Positions 1 to 49,488 are shown, counted from the first letter of the stretch. The stretch: 49,488 nt of DNA from an uncultured Acidobacteriota bacterium (GCA_903916735.1 CAIWXX010000047.1:1-49488), one strand, 5' to 3'. Notes: generated by a model not told the origin, from the letters alone. Numbers and translations are program-made.

Positions 1-521
1 CCGTCAGCGACAATGCTGCGACTAATGTGCTTATTGATAGAGTTGGTCTTGATAACATCAACCGGATGCTCGAAAATCAGAATCTGATCAACACACGATT
101 ACGGCGGAAGATGATTGACCTGGACGCGGCGAAGGCAGGCCGCGAGAACACATCGACACCTCGCGAAATGGCGACTCTCCTGGAGAATATTTACCGATGC
201 AAGGTTTTGGATTCATCATCGACAGCCGATTTCATCAGGGTCCTCAGCACGCCCAAAGAGAGCTACATCCCGCGCTACCTGCCTGAAGACCTGCAAGTCG
301 CCAACAAGCCGGGAAGCCTGGCCGGAGTCCGCTCCGATTGCGGAATCATCTTCGTTCCACGGAGGCCTTTCATCATCAGCGTCATGACAACTTATGTGGG
401 TGATGAAAAAGCGGCAGAGGAAGCCATTGCGCGAATCGCGGAAGCCGCATTCAAATATTTTGATATCGTCGGCGCCTCATCCGGCTATGGTCGTATTCTG
501 TATCCTCGAAGTCGCATGTAA
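1..521 (+). CDS. Class A beta-lactamase-fold serine hydrolase, 5'-truncated by window edge
   Basis: The reading frame is open from base 3 and enters the window inside the SDN motif (S-D-N-A-A-T-N at bases 6-26), the second signature of class A beta-lactamases and related penicillin-interacting hydrolases. The SxxK nucleophile region lies outside the window. Downstream, N-K-P-G-S-L-A-G-V-R-S-D occupies the KTG position (K-P-G instead of K-T-G). The stretch after SDN (L-R-R-K-M-I-D-L-D) shows no Glu-x-x-Leu-Asn omega-loop, so the deacylating glutamate of true class A beta-lactamases seems absent. A peptidase or other serine hydrolase role is therefore as likely as drug hydrolysis. The stop lies 12 bases before the start of the NlpC/P60 gene, so the two are probably co-transcribed. 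An internal GTG at 27 is not the real start because the SDN motif precedes it. Confidence 0.8.
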   Translation, partial: VSDNAATNVLIDRVGLDNINRMLENQNLINTRLRRKMIDLDAAKAGRENTSTPREMATLLENIYRCKVLDSSSTADFIRVLSTPKESYIPRYLPEDLQVANKPGSLAGVRSDCGIIFVPRRPFIISVMTTYVGDEKAAEEAIARIAEAAFKYFDIVGASSGYGRILYPRSRM

Positions 522-533
522 GTGGAGAAATTA

Positions 534-1439
534 ATGCGAACACTCACTGAAAGCCATGGATTCCCGATCTCTCGTGTCTGTGCGATTCTCGTCACAGGCT
601 TTCTCACGTCGTCTCTTTGCCTCTCGGCGACACCGACGCATCGAGTTGTGCTCAAGCCGGTAGCAAACATGTATTCATCGCCGACGATGAACGCCGATGT
701 CGTCTCGCAGGCAATTCTCGGGACGAACATCGATCAGGTACAGAAAAGGGGCGGCTGGGCGAAAGTGCAAACTCCCGATGCCTACACGGGGTGGATGCCG
801 ACATCCTGGGCGCGAACTCTGGGACCCGATGAAAATCCCTATGCTTCTCAAGGACGAGTGGTACGCGTTGAGAGCCTGCAAGGGAACCTTTACCGTGAAC
901 CCGATGTCACCAAACACGAACCTGTCATGACACTCCCATTCGGCACTCGCCTCGCCGTCATCTCATCGACTAGTGAAACCCCTATCTGGTTCATCGTCAG
1001 ATTACCGGACCGCCGCATGGCCTGGATCCAGGCCGGCGATGTCACCGAAAATTTGATCACTCTGAATAGTGACGAATCAATCGCACTCGCAAAGCGTTTC
1101 ATCGGGATCACATATCTCTGGGGCGGGGTTTCGAGTTTCGGGTTTGATTGCTCCGGGTTCACGCAGATGGTGATCTTCAGTCGCGGAGCACTCATGCCAC
1201 GCGATGCCGATCTGCAGGCGGCCTGGAACGGAGTGGTTCCTGTCGACAAGGACCATCTGCAGCCGGGGGACCTGCTTTTCTTCGGACGCGACATCGACCA
1301 TATTTCACACACAGGAATGTGTATCGGCGAAGGGAGATTCATACACGATACCACTCACGGGCATCCCGGCGTGCAGATCGGGATTCTGGATGACGAGCCC
1401 TGGAAGGGCCTTCTTGTCGCAAGCCGGAGGCTGAAATGA
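534..1439 (+). CDS. Secreted SH3-domain NlpC/P60 peptidase
   Basis: Predicted cell-wall endopeptidase of 301 residues. The ATG at 534 is preferred over the in-frame GTG at 522 because GGAG lies at 524-527 with 6-base spacing. A hydrophobic signal sequence (about residues 13-33, ending L-C-L-S-A) directs export. Two bacterial SH3-like modules follow: about 35-95, with G-G-W-A-K-V and G-W-M, and about 105-170. The NlpC/P60 domain fills about 180-301 with Cys206 in F-D-C-S-G-F, His259 in I-S-H-T-G and a third polar His near 271 in F-I-H-D. This is the Cys-His-His arrangement of gamma-D-Glu-diamino acid endopeptidases (YkfC type). The stop codon overlaps the next start (ATGA), so it is translationally coupled to an Ala-Glu epimerase, as expected for murein-peptide catabolism. 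Confidence 0.88.
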   Translation: MRTLTESHGFPISRVCAILVTGFLTSSLCLSATPTHRVVLKPVANMYSSPTMNADVVSQAILGTNIDQVQKRGGWAKVQTPDAYTGWMPTSWARTLGPDENPYASQGRVVRVESLQGNLYREPDVTKHEPVMTLPFGTRLAVISSTSETPIWFIVRLPDRRMAWIQAGDVTENLITLNSDESIALAKRFIGITYLWGGVSSFGFDCSGFTQMVIFSRGALMPRDADLQAAWNGVVPVDKDHLQPGDLLFFGRDIDHISHTGMCIGEGRFIHDTTHGHPGVQIGILDDEPWKGLLVASRRLK

Positions 1440-2563
1440 AGAGACGTGAGTGGATGAAGGCGATTGGGGCAGCGGGAGCAGCTGCAGCGTGGCCTCGGCG
1501 AGCCAATGCAGGTATTTCTTCGCAGACGCAAGGCTCCACGATAGTCGATACTGACATCATCAGACTCAAACTCAGGCATACCTGGACGACGACAATGTCC
1601 TCCAGCGCCTACCGCGACACACTTCATGTTCGGTTCCATCGCGACGGCATCACGGGGATCGGGGAAGGCGCGCCGATCATTCGATACGGCGAGAATACAG
1701 AAGAGGCCCGGAGAGCCGTGGAGTCAATCCGCGATCTGCTGGTGCCCGCCGATCCCTGGAAATTCATGAGGCTCCAGGCTGACATATCTCACCGTCTCGC
1801 CGGCCAGTATGCCGCGAAGTCCGCCATCGATATTGCCATCATGGATTGGATCGGCAAGAAACTCGGGATACCGCTCTACCGCTACTTTGGCCTCGACCCG
1901 GCCGACGCCCCGGTGACAAGCTTTTCCATCGGAATCGATACGCCGGAAATGACTCGACAGAAGGTGCAGGAGGCCGAGTCATATCCGGTGTTGAAGGTCA
2001 AAGTGGGGCTTGACTCGGATGAAGCAACTCTGGACGCCATCCGCAGCGTCACTAAAAAGCCGTTGCGTGTCGATGCCAATGAAGGATGGAAGAGCAAGGA
2101 AGAAGCTGTCAGAAAAATCAACTGGCTCGAAACAATGGGCGTCGAGCTTATCGAGCAGCCCATGCCGGCGGCGATGCTCGATGACATCCGTTGGGTTCGC
2201 AGCCGTGTGCATATCCCGATCATTGCCGACGAAGCGTGCCTGAGATCAACCGACATTCCGAAATTGGCGGGGTGCTTTGACGGCGTGAATATCAAACTCG
2301 ACAAGTCCGGAGGAATACTGGAAGCCAACCGGATGATTCAAATCGCAAGGTCGCTCGGAATGAAGATCATGATTGGATGCATGGTTTCGAGTTCTGTCAG
2401 TATCACAGCCGCCGCTCACCTCTCGCCTCTCGCCGACTACGCCGACCTCGACGGCAACCTTCTTGTATCGAACGATCCTTATGAAGGAGCTCGCGTTCAG
2501 AGCGGGTGTTTGATACTACCCGATGGCCCGGGATTGGGACTGAGGCCGGCGCCCGCCTCATGA
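1436..2563 (+). CDS. L-Ala-D/L-Glu epimerase (enolase superfamily) with Tat-like signal
   Basis: Enolase-superfamily dipeptide epimerase of 375 residues. Visible catalytic elements are K187-V-K189, metal ligands D213 (V-D-A-N-E-G-W), E240 (I-E-Q-P) and D265 (I-A-D-E-A), and K287/K290 in N-I-K-L-D-K-S-G-G. The D337-L-D339 pair near the C-terminus matches the D-x-D signature that binds the substrate ammonium in Ala-Glu epimerases. The N-terminus begins M-K-R-R-E-W-M-K-A-I-G followed by an Ala-rich hydrophobic run ending A-N-A, which looks like a twin-arginine signal with a cleavage site. That predicts a periplasmic enzyme, whereas the characterised E. coli and Bacillus enzymes are cytoplasmic. 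It overlaps the NlpC/P60 gene by 4 bases. Family assignment is strong; the export call rests on the N-terminal sequence alone. Confidence 0.87.
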   Translation: MKRREWMKAIGAAGAAAAWPRRANAGISSQTQGSTIVDTDIIRLKLRHTWTTTMSSSAYRDTLHVRFHRDGITGIGEGAPIIRYGENTEEARRAVESIRDLLVPADPWKFMRLQADISHRLAGQYAAKSAIDIAIMDWIGKKLGIPLYRYFGLDPADAPVTSFSIGIDTPEMTRQKVQEAESYPVLKVKVGLDSDEATLDAIRSVTKKPLRVDANEGWKSKEEAVRKINWLETMGVELIEQPMPAAMLDDIRWVRSRVHIPIIADEACLRSTDIPKLAGCFDGVNIKLDKSGGILEANRMIQIARSLGMKIMIGCMVSSSVSITAAAHLSPLADYADLDGNLLVSNDPYEGARVQSGCLILPDGPGLGLRPAPAS

Positions 2564-2758
2564 ACCTCACCGGCTGGACCATCCGTTTCTCGGAAAGCCT
2601 TTTTTGGACAGTGAAGAGTGTGTGCATGTGCGAAAATGAGAACCCGTGAGCCGATCAGGGGTTTGATTCCATTAAGAGTACGCAATTCAGCGGAGAGAGC
2701 GTCTAACGGCTGAGTGTCGTCCATCCAGATGGCCGGCGCACTCACTCAGCAAAATCTT

Positions 2759-3727
2759 TCACTCCTCCGAAACCGCCTCGCCTCGACCACACCGTCGACT
2801 TTCGCGATTTGTCCTGAACGTCCAGGCCCATGCGGTTTCATCACCGACACAGCGGCAGTTGACTTCAACATCAATCTCGTCGAATGCTTCCAGGTCAACC
2901 GGCGGATCGACTGGGAAGAATACAGGATACCAGCTTGACGTCGCGCGCGACGAAAGGTGCGCCGAGACTCCGAGTTTGCTTTCAAACCAGGCCGACAGGC
3001 CTGTGCATGTGGCTGTTCTCTGCGCGATGAAGCGACTTCTGAAAATAAACGGCGACGGGGCATCCAGGGCAAAATTAACATGGAACGCGATTTGAGGCGC
3101 CGCACACCATTCGGACTCAAGTGTTCGCCTGAGATAAACTCGTTGGCCGGCATGGCGTGATGCTGGAGAAAAGTCAAAACCGGCAACCGGCATTTTCCAG
3201 GCCGACAATTCATTTTCGATGACTCCCCGGTCGGTTGTTGGTGCCATGAAGATGGCCATGCTTTCTGGAATAATTCTGCCGCCGGGCTTCAGGAATCGGC
3301 ATCGTGCATCAGTCATTGTTCCAACAATCCCCTCGTCAATGCCGATGTGCCCGAGAGTCTCCGAGATCAGAACATCGACTTTCTCCGGCAGCTCAATCTC
3401 GCGCGAGTCACCGTGAATGAAATGGATCATCCCGCCGGCCCCATTTTTCTCGGCGATCTCCCTGGCGATGGATGCGAGCTCAGTCACCTCAACAGCGTAG
3501 ACCTTTCGCGCTCCTGCCTGTATCGCCATCAAAGCCAGAATTCCGGTTCCGGTTCCAATGTCAACGACAGTATGGCCGGGCCGGACGACACTCTGAATCG
3601 CCTCCTGAAACACCTTCACGCGCACCGGGTCATGGAGCATCCGGCGATGAGTGTCGAGACGCGCAAACGTGGAAGCGATCGATCTCACAGGCATGAGATA
3701 CTCGAAAAGTCCTTCCATGAGCTCCAT
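2759..3727 (-). CDS. PRMT-like class I SAM-dependent methyltransferase
   Basis: Protein of 322 residues with a SAM-binding core V-V-D-I-G-T-G-T-G-I-L-A and a following acidic V-E-V. S-E-T-L-G-H-I-G-I-D-E-G resembles the double-E loop of protein arginine methyltransferases, and F-L-K-P-G-G-R-I-I-P follows. The C-terminal half looks like the PRMT beta-barrel, with S-S-W-Y-P-V-F-F-P roughly where PRMTs have the THW loop. The frame is open well upstream into the permease gene. The ATG at 3727 is chosen because GGAGAGG sits 4 bases before it; the ATG at 3745 is an alternative. It follows the APC permease on the same strand with a short gap, so the two probably form an operon. The methyl acceptor cannot be read from sequence; bacterial members of this fold may act on small molecules rather than proteins. 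Confidence 0.75.
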   Translation of the reverse strand: MELMEGLFEYLMPVRSIASTFARLDTHRRMLHDPVRVKVFQEAIQSVVRPGHTVVDIGTGTGILALMAIQAGARKVYAVEVTELASIAREIAEKNGAGGMIHFIHGDSREIELPEKVDVLISETLGHIGIDEGIVGTMTDARCRFLKPGGRIIPESMAIFMAPTTDRGVIENELSAWKMPVAGFDFSPASRHAGQRVYLRRTLESEWCAAPQIAFHVNFALDAPSPFIFRSRFIAQRTATCTGLSAWFESKLGVSAHLSSRATSSWYPVFFPVDPPVDLEAFDEIDVEVNCRCVGDETAWAWTFRTNRESRRCGRGEAVSEE

Positions 3728-3753
3728 GATGCCTCTCCAGGTCATCTCACTAT

Positions 3754-5094
3754 TTAGAAGCCGACCACAATCCTTCGATGACGCTTCAGCCAAATATAAC
3801 AGATCATGGGAATCAGCATCGAAACGAGCGACCAGATAACAATCCGGAAACCGGTCCCGATAATCATGAAGCACACAATGGTGAGGCCGATCAGAGTGAT
3901 CAGTATCTTCATCGATCGTCGATGTGGCGAGAACCTGGAAGGCTCCCTCTTTAAGAGCGCCACATAGGCGATGCATGCAGCGCCAATCGCGATGAGGGCG
4001 GTCGCCGTGGAAATCATCGCAACCTCATTGTAGGCCTGCAAGAGAGTGCGATTGTACGAAAGCGCGAGAAAAAGTGCCGCGACGAGAGATGAAAAAAACA
4101 GCGAAAGAGCCGGCGTCGCGAACCGGGGATGAACTCCTGCAAATGCTGCAGGCGCCAGGCCGTTGCGGGCGGCAGCGAAAGGAAGACGGCCTGTGACGAG
4201 GAGCCATCCATTGAGGGCGCCAAGGATCGAAACGAGCGCGCCAAGGCTGACGAGCGTCCGGCCGACCGATCCGAAAACATTTTCCGCAGCGACCGCCAGC
4301 GGACTGGCCGATCCGGCAATCGCACGTGCCGGCAAGCCGAACATGAGAGAGACCGCGATGAGGAAGTACAGCGCGGAGGCGATCGTGAATCCAAGATAAG
4401 CCGCCCGGCGAATCGTGCGGCCGGCCCCCACAACCTCCTCACCAGGAACCGTCACGGATTCGGATCCGAGAAAGAGCCATGCGACCATTGAGATGGATGG
4501 CAAGAGAGCGCCGCAGCCATGGGGCGCAAACGGGATCGCATTGGAGATTCTTGCGCGCGCAAGTAACGGCACGGAGAGGAAAAGCAACGGAAGCACCTTC
4601 AGGATCATCGCGGCTGCCTGCACGCGAGCGCCCAGTTTCACTCCGATGATATTGATGATTGTGAAGCCCCATAGAAGGGCCTGTGCCACACTGAAGGCCG
4701 GCCACTGGGCATTCAGCGCGGGGAAAAAAACCGCCAGATAGCCGACGGCGCTGATGGCCATCGCGGCGTTGCAGCTGACGCAGCTGAACCAATAGAGGAA
4801 AGCCGTCTGAAGCTCGGCATGTTTCCCAAAAGCGCGGCCGACGAATGCCTGCGGCCCTCCCGTCACAGGAAAGGCTCCGCCCAGGTCAGCGAAAACAACC
4901 GCCAGGCTCAAAAAGGCGGCTGCGCAGATGATCCAGGCAAAAATCGACACAGGCCCGGCGATAGTCGCCAGCGAGGCTGGGATGACGTAGACACCCGATC
5001 CAACAATGTTGCCAGCCACAAGCGAGATCGCTGCGACCGGCCCGATGCCTCGGACGAGTCGGCCGGTGCCTTCAGTTTTCAAATTTTGGTTCAA
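3754..5094 (-). CDS. APC-superfamily amino acid permease/antiporter (AdiC/YjdE-like)
   Basis: Integral membrane protein of 446 residues with about 12 hydrophobic spans. The first helix carries G-N-I-V-G-S-G-V-Y-V-I-P, the substrate-backbone-binding signature of amino acid/polyamine/organocation transporters such as AdiC and PotE. Length matches that family (about 440-450). It is the first gene of a two-gene minus-strand unit with the PRMT-like methyltransferase. The substrate is not determinable; basic amino acids or their decarboxylation products are the best-known cargo of its closest-looking relatives. The 284 bases between its start and the plus-strand DMT transporter at 5379 form a divergent intergenic region in which I recognise no specific site. 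Confidence 0.85.
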   Translation of the reverse strand: MNQNLKTEGTGRLVRGIGPVAAISLVAGNIVGSGVYVIPASLATIAGPVSIFAWIICAAAFLSLAVVFADLGGAFPVTGGPQAFVGRAFGKHAELQTAFLYWFSCVSCNAAMAISAVGYLAVFFPALNAQWPAFSVAQALLWGFTIINIIGVKLGARVQAAAMILKVLPLLFLSVPLLARARISNAIPFAPHGCGALLPSISMVAWLFLGSESVTVPGEEVVGAGRTIRRAAYLGFTIASALYFLIAVSLMFGLPARAIAGSASPLAVAAENVFGSVGRTLVSLGALVSILGALNGWLLVTGRLPFAAARNGLAPAAFAGVHPRFATPALSLFFSSLVAALFLALSYNRTLLQAYNEVAMISTATALIAIGAACIAYVALLKREPSRFSPHRRSMKILITLIGLTIVCFMIIGTGFRIVIWSLVSMLIPMICYIWLKRHRRIVVGF

Positions 5095-5378
5095 TCCTTA
5101 TCAGGACCTGCTCATCCTCTCGGTACAGCATACTCCAGTCAGCCGCTTTTCTTTGGACCTCTGATGCCATATTACCATGATAGGAAAACCATGCGACTGC
5201 ATCAAGAAGAATGTCCATTCTGACCATTTGAATAGTACGAAAATATTGGAAGCGTTAATTGTCAATGAATCGCTCGATCGTTTTCGATTAAAGTGACCGA
5301 GGACAAAATTCGATCTCCGGTGTTTCTCTGATAGATTATGCCGTATGGCCGGCGGTGCTTGCGGTCATGGAGGAATGC

Positions 5379-6254
5379 ATGGGACAAATTTATGCGCTCT
5401 CGACGGCGCTGGTATGGGCTGTGGCCATGATTTTCCTCAAGCGAGCCGGGGAGGATGTATCCCCCTTTGCGCTTAACTTTTTCCGTGTCGGCCTTTCGGC
5501 GATCCTTCTCTGCATCACATCAATTGGGTTCAGGCAGCCTCTTTGGATCAAAGCACCGTTCTCTTCTTATCTGATTCTCTTCCTGAGCGGCATCATATCA
5601 ATCGCCATTTCCGACACGTTGTTCCACGCCAGCCTGAATCGTGTCGGGGCAGGGCTTTCGGCCATCATCGATTGTCTCTACTCCCCGTTCACCGTCATTT
5701 TTGCCGTTTTTTTTCTGAAGGAGCGGCTGGGGGTGATCCAGTTCATTGGGATGTCGCTTGTGCTGATGAGTGTTGCCGCAGCAGCACAGCTTGACATGCC
5801 CGCCCTCATCGCTCCAGGTCGGCTTCTCAAGGGATTGATTCTCGGTGTCCTCGCTATGGTGACTCTGGCTTTTGGGATTGTCATCGCCAAACCGGTTTTG
5901 AATGAGACACCGGTTCTCTGGGCGACGACCATGCGTCAGTTCGGCGGTCTGCTTGTTATGCTGCCGATGGCTGCTTTTTCATCCAAACGCCGTCTCAACT
6001 TCGGCATCTTCAAGCCTTCCTCATCATGGCGGCATTCTCTACCCGGCGCCTTTCTCGGCTCCTATTGTGCACTCATCCTCTGGATTGCGAGCAATAAATA
6101 TGCGCAGGTGGGCATAGCAGCCATCCTCAGCCAGGCTCACTCCATTTTCGTCCTGTTTCTGGCTGCGATTTTTCTCAAGGAGCCTTTGACGTCTCGTAAA
6201 CTTTTCGCATCGCTGACGGCTCTCATCGGCATCGGCCTGGTTGTCTTTTTTTAA
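5379..6254 (+). CDS. EamA/DMT-family drug/metabolite transporter
   Basis: Membrane protein of 291 residues with ten predicted hydrophobic segments in two EamA repeats (about 5-135 and 150-290), the standard size for 10-TM DMT exporters. The first helix has the typical Y-A-L-S-T-A-L-V-W-A-V-A motif. The ATG at 5379 is chosen over the GTG at 5355 and ATG at 5367 because GGAGGA at 5369-5374 precedes it by 4 bases. Substrate unknown. It stands alone, divergent from the APC permease and convergent with the PilZ gene. Confidence 0.85.
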   Translation: MGQIYALSTALVWAVAMIFLKRAGEDVSPFALNFFRVGLSAILLCITSIGFRQPLWIKAPFSSYLILFLSGIISIAISDTLFHASLNRVGAGLSAIIDCLYSPFTVIFAVFFLKERLGVIQFIGMSLVLMSVAAAAQLDMPALIAPGRLLKGLILGVLAMVTLAFGIVIAKPVLNETPVLWATTMRQFGGLLVMLPMAAFSSKRRLNFGIFKPSSSWRHSLPGAFLGSYCALILWIASNKYAQVGIAAILSQAHSIFVLFLAAIFLKEPLTSRKLFASLTALIGIGLVVFF

Positions 6255-6505
6255 TGATGGGGGTTCCAACAGGAATGAAAGTCCGCCCGCTCTCAGCCGT
6301 GTTCCAGGATATTCCCGTTCCCATACCCGTTACCGTACTCGAAGTCTTGTCATAGCCCCACCAAATCGTTCAGGAAACGGGAACATTTATTGGTTTCTAG
6401 ACGGGAATTCGAGCCTGCTGCGATGCCGAAGGGGGAATCGGGGTTCAGGCGTCATTCTGCAGGTTATGCGCGACTCAAATTTCGGCTGAGGCTACTATGT
6501 TCTCA

Positions 6506-6820
6506 TTACTTCGTGAACTTGATAACAATAGCCTTCTTTGAAGATTCGCCTGCCGTGTCCTCGACACGAGTGATCACGCCTCTCGATGTGTAGGCATATT
6601 CCGAGCTCTGAACAGGCCTCATCTCCTTCGGCAAGGGAAGAGTCACCGTGACGTAATCGTTTTTGCGGACTGGGGTTTGCATAGCAAACTTGAGGCCTGC
6701 CGAGCTCACATTGATCGTGCGGCTCATCTCCTCGTACGGCTTGCCGGCAAAAGTGATACCAGATACTTTCACTGGAAATCCGACCGTGACTCGCCGGCGC
6801 GTCCTTTTTTCCTGTTCCAT
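6506..6820 (-). CDS. Stand-alone PilZ-domain protein
   Basis: Small protein of 104 residues consisting of a single PilZ domain. It has an Arg-rich start K-R-T-R-R-R (the RxxxR c-di-GMP-binding arm) and the N-x-S-x-x-G motif as N-V-S-S-A-G-L-K-F. Both halves of the c-di-GMP binding signature are present, so binding is plausible. It likely acts as a cytoplasmic c-di-GMP effector for motility, type IV pili or exopolysaccharide. A PilT-like ATPase lies 31 kb away, so a link to pili is only circumstantial. Confidence 0.78.
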   Translation of the reverse strand: MEQEKRTRRRVTVGFPVKVSGITFAGKPYEEMSRTINVSSAGLKFAMQTPVRKNDYVTVTLPLPKEMRPVQSSEYAYTSRGVITRVEDTAGESSKKAIVIKFTK

Positions 6821-7196
6821 GGTCGTCCCCCCTCAATAGTGTTACTGAATGAAGTTACATGTAACCAAGGCTAAATGCAACACGCTTGTACCGTCGCGGT
6901 ATCGAGCCTTTTTCGAGCAGAGAAATATCCTACGGCTATCGCCGGCATGAATATTCTTGATTGAAGCAACAAGGACGCTACGAACTGTCTTGATCTGATT
7001 CAGGACGCCTCACGCCGGGTGCATATGTGAGGCAACCGCTGCACTATCGCTTCTTGTATTCGAACATGACTGTCGTCACTTCATCCAACACCAAAGGCCG
7101 GATGAAGCTATACGAGATGCCAGCTCATGGGATATCCACTCGAATCGGAAGCACGCCTACAGCGATCTTCTTTGCGTAAAACCGCACTATGAGGTG
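6821..7196. other. Intergenic stretch without recognised features
   Basis: About 375 bases between the PilZ start and the MttB stop. I see no convincing reading frame, tRNA, terminator with a T-run, or repeat. It must contain the PilZ promoter (minus strand), but no clear sigma-70 boxes stand out. Confidence 0.5.
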
Positions 7197-8663
7197 CTAT
7201 ATCTCGGCATTCGTCGGAAGAACCGACATTCCCCACTTTCGAGCCTCGGTCAGCATGATTTCATCGAGGCGATGGGCCACGGGAGAATCCAAGGGAGGAA
7301 TATTCGCTTTGGCCAGACGCCTTTTGACTTCGGCTGTCGCTGCTTGATGAGCGTACAACCCGCCACGCGTCTCCCAATCGCCGTATGTATCGCGCGTCAC
7401 CAGGCTCGATGGTACTGAGAGCTCACTGCGCCAGAACTTGCGCGTATGCGGGTGAGAGAGAAACTCGGCGACATGAACAACCTGATCCACAAGAGCGACA
7501 GCATCGCCGTCGCGTTTTTCGATGCCGCGGGCGAGGCGGAGGGCCATCCCGCAGACATCATGATCGAGGAGAATCTTTTCGAGTGATTGGCAGATCTCAA
7601 AATCCAGCATTCCCGGGCCTGATACAACATTGATTCCGGCGAGTGCGGCGAGGACGGCGCCTATTCCGGATTCGAATCCGGCTTGGTAGTCAGGGCATTT
7701 CGCATCAGAAAGACCCATGTACGCATGAGTGGGCAGGCCTAGGTGTTTGCCGACTTGCGCATAGCCCACATCAATCATCATGGTTTCGATAGCGCCCATT
7801 GGTGTTGTACCGTAGCGCATGTCGAGCGCAGCGGGGGATCCGCCGTAGATAATCGGAGATCCGGGGTGAGCCATCTGATGGATGACGATGCCCGAAAGGC
7901 TCTCGGCACAATGCTGTACAATGGCTTCTCGTAGCGTCACCGGCGATGTCGCTCCCGTCAACGGCATCGACACCAACTCGGCCGGAATGCCCGATCGAGC
8001 GCAGTCGATGAGCGCTTGGCATGTCAGGTCACTCCACTTCAGTGGTGGGCTCGGGCAGCAGTCAAAGATCGCGAGTGGCAGACGCCTTAACTCTTCCGCG
8101 CTCCCCCGCACCGCTTCGAGCATGTTCCGCATTGGAGCGAAACCGTCCTTGCGAAATGTTCCTGTCACGACAGGCTTTCGACTATTGTTCAAAACAAGAT
8201 AAAGCCGATACCGGTCGGCAATCTCTTTGGGCACTTCCGACGGCGCCAATGCCGTCGATTGCGCAGCATAATAGGGTAGCCCATCGACGAGCCTGGCCAG
8301 ATTCACGGCATCTTGTGTTTTTACCTCACGACGCTTTCCCAGTCCCGCATCAAAGATGTGGATGGCCGCAGAGCCCGGATCAAAATGAACCCGATCGCCA
8401 CCGAGGTCCATCGCGATTTCGCGATCGCGGTTATACATGAGGATTCTGGAAGGCGCGGTGCTCACCGCACGCCTAGCCATCTTCTCATCCAGCAGGAAAC
8501 GTCCAGCCTGCTCAATGGCGCCGCCTTCCCGCAACAACCTCTTCGCTTCTTCGTTCTCGACAAGGACCCCTGTCTTGCTCAAGATCGTGCATGCTTCTCC
8601 CACAATCCTCTCGATATCAGCCTGGGAAAGCAGATTCAGAGTCGGGCGGATTTCTGCCGTCAT
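7197..8663 (-). CDS. MttB-family corrinoid methyltransferase, non-pyrrolysine type
   Basis: Protein of 488 residues resembling the trimethylamine:corrinoid methyltransferase (MttB) family, with the characteristic N-terminus L-L-S-Q-A-D-I-E-R-I and the barrel segments usual for the family (for example G-A-T-S-P-V-T, P-I-I-Y-G-G-S-P). The frame runs unbroken, so there is no in-frame TAG for pyrrolysine. It therefore belongs with the non-Pyl members, such as those demethylating glycine betaine, proline betaine or carnitine. AAGGAG lies 8-9 bases before the ATG. It is the last gene of a four-gene unit with a corrinoid protein, a homocysteine methyltransferase and a MetH-activation-like protein, and would load the methyl group of an N-methylated substrate onto the corrinoid protein. 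The substrate is unknown. Confidence 0.85.
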   Translation of the reverse strand: MTAEIRPTLNLLSQADIERIVGEACTILSKTGVLVENEEAKRLLREGGAIEQAGRFLLDEKMARRAVSTAPSRILMYNRDREIAMDLGGDRVHFDPGSAAIHIFDAGLGKRREVKTQDAVNLARLVDGLPYYAAQSTALAPSEVPKEIADRYRLYLVLNNSRKPVVTGTFRKDGFAPMRNMLEAVRGSAEELRRLPLAIFDCCPSPPLKWSDLTCQALIDCARSGIPAELVSMPLTGATSPVTLREAIVQHCAESLSGIVIHQMAHPGSPIIYGGSPAALDMRYGTTPMGAIETMMIDVGYAQVGKHLGLPTHAYMGLSDAKCPDYQAGFESGIGAVLAALAGINVVSGPGMLDFEICQSLEKILLDHDVCGMALRLARGIEKRDGDAVALVDQVVHVAEFLSHPHTRKFWRSELSVPSSLVTRDTYGDWETRGGLYAHQAATAEVKRRLAKANIPPLDSPVAHRLDEIMLTEARKWGMSVLPTNAEI

Positions 8664-8711
8664 CGCGATCGCTCCTTTCCTGAGACAATTCTCATCGGTC
8701 GGTTTTCATCA

Positions 8712-9449
8712 TCAATTTTCTTCGAAGCGGCATCCCGCTTTCTCCCGCGGTGCATGCCGGTAGCGACAATGTTCAAGCTCGCATATCGAACAGCCCGCCT
8801 GCCCTGTGGAAGGGCGATCAGGCGTTCCGATCCACATTGCGAATGAGATCGATTTTCGGGGGATCATCATGAGGGAAGGCGCGAGGCTCACGCCGGCTCG
8901 CTCATGCGGCAACAACTCGAAAAGTTGTTTCTGCGCCGCCAGCAACCATTGACCGTAGCCCGGGCTGATGCGACACGAAACGTTCCCGGGCTTTTTCGCC
9001 GTCTCCCCGACGATGCGGGCACTGAGCCTATTGGCGGCTTCTTCCGCCGCGGCGCTGCCGGCGGCATCGAGAAGCACGGCCCGTGTCACCTCGCCGATTC
9101 CGAGCAACTCACTGACTCGTTGTTCAATCTCGGGCCCCGCGGTCACAAGGCCGATGACAAGCCGCTCAGCATTCTCGATAGGAAGCCCGATTCGAGGGGC
9201 GTCATCATTTGGAAGTGTTCGATAGACACCACACGCCCTCGCGAGTGATCGGGCTTCAGCAACCGCCTGTTCGAACTGCGCCGTGATACGGCCGCCAGGC
9301 GGGCGTCCTGTGGGGTAGCCAAGAAACTGAAGGACATCTTCAGGATCAATGACAAGATCGATTGTCGGGATGAATTGGGCTTCATCACGACCACGCAACT
9401 CCACCTCATCAACTCTCACAGCAGGGGATTCTCTGGACATAAGGCTCAT
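8712..9449 (-). CDS. MetH-activation-domain-like protein with C-terminal Cys cluster
   Basis: Protein of about 245 residues. Around residues 160-180 it has R-I-S-P-G-Y-G-Q-W followed by Q-K-Q-L-F-E-L-L, the signature of the AdoMet-binding activation domain of cobalamin-dependent methionine synthase (R-x-S-P-G-Y). The C-terminus carries C-S-I-C-E-L-E-H-C plus one further Cys, a possible metal or Fe-S site absent from E. coli MetH. Predicted role: reductive reactivation, with AdoMet as methyl donor, of the adjacent corrinoid protein when cob(I)alamin oxidises. The ATG at 9449 is taken; a TTG at 9452 and an ATG at 9440 are alternatives, and no good Shine-Dalgarno decides between them. It sits between the homocysteine methyltransferase (22 bases upstream) and mttB-like gene (48 bases downstream). 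Confidence 0.8.
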   Translation of the reverse strand: MSLMSRESPAVRVDEVELRGRDEAQFIPTIDLVIDPEDVLQFLGYPTGRPPGGRITAQFEQAVAEARSLARACGVYRTLPNDDAPRIGLPIENAERLVIGLVTAGPEIEQRVSELLGIGEVTRAVLLDAAGSAAAEEAANRLSARIVGETAKKPGNVSCRISPGYGQWLLAAQKQLFELLPHERAGVSLAPSLMMIPRKSISFAMWIGTPDRPSTGQAGCSICELEHCRYRHAPREKAGCRFEEN

Positions 9450-9470
9450 CAAGCTTGAGGCTCTGATTCT

Positions 9471-10361
9471 TCAGATTCCTTTTATGGATCGGCCAAGTCG
9501 TGAAGAGAGCGCGGCGATAAATCGAGGATCGGTCCCACAACATCCTCCAACAGCTTCAACACCGAGGGCTGCAATCGCGGCGGCGTCCTCAGCATAGGCT
9601 TCGGGAGTTTGAGCATAGTGGACGGATTCGCCGACCAGCTCGGGCGCACCCGCATTCGGCTGGATGACGAGTGGAAGCGTAACCGCAGCTCGTGCTTCTG
9701 CCGCCAGAAGCCGCATCTCGGAACTGGCGATACTGCAGTTCGCTCCGACAGCATCTGCTCCCGCTTCAGCCAAAGCCTTCATCGAAGCTGCCACAGCATT
9801 CCCCATAATCGTGAAAAACCCGCGCTTCTTCAACTCGAATGTCATCGAAACGAGAATCGGGATGTGCCGCACAGTGGCTTTCAGCGCCGTCAACGCCGCA
9901 ATAGCCTCCCGAAGATCACTCATGGTTTCCACGTGAATGGCGTCGGGACCGGCGGCGGCCAGTGCCCGACCCTGCTCTTCAAAGCTGCGATGCCATTCTT
10001 CGATATCGGCATTTCCAACCGGCGGAAGATATTCGCCGGTCGGCCCAACATCTCCGATGACGAAACTGGCTCCGGCCTCTCGAGCCAGACGAACAGCTTC
10101 GGTATTAATGCGCGCGCATTGATCGGCGAGTCCGAATTGGGCAAGGCGAATCGGTGTGGCCCCGAAAGTGTCGGTGTGAACCGCATCGCTACCCGCAACA
10201 ACGTAGGCACGATGAACAGAGGCCACATCAGCGGGTCTTTCCAGAACCCACGATTCGGGTGATGACCCGCGAGTAAGGCCTCGAGCGATCAGCATGGAGC
10301 CGAGGCCCCCGTCCAGGATGAGTGTGGGACCTGCTCTTAATCGTTCAATGAACGCGCTCAT
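9471..10361 (-). CDS. Homocysteine S-methyltransferase domain protein
   Basis: Single-domain (beta/alpha)8 barrel of 296 residues, the size of an isolated Hcy-binding domain (MetH N-terminal domain, BHMT, MmuM). Zinc ligands are visible as C209 (G-A-N-C-S) and C274-C275 (G-G-C-C-G-T). The N-terminus I-L-D-G-G-L-G-S-M-L matches the family. It starts 8 bases after the corrinoid protein gene, so it is almost certainly co-transcribed with it. In this context it should transfer a methyl group from methyl-Co(III) on the corrinoid protein to homocysteine, giving methionine. An MmuM-like activity with S-methylmethionine cannot be excluded from sequence alone, but the corrinoid neighbour makes the MetH-like role more likely. 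Confidence 0.87.
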   Translation of the reverse strand: MSAFIERLRAGPTLILDGGLGSMLIARGLTRGSSPESWVLERPADVASVHRAYVVAGSDAVHTDTFGATPIRLAQFGLADQCARINTEAVRLAREAGASFVIGDVGPTGEYLPPVGNADIEEWHRSFEEQGRALAAAGPDAIHVETMSDLREAIAALTALKATVRHIPILVSMTFELKKRGFFTIMGNAVAASMKALAEAGADAVGANCSIASSEMRLLAAEARAAVTLPLVIQPNAGAPELVGESVHYAQTPEAYAEDAAAIAALGVEAVGGCCGTDPRFIAALSSRLGRSIKGI

Positions 10362-10369
10362 CGGTACGC

Positions 10370-11017
10370 TCAGCGCCTGATGTCCGCAACAAGGGCTTCA
10401 GCGGCATGGACGGCTCTGAGAGCGTTCTCGGCATGACCCGCTCCGATTTCCTTCGCCCAGGCCGGAGTTGTCGGTGAGCCGCCGACGAGGACTCGAATCG
10501 ATTTGCTGAGCCCGGCGGCTCGGATCGCATCCACAATCGCCTTTTGCTCGGGCATGGTTGTCGTGAGGAGCGCGGACGCGGCGATAATATCCGCGTGAAC
10601 ATCGCGAGCCACTGCCAGGAATCGTTCGATGGGAACATCATTCCCAATGTCATGGACCTCAAACCCGTTAGCGCCCAGGAGAGTGCCGACCAGCGTTTTC
10701 CCGATGTCGTGCAGATCGCCGTGCACGGTTCCAATGACGACGCGTCCTTTGGACGCCAGCCCCGCTCGCCCGCGCTGCACCGCCGGAGTGATCAGGGACA
10801 TCGCCGCTTTCATGGCTTCGGCCCCTTGAACAAGCTCCGGGAGGAAATACTCGCCTTCTTCCCACAGGTCTCCAACACGTCGGATGCCCGCGGCAAACCC
10901 CTGTTCAACGACAGCAAGAAGATCTTCCCCTGAATCGACGGCGGCCTGCGCAAGATCCCTGGCCTTGTCGACATCGCCGTCTACAACTGCCTGCTTCATC
11001 TCAAGAAAATTTGGCAT
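10370..11017 (-). CDS. Corrinoid (methylcobalamin-binding) protein, MttC/MtaC type
   Basis: Protein of 215 residues with the standard two-part build. A helical cap (about 1-88; L-W-E-E-G-E-Y-F-L-P-E-L matches the family) is followed by a Rossmann-like B12-binding domain. D101-L-H103-D-I-G106 supplies the axial histidine, S148-A-L-L-T the second motif, and G179-G180 the third. It would carry the methyl group between the MttB-like demethylase and the homocysteine methyltransferase. It is the promoter-proximal gene of the unit; only 46 bases separate it from the upstream kinase stop, too little for a cobalamin riboswitch. Confidence 0.9.
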   Translation of the reverse strand: MPNFLEMKQAVVDGDVDKARDLAQAAVDSGEDLLAVVEQGFAAGIRRVGDLWEEGEYFLPELVQGAEAMKAAMSLITPAVQRGRAGLASKGRVVIGTVHGDLHDIGKTLVGTLLGANGFEVHDIGNDVPIERFLAVARDVHADIIAASALLTTTMPEQKAIVDAIRAAGLSKSIRVLVGGSPTTPAWAKEIGAGHAENALRAVHAAEALVADIRR

Positions 11018-11063
11018 ATTGCTTCCTCACTTGAGCTAAATATCTGCCGAACGCCGAGGCATG

Positions 11064-13841
11064 TCAAGACGAATGCCATTCATCCAACCAGAGATGATGT
11101 TCACGGCACAGCCTCACAAAAGGCTTTCTTCTATAACCCTGCCGTGCGATCTCTTGAATGAGAGGGCGTGCGTTGTCAACATGCCCAAGATGGAGAAATG
11201 CTGTGGCTTTGATGAGGCGAGGAAGCAGAAACCCTTCATCATCGGCCGGCAGAGACTCGACAAGCTTTACAGCGCGTTCCCACGCCCGATGAGATCCGGT
11301 CTGATCCCCATGGAGAGCATCCATGACTCCGACATCGATCAGCAAACGAGCATACTCGATACATGTTTTAGAATTTTGAGGGCTCTTGGCAAGATCATTT
11401 TCATCCATGCGGGACGCGCGTGAATACAGTTTCTCCGCCTCTTCATCGTGTTTCTGATCGCGTGCGAGATTGCCGAGTGCGTGGAGTGTCAATGCCACAT
11501 CAGGATGATCCTGCCCCAAAGCCTTTTCTTGAATATCGAGCGCCTGTGTCAGAAATTTTTCTGATTGCGCTACAGCCCCTGTGTCATGGCAATGGACGCC
11601 GAGATAATAATAGGTTGATGCCATATCGGGATGGTCCGGCTTGAGACTTTTTTCTTCGATCCTTAGGGCACGTAAATAGAAGCCTTCGGCGGTCTTATCG
11701 TTGCCTTTATCATCATAGATGAGGCCAAGGTATTTCAGCGTTGGAGCAGAATCGAGACTCGCCGGCCCGAACACTTTTTCATCGATTTTCAGTGCCCGCA
11801 TCAACAGACTCTCCGCCTGCGAATATTGGCCTTTGAGGCAATATAGAGCCCCGAGGTTATGGAGGGTCGTCGCCAGATCAGGATGCTCGGGCTCGATCAT
11901 GCGTTCGCGGATCCTCAGGGCGCGCCCGTAGTAAATTTCCGCCTGCGAATAATCACCCATGCTGCTATAGAGAGCGCCGAGATTGTTGAGTGTTGTCGCC
12001 ACTACCGGATGATCCGGCCCATAGATCTTTTCCTCGATCGCCAGCGAACGCAGGTAGGATCCCTGGGCTCGCTTGTAATCGCCCTTTTCATAATAGAGAA
12101 CGGCCAGAGATTCATTTGTGATGGCCAACTCAGGGTATTCCGGCCCGGCAATCTTCACCTCCATTTTCAATGCGCGCTGATAGTAGCTCTCAGCTTGAGC
12201 GTAATTGCCTTTGTAATAGGAAAGGACTCCGAGGTTATGAAGGACGGTGGCGACATCGAGGTGATCGTGTCCGAGTGCTTTTTCCCGGATTTTCAAAGCG
12301 CGCAGGTAAAAGCTCTCCGCTCGTGCATAATCGCCCTTATCATTATTCAGATTACCGAGAGCATTGAATGTGTTCGCCAGGTCGGGATGTTCCGGTCCAA
12401 GAACCTTTTCTTGAATTGATTCCGCCTGATGATAGAGGGATTCGGCTTTGTCGTAATCAGCCTGGCGTTGATGAACATTCGCCATATGAAAGAGCGAGAT
12501 CGCCACCTGCGCATCCTCAGTCGGCGAATATTTTTTCCGGAGGGCAAGGGCGGATTCAAGAAACCCCTTCCCTCTGTCATAGAGGCCGAGCTCGACATAA
12601 ATCGTGCCGAATGTATCGAGCATCCGTGCCAGGAGCAGAGGCTGATCCTTCAATTGAGCATCGGCTCTTTGCGCACCTCGATCCAGGAGTTCTCTTGCAG
12701 TCACCGTGTTACCTTCGGATTCAGTTGGGTCTGATACCTTGAAAACATCAATGAGAAATTGCGTCACCTGACGGGATGCTTCGGATTCGCGGCTTGCCCG
12801 ATTCGATTCCCGACGGATCCTGATGGCCTGGATTGTCATGATGACGGCAACGGAGGTGAGCACAACAACTCCTGCAGCCATGAGCCATTTTCGCAAATTC
12901 CGGCGCGGCTTCTCCTGGATCCATTCCAATTTCAACGCCGTATCGATGGCTGATGGGCGATTCGACGGCGCCAGCGACTTCAGCCGATTGATAAGGGCCG
13001 TCAGGTCCCGATCGAGCCCTGTGACAGGCAGAGTCTCAGCACGGCTTGCTTTTGCGAGTTGTTCATAAACATCCGGATTTTTCGCAGATGCCGGCGTGCC
13101 GGTGAAAAGCTCCTGGAGAACAAGACCGAATGAGTATAGATCGCTCGCTGGTGTCGCTATCTCACCGCGAGCCTGTTCAGGACTCATATACGAAAGGGTC
13201 CCAAGGACGAATCCCAGTTTTGTGACGAGGTACGCGGATTTCTCTTCTTCACGATGAGCCGCCTCCTTGTCGGAGAGAGGCACGGTCGCCTGTCCATCGG
13301 TGCCGGAGGGCAGATCAGGCGCCTTTGAAGCAGTGGCATTCGGACCGGCGACGTCCCCCTGAAGCACACAAGCCAGGCCAAAATCCAGCACCTTGACCTG
13401 ATTGTCCTTCGTGAGCATGATATTGCCCGGTTTGAGATCGCGGTGCACAATGCCCTGAGCGTGAGCAGCCGCCAGGACGTCCACGATTTGCCGGGCGATG
13501 CGATGCTTGACATCGTTGGTCAGCCCCTTCTTGATCGCATCCGTCAGCGTCTGCCCTTCGATGTACTCGAGTACAAGGAAATCCTGTTCACCACTCTCGA
13601 TGTAATCGTGAATCTGACAAATGTGGGGATGGCGGAGCTGAGAGAGAATGCGAGCCTCGCGCAGGAAACGCCATTTTGCTTCGGCGTCCAACCGATCTTT
13701 TTCGTGAATGACCTTGAGTGCCACTTGGCGCTGGAGCTTTTCATCAAACCCCATGTACACGGCACCCATTCCACCCCTGCCAATCTGGCCGATAACGCAA
13801 ATGTTGCCGATCTTCAATCCGATAAGGCTTTCTTCACTCAT
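11064..13841 (-). CDS. Membrane Ser/Thr protein kinase with TPR sensor/scaffold domain
   Basis: Protein of 925 residues. The kinase domain spans about 8-305: P-loop G21-R-G-G-M-G, Lys43, catalytic H133-R-D-L-K-P-G-N, D153-F-G and an S-P-E activation-loop end. An acidic insertion of about 45 residues (160-205) lies between DFG and the activation-loop end. A transmembrane helix follows at about 319-337, then an extracytoplasmic region with nine consecutive 42-residue TPRs (about 441-818) of the kinesin-light-chain/TPR_12 type. All active-site residues are present. The arrangement is a receptor-like Hanks kinase common in Acidobacteriota and related phyla. Its stop is 46 bases before the corrinoid operon, so read-through into that operon is possible. 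Confidence 0.92.
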   Translation of the reverse strand: MSEESLIGLKIGNICVIGQIGRGGMGAVYMGFDEKLQRQVALKVIHEKDRLDAEAKWRFLREARILSQLRHPHICQIHDYIESGEQDFLVLEYIEGQTLTDAIKKGLTNDVKHRIARQIVDVLAAAHAQGIVHRDLKPGNIMLTKDNQVKVLDFGLACVLQGDVAGPNATASKAPDLPSGTDGQATVPLSDKEAAHREEEKSAYLVTKLGFVLGTLSYMSPEQARGEIATPASDLYSFGLVLQELFTGTPASAKNPDVYEQLAKASRAETLPVTGLDRDLTALINRLKSLAPSNRPSAIDTALKLEWIQEKPRRNLRKWLMAAGVVVLTSVAVIMTIQAIRIRRESNRASRESEASRQVTQFLIDVFKVSDPTESEGNTVTARELLDRGAQRADAQLKDQPLLLARMLDTFGTIYVELGLYDRGKGFLESALALRKKYSPTEDAQVAISLFHMANVHQRQADYDKAESLYHQAESIQEKVLGPEHPDLANTFNALGNLNNDKGDYARAESFYLRALKIREKALGHDHLDVATVLHNLGVLSYYKGNYAQAESYYQRALKMEVKIAGPEYPELAITNESLAVLYYEKGDYKRAQGSYLRSLAIEEKIYGPDHPVVATTLNNLGALYSSMGDYSQAEIYYGRALRIRERMIEPEHPDLATTLHNLGALYCLKGQYSQAESLLMRALKIDEKVFGPASLDSAPTLKYLGLIYDDKGNDKTAEGFYLRALRIEEKSLKPDHPDMASTYYYLGVHCHDTGAVAQSEKFLTQALDIQEKALGQDHPDVALTLHALGNLARDQKHDEEAEKLYSRASRMDENDLAKSPQNSKTCIEYARLLIDVGVMDALHGDQTGSHRAWERAVKLVESLPADDEGFLLPRLIKATAFLHLGHVDNARPLIQEIARQGYRRKPFVRLCREHHLWLDEWHSS
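11388..12521 (-). repeat. Tandem 126-bp coding repeats (nine TPRs)
   Basis: The 3' part of the kinase gene is built of nine in-frame units of 42 codons. The consensus is roughly G-P-D-H-P-D-x-A-x-T-L-x-N-L-G, then Y-x-x-A-E-x-x-Y-x-R-A-L-x-I-x-E-K. The units are diverged at DNA level, so this is protein-level repetition rather than a recent satellite. Confidence 0.85.
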
Positions 13842-14061
13842 GAGATCATTTCAATGGCTGTTGGATGCGAGCATTCACTATAGTACGTCTCAGAAATTCC
13901 GCAAGCCGGAATTGTTTGGAGGGCTCAACATCGGCACATATGCGGATGACCCTTCCACTTCACAAAACTTTACACGCCGTTCAAATCTCCGAAAGAAATC
14001 CTCTTTATATTTCATGGTGAGGAACGCAATGGAGCGGTCCCGATATGACAAGGAGTGACAC

Positions 14062-14610
14062 ATGGACGAGTCGAAAGAACGAGAACACAATGCCGGCGCA
14101 GCGCCGGAGGCCGAAAGGCGCGGGCATGGCTTCCTGGCCGGCGTCCTCGTCGGCGGGTTGGTGGGAGTCCTTATCGCCGGTGCCGCCATGTTCGCAACAT
14201 CGCCGATAAAAGCGGCTGCCCGATGGCCGATGAGCATGTCTCGGGGACCACGAGGGATGTGCAGTCATGAAGCGGCCCGTGCACGCTTTGAGATGGCAAC
14301 GGACTTCCTGCTCTGGAAGGTCGATGCAACCAATGACCAATGCGAAAAAGTGAAAGCAGTCACGAAAGATGCCATGGACGATCTTACCGGGCTTGCCAAG
14401 CGACACCATGATGATCGTGAAACGCTTCTCAATGAACTGGCCAAGCCATCGGTCAACCGAGCGGCTCTCGAAGGCCTTCGCAAGACGGAAATGGGGTTGG
14501 CCGATGAAGCCTCACAGCGATTGCTGACGGCGATTGCCGATGTCGCCGACGTTTTGACACCCGATCAACGCGCGCAACTTGTCGAATTGGCTCATGAGTT
14601 TCACCGTTGA
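14062..14610 (+). CDS. Spy/CpxP-like periplasmic protein with N-terminal membrane anchor
   Basis: Protein of 182 residues: a charged N-terminus, one hydrophobic Gly/Val-rich span (about 24-48), then an all-helical periplasmic region ending with L-T-P-D-Q-R-A-Q-L-V-E-L-A, the LTxxQ motif of the Spy/CpxP/CnrX metal-resistance superfamily. Several His residues (K-R-H-H-D-D) could bind metal. AAGGAG lies 6 bases before the ATG. It lies immediately upstream of a CpxR/CpxA-like response regulator and histidine kinase. This is the usual place for an accessory sensor or feedback inhibitor of an envelope-stress system, so that role is inferred. Confidence 0.75.
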   Translation: MDESKEREHNAGAAPEAERRGHGFLAGVLVGGLVGVLIAGAAMFATSPIKAAARWPMSMSRGPRGMCSHEAARARFEMATDFLLWKVDATNDQCEKVKAVTKDAMDDLTGLAKRHHDDRETLLNELAKPSVNRAALEGLRKTEMGLADEASQRLLTAIADVADVLTPDQRAQLVELAHEFHR

Positions 14611-14642
14611 AACGAGGATTGTGGTAATCTGAATCGCGAGTT

Positions 14643-14700
14643 CCGAGTTCTCAGTGAGGCGGGTTTCCTGTTTCAATATGACTCGCTACTCTGAACTCGG
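14643..14700. repeat. Inverted repeat between spy-like gene and response regulator
   Basis: CCGAGTTC at 14643-14650 is mirrored by GAACTCGG at 14693-14700, with further imperfect pairing inward (AGTGAG with CTCGCTACT). No T-run follows, so it is not a typical terminator. It could be a regulatory hairpin or operator upstream of the two-component genes. Confidence 0.45.
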
Positions 14701-14726
14701 ATCTCATCAATGGAGGCGGATAATCC

Positions 14727-15431
14727 ATGACCGATCGGCTTCTGATGATCGAGGACGATGAAAAGCTTGCTCAGATGGTCAGCCTCTACCTTGCGGAACG
14801 GGGATTGTCCGTCACGGCATGCCATACGGCACGAGCGGGAATCGAAAGGCTGCGAAGCGAACCCTTTGATGCGCTCATCCTCGACATCATGCTACCGGAT
14901 ATGGACGGATTCGAGGTCTGCCGGCAGGTACGGGTGCAGTCCGATATTCCCATTCTCATGCTGACGGCGCGCGGTGAAGAGACCGACCGCATCGTCGGAT
15001 TGGAGTTGGGAGCCGATGATTATCTGCCCAAGCCATTCAATCCGCGTGAACTGCTCGCGCGACTGAAAGCAATTCTGCGCCGTGTCGGCAAACCGGCGGG
15101 TAAAGGCATGAGCCTTCGCTTTGGGCGACTGGAGATCGATCAGGAGGCTCGCGTGGTTCGAGTCGATGGTGAGCCACGCGAGCTGACAAGTTATCAATTC
15201 GATCTGCTGTGCGTGCTTGCCGATCATCCCGGGAGAGTCATGAGCCGGGAGAAACTGATGGACCTGGTGAGAGGCGACACGCTTGAAGCGTTCGATCGAA
15301 GCATCGATGTTCATATCTCACGGATTCGAGGCTCCATAGAAGATGACCCTCGAAGCCCGCGCCGCATCATCACGATTCGCGGAGTCGGTTATGTATTTGC
15401 AAAACGTCAGGATGAGGACTCGAGGGGTTGA
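14727..15431 (+). CDS. OmpR/CpxR-family response regulator
   Basis: Protein of 234 residues. The receiver domain has the acidic pair E9-D10-D11, phospho-acceptor D53 in I-L-D-I-M-L-P-D, and K102 in L-P-K-P-F. A winged-helix DNA-binding domain follows (about 130-228), with E-L-T-S-Y-Q-F and V-D-V-H-I-S-R-I-R-like motifs (here I-D-V-H-I-S-R-I-R) and the terminal G-V-G-Y-V-F. Length and motifs are standard. The stop overlaps the kinase start (TGATG). GGAGG lies upstream of the ATG with normal spacing. Confidence 0.93.
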   Translation: MTDRLLMIEDDEKLAQMVSLYLAERGLSVTACHTARAGIERLRSEPFDALILDIMLPDMDGFEVCRQVRVQSDIPILMLTARGEETDRIVGLELGADDYLPKPFNPRELLARLKAILRRVGKPAGKGMSLRFGRLEIDQEARVVRVDGEPRELTSYQFDLLCVLADHPGRVMSREKLMDLVRGDTLEAFDRSIDVHISRIRGSIEDDPRSPRRIITIRGVGYVFAKRQDEDSRG

Positions 15432-16684
15432 TGCGCAGGCTGTATCTCCAAATATACCTGACCGCCGTTTGCATTATGATCCTGTTTGGCATTCTGGTTT
15501 CCGTTGCATGGTGGCTTTCTCCATTGCGGCAGGACGAGGATCGACTCTGCGAAGGAATCGGAACAACTCTGGCAGATATTCTCCCGGGGCCCAATCGACC
15601 TGCAACCGAACTGCAGGCGGCACTCGATCGGCTCGCGGCGCGCTTGCCATTCGACCTCACGGTGCGTTCTGGAAATGGAGAACTGCTCGCCGCGGTGGGA
15701 GATCCGCTGCCTGGACCAGATGCACATCACCCTCGAAGCGGCATGATTCATCCCTCTCAGAGAGGGGCGATGGCGGCTTTTCTTCTTCCTGACGGCAGAT
15801 GGCTTGTCGCTCGATACCTGGCCAGGCCGCGAAGCCACCTCATCGTTATCGCCTTGCTCGCGGTCGCCATAGCCGTTGGCTCCTACCCGGTCGTACGGCG
15901 CATTACCAGGCGATTGGAACGGCTGCAAGTTCATGTCGATGCACTGGGGGCAGGAGATCTGTCGGCAAGAGTGACGGTTGAAGGCAAAGATGAAGTCGCG
16001 AGTCTGGCGCGAAGCTTCAATCATGCAGCCGATCGCATCGAGCGATTGGTTCACGCACAGAGGTCGATTCTGGCGAGTGCCTCACACGAACTGCGTTCAC
16101 CGCTGGCTCGATTGCGGGTAGCGAACGAATTGCAAGCAGGGAAAGACAACGCGGAAATTCGTGCGCAAATCGAAAAAGACATCGCCGAGTTGAATGAGCT
16201 TATCGATGAGCTGCTGATGGCCAGCAGAATGGAAGCGGTTCATGAACTCGATCGCACTGAAGAGGTCGACCTGCTGGGACTCGTCGCCGAGGAAGCGGCT
16301 CGAACCGATGCCAACGTTACAGGAGAGTCTGTCCACATTCAGGGCGACCCTCGCCTGCTCCGCCGACTCATCCGCAATCTGCTCGAGAACGGGCGTCGTT
16401 ACGCCTCCGGGACAACGGTGGTTGTGACGGTTAGTTCTTTAGCTAATGCCGGAGCATGTCTGCTGGTATCCGATCGCGGGCCGGGCGTCCCGGAAGAGGA
16501 GAGGGAACGTATCTTCGCGCCCTTCTATCGTTCTCCACTCAGAACTGAGCGTGGCGAGGTTGGTGGAGTTGGCCTTGGACTCGCTCTGGTGCGGCAAATC
16601 GCGCGCCACCACGGCGGAGACGCGCGGTGCCATCCCAGAGAAGGGGGAGGCACTTGTTTCGATGTGACTCTGCGCGGGGCATGA
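15431..16684 (+). CDS. Sensor histidine kinase (CpxA/EnvZ type)
   Basis: Protein of 417 residues from the ATG that overlaps the regulator stop codon. TM1 is at about 6-30, a periplasmic loop at 31-135 and TM2 at about 137-156. A HAMP domain follows, then H219 in S-H-E-L-R-S-P-L-A-R-L, an N-box around N-L-L-E-N-G, then D-R-G-P-G-V-P and G-V-G-L-G-L-A-L-V. All catalytic motifs are intact. It pairs with the regulator just upstream; the Spy/CpxP-like neighbour suggests an envelope or metal-stress stimulus. Confidence 0.93.
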   Translation: MRRLYLQIYLTAVCIMILFGILVSVAWWLSPLRQDEDRLCEGIGTTLADILPGPNRPATELQAALDRLAARLPFDLTVRSGNGELLAAVGDPLPGPDAHHPRSGMIHPSQRGAMAAFLLPDGRWLVARYLARPRSHLIVIALLAVAIAVGSYPVVRRITRRLERLQVHVDALGAGDLSARVTVEGKDEVASLARSFNHAADRIERLVHAQRSILASASHELRSPLARLRVANELQAGKDNAEIRAQIEKDIAELNELIDELLMASRMEAVHELDRTEEVDLLGLVAEEAARTDANVTGESVHIQGDPRLLRRLIRNLLENGRRYASGTTVVVTVSSLANAGACLLVSDRGPGVPEEERERIFAPFYRSPLRTERGEVGGVGLGLALVRQIARHHGGDARCHPREGGGTCFDVTLRGA

Positions 16685-16926
16685 GCGCGCGCTTCAGATT
16701 ATTGACGTCAATTTCTCTCTTCCCACTCTTCAATAAAGCACAGTTGCATACCATCCTTGACAGGAAGTCTTGCCGGTCCTATGTTTTGGCCATGATTCAT
16801 GATGGCCCCAGCCGGGACACGTCCGCCTTAGGAGATCAGCAGCCGGGGCTCGTCCCGGGTGTCATTCATCCGAGCAATGCCGTGTCGCCTTCTGCTCACG
16901 GTCCTCGGATTTTCCGCATCTCCAGA

Positions 16927-18456
16927 ATGAAGAGATCGACTTATCCCGCTCGGACGACTCTCGCGGCCCTTTTCTGGATGCTGATCGCCGCCATCGGATG
17001 CAGGCACTCCCCTGCTCCCAGCTCCACACGGACACTCACCCTGGCCGTCCGCGCCGACGTCACCGGATTTTATCCAAATCCACCGACGACGAGTGAAAGC
17101 TATACAATCGACGTCAATCGCAATATCTACGACAGCCTCCTCCAATTCGATACGCGGCATCGCGTGGAGCCGGCCTTGGCAGAACGATGGGAGAACCCAG
17201 ACGAGCGTACCTGTCTATTTTTTCTTCGCCCCGGCGTGCGCTTCTCCAACGGGAAGCCACTCACTGCCGCCGACGTCGCCGCATCTTTCGATGCATTGCG
17301 AATGCGCGGCTGGATCTCCTGGGATGTTTTGCAGGCAATCGAATCCGTGAGGGCGGTCGACGATGTGCGCGTGGAGATCAAGACTCGCACTCCCTATCTG
17401 GCTCTCCTCCCGCGGCTCACGTGGGGATTCATCTTGCCGGCGGAGGCCGTGGGGAAAACCCCCGTTCCATTTATCGGCAGCGGCCCCTATCGGCTTGCCA
17501 ACTGGACACCCGGAAAGGAATTCATCCTGGAAAAAAATCCCTACTACCGTGGCCCCGGGCCGGCATTTTCGCGAGTCCGCTATGTTGTGGTGCCCGATCA
17601 GGATGAGCGCATTGGGATGGTTCTTCGCGGAGAAGCGGAGGTCGCCGACAATATCACACCTGACACCATCAACCTATTAAGCAGAATGAAGAATGTGACT
17701 CTCATGACGCGCCCGGCACTGCGCGTATTTTTCCTGTGCATGAGAATGGACGATCCTGTGTTTTCCATCAAACAGGTACGGGAAGCGATTGACCTGGCGA
17801 TGGACAGACACGAATTAGTCCGGCGCGTTTTCAAGGGTGGTGCGCTGCCGGCTTCACAAATAGTCTCATCGGACATTTTTGGATACAACCCGGACATCCA
17901 GGAATCTCCGCCGGACAGACAGAAGGCACGGAAGTTGCTGGCCGCAGCCGGCTTTCCGCACGGATTCGTTGTGCGTCTTGATGGACCGTTCAATCGATAT
18001 CTCAACGACCGGCAAGTGCTCGATGAAGTGGCACGGCAGCTCGGCGAAGTCGGCATCAGTGTCACCGTCAACGCCATCGATAAGCGCGACTTCTTCCAGT
18101 TGATCGACAGCGGAAAATCTCCCTTTCATCTTCTCGGATGGGCCTGTGAAACTGGCGATGCAAGTCATGTACTGGACGCCGTTTTCCACTCTCCGGCGAT
18201 CGGAGGCCTCGGAAGTTACAACTGCATGGGGATTCATGATGCCAGGCTTGATCAGATGATTGATGAAAGCAATCGAAGCACGAACAACAAGGAACGCGCC
18301 GGGTACCTGAAGGAAGCTATTGCCCGGGTCACCGAACTCCGGCTGGCGATTCCTCTGATCGTTCCAATCGACGCCATCGTCGTTTCGCGCAGCATCGTTT
18401 GGGACCCTCCGGTAAACCTCGCGTTACGTCCGGCCGAGATGCGACCTGCACAATAG
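16927..18456 (+). CDS. Peptide/nickel-type ABC transporter substrate-binding lipoprotein (SBP family 5)
   Basis: Lipoprotein of 509 residues. The frame is open 300 bases further upstream, into the histidine kinase gene. The ATG at 16927 is preferred because it gives a proper signal peptide with the lipobox I-A-A-I-G-C. The mature part matches oligopeptide/dipeptide-binding proteins: L-A-E-R-W-E near the start, F-S-N-G-K-P-L-T-A-A-D-V, G-S-G-P-Y-R-L, K-N-P-Y-Y-R-G. No permease or ATPase genes lie beside it, so it is an orphan binding protein here. The 242 bases upstream of the start hold no other recognised gene. Confidence 0.85.
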   Translation: MKRSTYPARTTLAALFWMLIAAIGCRHSPAPSSTRTLTLAVRADVTGFYPNPPTTSESYTIDVNRNIYDSLLQFDTRHRVEPALAERWENPDERTCLFFLRPGVRFSNGKPLTAADVAASFDALRMRGWISWDVLQAIESVRAVDDVRVEIKTRTPYLALLPRLTWGFILPAEAVGKTPVPFIGSGPYRLANWTPGKEFILEKNPYYRGPGPAFSRVRYVVVPDQDERIGMVLRGEAEVADNITPDTINLLSRMKNVTLMTRPALRVFFLCMRMDDPVFSIKQVREAIDLAMDRHELVRRVFKGGALPASQIVSSDIFGYNPDIQESPPDRQKARKLLAAAGFPHGFVVRLDGPFNRYLNDRQVLDEVARQLGEVGISVTVNAIDKRDFFQLIDSGKSPFHLLGWACETGDASHVLDAVFHSPAIGGLGSYNCMGIHDARLDQMIDESNRSTNNKERAGYLKEAIARVTELRLAIPLIVPIDAIVVSRSIVWDPPVNLALRPAEMRPAQ

Positions 18457-18613
18457 AAATTGTTCGCAGTCCAGCCCTTTTAAGACATACAGGTTTACAA
18501 ATTCCTTGACTGGCTCCAATAGGGACCCTCGCGACAAGCCTCCAATAGTAACCTCCGATGAATGCAAACGACCTAAATCCTGGGATCATCGAGATCTCGC
18601 TGCTCTGTCGCAT

Positions 18614-18644
18614 AAAAAAAGGGGCCGGCGTTTTCGGCCGGCCC
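18614..18644 (-). terminator. Rho-independent terminator of the minus-strand gene at 18662
   Basis: GGGCCGGC (18622-18629) pairs perfectly with GCCGGCCC (18637-18644) around a 7-base loop. Read on the minus strand it is followed by a run of seven T (18614-18620). It lies 17 bases past the stop of the 18662-19447 gene. Confidence 0.85.
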
Positions 18645-18661
18645 TTTCGTGCAATTCGCAA

Positions 18662-19447
18662 CTAATCCGTCAAACCTCCAGAAGTCTCATATTGAACCGT
18701 CACTTGCGACACGTTGCCAATGGGCACGATGCTGATGTTTACCATGCGCTTCCCGTCATCTCGTTTGGCATGCAGGCTCCCGATCGCAATCGCTCCGCCG
18801 CTCATCTTGGCCTTTTCGACTGTGAAGCCGGACGTTTTAAGTTCATTCTCAAAATAGTCCAGCACCTTATCACTGGGATCATCTGTTTGGAATGAAAAAC
18901 TGCCGACGATCCCTGTCTCACTCGTCCTCGAGTATGTATTCACAGGGGCAGAGCCTGGATAAGAGGGAACCCACGAAGGCCGGGGCTGAGTCCCACCGCC
19001 GATGGTGACAATCCCTTCCTTCGATTTGACGGTCAGACCCTCCTTGCCCTTCTCGCTGCTCCCTTCGAATGTCACCTCTTCGCCTTTTTCATTTTTAAAT
19101 TTCAGCCGGCCCTGTTTGATATCATCCGCGTTCATCGTGATCTCTTCGCCGGTTTTCTTATTGTGTATCGTCAGTGTGCCTTTCTCGTCATCCTGAGAGA
19201 CAATCTCCAGATCAGGGTTGGCAGCGACCATCAATTTGGCCACAGCAACGGCCGGATTCTTCTGAGCCATTTCGGCATAGTTCTTGATCTTGTGTGCACC
19301 CCACCAGCACATCCCGGTGATGACGATTGCGACAAAGACCACCAAGCCTCCGCAACCGATCAGGATCCACTTCAACGGACCACTGCCTTTTTGGACCGGT
19401 GCCGGGGACATATCGGGGGAGGGTGGTTGAGGCGTATTTGTTGACAT
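18662..19447 (-). CDS. Membrane-anchored protein of unknown function
   Basis: Protein of 261 residues: a Pro-rich N-terminal tail (1-24), one strong transmembrane helix (about 26-48, I-L-I-G-C-G-G-L-V-V-F-V), then a soluble region. The soluble part has repeated short beta-rich stretches (T-L-T-I-H-N-K-K-T-G-E-E-I-T, with variants G-R-L-K-F-K-N-E-K-G-E-E-V-T and G-L-T-V-K-S-K-E-G). A C-terminal domain with Y-F-E-N-E-L-K-T-S-G-F-T-V resembles the segment seen in many uncharacterised envelope proteins. It has its own terminator and seems monocistronic. I do not recognise a named family. Confidence 0.75.
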   Translation of the reverse strand: MSTNTPQPPSPDMSPAPVQKGSGPLKWILIGCGGLVVFVAIVITGMCWWGAHKIKNYAEMAQKNPAVAVAKLMVAANPDLEIVSQDDEKGTLTIHNKKTGEEITMNADDIKQGRLKFKNEKGEEVTFEGSSEKGKEGLTVKSKEGIVTIGGGTQPRPSWVPSYPGSAPVNTYSRTSETGIVGSFSFQTDDPSDKVLDYFENELKTSGFTVEKAKMSGGAIAIGSLHAKRDDGKRMVNISIVPIGNVSQVTVQYETSGGLTD

Positions 19448-19606
19448 TGTTCTTCTCTCCTTCTTGTTAAATACCTTCTATTGGCGTCCTCGATATCCGT
19501 ATTGTAGAGAATATATCGCATTCTGGATTTGTTTGCATTCGCCATCTCTCTGCAAAAAGCTCAAATTCTCAGGCACAGACCACCCAACTTGCAGTAGACC
19601 GGCATC

Positions 19607-20063
19607 GTGCACGTCAAGGAGATCGACCTCAAGCCTCTGATTCAGGTCGTCCGGAAAAACCAGCGTGGATTCTGGTGGCTTCATAGCGCCTACTCTTTAA
19701 TATTGGGTATCGGCGTCATATGGCTGGGGGCGCGGGACTTCAGATTCCTCAAATCAGTCATCTTCTATATTCCGTTCATATGGCTCACCGGTCTTCTGCT
19801 GTCGGCCTTTCAGAATCAGGCACGGCTGGGGCTTGTATGGAGCGAACGCTGTGATCTGCGCCGGGTCGCTATCACTCTTGTTGCTGATTGAATTGGGCTC
19901 ATCGTTGATTCCACCGGCTCCGCTAAAATTGAAAGCCGCCGAGTTCGGGGTCGGACTGGCACCTGGGTCTCTCCACATCACTATGCACCTGGACGAGTTG
20001 CCTGATGCGTACTCTGGAAGACTTCATCAGAGACTGACGTTCGGATCCCGTTCCCTAATATAG
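19607..20063 (+). pseudogene. Frame-shifted small membrane protein
   Basis: From the GTG at 19607 a 94-codon frame encodes two hydrophobic spans (G-V-I-W-L-G and F-I-W-L-T-G-L-L-L-S) and then loses hydrophobic character and stops at 19891. From about 19833 the +1 frame continues as a further membrane-like stretch (S-L-S-L-L-L-L-I-E-L) and runs to 20063, overlapping the end of the convergent ATPase/GNAT gene. The simplest reading is one small multi-spanning protein broken by a single frameshift near 19830, real or a sequencing error. The family is not recognised. The upstream 159 bases show no clear ribosome-binding site. Confidence 0.45.
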
Positions 20064-21550
20064 GCCATCATTTCCTTGGCCATATCCGTATAGGTGAGGA
20101 CCTTATTGTAATCGAAGGGGACATTATTAAGATACTGCAGAATCAGAACGTCTCCGATACCCGTCTGTGGCAGAATGCCGGCAAAGAAAAATCCCATTTT
20201 TTCCAGCTCTGAGGTGAGGAAATAGGTGGCCGGATCTTCAAGGCTCACGAAGAGGTTGATGCAGGCAATCTGCTTGAGACAGATCTCCCGCAGAGTTCGT
20301 TTGACCTCCCTGAGCACATCCGCTCCGTAACGCCTGATCTGGATCTCGGCGCAGCTTTCCGACGCAAAGATCTCAGTTTCGATGATGGAACTTTCTTCAG
20401 GCAGGGAAGGCGCGATTCGATCCGGAGTCGCATAGCGATGCTCGGCCGAGTGAATATTCTTGTAGAGCTTCTCAATGAGCGGCCGATGATGCTGAGGAGG
20501 ATAGAGAGTCAATGGGGCCGGCGGTTCAAGATATTTGTAGGCGAGAATGACAGTGATCCGTTGCCCTTTCTCATCCTTCTTCTGATCATCAATGCCTTTG
20601 AAAACCCATGTATCCGGGCTTGTTGCAAGCAGGATCCCGCAATCGTTGATCTCGAACTTGACCATCGATTTCTGTGTGAAGATGTGGTTGGTGACGGCGT
20701 AGGCATAGAGCCCGTACAACGGGAACCTTTTCGGTGTCTTAAAAAGGAAATCGACCATCCTGTTCAGGCATCCTTGCCCCCTGTATTCCACGTTGACAAA
20801 GGCAAAGGTCAATTCGGCGATTTTGGCTCCCAGGGTCGGGTATACCAGTGCGGAATGACCCATGAAGACATTATCTTTGGTTACCGCCACGGCTGAGACC
20901 ATCTGCCCGGAATGATTCAGCTCAATGATGCGTTCAGGGTAATAGATGTGATCTTCGAAAAATGTATAGCCGTGCGACTTGTAAGCGCACTTGGATACCT
21001 CGATCGCCTCATGCGGCTCCAACCCTCGAACATCGTACGGAATTTTTCCCGTGATGACAGCCGGCCCTGGCGGTGTCACCGGCGCTGTCAATTCAGCAGG
21101 CGAGCAGAGTTGGTCGATGCTTTTATCATAAATGTACTTGATGAGGTGCGTTTCCTTCCCTTCCGCTCCGAGATTATGAAAGGAGACTTCGTCCATGGAC
21201 TCCTTCATCAGAAAGAGGCCGAGGCCCACCGCTGAGACATCATCCAGGTCCTTGGAAGGCTCAAACTGCCGGAGTTGTGAGGGATCGAATGGTAATCCTT
21301 TTTCCTTGATGATGAGTTTGATACCGAGAGGGATACGTTCGCAGATGATCTCGAACGTGCCTCTCTCCCCGGCTTCGAACGCATGATGAATGACATTAGT
21401 GATCGCTTCTTCAAGAGCCAGCTCGATCTTAAAAATCGCGGCGTCAGCGAAGCCGAATTTCCTCGCCACCTCCTTGACGGTCATTTGGGCGATCGGCATG
21501 TAAGACATGTCGTTTGGAAGCACCAATTTCAAGGAATCATGCGTCTCCAC
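20027..21550 (-). CDS. RsbW-like ATPase domain fused to GNAT acetyltransferase-like domain
   Basis: Protein of 507 residues. Residues about 5-145 form an anti-sigma-factor/HATPase_c_2 domain: E-L-A-L-E-E-A-I-T-N52-V-I is the N-box, and V-G-L-G-L-F-L-M-K is the G-box. From about 170 to 330 the sequence looks like a GNAT domain, with V-E-Y-R-G-Q-G-C-L-N-R-M as the acetyl-CoA-binding Q/R-x-x-G-x-G/A-type loop. The C-terminal 170 residues may be a second, degenerate GNAT-like unit. Predicted role: signalling kinase or phospho-switch output coupled to acyl transfer; substrate unknown. It is monocistronic and divergent from the amidohydrolase. Confidence 0.78.
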   Translation of the reverse strand: METHDSLKLVLPNDMSYMPIAQMTVKEVARKFGFADAAIFKIELALEEAITNVIHHAFEAGERGTFEIICERIPLGIKLIIKEKGLPFDPSQLRQFEPSKDLDDVSAVGLGLFLMKESMDEVSFHNLGAEGKETHLIKYIYDKSIDQLCSPAELTAPVTPPGPAVITGKIPYDVRGLEPHEAIEVSKCAYKSHGYTFFEDHIYYPERIIELNHSGQMVSAVAVTKDNVFMGHSALVYPTLGAKIAELTFAFVNVEYRGQGCLNRMVDFLFKTPKRFPLYGLYAYAVTNHIFTQKSMVKFEINDCGILLATSPDTWVFKGIDDQKKDEKGQRITVILAYKYLEPPAPLTLYPPQHHRPLIEKLYKNIHSAEHRYATPDRIAPSLPEESSIIETEIFASESCAEIQIRRYGADVLREVKRTLREICLKQIACINLFVSLEDPATYFLTSELEKMGFFFAGILPQTGIGDVLILQYLNNVPFDYNKVLTYTDMAKEMMAYIRERDPNVSL

Positions 21551-21710
21551 TTTTTTCTCCTTTTTGTGAGCTCATTCATCGGGCATGAAAGAACGCACCA
21601 TGATCATGATCAGTGTTTCGAAGAGGCCATCTTTGAGTTCGATCAACGATGTGATTATACTGATTCAGCACGAGATTAAAAGCACCAAATGAAAGAGAAC
21701 ATCCGGGGCG

Positions 21711-23363
21711 TTGAATGTGAATAAGGGCGGTCCTGTCGTGGATTGGGCATTCGTGAACGGCATCATCCATGGGCCCGGCAGGCGCCGAGCATCGGCCGTC
21801 GCCACGTCCGGCGGGCGCATCGTCTACACTGGTTCCGACGAGGGCGCGAAAGCGCTGGCAGGCCTGCGGACAGAGGTCATCGACCTCCGCGGAAAAATGA
21901 TTGTGCCGGCATTTTGCGATGCCCACATTCACCCTCTTCTCGGAGGCATCAACCTGACAGGGCTTGATCTGATCAGTTTCAAGACGCTCAATGAGTACCA
22001 GATTAGATTACGAGAATATTCTTGTGAGAATCCGGCACGATCGTTCATCAGAGGGAGCGGCTGGATGCACGGATGTTTCCCTCACAGCGGCCCTAATAAG
22101 AGTGATCTGGACAAGATAATTTCAGATCGGCCTGTTTTCCTCAAAGCGATCGATGGACATTCCGCCTGGGTCAACTCAAAGGCTCTCGAAATGGCAGGCA
22201 TCACAAAAAACACATCGGACCCCGTCGGCGGGCGCATTGAAAGGGATGATCAAACCGGAGAACCGACGGGCGCGTTGAGAGAACTCGCAGCGATGGCCCT
22301 TGTTGGAGATCGTCTCCCCCCACCATCGCGAGAAGAGATGCTGGCAGGCGCTCGTTTCTTCCTGTCGCAAGCCGCACGATATGGAATAACTGCGATCCAC
22401 GACCCGATGGCCACCCGGGAGTTCATGGATGTTTACTTGGAACTTGAACAGCGGGGTGAATTGACTGTCCGAGTCAGCGCCGCCCTCGTCTGCGATCCCG
22501 CAAGCCCTGAAAACACGATCCCCGAATTGCTGGAACTATCGAGAGCATGTAGGGGGAGACAGCTGCGAGTCGAAACAGCCAAGATCTTTCTTGATGGCGT
22601 TGTGGACAGCCACACTGCTTTTCTTTTGGATTCTTATATCGATCGGCCGGGCTTTCGAGGCGAGCCGCTGTGGGAGGCGGAAGAGTTCAAACGTACAGCC
22701 GCCGCATTGGATCAGGAAGGAATTCAGATTCATATTCATGCGATCGGCGATGCGGCTGTGCGCATGGCATTGGACGGCCTCGAGTACATCATCGGATCCA
22801 ACGGCCGCCGCGACGCACGCCACCAGATTGCGCACCTTGATCTCACTTCTCAGATGGACATACCTCGTTTCCAGGCCCTCGGAGTGATTGCCGTTATTCA
22901 GCCGGCATGGTTTTATATGGACAGCAATTTCTTCGATAGTGCATTGCCGTTTTTGGGGAAAGCCAGAGCCATGCAGCTTTATCGGATGCGAAGCCTGATG
23001 GAATCAGGCGCTGCCGTGGCCTCCAGCAGCGATTGGCCATTCGGTGGTGACCGGATCACTTTCAATCCCCTCGATACAATAAAAATCGGCAGGACGCGAC
23101 GAGGAATCGGCGGCGACTTCCAGGAAGCATACAACCCAGAGGAGGGAGTCAGCGTTGAGTCACTCATCGACAGTCACACAATCGTTGGGGCGTACGCCAA
23201 TTTTCTGGATGGAGAAACAGGCTCCATTGAACCGGGCAAGATCGCCGATCTTGTTGTTCTGGATCGGGACCTTCTCGGCGTCCCGGCCGAAGAAATTCAC
23301 CAGACACGAGTCCTGCTCACTCTCCTGGGCGGTTATCCGGTTTTTCGAGACGAGTGTTTCTGA
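21711..23363 (+). CDS. YtcJ-like metal-dependent amidohydrolase
   Basis: Protein of about 550 residues, typical for the amidohydrolase_3 family. Metal-binding motifs are F-C-D-A-H-I-H-P near residue 70, I-H-I-H-A-I-G-D-A-A-V, Q-I-A-H-L-D and the terminal S-S-D-W-P. E-P-G-K-I-A-D-L-V-V-L marks the C-terminal composite beta-sandwich. The start is TTG at 21711 or GTG at 21717; neither has a strong Shine-Dalgarno. The substrate is probably an amide or N-acyl compound but cannot be specified. Confidence 0.87.
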   Translation: MNVNKGGPVVDWAFVNGIIHGPGRRRASAVATSGGRIVYTGSDEGAKALAGLRTEVIDLRGKMIVPAFCDAHIHPLLGGINLTGLDLISFKTLNEYQIRLREYSCENPARSFIRGSGWMHGCFPHSGPNKSDLDKIISDRPVFLKAIDGHSAWVNSKALEMAGITKNTSDPVGGRIERDDQTGEPTGALRELAAMALVGDRLPPPSREEMLAGARFFLSQAARYGITAIHDPMATREFMDVYLELEQRGELTVRVSAALVCDPASPENTIPELLELSRACRGRQLRVETAKIFLDGVVDSHTAFLLDSYIDRPGFRGEPLWEAEEFKRTAAALDQEGIQIHIHAIGDAAVRMALDGLEYIIGSNGRRDARHQIAHLDLTSQMDIPRFQALGVIAVIQPAWFYMDSNFFDSALPFLGKARAMQLYRMRSLMESGAAVASSSDWPFGGDRITFNPLDTIKIGRTRRGIGGDFQEAYNPEEGVSVESLIDSHTIVGAYANFLDGETGSIEPGKIADLVVLDRDLLGVPAEEIHQTRVLLTLLGGYPVFRDECF

Positions 23364-23477
23364 TGCGCACATGACCGATTCTTGAAATGCCGAGTCATGG
23401 ATGAAAACCCCGAAAAAAGGGAGCTTCCAATTTGATTTGCGTGTCGTCGATCGATAAATTTAATAGTGGAGGCTGAG

Positions 23478-23660
23478 ATGCCGATCTACGAATTCTCGTG
23501 CACGGATTGCGAGGCCAAATTTGAAGTCCTGGTTATGAGCCGATCGATTGACATCATCTGCCCCACGTGCGGTGGAAGAGGGAATGAACGCGAGTTCTCT
23601 GTTTTCGGCATGAAAAGCATCCCGGCAGACGGCTCAGCCGGTTTCTCGTCGTCAGCCTGA
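23478..23660 (+). CDS. FmdB-family zinc ribbon protein
   Basis: Small protein of 60 residues beginning M-P-I-Y-E-F-S-C-T-D-C with a second knuckle C-P-T-C-G-G, the two CxxC pairs of the FmdB/CxxC_CXXC_SSSS regulatory zinc ribbon family. The ATG at 23478 is fixed by GGAGG at 23468-23472. Function of the family is poorly known. It lies between the amidohydrolase and the convergent glycosyltransferase. Confidence 0.88.
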   Translation: MPIYEFSCTDCEAKFEVLVMSRSIDIICPTCGGRGNEREFSVFGMKSIPADGSAGFSSSA

Positions 23661-23779
23661 GGAGGTTGTTCATCCTGCTCCGCGACGAGCTGTGCCGGTT
23701 GCTGGCCGAAGCTCGATGCCCCCTCACATCGAAAAGGCCTCAAGGCATCAAGATGCGTCGCTTGCCGATTTCGTCCGTT

Positions 23780-25612
23780 CTACTTCACATCAAACCCGAC
23801 GAAACAACCGATCCACCGATTGTCGTTACTTCCCGGCACATCGAAGGTCGGTATGAAGCCATTATTGGCTTGAATCGTGAATTTATATAAATAGCTCGGG
23901 CCGGGATATGGGAAACCCTCACCGACATCGAATTCGACTCGCCCCTCTCCCGAACTGAGTCGCATCGATCGTTTTTGGAACAGCCCGCACCTGACCATCA
24001 CATCGGACTCCCGCGGCCCCACACTCACACGCACTGTGATGTGCTGGAGCGGCTGCGGGGATTGGAGAATGACTTCAGAAGCATGATCGCCGAACGTCCA
24101 ATAGCCTTCATAGCCGCTCGTCTCTTTTAGATAAAAGTTCTCATCCAGGAAATAGAGCTTGTAGAGCGGCGGGCTCCCGCCGAAGCCCACCTGGCTCGAA
24201 CGCGGCGACATGTTGCATGGCAGCTTGTTCAGCAGGCTCAACTCGACAGGCAGCAACTTGAATGGATACTTCGATACATGCAATCCGGGATCAAATGAAG
24301 AACGATATGGGTTGAGAAGTATCTGTGAAAGAAAAATGCCTGCGTAGATCCAGCTCCAGAAGATCGGCCGGAGCGAGCTGATCATTGTGGCGAGAAAGAA
24401 GAACAGCGGGAAAATGCTCAGGAAATATCGATTGCCAAGGCAGCCGGCGCCGCCACCTTGATAGTCGTTCGGAAACATCCCGATGAATATGGAAATCTCG
24501 ATGAGAATGACGCACAGGATGAGCCAACGGGCGAGTCCCTTGCGTCCTCGCACAAAGTAGATGAGAGCCAGCGCGGTTCCAGGGAAATAAATGAATACGC
24601 CGGCAAAGCGGCCGAAGAAATAATAGAACAGGTTCGCGCCAAGGACCTTCCAGTTGAAGGGGAACTCCCAATCGTTCGTGCTCATCCCAACGCCGGTGTT
24701 ATCGAACGTCGCATCGGCTTGGAGATAGGGGTAGCGAAAATGGGGATCCGGCGGTTTCCAATAGAAAATCTTGCGTTCCCCGCCCTGGAAATTGAAGTCT
24801 CCCGTTGCCCAGAAATTGGTCATAAAAAGCATCGCCAGCATCGCTCCGAAGACGACCCCGATCCGGAAGCCTCGAACGATGCGCCGCCCGGCCCATGCAT
24901 GAAGGATAAGGGGCACGATGAGAATGATATTCGTTGGTTTGGAGAAGGTTGCGAGAGCGAGAATGACGGCAGCCAGGTCGTCGGTCCACCATGAGTCCAG
25001 AAGATTCTCACGTAACTTCGGAGCATGCTTGTAGAGCCAGAGAAAATAGCCGAAAAACACGGACACCACATTGAAGAAATCCGCGGTCATCCAGAAAATA
25101 TAAACGACGCTGACACCGGCCAGAAGAAATGTCACTGTGAATAGAAGCGAAGGAATGATCTCGTTGAAGCGTCGCAAATAGGCATATCCGGCAAATAACA
25201 TCAGAGCCAGGAGGATGGAATGCAGGATCAGGAATCCGTTGTCGTTGAAGATGAGAACGAAGGGAGCGGCGAGAAGAGGTAGAACGAAGGATTTGCTGTA
25301 GTAAAGCGCATTCGCCGGCTTTGAATCGATATGAATAAAGGGCGGTGACGATCGTAAGGAAAGCGATGAAATCCTCCCCTTCTTGAGATACAGCCCTTGA
25401 GGCCCTTCATAGTAATCGGCATAGACACGAGCCAGATCATCACGCGTGTACTTGAGATCCGCATCGTGGCCGATGCTCTGAGCCATCATCAGATAAACAG
25501 CCTCATCGGAAAAGAGATATCCACTGAGCCGCTGAACACGCGAAGCAACGGCATAGCCGAGGAAGAAAATTGAAATCACAACGAGAATGAGCCGCGCTTG
25601 CTTGTCTGTCAT
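23780..25612 (-). CDS. PMT/ArnT-like membrane glycosyltransferase (GT-C fold)
   Basis: Protein of 610 residues with about 10-12 hydrophobic spans in the first 420 residues and a soluble, beta-rich C-terminal periplasmic domain. The first luminal loop carries F-S-D-E-A-V-Y-L, the acidic DE motif of polyprenyl-phosphate-sugar-dependent glycosyltransferases (PMT, ArnT, PglB-like). It would transfer a sugar from a lipid carrier to an envelope acceptor. It starts 37 bases after the stop of the asparagine-synthase-like gene on the same strand, so they are likely co-transcribed. Confidence 0.78.
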   Translation of the reverse strand: MTDKQARLILVVISIFFLGYAVASRVQRLSGYLFSDEAVYLMMAQSIGHDADLKYTRDDLARVYADYYEGPQGLYLKKGRISSLSLRSSPPFIHIDSKPANALYYSKSFVLPLLAAPFVLIFNDNGFLILHSILLALMLFAGYAYLRRFNEIIPSLLFTVTFLLAGVSVVYIFWMTADFFNVVSVFFGYFLWLYKHAPKLRENLLDSWWTDDLAAVILALATFSKPTNIILIVPLILHAWAGRRIVRGFRIGVVFGAMLAMLFMTNFWATGDFNFQGGERKIFYWKPPDPHFRYPYLQADATFDNTGVGMSTNDWEFPFNWKVLGANLFYYFFGRFAGVFIYFPGTALALIYFVRGRKGLARWLILCVILIEISIFIGMFPNDYQGGGAGCLGNRYFLSIFPLFFFLATMISSLRPIFWSWIYAGIFLSQILLNPYRSSFDPGLHVSKYPFKLLPVELSLLNKLPCNMSPRSSQVGFGGSPPLYKLYFLDENFYLKETSGYEGYWTFGDHASEVILQSPQPLQHITVRVSVGPRESDVMVRCGLFQKRSMRLSSGEGRVEFDVGEGFPYPGPSYLYKFTIQANNGFIPTFDVPGSNDNRWIGCFVGFDVK

Positions 25613-25649
25613 GGAAAATCTATCCGGAAAAGTTCACGTGACGGCGCCC

Positions 25650-27497
25650 TTATTGAAGGTGCTCATTGAGCCACAATTCGAGTGTTGCAATCGCCCAGAG
25701 CCGATGAGCATGGTTGGCACGACGGCTGTTGTGTTCGGAAAGCATGGCCTGGATGGCGGCCGGATTGAGCAGCCCCCGGCGAGAGATGGCCGAATTTGAA
25801 AGAACGTCTTTTAAAAAATCGCCGACAACAGGTTCGTCGCGGATCCAGTTTTTAAGCGGCACGCTGTGGCCGAGCTTGTCCTTCCGATTGATGATCTCAT
25901 CTGGAAGGACCGATTCCATCGCCTTGTGCTGAATATATTTTGTCTTTGACCAGCCGCGAATCTTGAGCCTACTGGGTATCTTCGACGAGTAGGCAATGAG
26001 ATTGGCTTCATAGAAAGGAAAGCGGGGCTCAACCTTGAACGCTCGCACCATGTCCTGCCGCCTGACGGCGAATCGAACAACGGTCTGCCAATCGGAGAAA
26101 AGGGACCGGCCGAGCAAGTCCGAGCCTGCCGAACCTTTATAAGTGGCTCGCAACTGATCCAGCGGATCGAGCTCGGAAAACTCATGCCAGAGTGCCGGGG
26201 ATGCCAGCCAATGCAAAGCATCAAGAGAATAGTAAATGCGCCAGCGGTGGCTGCCAAGAGCCGAGCCGAATGCCCAGCTTTCGGCGAAACGTTTTAATTT
26301 GACGACCAGATTCTTTTTCTGATCTGAATCAGGCAGAAAGGTAAAGAGCCGCATGGCCGGGGCCATTAGAGGGCGTGGGATCGCATCGACGATGCGGGCG
26401 GCTTTATCGGCGATATAAACCGGATGCCCGCCGAAAAGCTCATCCCCGCCGTCGCCGGTGAGCACATATGAAACCGTTCCTGCAGCCTGCTCGCCCAGCA
26501 GATACGACGCCACCTCAATCCCGGAGTCGCAGAAAGGCTCGTCCATGAACCGAACCATCTCGGCGATCCGGCACACTGCAGCGGCAGGAAACTCGACTTC
26601 CGTGTGCCGGGTGCCGAACTTCGTCGACATAATGCGGGCATAGCGTGATTCGTCAAACGTGTTTCCATGGCAGCGGAAAGAATATGTGAAGATGGGGCTT
26701 TGAAGCCGGCGCCGCATCAGGGCCAGGACGGAACTGCTGTCCATACCACCGGAGAGGAGCGTGCCAACGGGAGCATCTGGGGCGAGCTGTGAGGCAACGG
26801 ATTTCTGCATCAGCTCTTGGAGCCCTGCGGCGAGCGCGTCGGCATCCACCCGACCGACGGCGGCGAAGTCGAGTGTCCAATAGGGGTGGATCTGTGTGCC
26901 GGAGGAGAGCAGGCTCGTCACACGCCCGGGTTCGGCCTTGAGAATTCCATCGATAAAGGTTGTTGAAAAGGGATTGTAACAAAGGAGCAGATATGTATAG
27001 AGAGCCTCATGGCAGAGCCTCTTCTCGGCTCCCGGAAGGCCCGTCAGCGGGGCGATGGAGCTGCCGAAGGCGGCATATTTACTACCATTGTAGTAAAAGA
27101 GAGGCTCCGCACCGACGCGGTCCCGGATCAATCGGACCGCGCTCTCAGACTCGTCCCAGATCGCCACCGCGAATTTGCCTTCCCAACGGGCTGGGGCATT
27201 GCGGCCGTGTTTTTCAAAAGAACGGAGCAGAAGTTCCGCGATACTGCTATTGCGCCGGAGATCGGGGTGTTGCGAGCGCAGTTCCGACTCATTGCTGAGG
27301 TAGCCTTCCCACACCAGCGCCAGATGGCGATCGCCTGTCTGGGCGAACCCGCCGGCGAGAGTCGGCAATGCGGATGGGCACCAGATCAGCCCGGCCGGTC
27401 CGCGGAGAAAACGGCGGGCCGTAGAATGACCCTTATCGAAATGGCTCAGAATGTCCGGCTGAGCGACCCCTTCCCTATCCAAATAGCCAAAAATCAC
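25650..27497 (-). CDS. Asparagine-synthase-like amidotransferase lacking the N-terminal Cys
   Basis: Protein of 615 residues with the two-domain build of glutamine-hydrolysing asparagine synthetases. The N-terminal Ntn-hydrolase fold (1-190; R-D-R-V-G-A-E-P-L-F-Y) precedes a synthetase domain (about 215-610) with PP-loop L-L-S-G-G-M-D-S-S-S-V and V-L-T-G-D-G-G-D-E-L-F-G-G. The catalytic Cys normally right after Met (M-C-G-I-x-G) is missing: the protein starts M-I-F-G-Y-L-D-R-E-G, and no other start upstream restores it. Glutaminase activity is therefore probably lost. Either it uses free ammonia or, like beta-lactam synthetase and lasso cyclases, it adenylates a substrate and captures another nucleophile. 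The PMT-like transferase downstream suggests envelope sugar or peptide modification. Confidence 0.85.
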   Translation of the reverse strand: MIFGYLDREGVAQPDILSHFDKGHSTARRFLRGPAGLIWCPSALPTLAGGFAQTGDRHLALVWEGYLSNESELRSQHPDLRRNSSIAELLLRSFEKHGRNAPARWEGKFAVAIWDESESAVRLIRDRVGAEPLFYYNGSKYAAFGSSIAPLTGLPGAEKRLCHEALYTYLLLCYNPFSTTFIDGILKAEPGRVTSLLSSGTQIHPYWTLDFAAVGRVDADALAAGLQELMQKSVASQLAPDAPVGTLLSGGMDSSSVLALMRRRLQSPIFTYSFRCHGNTFDESRYARIMSTKFGTRHTEVEFPAAAVCRIAEMVRFMDEPFCDSGIEVASYLLGEQAAGTVSYVLTGDGGDELFGGHPVYIADKAARIVDAIPRPLMAPAMRLFTFLPDSDQKKNLVVKLKRFAESWAFGSALGSHRWRIYYSLDALHWLASPALWHEFSELDPLDQLRATYKGSAGSDLLGRSLFSDWQTVVRFAVRRQDMVRAFKVEPRFPFYEANLIAYSSKIPSRLKIRGWSKTKYIQHKAMESVLPDEIINRKDKLGHSVPLKNWIRDEPVVGDFLKDVLSNSAISRRGLLNPAAIQAMLSEHNSRRANHAHRLWAIATLELWLNEHLQ

Positions 27498-27620
27498 GAC
27501 GCAAAAGCCTATTGCATATGACAGGTGGTTTTCAATAGGGATGTTTCAATCCCACATCTGCGGATGTCACGTCAACCATCGGCCCTCAGAATTGAATGCA
27601 TCGATTGAATGCCGGCGCCG

Positions 27621-28385
27621 CTACTGTTTTCTCGCGACCAGTGATATCGCCGACTGGGCTGTCGGAGTGACAAGAACATCGACGATGTTGACGTGTTCCT
27701 GCCGCGTCGCGCAAAAGAGAACAACCTCCGCAATGTCCGCGCCGGTCAGTGGCCTCACACCATGATAAGCCTTGGCGGCCCGTTCGCTGTCCCCATGGAA
27801 GCGCACCAGACTGAATTCGGTTTCACAGAGTCCCGGATCGACGCTCGAAACGCGAATTCCGGTACCGTGGAGATCCAGGCGCATGCCAAATGTCAATGCT
27901 TTGACCGATGCTTTTGTCGAGCAGTAGACACTGCCCCCTGGATAGACATCATGCCCGGCGAGCGAGCCGATATTGATGATGTGCCCGTGTCCGCGCTCCA
28001 CCATGCCGGGAATAACCGCGTGGCTGATGTAAAGAAGCCCTTTGACGTTCGTGTCGATCATCTCGTCCCAGTCCTCCTGGTCGGCATCATAGATCTTGCC
28101 GATGCCCCGAGCGAGGCCGGCATTGTTGAGAAGGATGTCGATCGAGGTCCACTCCGCCGGCAGATGTGCAACCGCGGCTTCGACTGCGGCACGATCACGC
28201 ACGTCCAGAGTCAAGCAATGACATGGCACTTTCAATTCGGCGGCAAGCTTATCGAGGCAATCGCGACGTCGCGCAGCTATCAGCAGGCGAGCTCCTGCCG
28301 CCGCGAACCCGCGCACACAGGCCTCTCCGATTCCTGAGCTGGCCCCGGTGACGAATATAATTTTATCTTTCAGGCTCATTGACAT
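27621..28385 (-). CDS. Short-chain dehydrogenase/reductase (YdfG-like)
   Basis: Classical SDR of about 254 residues: T-G-A-S-S-G-I-G nucleotide-binding loop, N-N-A-G, catalytic Ser in N-I-G-S-L-A-G and Y-C-S-T-K. A-A-R-R after the second strand suggests NADP preference. Starts at GTG 28394, ATG 28385 or ATG 28379 are possible; 28385 is chosen because GGGGTGA lies at a suitable distance upstream. It resembles 3-hydroxy-acid/serine dehydrogenases, but the substrate is not determinable. Confidence 0.87.
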   Translation of the reverse strand: MSMSLKDKIIFVTGASSGIGEACVRGFAAAGARLLIAARRRDCLDKLAAELKVPCHCLTLDVRDRAAVEAAVAHLPAEWTSIDILLNNAGLARGIGKIYDADQEDWDEMIDTNVKGLLYISHAVIPGMVERGHGHIINIGSLAGHDVYPGGSVYCSTKASVKALTFGMRLDLHGTGIRVSSVDPGLCETEFSLVRFHGDSERAAKAYHGVRPLTGADIAEVVLFCATRQEHVNIVDVLVTPTAQSAISLVARKQ

Positions 28386-28587
28386 TTCATTCACCCCACT
28401 GATAAGTCACAGTCGACATGGTCATAAGGTGGAAGAGTATGGCTTGTTTCGTTCTCTGTCAACGAGATGCCGCATCGCCTCTGAGCGTTATCACGATTTA
28501 GATTCACCACACCACCCGATCAACACCTGTCGAATGTCCATCAGAAAAATTGCACACTCATAATTTGGAGCATCGAATGGACCCGCC

Positions 28588-28639
28588 GATGAACACGGAT
28601 AAACACAGATACCCGGCGTCCGATCTGTGTTCATCTGTG
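28588..28639. repeat. Palindromic AACACGGATAAACACAGAT-type element
   Basis: In the 352-base gap before rmlA, GATGAACACGGATAAACACAGAT (28588-28610 when read as two abutting halves) faces ATCTGTGTTCATCTGTG (28623-28639). AACACAGAT and ATCTGTGTT pair exactly across a 12-base spacer. Similar 'atgaacacggataaacacagat' strings recur as dispersed intergenic repeats in many unrelated bacterial genomes (general knowledge, not checked here). No other feature is seen in this gap. Confidence 0.6.
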
Positions 28640-28737
28640 ATTTCAAAGGGCTGACCTTGCCGGCAACCATTTTGTCGTGCACCCCAGCCTGTCCACGACA
28701 ATTGAAACCGCAAGGCTTTTGATGCTAGATTGACCGA

Positions 28738-29802
28738 ATGCGTGGACTAATTTTAAGTGGTGGAAGAGGCACTCGGCTGCGGCCTCTCACATTCACCAAC
28801 GCCAAGCAGCTTGTCCCGGTCGCCAACAAGCCGGTTCTTTTTTATGGGATCGAGGCCCTCGTGGCTGCCGGCATCATGGAGATCGGGATTGTCGTCGGAG
28901 ATACACGAGAAGAAATCCGGTCCGCCGTCGGCGACGGCAGTCATTGGGGATGCCGGATTACATACATCGAGCAGGAGGCACCCTTGGGGCTCGCCCATGC
29001 CGTCCTAATCTCCGAGGACTTTTTGAAGGGCGAGCCTTTTGTCATGTACCTCGGCGACAACCTCATCAAGAACGGCATCACGGCGCTGGTGGATGAATTC
29101 CGCGTACGACGACCGAATGCGCAGATTCTGCTGGCACATGTTCCAAACCCATCGCAGTTCGGCGTCGCCGAGCTCGAAGGCGGGCGCATCGTTAAGCTTG
29201 TGGAGAAGCCTCGGCATCCGAAGAGCGATCTGGCGCTGGTTGGCGTCTACATGTTCGATCCGAATATCTTCCCAGCCGTCAAGGCGATTTCGCCATCGTG
29301 GCGAGGCGAGCTGGAGATCACGGATGCAATCCAGCACCTCGTCGATCAGGGCCTCATCGTCGAACCTCATGTGGTCGACGGATGGTGGAAGGATATGGGC
29401 AAGGTTGAAGATCTACTCGAAGCCAATCGCCTCGTCCTGGAGACTTTTGAACAACGAATCGAAGGATCGGTTGACGCAGAGAGCCGTATTGAGGGGAAGG
29501 TCGTCATCGAGAAAGGCGCGCAGGTGGTGGCAAGTGTCATTCGCGGGCCGGCGATCATCGGGATGAACGCACAGATCAGCCATTCCTATGTCGGGCCGTT
29601 CTCTTCAATCCACAATAATGTCAAAATCACGGACAGCGAAATCGAGCATTCCATCGTTCTCGAGAATGCCGCCATCGAATCGATCAACGACCGAATTGAA
29701 AGCAGCCTCATCGGGCGCAACGCCAGAATTTCGAAATTAAGCCTCAAGCCGCGCGCCTGGCGGTTCAATATCGGAGACAACAGCGAAATCGGAGTCCATT
29801 AG
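28738..29802 (+). CDS. rmlA: Glucose-1-phosphate thymidylyltransferase, long form
   Basis: Protein of 354 residues. It has the nucleotidyltransferase signature G-G-R-G-T-R-L-R-P-L-T, K-Q-L-V-P-V-A-N-K-P, and D-N-L-I as metal-binding Asp. The C-terminal left-handed beta-helix repeats (about 250-350) mark the long RmlA type seen in antibiotic and archaeal/bacterial clusters. It catalyses dTTP plus glucose-1-phosphate to dTDP-glucose, the first step to dTDP-L-rhamnose and other deoxysugars. rmlB and rmlD follow on the same strand. Confidence 0.92.
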   Translation: MRGLILSGGRGTRLRPLTFTNAKQLVPVANKPVLFYGIEALVAAGIMEIGIVVGDTREEIRSAVGDGSHWGCRITYIEQEAPLGLAHAVLISEDFLKGEPFVMYLGDNLIKNGITALVDEFRVRRPNAQILLAHVPNPSQFGVAELEGGRIVKLVEKPRHPKSDLALVGVYMFDPNIFPAVKAISPSWRGELEITDAIQHLVDQGLIVEPHVVDGWWKDMGKVEDLLEANRLVLETFEQRIEGSVDAESRIEGKVVIEKGAQVVASVIRGPAIIGMNAQISHSYVGPFSSIHNNVKITDSEIEHSIVLENAAIESINDRIESSLIGRNARISKLSLKPRAWRFNIGDNSEIGVH

Positions 29803-29889
29803 AGAGAAGGGACTAGGGAAAGGGGCTAGGGACTAGAATCGCCGTGCAAAATAAATCAATTTTTTGCGTCCGCATATGGAGTCGCACCC

Positions 29890-30942
29890 GTGAGTAGTTC
29901 TTCTTTTCTGCCAACCAACCCCCGATACCTGATCACCGGCGGGGCCGGGTTCATCGGGAGCAATTTCATCCATCAACTCCTGCGCGAAGAACCCGAGTGT
30001 TCGATCGTGAATCTGGACAAACTCACCTACGCCGGCAATCTCGCGAACCTGGACGATGTGGCTGGAGATGAACGATACAGATTCGTGAAAGGTGATATCG
30101 GCGATGCGCGCCTTGTGGAGGGGCTCATCGAATCCACTACGATTGTAGTAAATTTCGCGGCTGAAACTCATGTCGATCGTTCCATTCTGGATCCGCTTTC
30201 CTTCATCACAACCGATGTGATGGGCACCGGCGTGCTGCTTGAAGCTTTTCGTAAGAAAGGCGGGCGGCGTTTTCTTCATATTTCTACCGATGAGGTTTAC
30301 GGGAGCATCGATCAAGGGTTCTTCCGCGAGGAAGATCCGATCAATCCCAGTTCCCCCTATTCCGCATCCAAGGCGGGCGGCGACAGGCTCGCCTACTCCT
30401 ATTTTGTAACATACGGCCTTCCGGTCATTATCGCCCGCCCGAGCAATACATTCGGACCCTATCAATACCCTGAGAAAGCCATCCCGCTTTTTTCGACAAA
30501 CGCCCTCGACGATCACTCCCTGCCACTCTACGGCGACGGGAAAAATGTCCGCGACTGGCTCTTCGTCGAAGATCTCTGTCGCGGGTTGCGGCTGCTCATT
30601 CAAAAGGCCGAGCCCGGGAAAGCGTACAATCTGGGCGGAGGCAACGAGCTTCAAAACCGGGATCTGATCCGCAAGATTCTCCACATTCTCGGGAAACCCG
30701 AATCACTGATTCAGCCGGTCAAGGATCGGCTCGGGCACGACCGCCGGTATGCGCTGGATTCAAGTCGAGCGCGCTCTCTCGGTTGGACGCCGAGCACGTC
30801 TTTTGATCAGGCGATCGAAGCGACAGTGCGCTGGTATGCCGATCACCGGCCCTGGTGGGAAGCCATCAAGCTGAAGAGCGAAGATTACAAGCAGTACTAT
30901 CAAACGCAATACGGCGCGGATAAAAAGCAAGAGAGCCGATGA
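29890..30942 (+). CDS. rmlB: dTDP-glucose 4,6-dehydratase
   Basis: Extended SDR of 350 residues: T-G-G-A-G-F-I-G-S-N NAD-binding loop, A-E-T-H-V-D-R-S, I-S-T-D-E-V-Y-G with the catalytic Thr-Asp-Glu triad of RmlB, and Y-S-A-S-K-A. Starts at GTG 29890; no strong ribosome-binding site is visible. The 87 bases between rmlA and this gene contain a short iterated 'gggactaggg/ggggctaggg' motif near 29810-29836. Product: dTDP-4-keto-6-deoxyglucose. Confidence 0.93.
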   Translation: MSSSSFLPTNPRYLITGGAGFIGSNFIHQLLREEPECSIVNLDKLTYAGNLANLDDVAGDERYRFVKGDIGDARLVEGLIESTTIVVNFAAETHVDRSILDPLSFITTDVMGTGVLLEAFRKKGGRRFLHISTDEVYGSIDQGFFREEDPINPSSPYSASKAGGDRLAYSYFVTYGLPVIIARPSNTFGPYQYPEKAIPLFSTNALDDHSLPLYGDGKNVRDWLFVEDLCRGLRLLIQKAEPGKAYNLGGGNELQNRDLIRKILHILGKPESLIQPVKDRLGHDRRYALDSSRARSLGWTPSTSFDQAIEATVRWYADHRPWWEAIKLKSEDYKQYYQTQYGADKKQESR

Positions 30943-31098
30943 CCTGCTTTGACGAAGCGCACATCGGAAAATTCGGCAGGCCGACAAATCTCACGCAATG
31001 AATAGTTCCATCGAAGAGCTCGGATATGTCGCATCCAACCGGCGTTCATTCGCAATCATCTGTGGGTTCACTTTCTTTTTCTTGAACTGAAGCACGTG

Positions 31099-31944
31099 AT
31101 GCGTGTTGTTGTCACAGGTGCCGAAGGACAGCTCGGGAGAGAAATCGTTTCGCTCCTGCATGCGGCCGAATACGAGGTCTTTCCTTCCGATATCGCCCAT
31201 CTCGATATCGGAGACAACAAGACCATCATGGACGCAATAGCCCATCTCTCTCCCGGTCTCATCATCAACTGCGCGGCGTACACTGACGTCGATGGATGCG
31301 AAAAAAATCGCTCGCTGGCTGACCGAGTCAACCGGGATGGCCCGGCGAACCTTGCGCGAGCGGCCGCGGCGGCTGCCGCCATCATCGTGCACTATTCAAC
31401 CGATTTCGTTTTTGATGGAACCAATGGCAAACCGTACACCGAAACAGATGCACCCCACCCGCTTTCAGCCTACGGCCTCTCAAAGTTGGCAGGCGACCAG
31501 GCCGTTCAGACAATAGCGCCGGATCACCTCATCATCCGGACATCATGGGTCTATGGACACGGCCCGAAGAATTTTGTCCTGTCGATTGCGAGGCAGTTAC
31601 ATGCGGGCAAAAAGGCATTGCGCGTTGTCGAGGAAAAGGGATCTCCGACTTACGCTCGGGACCTGGCTGAAGCAACCATGGCGCTGCTTGGCCGCAGCGT
31701 TCGCGGCCTCGTCAACTTCTGTAACTCAGGAGAATGCACGCGCCTTGAGTATGCCCGGGAGATCGCTCGCCTTCTCGGAGCCGATGTGGAGGTCACGCCG
31801 ATATCAAGCGAGGAATTGAATCTGCCGGCGCGCCGGCCCGCCTATTCCACGCTCGACCGCTCCCTCTACAAGCGCTTGACAGGGCAATTCCCACGCCCCT
31901 GGCAGACCGCGCTTGAGGATTACATCAAAAGGGAATTGGTGTAA
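31099..31944 (+). CDS. rmlD: dTDP-4-dehydrorhamnose reductase
   Basis: Protein of about 282 residues: V-T-G-A-E-G-Q-L-G-R-E nucleotide-binding loop, N-C-A-A-Y-T-D-V-D, and Y-G-L-S-K. These are the usual RmlD motifs. The ATG at 31099 follows a GTG at 31096. It completes dTDP-L-rhamnose, but rmlC (the 3,5-epimerase) is not in the window. Either it lies elsewhere or the final product is a different 6-deoxyhexose. Confidence 0.9.
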   Translation: MRVVVTGAEGQLGREIVSLLHAAEYEVFPSDIAHLDIGDNKTIMDAIAHLSPGLIINCAAYTDVDGCEKNRSLADRVNRDGPANLARAAAAAAAIIVHYSTDFVFDGTNGKPYTETDAPHPLSAYGLSKLAGDQAVQTIAPDHLIIRTSWVYGHGPKNFVLSIARQLHAGKKALRVVEEKGSPTYARDLAEATMALLGRSVRGLVNFCNSGECTRLEYAREIARLLGADVEVTPISSEELNLPARRPAYSTLDRSLYKRLTGQFPRPWQTALEDYIKRELV

Positions 31945-32253
31945 AAGACTGCGGACCCGCTCAGTTGACGCGTCAGGGACTCTCAGCAGCAAAGCAGAGG
32001 CTGAATACTCCCACATGCGAACCATGAATGCACAGTTGATCGTCAAGGTTGGGGCATTCGCAATCGCGCGCTGGTACAGCCCTTTGGATACAACCAAGTT
32101 GCAGTTGTCGTAGCCCGGGGCGGCAACGAGCCCCAATTTGAAGCACCCCGACTGATCAGTGAGTCCTTCACGCAGTCAGGTTCCATGCCGGCGACGGCGA
32201 TGGAAGATTAGTTTGGCCAATGAGTGGTATGATTAAACCAAAGCGGAGGAGAT
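31945..32253. other. Intergenic stretch without recognised gene
   Basis: 309 bases between rmlD and the lipoprotein gene. Only a small GGGGC/GCCCC hairpin near 32115-32135 is visible, without a T-run. GGAGGAG just before 32254 is the ribosome-binding site of the next gene. Confidence 0.5.
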
Positions 32254-32850
32254 ATGCCAAAGAAGGTTTTAGGCTCCATCTGTCTCGTGGCAGCGATCGG
32301 ATTTGTTTCCTGCGAGCCGCCGAAATCCCAAAATCCACTTTCGGATCCAAAAGGCGCCAAGGCCGACCTGCGCCTGGCGGGACTCTGGGCTGGACACATG
32401 AATAAGGATGTGGACTATATCGTTTTCGCTCCCAGGGAAGATCAAATGATGGACCTTGTCCTGATCGGGCAGGACTCGAAAGACGGCGCCTTCACGATGC
32501 ATTATGAATTTTATCCAACGACCATCGACGGCAAGGATTACATGAACCTGCGGAGCAAGTTTTTTCCGGATCCCGACTCCGAGAAGTTCGTCCTATCTCC
32601 AACATTTTTTTTCGCAAGATATGAAATCTCCAAGGATGGCATCCTGTCTCTCTGGCCAATGAGCGACGATGAAGTCAAGAAAGCCATCACCAATGAAAAA
32701 CTCGAAGGTAACGTCGACGCTATACCGATGATCACCGCCGATTCGGCCAAACTGAGTGAATTCATCAAAAACGCCGATCCCGAGGAGCTCTTCTGGTTTA
32801 TGGGCAAGTATAAAAAGGCAGTCATCGATCTCCCATCAACTGAAAAATAA
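32254..32850 (+). CDS. Predicted lipoprotein of unknown function
   Basis: Protein of 198 residues with a short signal peptide ending in G-F-V-S-C, an acceptable lipobox, followed by a Pro/Ser linker. The mature part is beta-rich (G-L-W-A-G-H-M, I-V-F-A-P, L-V-L-I-G-Q-D) and ends with charged helices. GGAGGAG upstream of the ATG fixes the start. The pattern (a lipoprotein asking 'how much' of a compact domain) resembles small periplasmic domains but I do not recognise the family. Confidence 0.7.
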   Translation: MPKKVLGSICLVAAIGFVSCEPPKSQNPLSDPKGAKADLRLAGLWAGHMNKDVDYIVFAPREDQMMDLVLIGQDSKDGAFTMHYEFYPTTIDGKDYMNLRSKFFPDPDSEKFVLSPTFFFARYEISKDGILSLWPMSDDEVKKAITNEKLEGNVDAIPMITADSAKLSEFIKNADPEELFWFMGKYKKAVIDLPSTEK

Positions 32851-32901
32851 GTCGGCGGATCATAGTCAATCGCGCTGATTTCATCGATCCAGGGAGATGA
32901 C

Positions 32902-32960
32902 TGACCACGGCCACGCCAAAGTCGGACTGATGCGTATTCAGGAAATCATCGAAATGGTGA
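32902..32960 (+). repeat. Dispersed repeat, copy A
   Basis: Bases 32902-32960 match 38995-39053 at about 80% over 59 bases, both in gaps between genes. Read as protein, copy A gives D-H-G-H-A-K-V-G-L-M-R-I-Q-E-I-I-E-M and copy B D-H-G-H-L-K-V-R-P-M-R-H-Q-E-I-I-K-M. Many of the differences are conservative at protein level, so this looks like a remnant of a coding element present twice. Confidence 0.55.
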
Positions 32961-33017
32961 AGATGAAGCGATGCGTGAAAAATATCACTTCAATCAAAGA
33001 CTCGTTCCTCTTGACTG

Positions 33018-36000
33018 CTACTGTGCGGCATCCGATGGAGGCTTTGGAGGTGAGGACAGAGTCAGTCGTGATTGTTTCTCATGTGTCTTCCACATTCCGC
33101 CTGTTGTGAAACAGGTCCATCCCCATTTGATCCAGCCGATGAAAGATGCCGCAAGCCAGAGCGCCCATGCCAGCATCGCCAATCGGTAGACCATCAGCGG
33201 GACCGAGATCACCCAGGCATGGGGCAACATTTCCCCTGATCGATCCTGGTACCATCGGAGGAGCTGCGCACTCGATCCGTTGCCGGAGATCTGCATCTCG
33301 GGCCGTCCGAGGAGTCCTTGTGTGATTGAATAGAGGAGGCTGCCAAGAGCGATCATAGTGAGAACCACCAAAAGGAACTGCACGATTTGGAACACAGTGA
33401 CGCTCGCGGCAGGCCGCTTCTTCCGGGCTCCGAGGACGAGGAACCAAACGGCGATGATGGCCGCGATCACAAGCGGCGTTTGCGTCAGCCCCAGCGACAG
33501 GAGGAACCAATGATGAGCGCGCAGCGGGGTGATGCGGTAACGGCCCAGGCCGATGCTGAGGAGCGCCAGCACCACGAGTAGGCTCCAGAAGAGGACCGCA
33601 GGGCCGAGTCGAGGACCTCCGACCACCAGCATCCACCGGTCGGCAGGCATCCGCATATCGATCCCCGCATTGACGCTATCGATCCCGACGTTGACATCCG
33701 GCGTTCGGAAGAGAAGACTGATGCCGTTTGCCTGTCGCCAGATAACCTGAGCATTGTGGCCTCCGGGCGTGACGGTCAGGGTCACCATCCGCCCTTCCTG
33801 TCGCACAGGCAGTGCGATGTTATCGACTGAGACAGATTGCAGTTCGGCGCTGTCCGGCAGTGTGATCACATGCTGGTTGCCGCGGCTGCTGCGGAGATTC
33901 AGCGCGAGAGTGATATCGGTGGAGCGTAACCCTGGGTTCATGGTCAGGGTTGATTTATCGATCGTGAGCGTCTGTCCGGGAACTCCTTCGGGACGGCTGA
34001 TTTTGATCGTCACGGATTCGCCTGGCCATGGCCGCCATTCACGAACCCGCATCTCAGATCCGGTTGGAGCGTGAATTGTGGGGATGCCCTGTGGTTCGGC
34101 ATGCCAAATAGGGCTCGCATTCAACATCCAAACTTCCACCCACGGCACTGCATCAGGAGCCTTGAATAGAATTGCGGAGCTCACCGGCAAAACAGACGTC
34201 CATTCAACTTCTGTTGTCTGCGGGCTCATGCTGACCTGTGCTTTTCCCTTTTCGACTCGCACATCCGCCGTCGTGACGGATTCGCCATCCAACAACGGGA
34301 TCTCGACGACGACAGCGGCACCGGGAGGACTCAGCCTCACAACGCGCGTTTCGACCTGCCATGTGAGTCCAAGCATGAGAGATCGCTCCACGGCAACAAA
34401 GGGCGGAAGGGTTTCTTGCTGCAGCGATTCGGCGGCGTCGGCATTCGCCACGCGCTTCCGAGTCAGTTGCAGGTTGTCCTCGGCCAGCCCATCCTCATGC
34501 AGCCCATCCAGAATCCACCCATTCACCACGGCTTCGACGCGATGAGGCTTGAGTGGCAGAGGGATCTGCACGGTTTCGCGATCCGGCAGCGCTCCCTGCA
34601 AGATGATTTGGTGCATCCCGGCTGAGAGAGGAATCCAGAGGATGCCGTTGGTGGTGCGGAGGAGTCCGCGAGCAGGCGAGCCGTCGAGGACGACGCTTTG
34701 TGGGACCCACTGTTGAGCGCCTCCCGGGAGCGGCACTGCGGTGTCGGCTTCGACATTCACTTCGAGCCTGGCCGTCAGCATCGAGGCGGACACATCAATC
34801 TTAAGGCGAGGGCTCTCGGCGCAATTGGGAGCGCAATCGGGCTTTTTCAAAAGCCTGGTCTGCAGTTCCTGCAGGAGCTCATTTGATGGGAAATCAGCGC
34901 TCGCAAATCGCGGGCTCAATCCCATGACCATCAAAATGACAAGAATGGCAGACGCCGATTTGGGAGTGCCGATGACGGCCCGAAATTTCTTGAACCATGT
35001 GAGAACCGGGAATCCGAGGAGGCAGAGCACGAGTACAACGGTGAGCACAATGCGCAGCCAGGAGAGCAGAAAATTGAGGCGTGGAGAAATGAAGAAAAAC
35101 CTGAGCCGCTGATTCGCTTCAACAGGGCCGCGCCATGTCAGCGACACGGTGCTCCAGGTCCAATCCGGAAGCCCTGGACCCGTGGAGACAAGCGCAGTCG
35201 GATCAGGGGCGTAAAGATTATTCGCTGTTGATATAAATCCGAGCCCGCCCAAATTACTTTGGCTTTCAACTCGCCCGAATTTCTCATCTGCATCTCTGCG
35301 TACGACTTCTTGCTTCGTCGCTTCCTTCTCCGGCATCGGCGAAGAGGGCGGTTTTGCATAGCCAAGCGACATCACATTTTTCGTTTCCTGTGCAGGCTCA
35401 CTTAAAGCACCGGCAGTGGGGCTTACCAATTGTGGATAGAGTGCCTGCCGGGCTTGGAGCGCAAGAAATGGAATCATCAGCAAAGCCAGCGCAATGCGCG
35501 CACCGAATCGATAAACTTTCATCCATTTTAAGAAACCGCCTTCGGGAAGCACTCGCACGAGAGCTTCTCCGGCCGGCACCACCAGCCAGATCCACTGCAG
35601 CGCGAAATCTTCCTGCCAGGACAATGTCGCAGTGACAAACGCAAACACTCCCCAGCCCGCCCCCCAAAGCTTCCAGACGGAGAATGCAATGATGAGCACG
35701 AGAAAGAGATCAAGCAGAGTCCATGCATCCACCCATGTCGGCGTCGCGCGGTCAACCCCGATAGCATGGATAAGTCGCCAGCCTGGAGGCAAGTGCAGCA
35801 GCCCCGATGCCTCTTCGAAATTGTGATTCCAGCTGACGGCAGGCACAACCCAAATTCTCCCGGCAATCCTGCTATCGGCTTCCAGATCGACTTGACCTTG
35901 TCGGATCTCAAATCCGTTAGCGCCGCCTTTTGCGAGCGCTGTAATAAACTGATCCTTTCCTCCGACGGCAACCCGGCCCAGCTTAGTTTCAGGCGCCATC

Positions 36001-37139
36001 TCCAGCCGCCAGCTTCGGCTCAGAGTGCCTGCTATCGTGTCCTTGACCGTGAATCCACCGCCATTGAAATCGAGCCAGAATGTGCGATTGAGGATCAGAC
36101 GGTCAGGCGCCGGGTCGGAATCTCCTCGCCGCCGCTCGATCAATTTCATCGTATCTCCGGGTCGCATCAGATATGCAGGCAATTGACGCCAGTCCTCAGG
36201 AAGCTGAGTTTGCTGTGGATCGATGCCCGGAGCGCCTTCAACGGAGACTATCCGCAAATCATTTCGAGCATCAAAGACCCAGGCTTCATCGGCATCCCAC
36301 GGCCCTTCCGGCCGCGGCAACGTGAGAGCCGCCACAGGTCCTTCATGTCTCGCCGTCAACTCGACTTCCCACGACCCGGGCCTCACCTGGACACGCAGCC
36401 GACCATCTTTCTCTATGCGCGCCGGCAGCGGTCCGGTCAACGACATCGGCACGAATCCCGCTGGGAGCGCCCTGCCCAGAAGCACTTCACGATTTTTCCC
36501 GGATACTTTCAACTCCACCCGCGTGATGATTTGCAATGGAATGTCATCAACGATACGGCGATGGACGATCACATCGAGACGGCTCTCGCCTTCCTGCACT
36601 TTCTGCGTGCGTTGCAACCACAGACGCCCTTCTTCATCTCGATTTGGGAATTCGACTCGTTGCCCTTTTACCATCAGCGAAAGCAGCCCGGTTTCCGGAG
36701 GGATTTGCAATAGTTCAGGCAGCGAATCCCACTGGAATGTGCCGGCCACGGTATGAGCTCCGACTGCCAACTTCAGCCCCGGCCCCAAGTCGCGTAGAAC
36801 TACGGCGCCCGGAGCATTATCAACCTTCACATCCTGCGGCCAATGTCTGACGTCGCCCGGCAGCCTGATCCACGTCTCAGCATAGAGGCGCCAATCCTGA
36901 GTGAATATGCCACCCTTCTCGTCAAGAGCCAGCGCCAGAAACGCGGGCCAGGCACATGGATTGTTGTCGGATCCGAGCAAATTTGGGCACATCTCGCCTT
37001 CATGCCCGGCAAGCACCCATCCAACCCACGGTTCCAGCGGGGCAGGAACTTTTTCCTTTTTCAGCGGTTGAGTGTGGGCGGATAGCACGCTGATCATCAT
37101 GACCAGGACAAAAGACAGATGGAAACCCTTCCTGAACAT
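33018..37139 (-). CDS. Giant multi-spanning envelope protein of unknown function
   Basis: Protein of about 1373 residues. The ATG at 37139 is preferred over 37196 because GGAGG lies 6-7 bases upstream and it gives a clean signal peptide (R-K-G-F-H-L-S-F-V-L-V-M-M). Layout: a large beta-rich extracytoplasmic region (about 30-480), a cluster of about five membrane spans (about 490-780), a second beta-rich region (about 790-1150), and four or more C-terminal spans ending close to the C-terminus. No catalytic motif stands out. It is followed on the same strand by nothing within 160 bases and preceded by the PilT-like gene 313 bases upstream. I do not recognise the family. Confidence 0.85.
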   Translation of the reverse strand: MFRKGFHLSFVLVMMISVLSAHTQPLKKEKVPAPLEPWVGWVLAGHEGEMCPNLLGSDNNPCAWPAFLALALDEKGGIFTQDWRLYAETWIRLPGDVRHWPQDVKVDNAPGAVVLRDLGPGLKLAVGAHTVAGTFQWDSLPELLQIPPETGLLSLMVKGQRVEFPNRDEEGRLWLQRTQKVQEGESRLDVIVHRRIVDDIPLQIITRVELKVSGKNREVLLGRALPAGFVPMSLTGPLPARIEKDGRLRVQVRPGSWEVELTARHEGPVAALTLPRPEGPWDADEAWVFDARNDLRIVSVEGAPGIDPQQTQLPEDWRQLPAYLMRPGDTMKLIERRRGDSDPAPDRLILNRTFWLDFNGGGFTVKDTIAGTLSRSWRLEMAPETKLGRVAVGGKDQFITALAKGGANGFEIRQGQVDLEADSRIAGRIWVVPAVSWNHNFEEASGLLHLPPGWRLIHAIGVDRATPTWVDAWTLLDLFLVLIIAFSVWKLWGAGWGVFAFVTATLSWQEDFALQWIWLVVPAGEALVRVLPEGGFLKWMKVYRFGARIALALLMIPFLALQARQALYPQLVSPTAGALSEPAQETKNVMSLGYAKPPSSPMPEKEATKQEVVRRDADEKFGRVESQSNLGGLGFISTANNLYAPDPTALVSTGPGLPDWTWSTVSLTWRGPVEANQRLRFFFISPRLNFLLSWLRIVLTVVLVLCLLGFPVLTWFKKFRAVIGTPKSASAILVILMVMGLSPRFASADFPSNELLQELQTRLLKKPDCAPNCAESPRLKIDVSASMLTARLEVNVEADTAVPLPGGAQQWVPQSVVLDGSPARGLLRTTNGILWIPLSAGMHQIILQGALPDRETVQIPLPLKPHRVEAVVNGWILDGLHEDGLAEDNLQLTRKRVANADAAESLQQETLPPFVAVERSLMLGLTWQVETRVVRLSPPGAAVVVEIPLLDGESVTTADVRVEKGKAQVSMSPQTTEVEWTSVLPVSSAILFKAPDAVPWVEVWMLNASPIWHAEPQGIPTIHAPTGSEMRVREWRPWPGESVTIKISRPEGVPGQTLTIDKSTLTMNPGLRSTDITLALNLRSSRGNQHVITLPDSAELQSVSVDNIALPVRQEGRMVTLTVTPGGHNAQVIWRQANGISLLFRTPDVNVGIDSVNAGIDMRMPADRWMLVVGGPRLGPAVLFWSLLVVLALLSIGLGRYRITPLRAHHWFLLSLGLTQTPLVIAAIIAVWFLVLGARKKRPAASVTVFQIVQFLLVVLTMIALGSLLYSITQGLLGRPEMQISGNGSSAQLLRWYQDRSGEMLPHAWVISVPLMVYRLAMLAWALWLAASFIGWIKWGWTCFTTGGMWKTHEKQSRLTLSSPPKPPSDAAQ

Positions 37140-37452
37140 ACCAATCCTCCAGCCTGCTTCCAGAAGCAGTTTCATTCGCCTACCTGCAGCCAACATCGAG
37201 AGATACTCGAAAAATTGATGCGAGCATTATACTCCCACAGTATCCTTCTAAAATACGTATAAGACCAGGGGCTGGATTTAAGCGGATCTCCATGAATTTT
37301 GAGCTCGCAGCAATAAAAAAAGGGGGGGCGTTCTTTAGGGTGCTCCTCCTCATCAGGTTATGCAGTCGTAGCCGTCCGGTACTTCCCGTAACGATAGGTT
37401 GTGAATTGCGAGTTTATTCCGGCGGACTGGCCTGCGGTAAAAGCCGATCGCA

Positions 37453-38937
37453 TCAACTTTTTTTGCCGAAAAGCTTTCCAAACCCTGACTTACGAGCTTC
37501 TTCGAGCTCAGCAGCAAATTCCTGAAGTTTTTTATCCTTTTGCTGCAGCATTTCAACAAACTTTTGCCTTTCCTGATTTCTGAAGGCGATCTCACGTTCA
37601 GCCGCTTCAAGCCTCTTGTTGGCGGCCGCCAGGGCTTCCATCCGTTTGCGCATTTCTTCTTCGACCTGCCGCAAGCGCTGGTCCATAGCCTGAATCTGAT
37701 GATCCTTTTCAACGAGCTTATCCTGATGCGTGGCTGACGTATCGGAGTACATTTTCTTGAGTTCCTTGAGTTCCTCGATTTTCGAATAATCGGCCGGTGA
37801 TTCTTTCACGTCAGAACCTCCATATTGATCTTCTCTTCCACCAAAGAGCTCAGCGATGAGCTTTTCTGCGAGCTGATCGAGCTCTTCGGGAACAGGCGAA
37901 CAGGCCCTGGCATCATCACGCGTCACGAGATCGTTGACGATCAGCGCGAGCAGTGATTGATTCATGGTCTGCATCCGGTAGTACGAGACTGAACTCTCGA
38001 TCTCCTCGCGCAACTCCTTCAACTCCCCCTCTCGGATTATTCTCTGGATTTTCGGCGAATTGATCATCACTTCCACAGCCGCCGACCGGCCTCGCGGCGA
38101 ACGGCTCTTGACCAGTTGAAGGGAAATGATGCCGAGGAGGGCCTCAGAAAGCTGAGCGCGGACCTGCTTGTGCTTGCCCTGAGGGAACATGTCGAGGATG
38201 CGATCGAGAGTCTGCGATGCCGAGTTTGTGTGCAACGTGCTGAAGACGAGATGCCCTGTTTCAGCGGCTGTCAGAACGGTTTGGATCGTTTCCAGATCAC
38301 GCATCTCGCCGACCATGATGACATCAGGGTCTTGTCGCAGAACATCGCGCAGCGCCCGGTTAAAGCTCGGCGTATCCGTTCCGATTTCGCGCTGGCTAAT
38401 CGAGGCTTTCTCGTCTCTGAAGAGAAACTCGATGGGGTCTTCGACGGTGACAATGTGAACTTGCCGACTGGCGTTGATTTCCTTGAGGAGCGCAGCCAGG
38501 GTTGTTGACTTCCCTGAACCGGCTGGGCCGGTGACCAGCAATAATCCCTGGTTCTTGTTGACTAACTCCAACATGACCTCGGGCAGCTCCCAGTCTTCGA
38601 GCCCTCCAATCTGGTGAGGTATGAAGCGGAAAACCGCCTCGATCGAGCCCCTCTGATAGAACGCATTGATCCTGAATCGTGAGAGACCTGATATGCTGAT
38701 AGCCATGTCGACGGCCAGGTCCTGCTGGAGGCTTTCGCGTTGGTGCGTCGACATGATGGCTTCGAGCATTAGCCGAATGGCATCGGCTGTTAATTTTTGC
38801 TCTCCCATTCCCGGCAGCGGCTGCAATTCACCGCGCAAGCGGACGAGCGGCGGGCGCATCACCTTCAAATGAAGGTCCGATGCTCGGAGCTCTGCCATCC
38901 GGCGGAGCAGTGCCTCAAGATTGGGTTCTGATCCCAT
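37453..38937 (-). CDS. PilT-like retraction ATPase with coiled-coil tail
   Basis: Protein of 494 residues. The first 345 residues match type IV pilus retraction ATPases: S-D-L-H-L near the start, Walker A G137-P-A-G-S-G-K-S-T, Asp box T-V-E-D-P-I-E, Walker B V-G-E-M-R-D, and His box L-H-T-N. Beyond the usual end of PilT there is an extra tail of about 120 residues. It is highly charged, predicted coiled coil from about 385 to 483, and ends in a basic K-L-F-G-K-K. The tail could drive assembly or binding to a partner. No other pilus genes are in the window. A 20-base perfect dyad lies 54 bases upstream. Confidence 0.88.
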   Translation of the reverse strand: MGSEPNLEALLRRMAELRASDLHLKVMRPPLVRLRGELQPLPGMGEQKLTADAIRLMLEAIMSTHQRESLQQDLAVDMAISISGLSRFRINAFYQRGSIEAVFRFIPHQIGGLEDWELPEVMLELVNKNQGLLLVTGPAGSGKSTTLAALLKEINASRQVHIVTVEDPIEFLFRDEKASISQREIGTDTPSFNRALRDVLRQDPDVIMVGEMRDLETIQTVLTAAETGHLVFSTLHTNSASQTLDRILDMFPQGKHKQVRAQLSEALLGIISLQLVKSRSPRGRSAAVEVMINSPKIQRIIREGELKELREEIESSVSYYRMQTMNQSLLALIVNDLVTRDDARACSPVPEELDQLAEKLIAELFGGREDQYGGSDVKESPADYSKIEELKELKKMYSDTSATHQDKLVEKDHQIQAMDQRLRQVEEEMRKRMEALAAANKRLEAAEREIAFRNQERQKFVEMLQQKDKKLQEFAAELEEARKSGFGKLFGKKS

Positions 38938-38990
38938 CGCTGTTCGCAGTCAGTTTACGTGTTCTGAACCGGAAAGGGAAGGACAGAATG

Positions 38991-39010
38991 GAGGTGACCA
39001 CGGTCACCTC
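38991..39010. promoter_or_regulatory. Perfect 9-2-9 dyad upstream of the PilT-like gene
   Basis: GAGGTGACC at 38991-38999 and GGTCACCTC at 39002-39010 form a perfect inverted repeat with a 2-base centre, 54 bases upstream of the PilT-like start codon. The centre is too short for a stable hairpin, so an operator is more likely. It overlaps copy B of the dispersed repeat; in copy A the palindrome is not kept, so it could also be chance. Confidence 0.35.
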
Positions 39011-39053
39011 AAAGTCAGACCCATGCGTCATCAGGAAATTATCAAAATGGCTG
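38995..39053 (+). repeat. Dispersed repeat, copy B
   Basis: Second copy of the element at 32902-32960, in the 347-base gap between the PilT-like gene and the DksA/SpoIIE gene. Beyond the shared part the frame continues S-L-Q-K-V-N-P-Q and stops. The remainder of this gap shows no convincing gene. Confidence 0.55.
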
Positions 39054-39284
39054 AGTCGCTGCAAAAAGTAAACCCTCAATGAACGGGCTTTAAGCGATTT
39101 TTACTATGGCTTCACGCCAGAGGCGCTCCTGTCTATCGTGTGAGGTCATGGACTTCGCCACAGCCTCGGCGCAAAAGGGGTTCTTTCGCACCTCCTACAA
39201 GGCGGAGCTCCTGGCGGCATTCGGCACTTTGACGAAGTCATGTTTTGAAAGTAACCTAGGTTATGATTTTCCAAGGAGTGATAC

Positions 39285-39749
39285 ATGGAGATCATGCGCG
39301 CTGACATCCGAAGCGAGCTTCTCGCTCGTCGTCAGAAACTCGAAAAATTCTCCACAACTCATCATGAAGCATCACATCTTGCGCATCTTCCCGATGAGGT
39401 CGAGGACGCTTTGAAACGAATTGACTCCGGATCCTATGGCCCTTGCGAAATTTGTCATGATCCGATCGAAAAAGATCGGCTGGCAGCCGATCCGCTCTTG
39501 CGTTACTGTCTCGACCATCTCACCCGCCGGCAGCGGGATGCCCTTCAACAGGATCTGGAGTTGGCATCACGCGTGCAGATGGCTCTGCTTTCACAACGAT
39601 CGCCGTCTTTTCACGGCTGGGACGTGGCCTATTCCCATCTGCCGCTTGGTCCCGTCAGCGGCGATTATTGCAATCTCGTGATGCAAGGCGAACATCCCAG
39701 AGATCTCCATTTCCTCCTTGGAGATGTCGCGGGCAAGGGCTTGTTTTGA
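39285..39749 (+). pseudogene. DksA/TraR zinc finger fused to a SpoIIE-type phosphatase, truncated
   Basis: AAGGAG precedes the ATG by 6 bases and the frame encodes 154 residues. Residues about 45-85 form a DksA/TraR-like zinc finger, Y-G-P-C-E-I-C and later Y-C-L-D-H (the last ligand is His instead of Cys). A helix L-E-L-A-S-R-V-Q-M-A-L-L then leads into the beginning of a PP2C/SpoIIE phosphatase (G-P-V-S-G-D-Y-C-N, then L-H-F-L-L-G-D-V-A-G-K-G). The frame stops three residues after the D-V-x-G-K-G metal-binding motif, where intact RsbU-like phosphatases continue for well over 100 residues. Only 50 bases separate the stop from the next gene, so the missing part was deleted rather than frame-shifted. 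It may still make a short protein. Confidence 0.7.
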
Positions 39750-39798
39750 AAAAGCCATCATTTCGACGCTATGATGAGTCGCCAAGAGAGGGGAGTTC

Positions 39799-40779
39799 AT
39801 GAGTCATAAGATGAAGCTCATCATGTTGGAAGGTTCAAAGGCCGGCGCCGATTATCCGCTGGACGCTGAAGTGATGAGGTTGGGGCGCGAACATGCACGC
39901 ACGATTCCTCTGGATGATCCGCTGGTCTCCCGTCGACATGCCGAAATCACATGTGCTCAGGAAGGTGAGAACGAAGACACGTGCACTCGGTGGCAAATCA
40001 CCGATCTTGGTTCATTGAACGGCACACTCATCAACGGCGCGCAGCTCGACAAAAGCCGGCTTCTCGCCGACGGCGACAAAATCCAAATCGGTTCAACCGT
40101 CTTCGGTTTCGAGTCGGTGGGAAAGGATCATCGTTTCCAGAATCTGCTCGCCATGCTCATCGCGCTTTCGGCTCTCGCCGGCGCCCTCATGGCCTGGCGC
40201 ATCAACATCATCTCGGGCGACGCCGGCGGCTACGACGGCAAGGGCCTCACGGCACTCCTCGGGTTCACGAATGCCGAAACCAATACCAATGCAGTGATCT
40301 GCATGGACATCGAAGCTTATACGGACTATCACTGGCGAATGCGAATGGCCGAACTGATCGACCGCGATCTCGATCAGACAAATGGCGAAGAACAAAGGGC
40401 GGAGCTCAGGCAGGAAGCCCTCGCCAATCGCAAACTGGCCTCTGTCTCGCGCCGATACTTTCACACTGATTACCTCAAGCCAGCCGATACGCCTGGGGCG
40501 GAAACCTACGATAGAGCCCGGTATCACGCCGCCTGCATGGCAGGCGAAGCCAGCCAGGCCGACCTGGATTATTCAATCCACTTTAAAGAGGCCGACCGCG
40601 AACGCAGCCACTCACTCTGGCTCTCCTTTCTGACCATCATCCTGGGATGCTCGGTCTTTTTCTACACCAGCGCCAGGATTTCCATCACCAATTGGAAATA
40701 TCGCTTCGCCGCCCTCGGAGCCGGCCTCTTTCTCGCTTCTGTCGTCTCGGCAGTGCTTTTGGAACTCCTCGCTCATTGA
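39799..40779 (+). CDS. Membrane protein with N-terminal FHA domain
   Basis: Protein of 326 residues. The FHA domain (about 20-106) shows G-R-E-H, V-S-R-R-H-A-E-I and L-G-S-L-N-G-T-L-I-N-G, the full phosphothreonine-binding signature. A transmembrane helix follows (about 117-137), then a 130-residue soluble loop, and two further helices at about 272-290 and 302-324. The FHA domain would face the cytoplasm and could read threonine phosphorylation by a Hanks kinase such as the one at 11064-13841 (inference). GAGAGGGG precedes the ATG. The TPR gene follows after 15 bases, probably the same operon. Confidence 0.85.
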   Translation: MSHKMKLIMLEGSKAGADYPLDAEVMRLGREHARTIPLDDPLVSRRHAEITCAQEGENEDTCTRWQITDLGSLNGTLINGAQLDKSRLLADGDKIQIGSTVFGFESVGKDHRFQNLLAMLIALSALAGALMAWRINIISGDAGGYDGKGLTALLGFTNAETNTNAVICMDIEAYTDYHWRMRMAELIDRDLDQTNGEEQRAELRQEALANRKLASVSRRYFHTDYLKPADTPGAETYDRARYHAACMAGEASQADLDYSIHFKEADRERSHSLWLSFLTIILGCSVFFYTSARISITNWKYRFAALGAGLFLASVVSAVLLELLAH

Positions 40780-40794
40780 CACTGAGGATCTGGA

Positions 40795-42648
40795 ATGGAC
40801 ACAAAGGCCCAAAACAGTCCTGACCCAATAGAAAGAGCCATCCCTTCCCCCCGCTCGGCGATCATAGCCCTTGTACACCGGATAACGCGCAGGGTCCTCG
40901 GCGAAGCCAACAAGTTCATCATCCTGCTCATGGCTGCGGTGACCCTTTACGGTACTCTGGTTGCATTTCTCCAAGTCCATGCAAATGTGAAGTCAGCCGA
41001 GTATACACGGGAGGAAAAGACGCGAGCCATTCTCGCTCTTCTCCTGAAGGTGAATGGGCTGCTGGGTGATGCTTACGACACGGAAACAACCCGAACATAT
41101 GTCGAACTCAGGAACCGGGCCGCTCTGGCGGCACGTGAAACTGAAACACGCGGGTTCTCACCCGAAGCCAGCCTGGCCAGAAGCCGCGCTGTCGAACGCC
41201 TCCTTGGCGCTTCGGATTCTCTCATCGACCAGAGCCAGGTTCTGCGGCAGCCATACTTCAAATCCACGAATCTTTCGGAGTTGAAGCCATCGGGAGGCGA
41301 TCCGAAAGAATTCTTTCGCTGCCTCAATAAGGATCTGAATGCCGGCGAACCCGACCTTTACGCATACGAACAGCGCATGGTTTTTGGACCCTCCCTGCTG
41401 GTCAATGAGGAGAGGGAGGCTTATGGCGAGTTGGTCCAGGCATGGAGCCGAAAGGCCAGCGCCTACCAGACTATTATTCCGCTGATTGCCGTCAGCCTGT
41501 TTTTATATGCGTTGGCACTGACAGTCGACGGCAAATTGAAATCGGCTTTCGTTTACATCGGCAGTGGTAATGTCGTTGTGCTGGCGGCATGGACACTTGT
41601 CACAGCCCTGCTACCGGCGCCCCGGATTTCCGGTGAAGCTCTTCGGTCCTACGTCGATGGATATGTCGTTGGTGTCAACGCATATGACGCCAATTTCAGC
41701 AACCTATACGACAAGGCCATTACCAAGGCCGACGAAGCCATTGTCAAGCTCGACCGGGCCATCAAGCTCAAGCCGAACTATGCCAAAGCCTACGAAACAA
41801 GGGCCAATTGCTACCTGAGCAAGGGCGAAGCCATGTTCATGAAACGTGCCGCCCCGGCGGCACGTGATGCAGCACTCCTTCATTCCAAGAGCGATTTCAC
41901 TCAGGCGCTACGGCTGGACCCCGAGCGCGTCGACAGCTATTGGAATATGGCATGGATCATGTACCTATTGGGTGATTACACTGGATGCGCCGATTTCTAT
42001 CGGCAGGTAATCGTGCGATCGCCAGAGCAGCAATTCGGAGCACACCTGGAAAGATCTCTGGCTCTTTTGGCTCTGGGCAAGGCTGCGGATGCCGAAGCCG
42101 AAGTGCGACAGGCAATCGACCGCGCCTGTAAAACCCCACTCGTCACTGATTATGATTATTATCGATCCACCATCCGGATCCTGCGCCGGCTGCAAACCAT
42201 CCGGCCTCATCCTGGTATGGACACAATGGAGCTCCTGATGAAGCAGGCATTCGCTTCAGTTCAGTACCGCGGAACTCCTGAGCCTGGGCAAACAAGCGCG
42301 ATGCTCAACAACCTCGCCTTTTCATCCTCTGCTTCCGGGCAGGATGAGAATCAGAAAAAGGCCGTCTTCCCTTATGGAACCGAGCAAGTCCATGTCCGGT
42401 TCGATTACGAGGGCCTGCGAAATGGGGAACAACTCGTGATCAGGGTCTATCAGGATGACGTCGACAACTACGCCATGACTCAATTTCTCACCTGGCGGGA
42501 CGGCGCTGCCGGACTCAGCAATCGTCTCGTCATCAAGAGCGAGCTTGAACCGACTCTGAAGTACCTCGATGCCGGGAAGTATGACGTTGAGATTTTTATC
42601 GAAGGCAATTCAAAAGCTCAGGGATCGTTCACCATCGCAGAGTCGTGA
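40795..42648 (+). CDS. Membrane TPR protein of unknown function
   Basis: Protein of 617 residues. TM1 is at about 40-62, then a helical region (70-220), two further spans at about 225-242 and 248-272, and then TPR-like helices (about 300-480; Y-A-K-A-Y-E-T-R-A-N-C-Y-L-S-K-G, W-N-M-A-W-I-M-Y-L-L-G-D-Y). A C-terminal beta-sandwich-like domain (about 525-615) ends K-Y-D-V-E-I-F-I-E-G. It follows the FHA gene closely and probably works with it. No enzymatic motif is seen. Confidence 0.82.
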   Translation: MDTKAQNSPDPIERAIPSPRSAIIALVHRITRRVLGEANKFIILLMAAVTLYGTLVAFLQVHANVKSAEYTREEKTRAILALLLKVNGLLGDAYDTETTRTYVELRNRAALAARETETRGFSPEASLARSRAVERLLGASDSLIDQSQVLRQPYFKSTNLSELKPSGGDPKEFFRCLNKDLNAGEPDLYAYEQRMVFGPSLLVNEEREAYGELVQAWSRKASAYQTIIPLIAVSLFLYALALTVDGKLKSAFVYIGSGNVVVLAAWTLVTALLPAPRISGEALRSYVDGYVVGVNAYDANFSNLYDKAITKADEAIVKLDRAIKLKPNYAKAYETRANCYLSKGEAMFMKRAAPAARDAALLHSKSDFTQALRLDPERVDSYWNMAWIMYLLGDYTGCADFYRQVIVRSPEQQFGAHLERSLALLALGKAADAEAEVRQAIDRACKTPLVTDYDYYRSTIRILRRLQTIRPHPGMDTMELLMKQAFASVQYRGTPEPGQTSAMLNNLAFSSSASGQDENQKKAVFPYGTEQVHVRFDYEGLRNGEQLVIRVYQDDVDNYAMTQFLTWRDGAAGLSNRLVIKSELEPTLKYLDAGKYDVEIFIEGNSKAQGSFTIAES

Positions 42649-43119
42649 AAGCAAATATCTTCGCTTTCGACATCAGTCGACGATTCCTATTTCTCAGTTT
42701 GCTGCAGGGTGGCACTCACCCCTATCTGCGAGTACGCACACGCCTATTGCGACAAAATGGCTTCGGAGCCTCTGCGGCACGGCTCGCGAGGATGCCGAGC
42801 CGTCATGCCGGGTCTATCGAGACTACCTGATGGCTTGTCGCCATTCCTTATTCACGGATTTCGGACTCAGAGCTCGCATTGACTTTTCAATCGCCTGGTA
42901 TCATCATTTTCCCCATGATCTGGGGGGATTCAGTGCCATCATCATGTCGTGGGTTGCAAGGAGACTCCCAACCCCGCGATCGCACAGGCATTCGCGAATC
43001 GCAAGGAGGAACAAATCCAATGAAACGCAGGATGTTTCCAACTGGCTTGCCGATGAGGACGGCCCTCCTGAAGTACAATCGGATGGAGTGCTAATCGGCA
43101 TCGACCCCCAATGGTACTT

Positions 43120-43141
43120 AGGCCGCTTAGCGGCCTCTTTT
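43120..43141 (+). terminator. Terminator-like hairpin
   Basis: AGGCCGC (43120-43126) pairs with GCGGCCT (43130-43136) across TTA, followed by CTTTT. It lies 470 bases after the TPR gene stop, so if functional it would end a long 3' transcript or an unrecognised short gene. Confidence 0.5.
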
Positions 43142-43231
43142 CGCAAGCGAAGCGAGCGAAAAGCATAGTATCTGTTCGGTGAAATCCGTGCACAAAATGG
43201 TAAAAGTTGTGATAGGGCAGGATCGTGAATT

Positions 43232-43339
43232 CCTCTCAGGAAGCCATGAATAAAGGAATGCAGGAATGACTTATGAAGCCACCGCTGGTCGATATAAAAA
43301 TTCGTTCCTGCTTTCATTTCTTCCTGCATTCTTGAGAGG
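43232..43339. repeat. Long imperfect inverted repeat
   Basis: CCTCTCA (43232-43238) with GGAATGCAGGAA (43255-43266) is mirrored by TTCCTGCATTC (43321-43331) with TTGAGAGG (43332-43339). The arms match apart from an inserted segment of about 17 bases in the left arm. The span could be a small palindromic mobile element remnant or a structured RNA. Confidence 0.5.
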
Positions 43340-43445
43340 TTCGGCAGCGATGGTTGTCGATGCCATCTTGTTTGGTTGCGGCTATGCCGAGTTGGGGAAG
43401 GTGGGATCCTAAAACAGTGAGAAGGAATTTCTCAGGAGAAAACAC

Positions 43446-44345
43446 ATGCCTTATGCCTCTAACCCCATCGCGATAATCCTCAAAATTTCGGTCGTCATTC
43501 TGGCGGCCTCGATACCGATCGTCTTCACGCCCTGCTCGGCCTATTATGAAGACATCTCGACATCCAATACGGTCGAGCACAGCACGTTTCACTACGAATT
43601 CACGCGCACTCTGGCTCGAGCCTCCGGTTTCTCGGCAGTGGATGCCGAGTTCATTGCGTGCGTTGATGCGGCAGTCGACCTGCAGAAATTCGAAGGCGAA
43701 TGGAGCTCAAGCCCCACAATCGGGATCCGCGGCACGGGGCGAGTCGGTAAGTCGCACCAGTACTATCATTTTCCGCGCCGACACGCCGGCAATTCCACGG
43801 GCGATTATGGTTATCCCGGGAAGCGCGATACATGCTCCTATTTCGGCGGAACATCGGATCCGTGCAGCAGTTGGGCTGAGGTGGATGAGCTTGAGAGGTG
43901 GGCTGTCTATGGCATCGGACATCCTAACCATGGCACTCCGAAGATGTCTCTCAACGGGCAGGCCTACAAATCCATTAAGGGACAGACAGCCAGCTCCTTG
44001 GCTGTTTATCTTCATTCGCTCGCAGACTCATACTCTCATGAAGCCTGCATGCGGAGCACCGGAATACGAAATCATAAGGACAGCCCTTCCGAGTGCACAC
44101 TGCAGTACTGGCATCTGGATGCCGAATATGGCCCCGAATCAAAAAATCCTGGAACGGTTTACACGCGGGAAGCGGGGCTCGCAACCTGGCTCGCACTGAA
44201 ATGGTATCGCAAGCAAAATGGATTAATAGGCAAGATGATCTGGACCGATGATCAGGCCAAATCGTTCATCAACCAATGGGCTCGGCTGGACAAGGCTTTA
44301 GATCGACGCAATCTGGCTGTGACAAAATACAAAGCGATGCATTAG
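43446..44345 (+). CDS. Secreted His/Asp-rich protein, possible zinc-dependent phospholipase C-like fold
   Basis: Protein of 299 residues with a signal peptide (about 8-31, ending P-C-S-A-Y). Conserved-looking polar motifs are H-Y-E-F-T near residue 49, A-C-V-D-A-A, Y-Y-H-F-P, L-A-V-Y-L-H-S-L-A-D-S-Y-S-H-E-A-C and Y-W-H-L-D-A-E-Y. The H-x3-D-x3-H helix plus an N-terminal His/Asp pair resembles the zinc-cluster helices of PLC/P1-nuclease-like proteins. That resemblance is by motif only, so the fold is a hypothesis. AGGAG lies a few bases before the ATG. It is monocistronic, and a truncated kinase fragment follows. Confidence 0.7.
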   Translation: MPYASNPIAIILKISVVILAASIPIVFTPCSAYYEDISTSNTVEHSTFHYEFTRTLARASGFSAVDAEFIACVDAAVDLQKFEGEWSSSPTIGIRGTGRVGKSHQYYHFPRRHAGNSTGDYGYPGKRDTCSYFGGTSDPCSSWAEVDELERWAVYGIGHPNHGTPKMSLNGQAYKSIKGQTASSLAVYLHSLADSYSHEACMRSTGIRNHKDSPSECTLQYWHLDAEYGPESKNPGTVYTREAGLATWLALKWYRKQNGLIGKMIWTDDQAKSFINQWARLDKALDRRNLAVTKYKAMH

Positions 44346-44372
44346 CATCGCATTGGTTGCGACATTCCATTC

Positions 44373-44489
44373 ATGATCCAAGAGCAGATCCATGCAATCG
44401 ACTGCGGGACTCAGAGCATACGGGCCATTATTTTCAATCTCAAGGGCAACATGAACAACGTGTCGCGACTAAAAGGGGATCGAACCTGA
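44373..44489 (+). pseudogene. N-terminal stub of an FGGY-family carbohydrate kinase
   Basis: A 38-codon frame reads M-I-Q-E-Q-I-H-A-I-D-C-G-T-Q-S-I-R-A-I-I-F-N-L-K-G, the ATP phosphate-1 loop that begins FGGY kinases (xylulokinase/glycerol kinase family; D-x-G-T-x-S-x-R). After G-N-M-N-N-V the similarity ends and a stop follows. The remaining roughly 450 residues are absent: the deaminase gene lies just downstream on the other strand. No ribosome-binding site is seen. Confidence 0.65.
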
Positions 44490-44547
44490 GGCACTCTTCG
44501 ATGAGAGGGTCACCCAGGGGCCGGCCGGCTCTACGGCATCGGCACTC

Positions 44548-45576
44548 CTAAAAAGCGTGGGCGAAAGCGTTTCGCTGACAGCGAGCAAGGCCTCGGAATT
44601 TGATGAGATCGTTTTCCAGTGCGAGCTCGTGCTCACCCTGCAGATAGCGCCCGTTGAACGCCGGGTTATCGGTACAGAAGCAGTAGTCGATGCCTTCTGC
44701 TTCGAGCAACCGGGTGCATTCACGAACCGGCGCGAGATTTACGAAAGTGCCTGTGTGAAGATACGTGCTCGGGCATAATTCAAAACAGATTCCACGCCGG
44801 TGCATCTCAGGCAACAGATCAGGGCGATGGAGAGGAATCTGGACTCCGTGTCCAATCCGGCGAAGATATGGAAAAAATTCGGGATGAATGTGCTCAGGAG
44901 AAGTCTCGCCGATGTGTGCTGTCGCCGGAAGGTAGGAATCGGCCGCGCGCTTGAAAAGCGAGAGAAAGAAATCGAGGCGCTGTCCAAAGGGTTTCTCCGG
45001 GCCGGCCACATCGATCCCGCGGATGAGATCGCGGCGACGGAGAGCGAGGTCGAGAGTGGCGGAGTTGACGTCATCGCGGAGAGCCGTGTGAAGGCACAAA
45101 ACAAAACGCACATCAACGGCATAATCAGGGACGCGCGCACCAGCCGCGATCGATTCAACCACATCCTCCATCGCCGCCATGCGGGCCGATGAATCGAGTG
45201 CGGGGCAGGTCCGAAGATATGGCGAAAACCTCAGTTCAAGAAGCGATGTCGATTCGAAGACCCGGGCGCCGCGGATGATCCTGTAGAGGAAATAGGCCAT
45301 GGTCGCGGGTGTCTGCAGAGGCTCGACGAGCTTATGCAGCTCGAGATAATCCTCGAGTGTGTGCTTCCGTCCGGCAAAATGACTCTTGAGAGCCGCATAG
45401 GTCGGGAAGCGTTCAAGCAAGCTACGGATGGTTTCGCGTTCCACCGAAGACAGTCCGAGATCAGGGCCTCCTTTAACCAGAAACCCATGAAGCACTTTGG
45501 GGTGAACAGCGCCGCCAAGATGCCTGTGCAGATCCGCATAATCAGGCCCGGCGTTCATCCGCCCAGGTTCGACCAT
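44548..45576 (-). CDS. Adenosine deaminase-like hydrolase
   Basis: Protein of 342 residues with the metal-dependent deaminase motifs: D-L-H-R-H-L-G-G-A (H-x-H), T-A-H-I-G-E-T (His plus catalytic Glu), R-I-G-H-G, and C-T-D-N-P-A-F. In adenosine deaminase the last motif is T/S-D-D-P; here the first Asp (zinc ligand) is kept and the second is Asn. Substrate preference may differ: relatives act on adenine, AMP, or futalosine-pathway aminodeoxyfutalosine. ATG at 45576 is used; 45558 is an alternative. It starts 14 bases after the DsrC stop and is probably co-transcribed with it. Confidence 0.82.
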   Translation of the reverse strand: MVEPGRMNAGPDYADLHRHLGGAVHPKVLHGFLVKGGPDLGLSSVERETIRSLLERFPTYAALKSHFAGRKHTLEDYLELHKLVEPLQTPATMAYFLYRIIRGARVFESTSLLELRFSPYLRTCPALDSSARMAAMEDVVESIAAGARVPDYAVDVRFVLCLHTALRDDVNSATLDLALRRRDLIRGIDVAGPEKPFGQRLDFFLSLFKRAADSYLPATAHIGETSPEHIHPEFFPYLRRIGHGVQIPLHRPDLLPEMHRRGICFELCPSTYLHTGTFVNLAPVRECTRLLEAEGIDYCFCTDNPAFNGRYLQGEHELALENDLIKFRGLARCQRNAFAHAF

Positions 45577-45590
45577 ATGCCTGAACTATT

Positions 45591-45908
45591 CTAAACGCAG
45601 CCTGTCGGCTTCGGAAGACCCGCGATCTTGCAGGCGCCTTTGGCCGGTCCCGACGGAAAGAGCTCAAAGATCCGCTTAAGAGGACATCCGGTCTCTTTGC
45701 AAAGCTTACGCACCATTGGCGCGATTCTATTGTCAAGATAGTAATTCCGAAGGTAGCGGACCACTTTCCAATGTTCCTCGGTCAATTGTTCAACACCCTC
45801 AATCTTCGCCAGCTCAGCCGCCACAGCATCGTCCCATAGTTCGGGTTCCTGTATGAATCCGTCTTCATCCAAATCAAACTGCTTTCCTGCAATCATGATC
45901 GATCCCAT
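45591..45908 (-). CDS. dsrC: DsrC, sulfur carrier protein
   Basis: Starting at the ATG at 45908 (GGGAG 7 bases upstream), the protein has 105 residues and ends A-C-K-I-A-G-L-P-K-P-T-G-C-V. This places cysteines at 93 and 104, exactly the CysB/CysA pair of true DsrC; TusE-type relatives keep only the last one. The body (L-T-E-E-H-W-K-V-V-R-Y-L-R) also matches. DsrC carries a trisulfide between sulfite reductase DsrAB and the DsrMKJOP membrane complex. An ATG at 45914 gives two extra residues. A DsrK/HdrD-like protein lies 2 kb away on the same strand; DsrAB is not in the window. Confidence 0.92.
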   Translation of the reverse strand: MGSIMIAGKQFDLDEDGFIQEPELWDDAVAAELAKIEGVEQLTEEHWKVVRYLRNYYLDNRIAPMVRKLCKETGCPLKRIFELFPSGPAKGACKIAGLPKPTGCV

Positions 45909-46049
45909 TCGCATTCTCCCTTATTCGCTAAAACCTCTCGTTCGAATCTATTATCTCTTGAGAGTGATAAAAAAGAAAAGTCCTCATACAATGGTCAATC
46001 AGAGGCAACTTCGAAAGGTGCGCTTCACACACAGAGAAAGGGGGAACGG

Positions 46050-46214
46050 ATGAGTCAGTATGAGCTTTGGAACTGGAATGCCCTCCTCATGTATCAGAAT
46101 GTCCCCCGCCGCACGCAGAGGGTAATCAAAGTCCGCCCGATTTCAGCCCCTCTGGCAGCGATCTTTGACAACATAAAAATTTTGGCCTACATTCTGGTCC
46201 AGATTCACGAGTAG
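46050..46214 (+). CDS. Short hypothetical reading frame
   Basis: Fifty-four codons with GGGGGAA just upstream of the ATG and a plausible C-terminal hydrophobic stretch (I-L-A-Y-I-L-V). It contains V-I-K-V-R-P-I-S; a 21-base stretch around it recurs with 2 mismatches at 6278-6298. It may be a remnant of a repeated element rather than a gene. Confidence 0.3.
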   Translation: MSQYELWNWNALLMYQNVPRRTQRVIKVRPISAPLAAIFDNIKILAYILVQIHE

Positions 46215-46434
46215 CCAACTCAGAAGAGTGGTCCTCGACGTTTGTTTTCCGGTCATCCGGGTTGCATCTGCCGATGTGCTCAAAAATTAACTCCTTAGGC
46301 CATCAGTCAGGAGCATTGCATATCAACTGGTCGAAAGGCGTTGTCCTCAACCATTCATCTGAGCGATCAACTGCGAAATCTCATTGTTACTTCATGTGCG
46401 TCGGCAGGACGCCACATATCTCTGGAGGTGCTTC

Positions 46435-47813
46435 GTGCGATTCCACCATCTCAGTCATCGATTCCTTTCATTCGTGATACTGCTATCGGCTCTGTGCGGC
46501 GCCCAACTACTGGTCAGGCGCGCGGAAGCCGCGATTCAATGCGCCCCCGCCAGTGAGCGATTCCCGCACGCGGCCTCGGCCGGGGTCGCCGTCCCCTTTG
46601 TGGCGGGTGAAGGCCAGTCGAATGCAGCCGTCGCCTTCTTCGCCAAAACGTCGGGCGGCGCCGTGTTCGTGACGAAGAAAGGTGAAATCGTCTGCTCGCT
46701 GTTCGAGACTCAGCGTGCACAAGATAGGGGCCACGACACGCTCTCCGATCATCTGCTCAATCCAAGAGGGTGGTCGCTCGTTGTGCGACCTGTCGACGGC
46801 ATCTCGACGCCCACTCCCGGCAAGCCAGCTGAGTCGAACGTCAGCGTCTTCCATGGCGATCGGCCCGAATTCGGGGGATGTCTACCTATCGGGTTCGACC
46901 TGGTCGGCGAATCTCCCGGGAACTGTCGGTGGAGCACAAGCCACTAGTGGTGGGAGCCAGGATGCATTCGTGGCGCATTTGAATCCGGCACTGACGAGTC
47001 TTCTACAGGCGACTTATCTCGGTGGGAGCTCCAACGATGGCAGCAATTGGATGGACATTCATCAGACCAATGGGAATGTGTATATAGCTGGTCAAACAAA
47101 TTCCGTGAATTTTCCAGGAACAACCGGCGGAGCACAAGCGTCGCGAAACGGGCCACCCTCTCTATGCCACCGGCAGTACGGCATCAGGGGACTTCCCGGG
47201 GATCCCAGGTGGAGCGCAGAGTGTCTACGGAGGGGGCACAGCTGATGGATATGTGACATGGTTGAGCGAGGACCTGGCGGAATGCAGAGTTCCGTCCATA
47301 ACCACGCAGCCTCAGAGCCAGGCTGTTATTACATGGGAACCCGCCACGCTGTCGGTTGTCGCCGATGGGAACGCGCCGTTTACCTATCAATGGTACTCCG
47401 GATTTAATGGCGACACATCGAGTCCGATCCCTGGCGCCAAATTAAAGCGGTACACGACGCCGGGATTGAGCCCCGGCACACATAACTACTGGGTGCGAGC
47501 GACGAACATGTGCGGCATCGCCGACAGCAACACGGCGGCCATCACCGCCGGTGTCGCAGTGCCTGTGATCACTTCTATTCGTTCACAAAAATCGACGCCG
47601 GGCTCTTTCGCAAACATTTTCGGAAGCAACTTCTCGACGAAAAGACGGAACAACACTATCTTTATCGGGGGTGTCGCGGTTACAAAGGATCTTTGGGCCG
47701 TGTCCTCGCGGCGGCTCAGGTTCATTATCCCGGACATGCCGCCAGGCATGACCTATGTCTATGTAACGGTGAAGGGAGTCAGTTCCAATACGAAGAAATT
47801 CGAGGTGAAGTAG
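46435..47813 (+). pseudogene. Frame-shifted SBBP-repeat surface protein with Ig/IPT end
   Basis: A GTG at 46435 with GGAGG 6 bases upstream starts a frame with a signal peptide. It continues into the N-terminal domain typical of SBBP-repeat proteins (G-E-G-Q-S-N-A-A-V-A-F-F-A-K, then W-S-L-V-V-R-P-V-D-G). Near 46850 the similarity jumps to the +1 frame, which holds SBBP repeats (G-D-V-Y-L-S-G-S-T, G-N-V-Y-I-A-G-Q-T with L-P-G-T/F-P-G-T-T-G-G-A-Q). Near 47150 it moves to the third frame (Y-A-T-G-S-T-A-S-G-D-F-P-G, then an Ig-like and an IPT/TIG-like domain to 47813). At least two frame breaks and probably an internal deletion make it a pseudogene. Confidence 0.75.
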
Positions 47814-47919
47814 GCTGCACCTGGGGATCGGTGCTTCTCGTCCGAGGACGCAGTGTCCTCCTCCGGTGCCGCTCACCGCGGCTGCCGGCGACTGAGAATG
47901 GAGAACCGGCAACTGACGC

Positions 47920-49488
47920 TTAGTGTTTCTCCCACTTAATGAATCCCGGCTTCACATCCATCATGGCATTCACGATCAACTCAACAAGGCCGCCGTAGAT
48001 GATATTGGATTTTTCAAAAACGCCGAAATGATCCATGATGTCTCGAAGCTGACCCTTGCAGTTGCTGCATGGTGCGCACAGGTATTTGGGCGTTTCCGGC
48101 CCGATGCAATCCGAGAAGGCGTTCAACACCTGTTCCATCTTCTTCCGCCCGCTCACATGATAGCGCCAGTGTTCGAAGTTATTGGGGCGCATAATGGCGA
48201 AGCCGGAGCCTCCGCCACAGCAGTAATTGTCGACGCCATGTGGAGTCATTTCGCGGAACTGAGGGCAGATCTTTCTTAAAATTTCCCGCTGTGGTTCGAC
48301 AATTCCCATGAGCCGCACCATGTTGCATGGGTCGTGGAGAGTGACGGGGAAGCTATTGCGACTCGGATCCAGCTTGATCCGGTCATTCATGACGATGTCG
48401 CGGAGAAGTGTCATCGAGCTTTCCCGCGGGATGTCGAGCTCAGGCGGGAGCACGCGATCGGCGATGACGGTAAGAGCCTTGTGAGCATGCCCGCATTCGC
48501 CGATGACAATTTTTTTGACCCCTAGTTTTTTGGCGATGCGAGCGTGTTCGAGTGCGACGCGCGCGAACATCACATCGTCGTACCAGACGCCGTAGTTAAC
48601 GGCGTCGTAGGCACAGGTTTCCGAGGAGAGAGTCCAGCTCAGGCCGGCGGCATTCAGAATGACGGCGAAGGCGCCGGGGTTTTCAGGCCATGCCATTATT
48701 TCACCGGCGTTGTGAATGAGCAAAATGTCGGCGCCTTCCACATCCCACGGAGTTTTGACATCGATGCCCGTCTGTTCTGAGGTATCTTCATCGATGAATT
48801 CGACATTATCCTTCACGACAGTGGGATTCATGCCGGTCGAGGAACCGACTTTCAGCTGGAGGATCGATCCATCCTTATGAATCTCCTTCGGCGCGATTCC
48901 CATTTCCTGACTGAAAATTTTGCGAATCTCTCGAGTGATGAGGGCGTTGTCGACGCCGATCGGGCATGTCTGAGCGCACCGGCGGCAGAGGTTGCAGCGA
49001 TAGGCAAGCTCGGCCAGTCGCGAGACCGTCGCCCAGTTGAGCTTGATGTCGCCGTGACTCCATCTGCCGAAGAGACGGCCGCCCGGCTTGAGATACTTGT
49101 TATAAATCCGCCGTAAAACTTCTGAACGATACGTAGGGCGGTAGATGTCGGCTTTATTTGAAGCCTCATAAATGTGGCAGGCATCATTGCATGTCTGGCA
49201 TTTTGCGCAATATTCCATGCTGAGGATGAACGGTTGTAGAAAAGTCCAATTCTCTTCTTTCTGAAAACATTTTTCCAAGCCTGCCAGGAATTGCCGCACG
49301 AGCTCGTTCTCTTCTTCCCGACTCTTCGGCTTCGGAAGGCTCAGAGCGCAGAAGCCGTCCAGTGAACATTCATACTTTTCTTTCTGCTCAGGCGTGAGAT
49401 CCGGCCACTTTGGATAATTGCCCGGGCGATCCAAGGGCTTTGGAAGCGGCTTGAGATCCTCGGGGTCCAAGCTGAGTAGACTCCTCAA
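47920..49488 (-). CDS. DsrK/HdrD-like iron-sulfur protein, possibly running past the window edge
   Basis: The frame is open to the window end (TTG at 49488), so the start may lie outside. It has two [4Fe-4S] ferredoxin-type clusters, C-A-K-C-Q-T-C-N-D-A-C-H and C-N-L-C-R-R-C-A-Q-T-C-P. A C-terminal CCG domain follows: D-P-C, Y-C-C-G-G-G-S-G and A-P-C-S-N-C, the cysteine set that binds the catalytic non-cubane cluster in HdrB/HdrD and DsrK. A degenerate first CCG-like half precedes it (E-T-C, G-E-C-G-H). This fits DsrK, HmcF or TmcB, which pass electrons to or from the DsrC disulfide. Which complex it belongs to depends on genes outside the window. Confidence 0.85.
   Translation of the reverse strand: MRSLLSLDPEDLKPLPKPLDRPGNYPKWPDLTPEQKEKYECSLDGFCALSLPKPKSREEENELVRQFLAGLEKCFQKEENWTFLQPFILSMEYCAKCQTCNDACHIYEASNKADIYRPTYRSEVLRRIYNKYLKPGGRLFGRWSHGDIKLNWATVSRLAELAYRCNLCRRCAQTCPIGVDNALITREIRKIFSQEMGIAPKEIHKDGSILQLKVGSSTGMNPTVVKDNVEFIDEDTSEQTGIDVKTPWDVEGADILLIHNAGEIMAWPENPGAFAVILNAAGLSWTLSSETCAYDAVNYGVWYDDVMFARVALEHARIAKKLGVKKIVIGECGHAHKALTVIADRVLPPELDIPRESSMTLLRDIVMNDRIKLDPSRNSFPVTLHDPCNMVRLMGIVEPQREILRKICPQFREMTPHGVDNYCCGGGSGFAIMRPNNFEHWRYHVSGRKKMEQVLNAFSDCIGPETPKYLCAPCSNCKGQLRDIMDHFGVFEKSNIIYGGLVELIVNAMMDVKPGFIKWEKH

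Follow-up and report, generated by a model that had tools for sequence, protein, structure and literature searches.

Do four adjacent genes on a contig of an uncultured Acidobacteriota bacterium make up a methionine synthase that dispenses with folate? Cells as a rule make methionine with a methyl group from methyl-folate, and an operon of this kind would couple methionine directly to the degradation of N-methyl compounds. The window, the whole stretch of 49 488 nucleotides that was analysed, is contig C47 of host genome G000 (5.37 Mb, 98.7% complete). The features that we refer to below are as follows.

11039..11067, minus strand: candidate sigma-70-like promoter, TTGACA-17-GATATT, just upstream of CorC (consensus match only).
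10370..11017, minus strand: CorC, 215 aa, stand-alone corrinoid (cobalamin) carrier of the MtgC/MtbC type, with His103 in DLHDIG.
9471..10361, minus strand: HMT, 296 aa, zinc homocysteine S-methyltransferase barrel of the MetH type, with C209, C274 and C275.
8712..9452, minus strand: ACT, 246 aa, stand-alone MetH reactivation (AdoMet-binding) protein with a C-terminal Cys cluster; weak PF02965 match.
8764..8792, minus strand: C-x2-C-x4-C motif of ACT (Cys221, Cys224 and Cys229), within a low-confidence tail.
7197..8663, minus strand: MttB, 488 aa, non-pyrrolysine trimethylamine-methyltransferase-family protein (PF06253), the predicted methyl-donor enzyme.
3754..5094, minus strand: APC-family amino-acid permease (PF13520, 3e-47), a possible substrate transporter, here not contiguous with the four genes.

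The four genes are adjacent on one strand, as the initial annotation had proposed. They are intact open reading frames on the minus strand from 11017 to 7197, in the order CorC-HMT-ACT-MttB and separated by gaps of 8, 18 and 48 nt. The residues that it singled out are all in place: His103 of CorC, Cys209, Cys274 and Cys275 of HMT and R161-I-S-P-G-Y166 of ACT. Pfam finds PF02607 (4e-22) and PF02310 (1e-23) in CorC; the MtgC/MtbC-like assignment is based on its top NCBIfam matches, MtgC and pyl_corrinoid, which lie below their cut-offs, and in the PDB it matches the TMA corrinoid protein 7xcn_M (5e-45). HMT is a PF02574 protein (E = 1.6e-65) with Thermotoga maritima MetH as its best PDB match (1q7m; 1e-43) and BHMT further away (1e-15). 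A BHMT-type direct use of betaine by HMT was rejected, as the MetH domains are closest and a corrinoid protein and an activator are encoded alongside. MttB matches PF06253 with E = 1.4e-79 (267.9 bits against a 25-bit cut-off), and its profile scores are similar for MtgB (9yce; 294 bits) and for the pyrrolysine MttB (307 bits). It carries a Leu at the position that pyrrolysine occupies in methanogen MttB and has no in-frame TAG, which bears out its annotation as a member of the non-pyrrolysine branch and led us to reject the pyrrolysine type. Rfam PYLIS_3 scores above threshold inside the non-pyrrolysine mttB genes of L039, L052, L066, L089, L093, L101 and L115, indicating that the Rfam model partly tracks mttB coding homology. 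A search for SAM and cobalamin riboswitches near the modules found none, so that control by methionine or cobalamin gains no support from this side. Directly upstream of the operon (11064-13841, minus strand) lies the gene of a TPR-rich Ser/Thr kinase of 925 aa, which is not conserved in the relative (L038/L061).

ACT scores 20.7 bits against PF02965, below the 25-bit cut-off. Its profile matches T. maritima TM0269 (1j6r) with E = 2.8e-25, and its AlphaFold model (pLDDT 83.7) matches the same structure with E = 1.4e-11 and a TM-score of 0.77 by target length. In the alignment with MetH activation domains, Glu137, Arg161 and Tyr166 fall on the conserved E, R and Y, residues that serve as AdoMet ligands in Escherichia coli MetH. 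On its predicted fold and aligned residues, and with a Pfam score below the cut-off, ACT is classed as a reactivation protein of the TM0269/MetH type. A second in-frame ATG lies one codon downstream of its start.

From the computed gene content, motifs, linkage, absence of a folate partner and distinct HMT clade we infer the reactions of the operon. MttB would demethylate an N-methylated compound and methylate Co(I) of CorC; HMT, with zinc-bound homocysteine, would accept the methyl group from methyl-Co(III), yielding methionine and restoring Co(I). CorC that had slipped to Co(II) would be rescued by ACT through AdoMet-dependent reductive methylation, in the manner of the C-terminal domain of MetH; the Cys-cluster tail of ACT may carry or receive the electron. 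We consider it probable that the four proteins make up a B12-dependent methionine synthase of this kind, self-contained and independent of folate.

The arrangement is conserved. Species-representative genomes were scanned with an MttB alignment, together with relatives of the host, and the neighbourhoods were typed by HMMs made from the window genes. This genome search, which had been suggested as a check of the annotation, found the four genes contiguous in 40 loci, with an identical order in 35, which rules out chance. The order CorC-HMT-ACT-MttB on one strand is seen in the window, L039, L061-L063, L065-L069, L071, L073-L079, L086-L091, L093, L094, L101, L104, L105, L109, L110, L115, L117, L121 and L131; the other five loci (L042, L044, L046, L051 and L052) have MttB-ACT-CorC-HMT. 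The set is found in Acidobacteriota, Myxococcota (Myxococcales/Deltaproteobacteria), Krumholzibacteriota, Zixibacteria, Latescibacterota, Eisenbacteria, WOR-3 and Riflebacteria. MttB proteins of the sister modules are 45-76% identical to that of the window. Most loci share no common flanking gene, so the four genes themselves are the unit.

The initial annotation had read the operon as MetH split into single-domain genes, and this part does not hold. The host encodes a complete MetH of 1153 aa and a 616-aa HMT-MetF fusion (a MetE/PF01717 search of the genome found none), and with this folate-dependent MetH and the fusion present the module is dispensable for basic methionine synthesis in the host, which counts against the reading above. 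At L086 a complete MetH and an HMT-MetF gene follow immediately downstream of the module. In the phylogenetic tree a single clade (support 99/94) unites the HMTs of MttB-linked clusters with their close kin and excludes the N-terminal domains of MetH, the HMT-MetF fusions and alphaproteobacterial Bmt; the pterin-paired HMTs of Aminicenantes are nested within it. With MetH intact and the HMT clades distinct, a broken-up MetH was rejected. An HMT of the same clade directly follows AcsB-CdhD-CoFeSP-RACo in Aminicenantes G132 (L174), which suggests methyl transfer from CoFeSP to homocysteine; a similar transfer has been predicted for MesB, though the barrel here is of the MetH type. An HMT-MttB pair also occurs in an alphaproteobacterium: on a Terrarubrum flagellatum plasmid (L144), bmt and MttB-family genes are adjacent, next to genes for sarcosine oxidase.

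The claimed absence of a folate domain from the operon was confirmed: no PF00809 protein is encoded on the window's contig, and thus no pterin-binding methyltransferase was found in the same transcript. In the whole host genome the pterin-binding domain occurs only in MetH and FolP, with no stand-alone partner besides FolP, and in a relative of the same family the sole non-FolP pterin domain likewise sits within MetH. We searched 49 genomes, 36 of them with the four-gene set, for PF00809, PF02574, PF01717, PF14574, PF02219 and PF05221. Seven of the 36 (G102, G107, G110, G114, G119, G123 and G127) have no MetH, no MetE/Mes and no pterin protein besides FolP. Five of these seven (G102, G107, G114, G123 and G127) also lack MTHFR, which every other four-gene genome has (p = 6e-5 for the joint absence). 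Incompleteness, gauged by FolP missing in 4 of 49 genomes, would account for both losses in 0.24 genomes, a rough estimate that assumes independent losses, an assumption violated by linked genes and poor bins. The five genomes, MAGs of unstated completeness from Zixibacteria, Eisenbacteria and Thermoanaerobaculia, all have AdoHcyase (PF05221) and thus make homocysteine. The module HMT is the sole PF02574 protein in G114, G123 and G127, and G102 and G107 have an additional, distant one. The module in five genomes that have no other recognized synthase supports a predicted re-methylation of homocysteine without methyl-folate, and is the strongest evidence for it.

The best supported of the alternatives, and one that we judge unlikely, is that CorC is a shared carrier as in the Ruegeria MtgBCDE system, exchanging methyl groups with a folate partner encoded elsewhere as well, so that the module would be a demethylase that feeds folate, with methionine secondary. 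Such sharing has been demonstrated genetically in R. pomeroyi (PMC12478193). The same parts lie beside a pterin protein in L043 and L084, where it is encoded within the CorC/ACT/MttB cluster, and many Krumholzibacteriota and Aminicenantes encode a stand-alone pterin protein; several of the Krumholzibacteriota have it elsewhere in a genome that also carries the module. Against a shared carrier, the non-FolP pterin domain of the host and its family relative is found only inside MetH, and FolP is the only pterin protein in 11 of the 36 four-gene genomes, including the complete chromosome G120 (which has no pterin partner but has MetE). The acceptor would be set by which partner is present, as MttB, ACT and CorC are found with a pterin protein too. 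The prediction of folate-free transfer from an N-methyl donor to homocysteine is thus favoured by the genomic evidence for the window and its sister modules, and is qualified by these swaps of acceptor in relatives.

PF02574 members vary in their acceptor and donor (MmuM and BHMT, for example), and the host has further methionine synthases. Both points would fit an HMT that methylates another thiol or selenol, or a module that serves catabolic demethylation alone and yields methionine incidentally. We regard this as improbable, since HMT is closest to the homocysteine domains of MetH (1q7m) and keeps all three zinc cysteines, and the five MTHFR-less genomes have AdoHcyase and no other recognized synthase. 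Least credible, and very improbable, is that CorC/MttB feeds the CoFeSP of the ACS/CODH cluster of the host, with HMT a side branch: the host does have AcsB-, CdhD-, CoFeSP- and RACo-like genes (L158) with no AcsE-like PF00809 protein in the genome, and the HMT of G132 follows CoFeSP-RACo, but the host module is not near the ACS genes and RACo occurs in only three of the 34 other module genomes with a Cys-type ACT.

The donor and acceptor enzymes seem to be exchangeable around CorC and ACT. In L054 (4631-5782) and L055 (9121-10215) a URO-D-family (MtaA-like) protein takes the place of MttB, while ACT, CorC and HMT are kept, as expected if exchangeable donors feed one acceptor. The usual arrangement in Aminicenantes is CorC-MttB, in some cases with ACT, lacking HMT and often beside RACo; some carry an HMT-pterin pair elsewhere (L145 and L146). 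The methyl donor is probably a betaine or an N-methylated amino acid, as hinted by the amino-acid permease: CorC/MttB clusters have an APC gene beside them in nine loci, several of them contiguous. This is the only recurrent transporter in the neighbourhoods, which have no catabolic gene in common, and gene neighbours gave no substrate assignment beyond it. Isochorismatase, thioredoxin-reductase-like and radical-SAM-like genes recur near the module in L069, L073, L075, L079, L081 and L089, mostly in Krumholzibacteriota. The host has a second, distant MttB (29% identical; L057, 6128-7591 on contig C156), which is near an MFS-like transporter, as read from sequence, and has no corrinoid protein nearby.

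The additional Cys cluster of ACT noted at the outset is present (Cys221, Cys224 and Cys229, with Cys241), in a tail that AlphaFold modelled at low confidence. A C-x2-C-x3-6-C motif near the C-terminus is found in 48 of 64 cluster ACTs, and nearly all of those without it come from CorC-MttB loci of the Aminicenantes type. Among ACTs that accompany MetH, both of the Acidobacteriota examples examined have no Cys tail and two clostridial examples have a related cluster, so the cluster is not unique to the module. RamA-type activases were said to be missing from the window; this is true of the window's contig, which has no PF14574 (RACo) protein, and the genome has a single RACo, inside an ACS/CODH operon with AcsB-, CdhD- and CoFeSP-like genes (L158, contig C24, 117500-128000; gene names read from sequence). 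RACo is encoded in ten of 12 genomes with a tail-less ACT versus four of 35 with a Cys-type ACT (p = 1e-5, with the two groups phylogenetically clustered). In all four Cys-positive genomes with RACo it is inside an ACS operon, and ACS-linked RACo genes are present in both groups, several in all. The Cys tail as a replacement for RamA was therefore set aside as a conclusion, the split being confounded by phylum and by RACo genes of ACS operons, and we retain it only as a hint. That the tail acts in redox chemistry is our hypothesis.

More tentatively, the module could represent a widespread and undescribed class of MetH-type, folate-independent synthases that are fed by MttB or, at some loci, by a URO-D-family protein, with an AdoMet-binding redox-Cys activator in place of RamA, and that, in some uncultured lineages, are the only means of converting homocysteine to methionine; we hold this broader claim as possible. 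An operon that couples methionine directly to N-methyl degradation would account for methionine regeneration in bacteria that lack MTHFR or MetH, and would bring a MetH-type enzyme into the group of folate-independent synthases. It would also offer a clean set of donor, carrier, acceptor and activator, with natural swaps of the donor and of the acceptor enzyme in plain view, and its Cys-tailed activator raises the question of how a corrinoid protein is reactivated without RamA.

The four-gene set was not found described in the open-access literature searched, and a description elsewhere is possible. One close counterpart is the MtgBCDE system of Ruegeria and Phaeobacter, which also has a separate MttB-family donor, corrinoid protein and homocysteine barrel and links N-methyl demethylation to methionine. 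In P. inhibens and R. pomeroyi the methionine synthase is split and includes a pterin subunit, with reactivation by RamA/DUF1638 (PMC5764234, PMC12478193), and the R. pomeroyi corrinoid protein serves betaine demethylation as well (PMC12478193). Homocysteine as an acceptor, which the initial annotation called unusual, thus has a partial precedent in R. pomeroyi MtgBCDE, where the folate subunit is needed (PMC12478193). MtgBCDE requires the pterin protein MtgD, is reactivated by RamA-like (DUF4445) and DUF1638 proteins and has mostly dispersed genes, whereas the module is one operon with a PF02965-type activator and no pterin subunit, in a host with no stand-alone PF00809 protein besides FolP and with its one RACo in the ACS operon; the alphaproteobacterial MttB proteins are ∼28% identical to that of the window and the module HMT belongs to a different clade. 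Compared with MetH (TIGR02082), the homocysteine, cobalamin and activation functions are present in the operon and the pterin function is absent. Desulfitobacterium MtgB/MtgC/MtgA and Eubacterium MtcB/MtpB/MtyB similarly pair a non-pyrrolysine MttB with a cognate corrinoid protein. In those systems the acceptor is tetrahydrofolate, via an MtgA-type enzyme, with activation of the RamA type, while the acceptor enzyme of the module is a homocysteine barrel. In T. maritima, MetH and TM0269 also have the reactivation domain as a separate protein, TM0269 (1j6r) being the closest structure to ACT; TM0269 serves a folate-dependent MetH, whereas the module ACTs mostly have a C-x2-C-x4-C tail. Type 1 mlp clusters have no folate enzyme, and methyl transfer to thiols has been proposed for them (PMC10418091). 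The core methionine synthases MesA-MesD are folate-independent and of the MetE type, and MesA-C are thought to use methyl-corrinoid proteins (PMC7857596, PMC7005905). The module would share with them the methylation of homocysteine without a folate domain; the Mes proteins have the PF01717 fold, whereas HMT is a MetH-type PF02574 barrel, and a donor enzyme, a carrier and an activator of its own are encoded with it.
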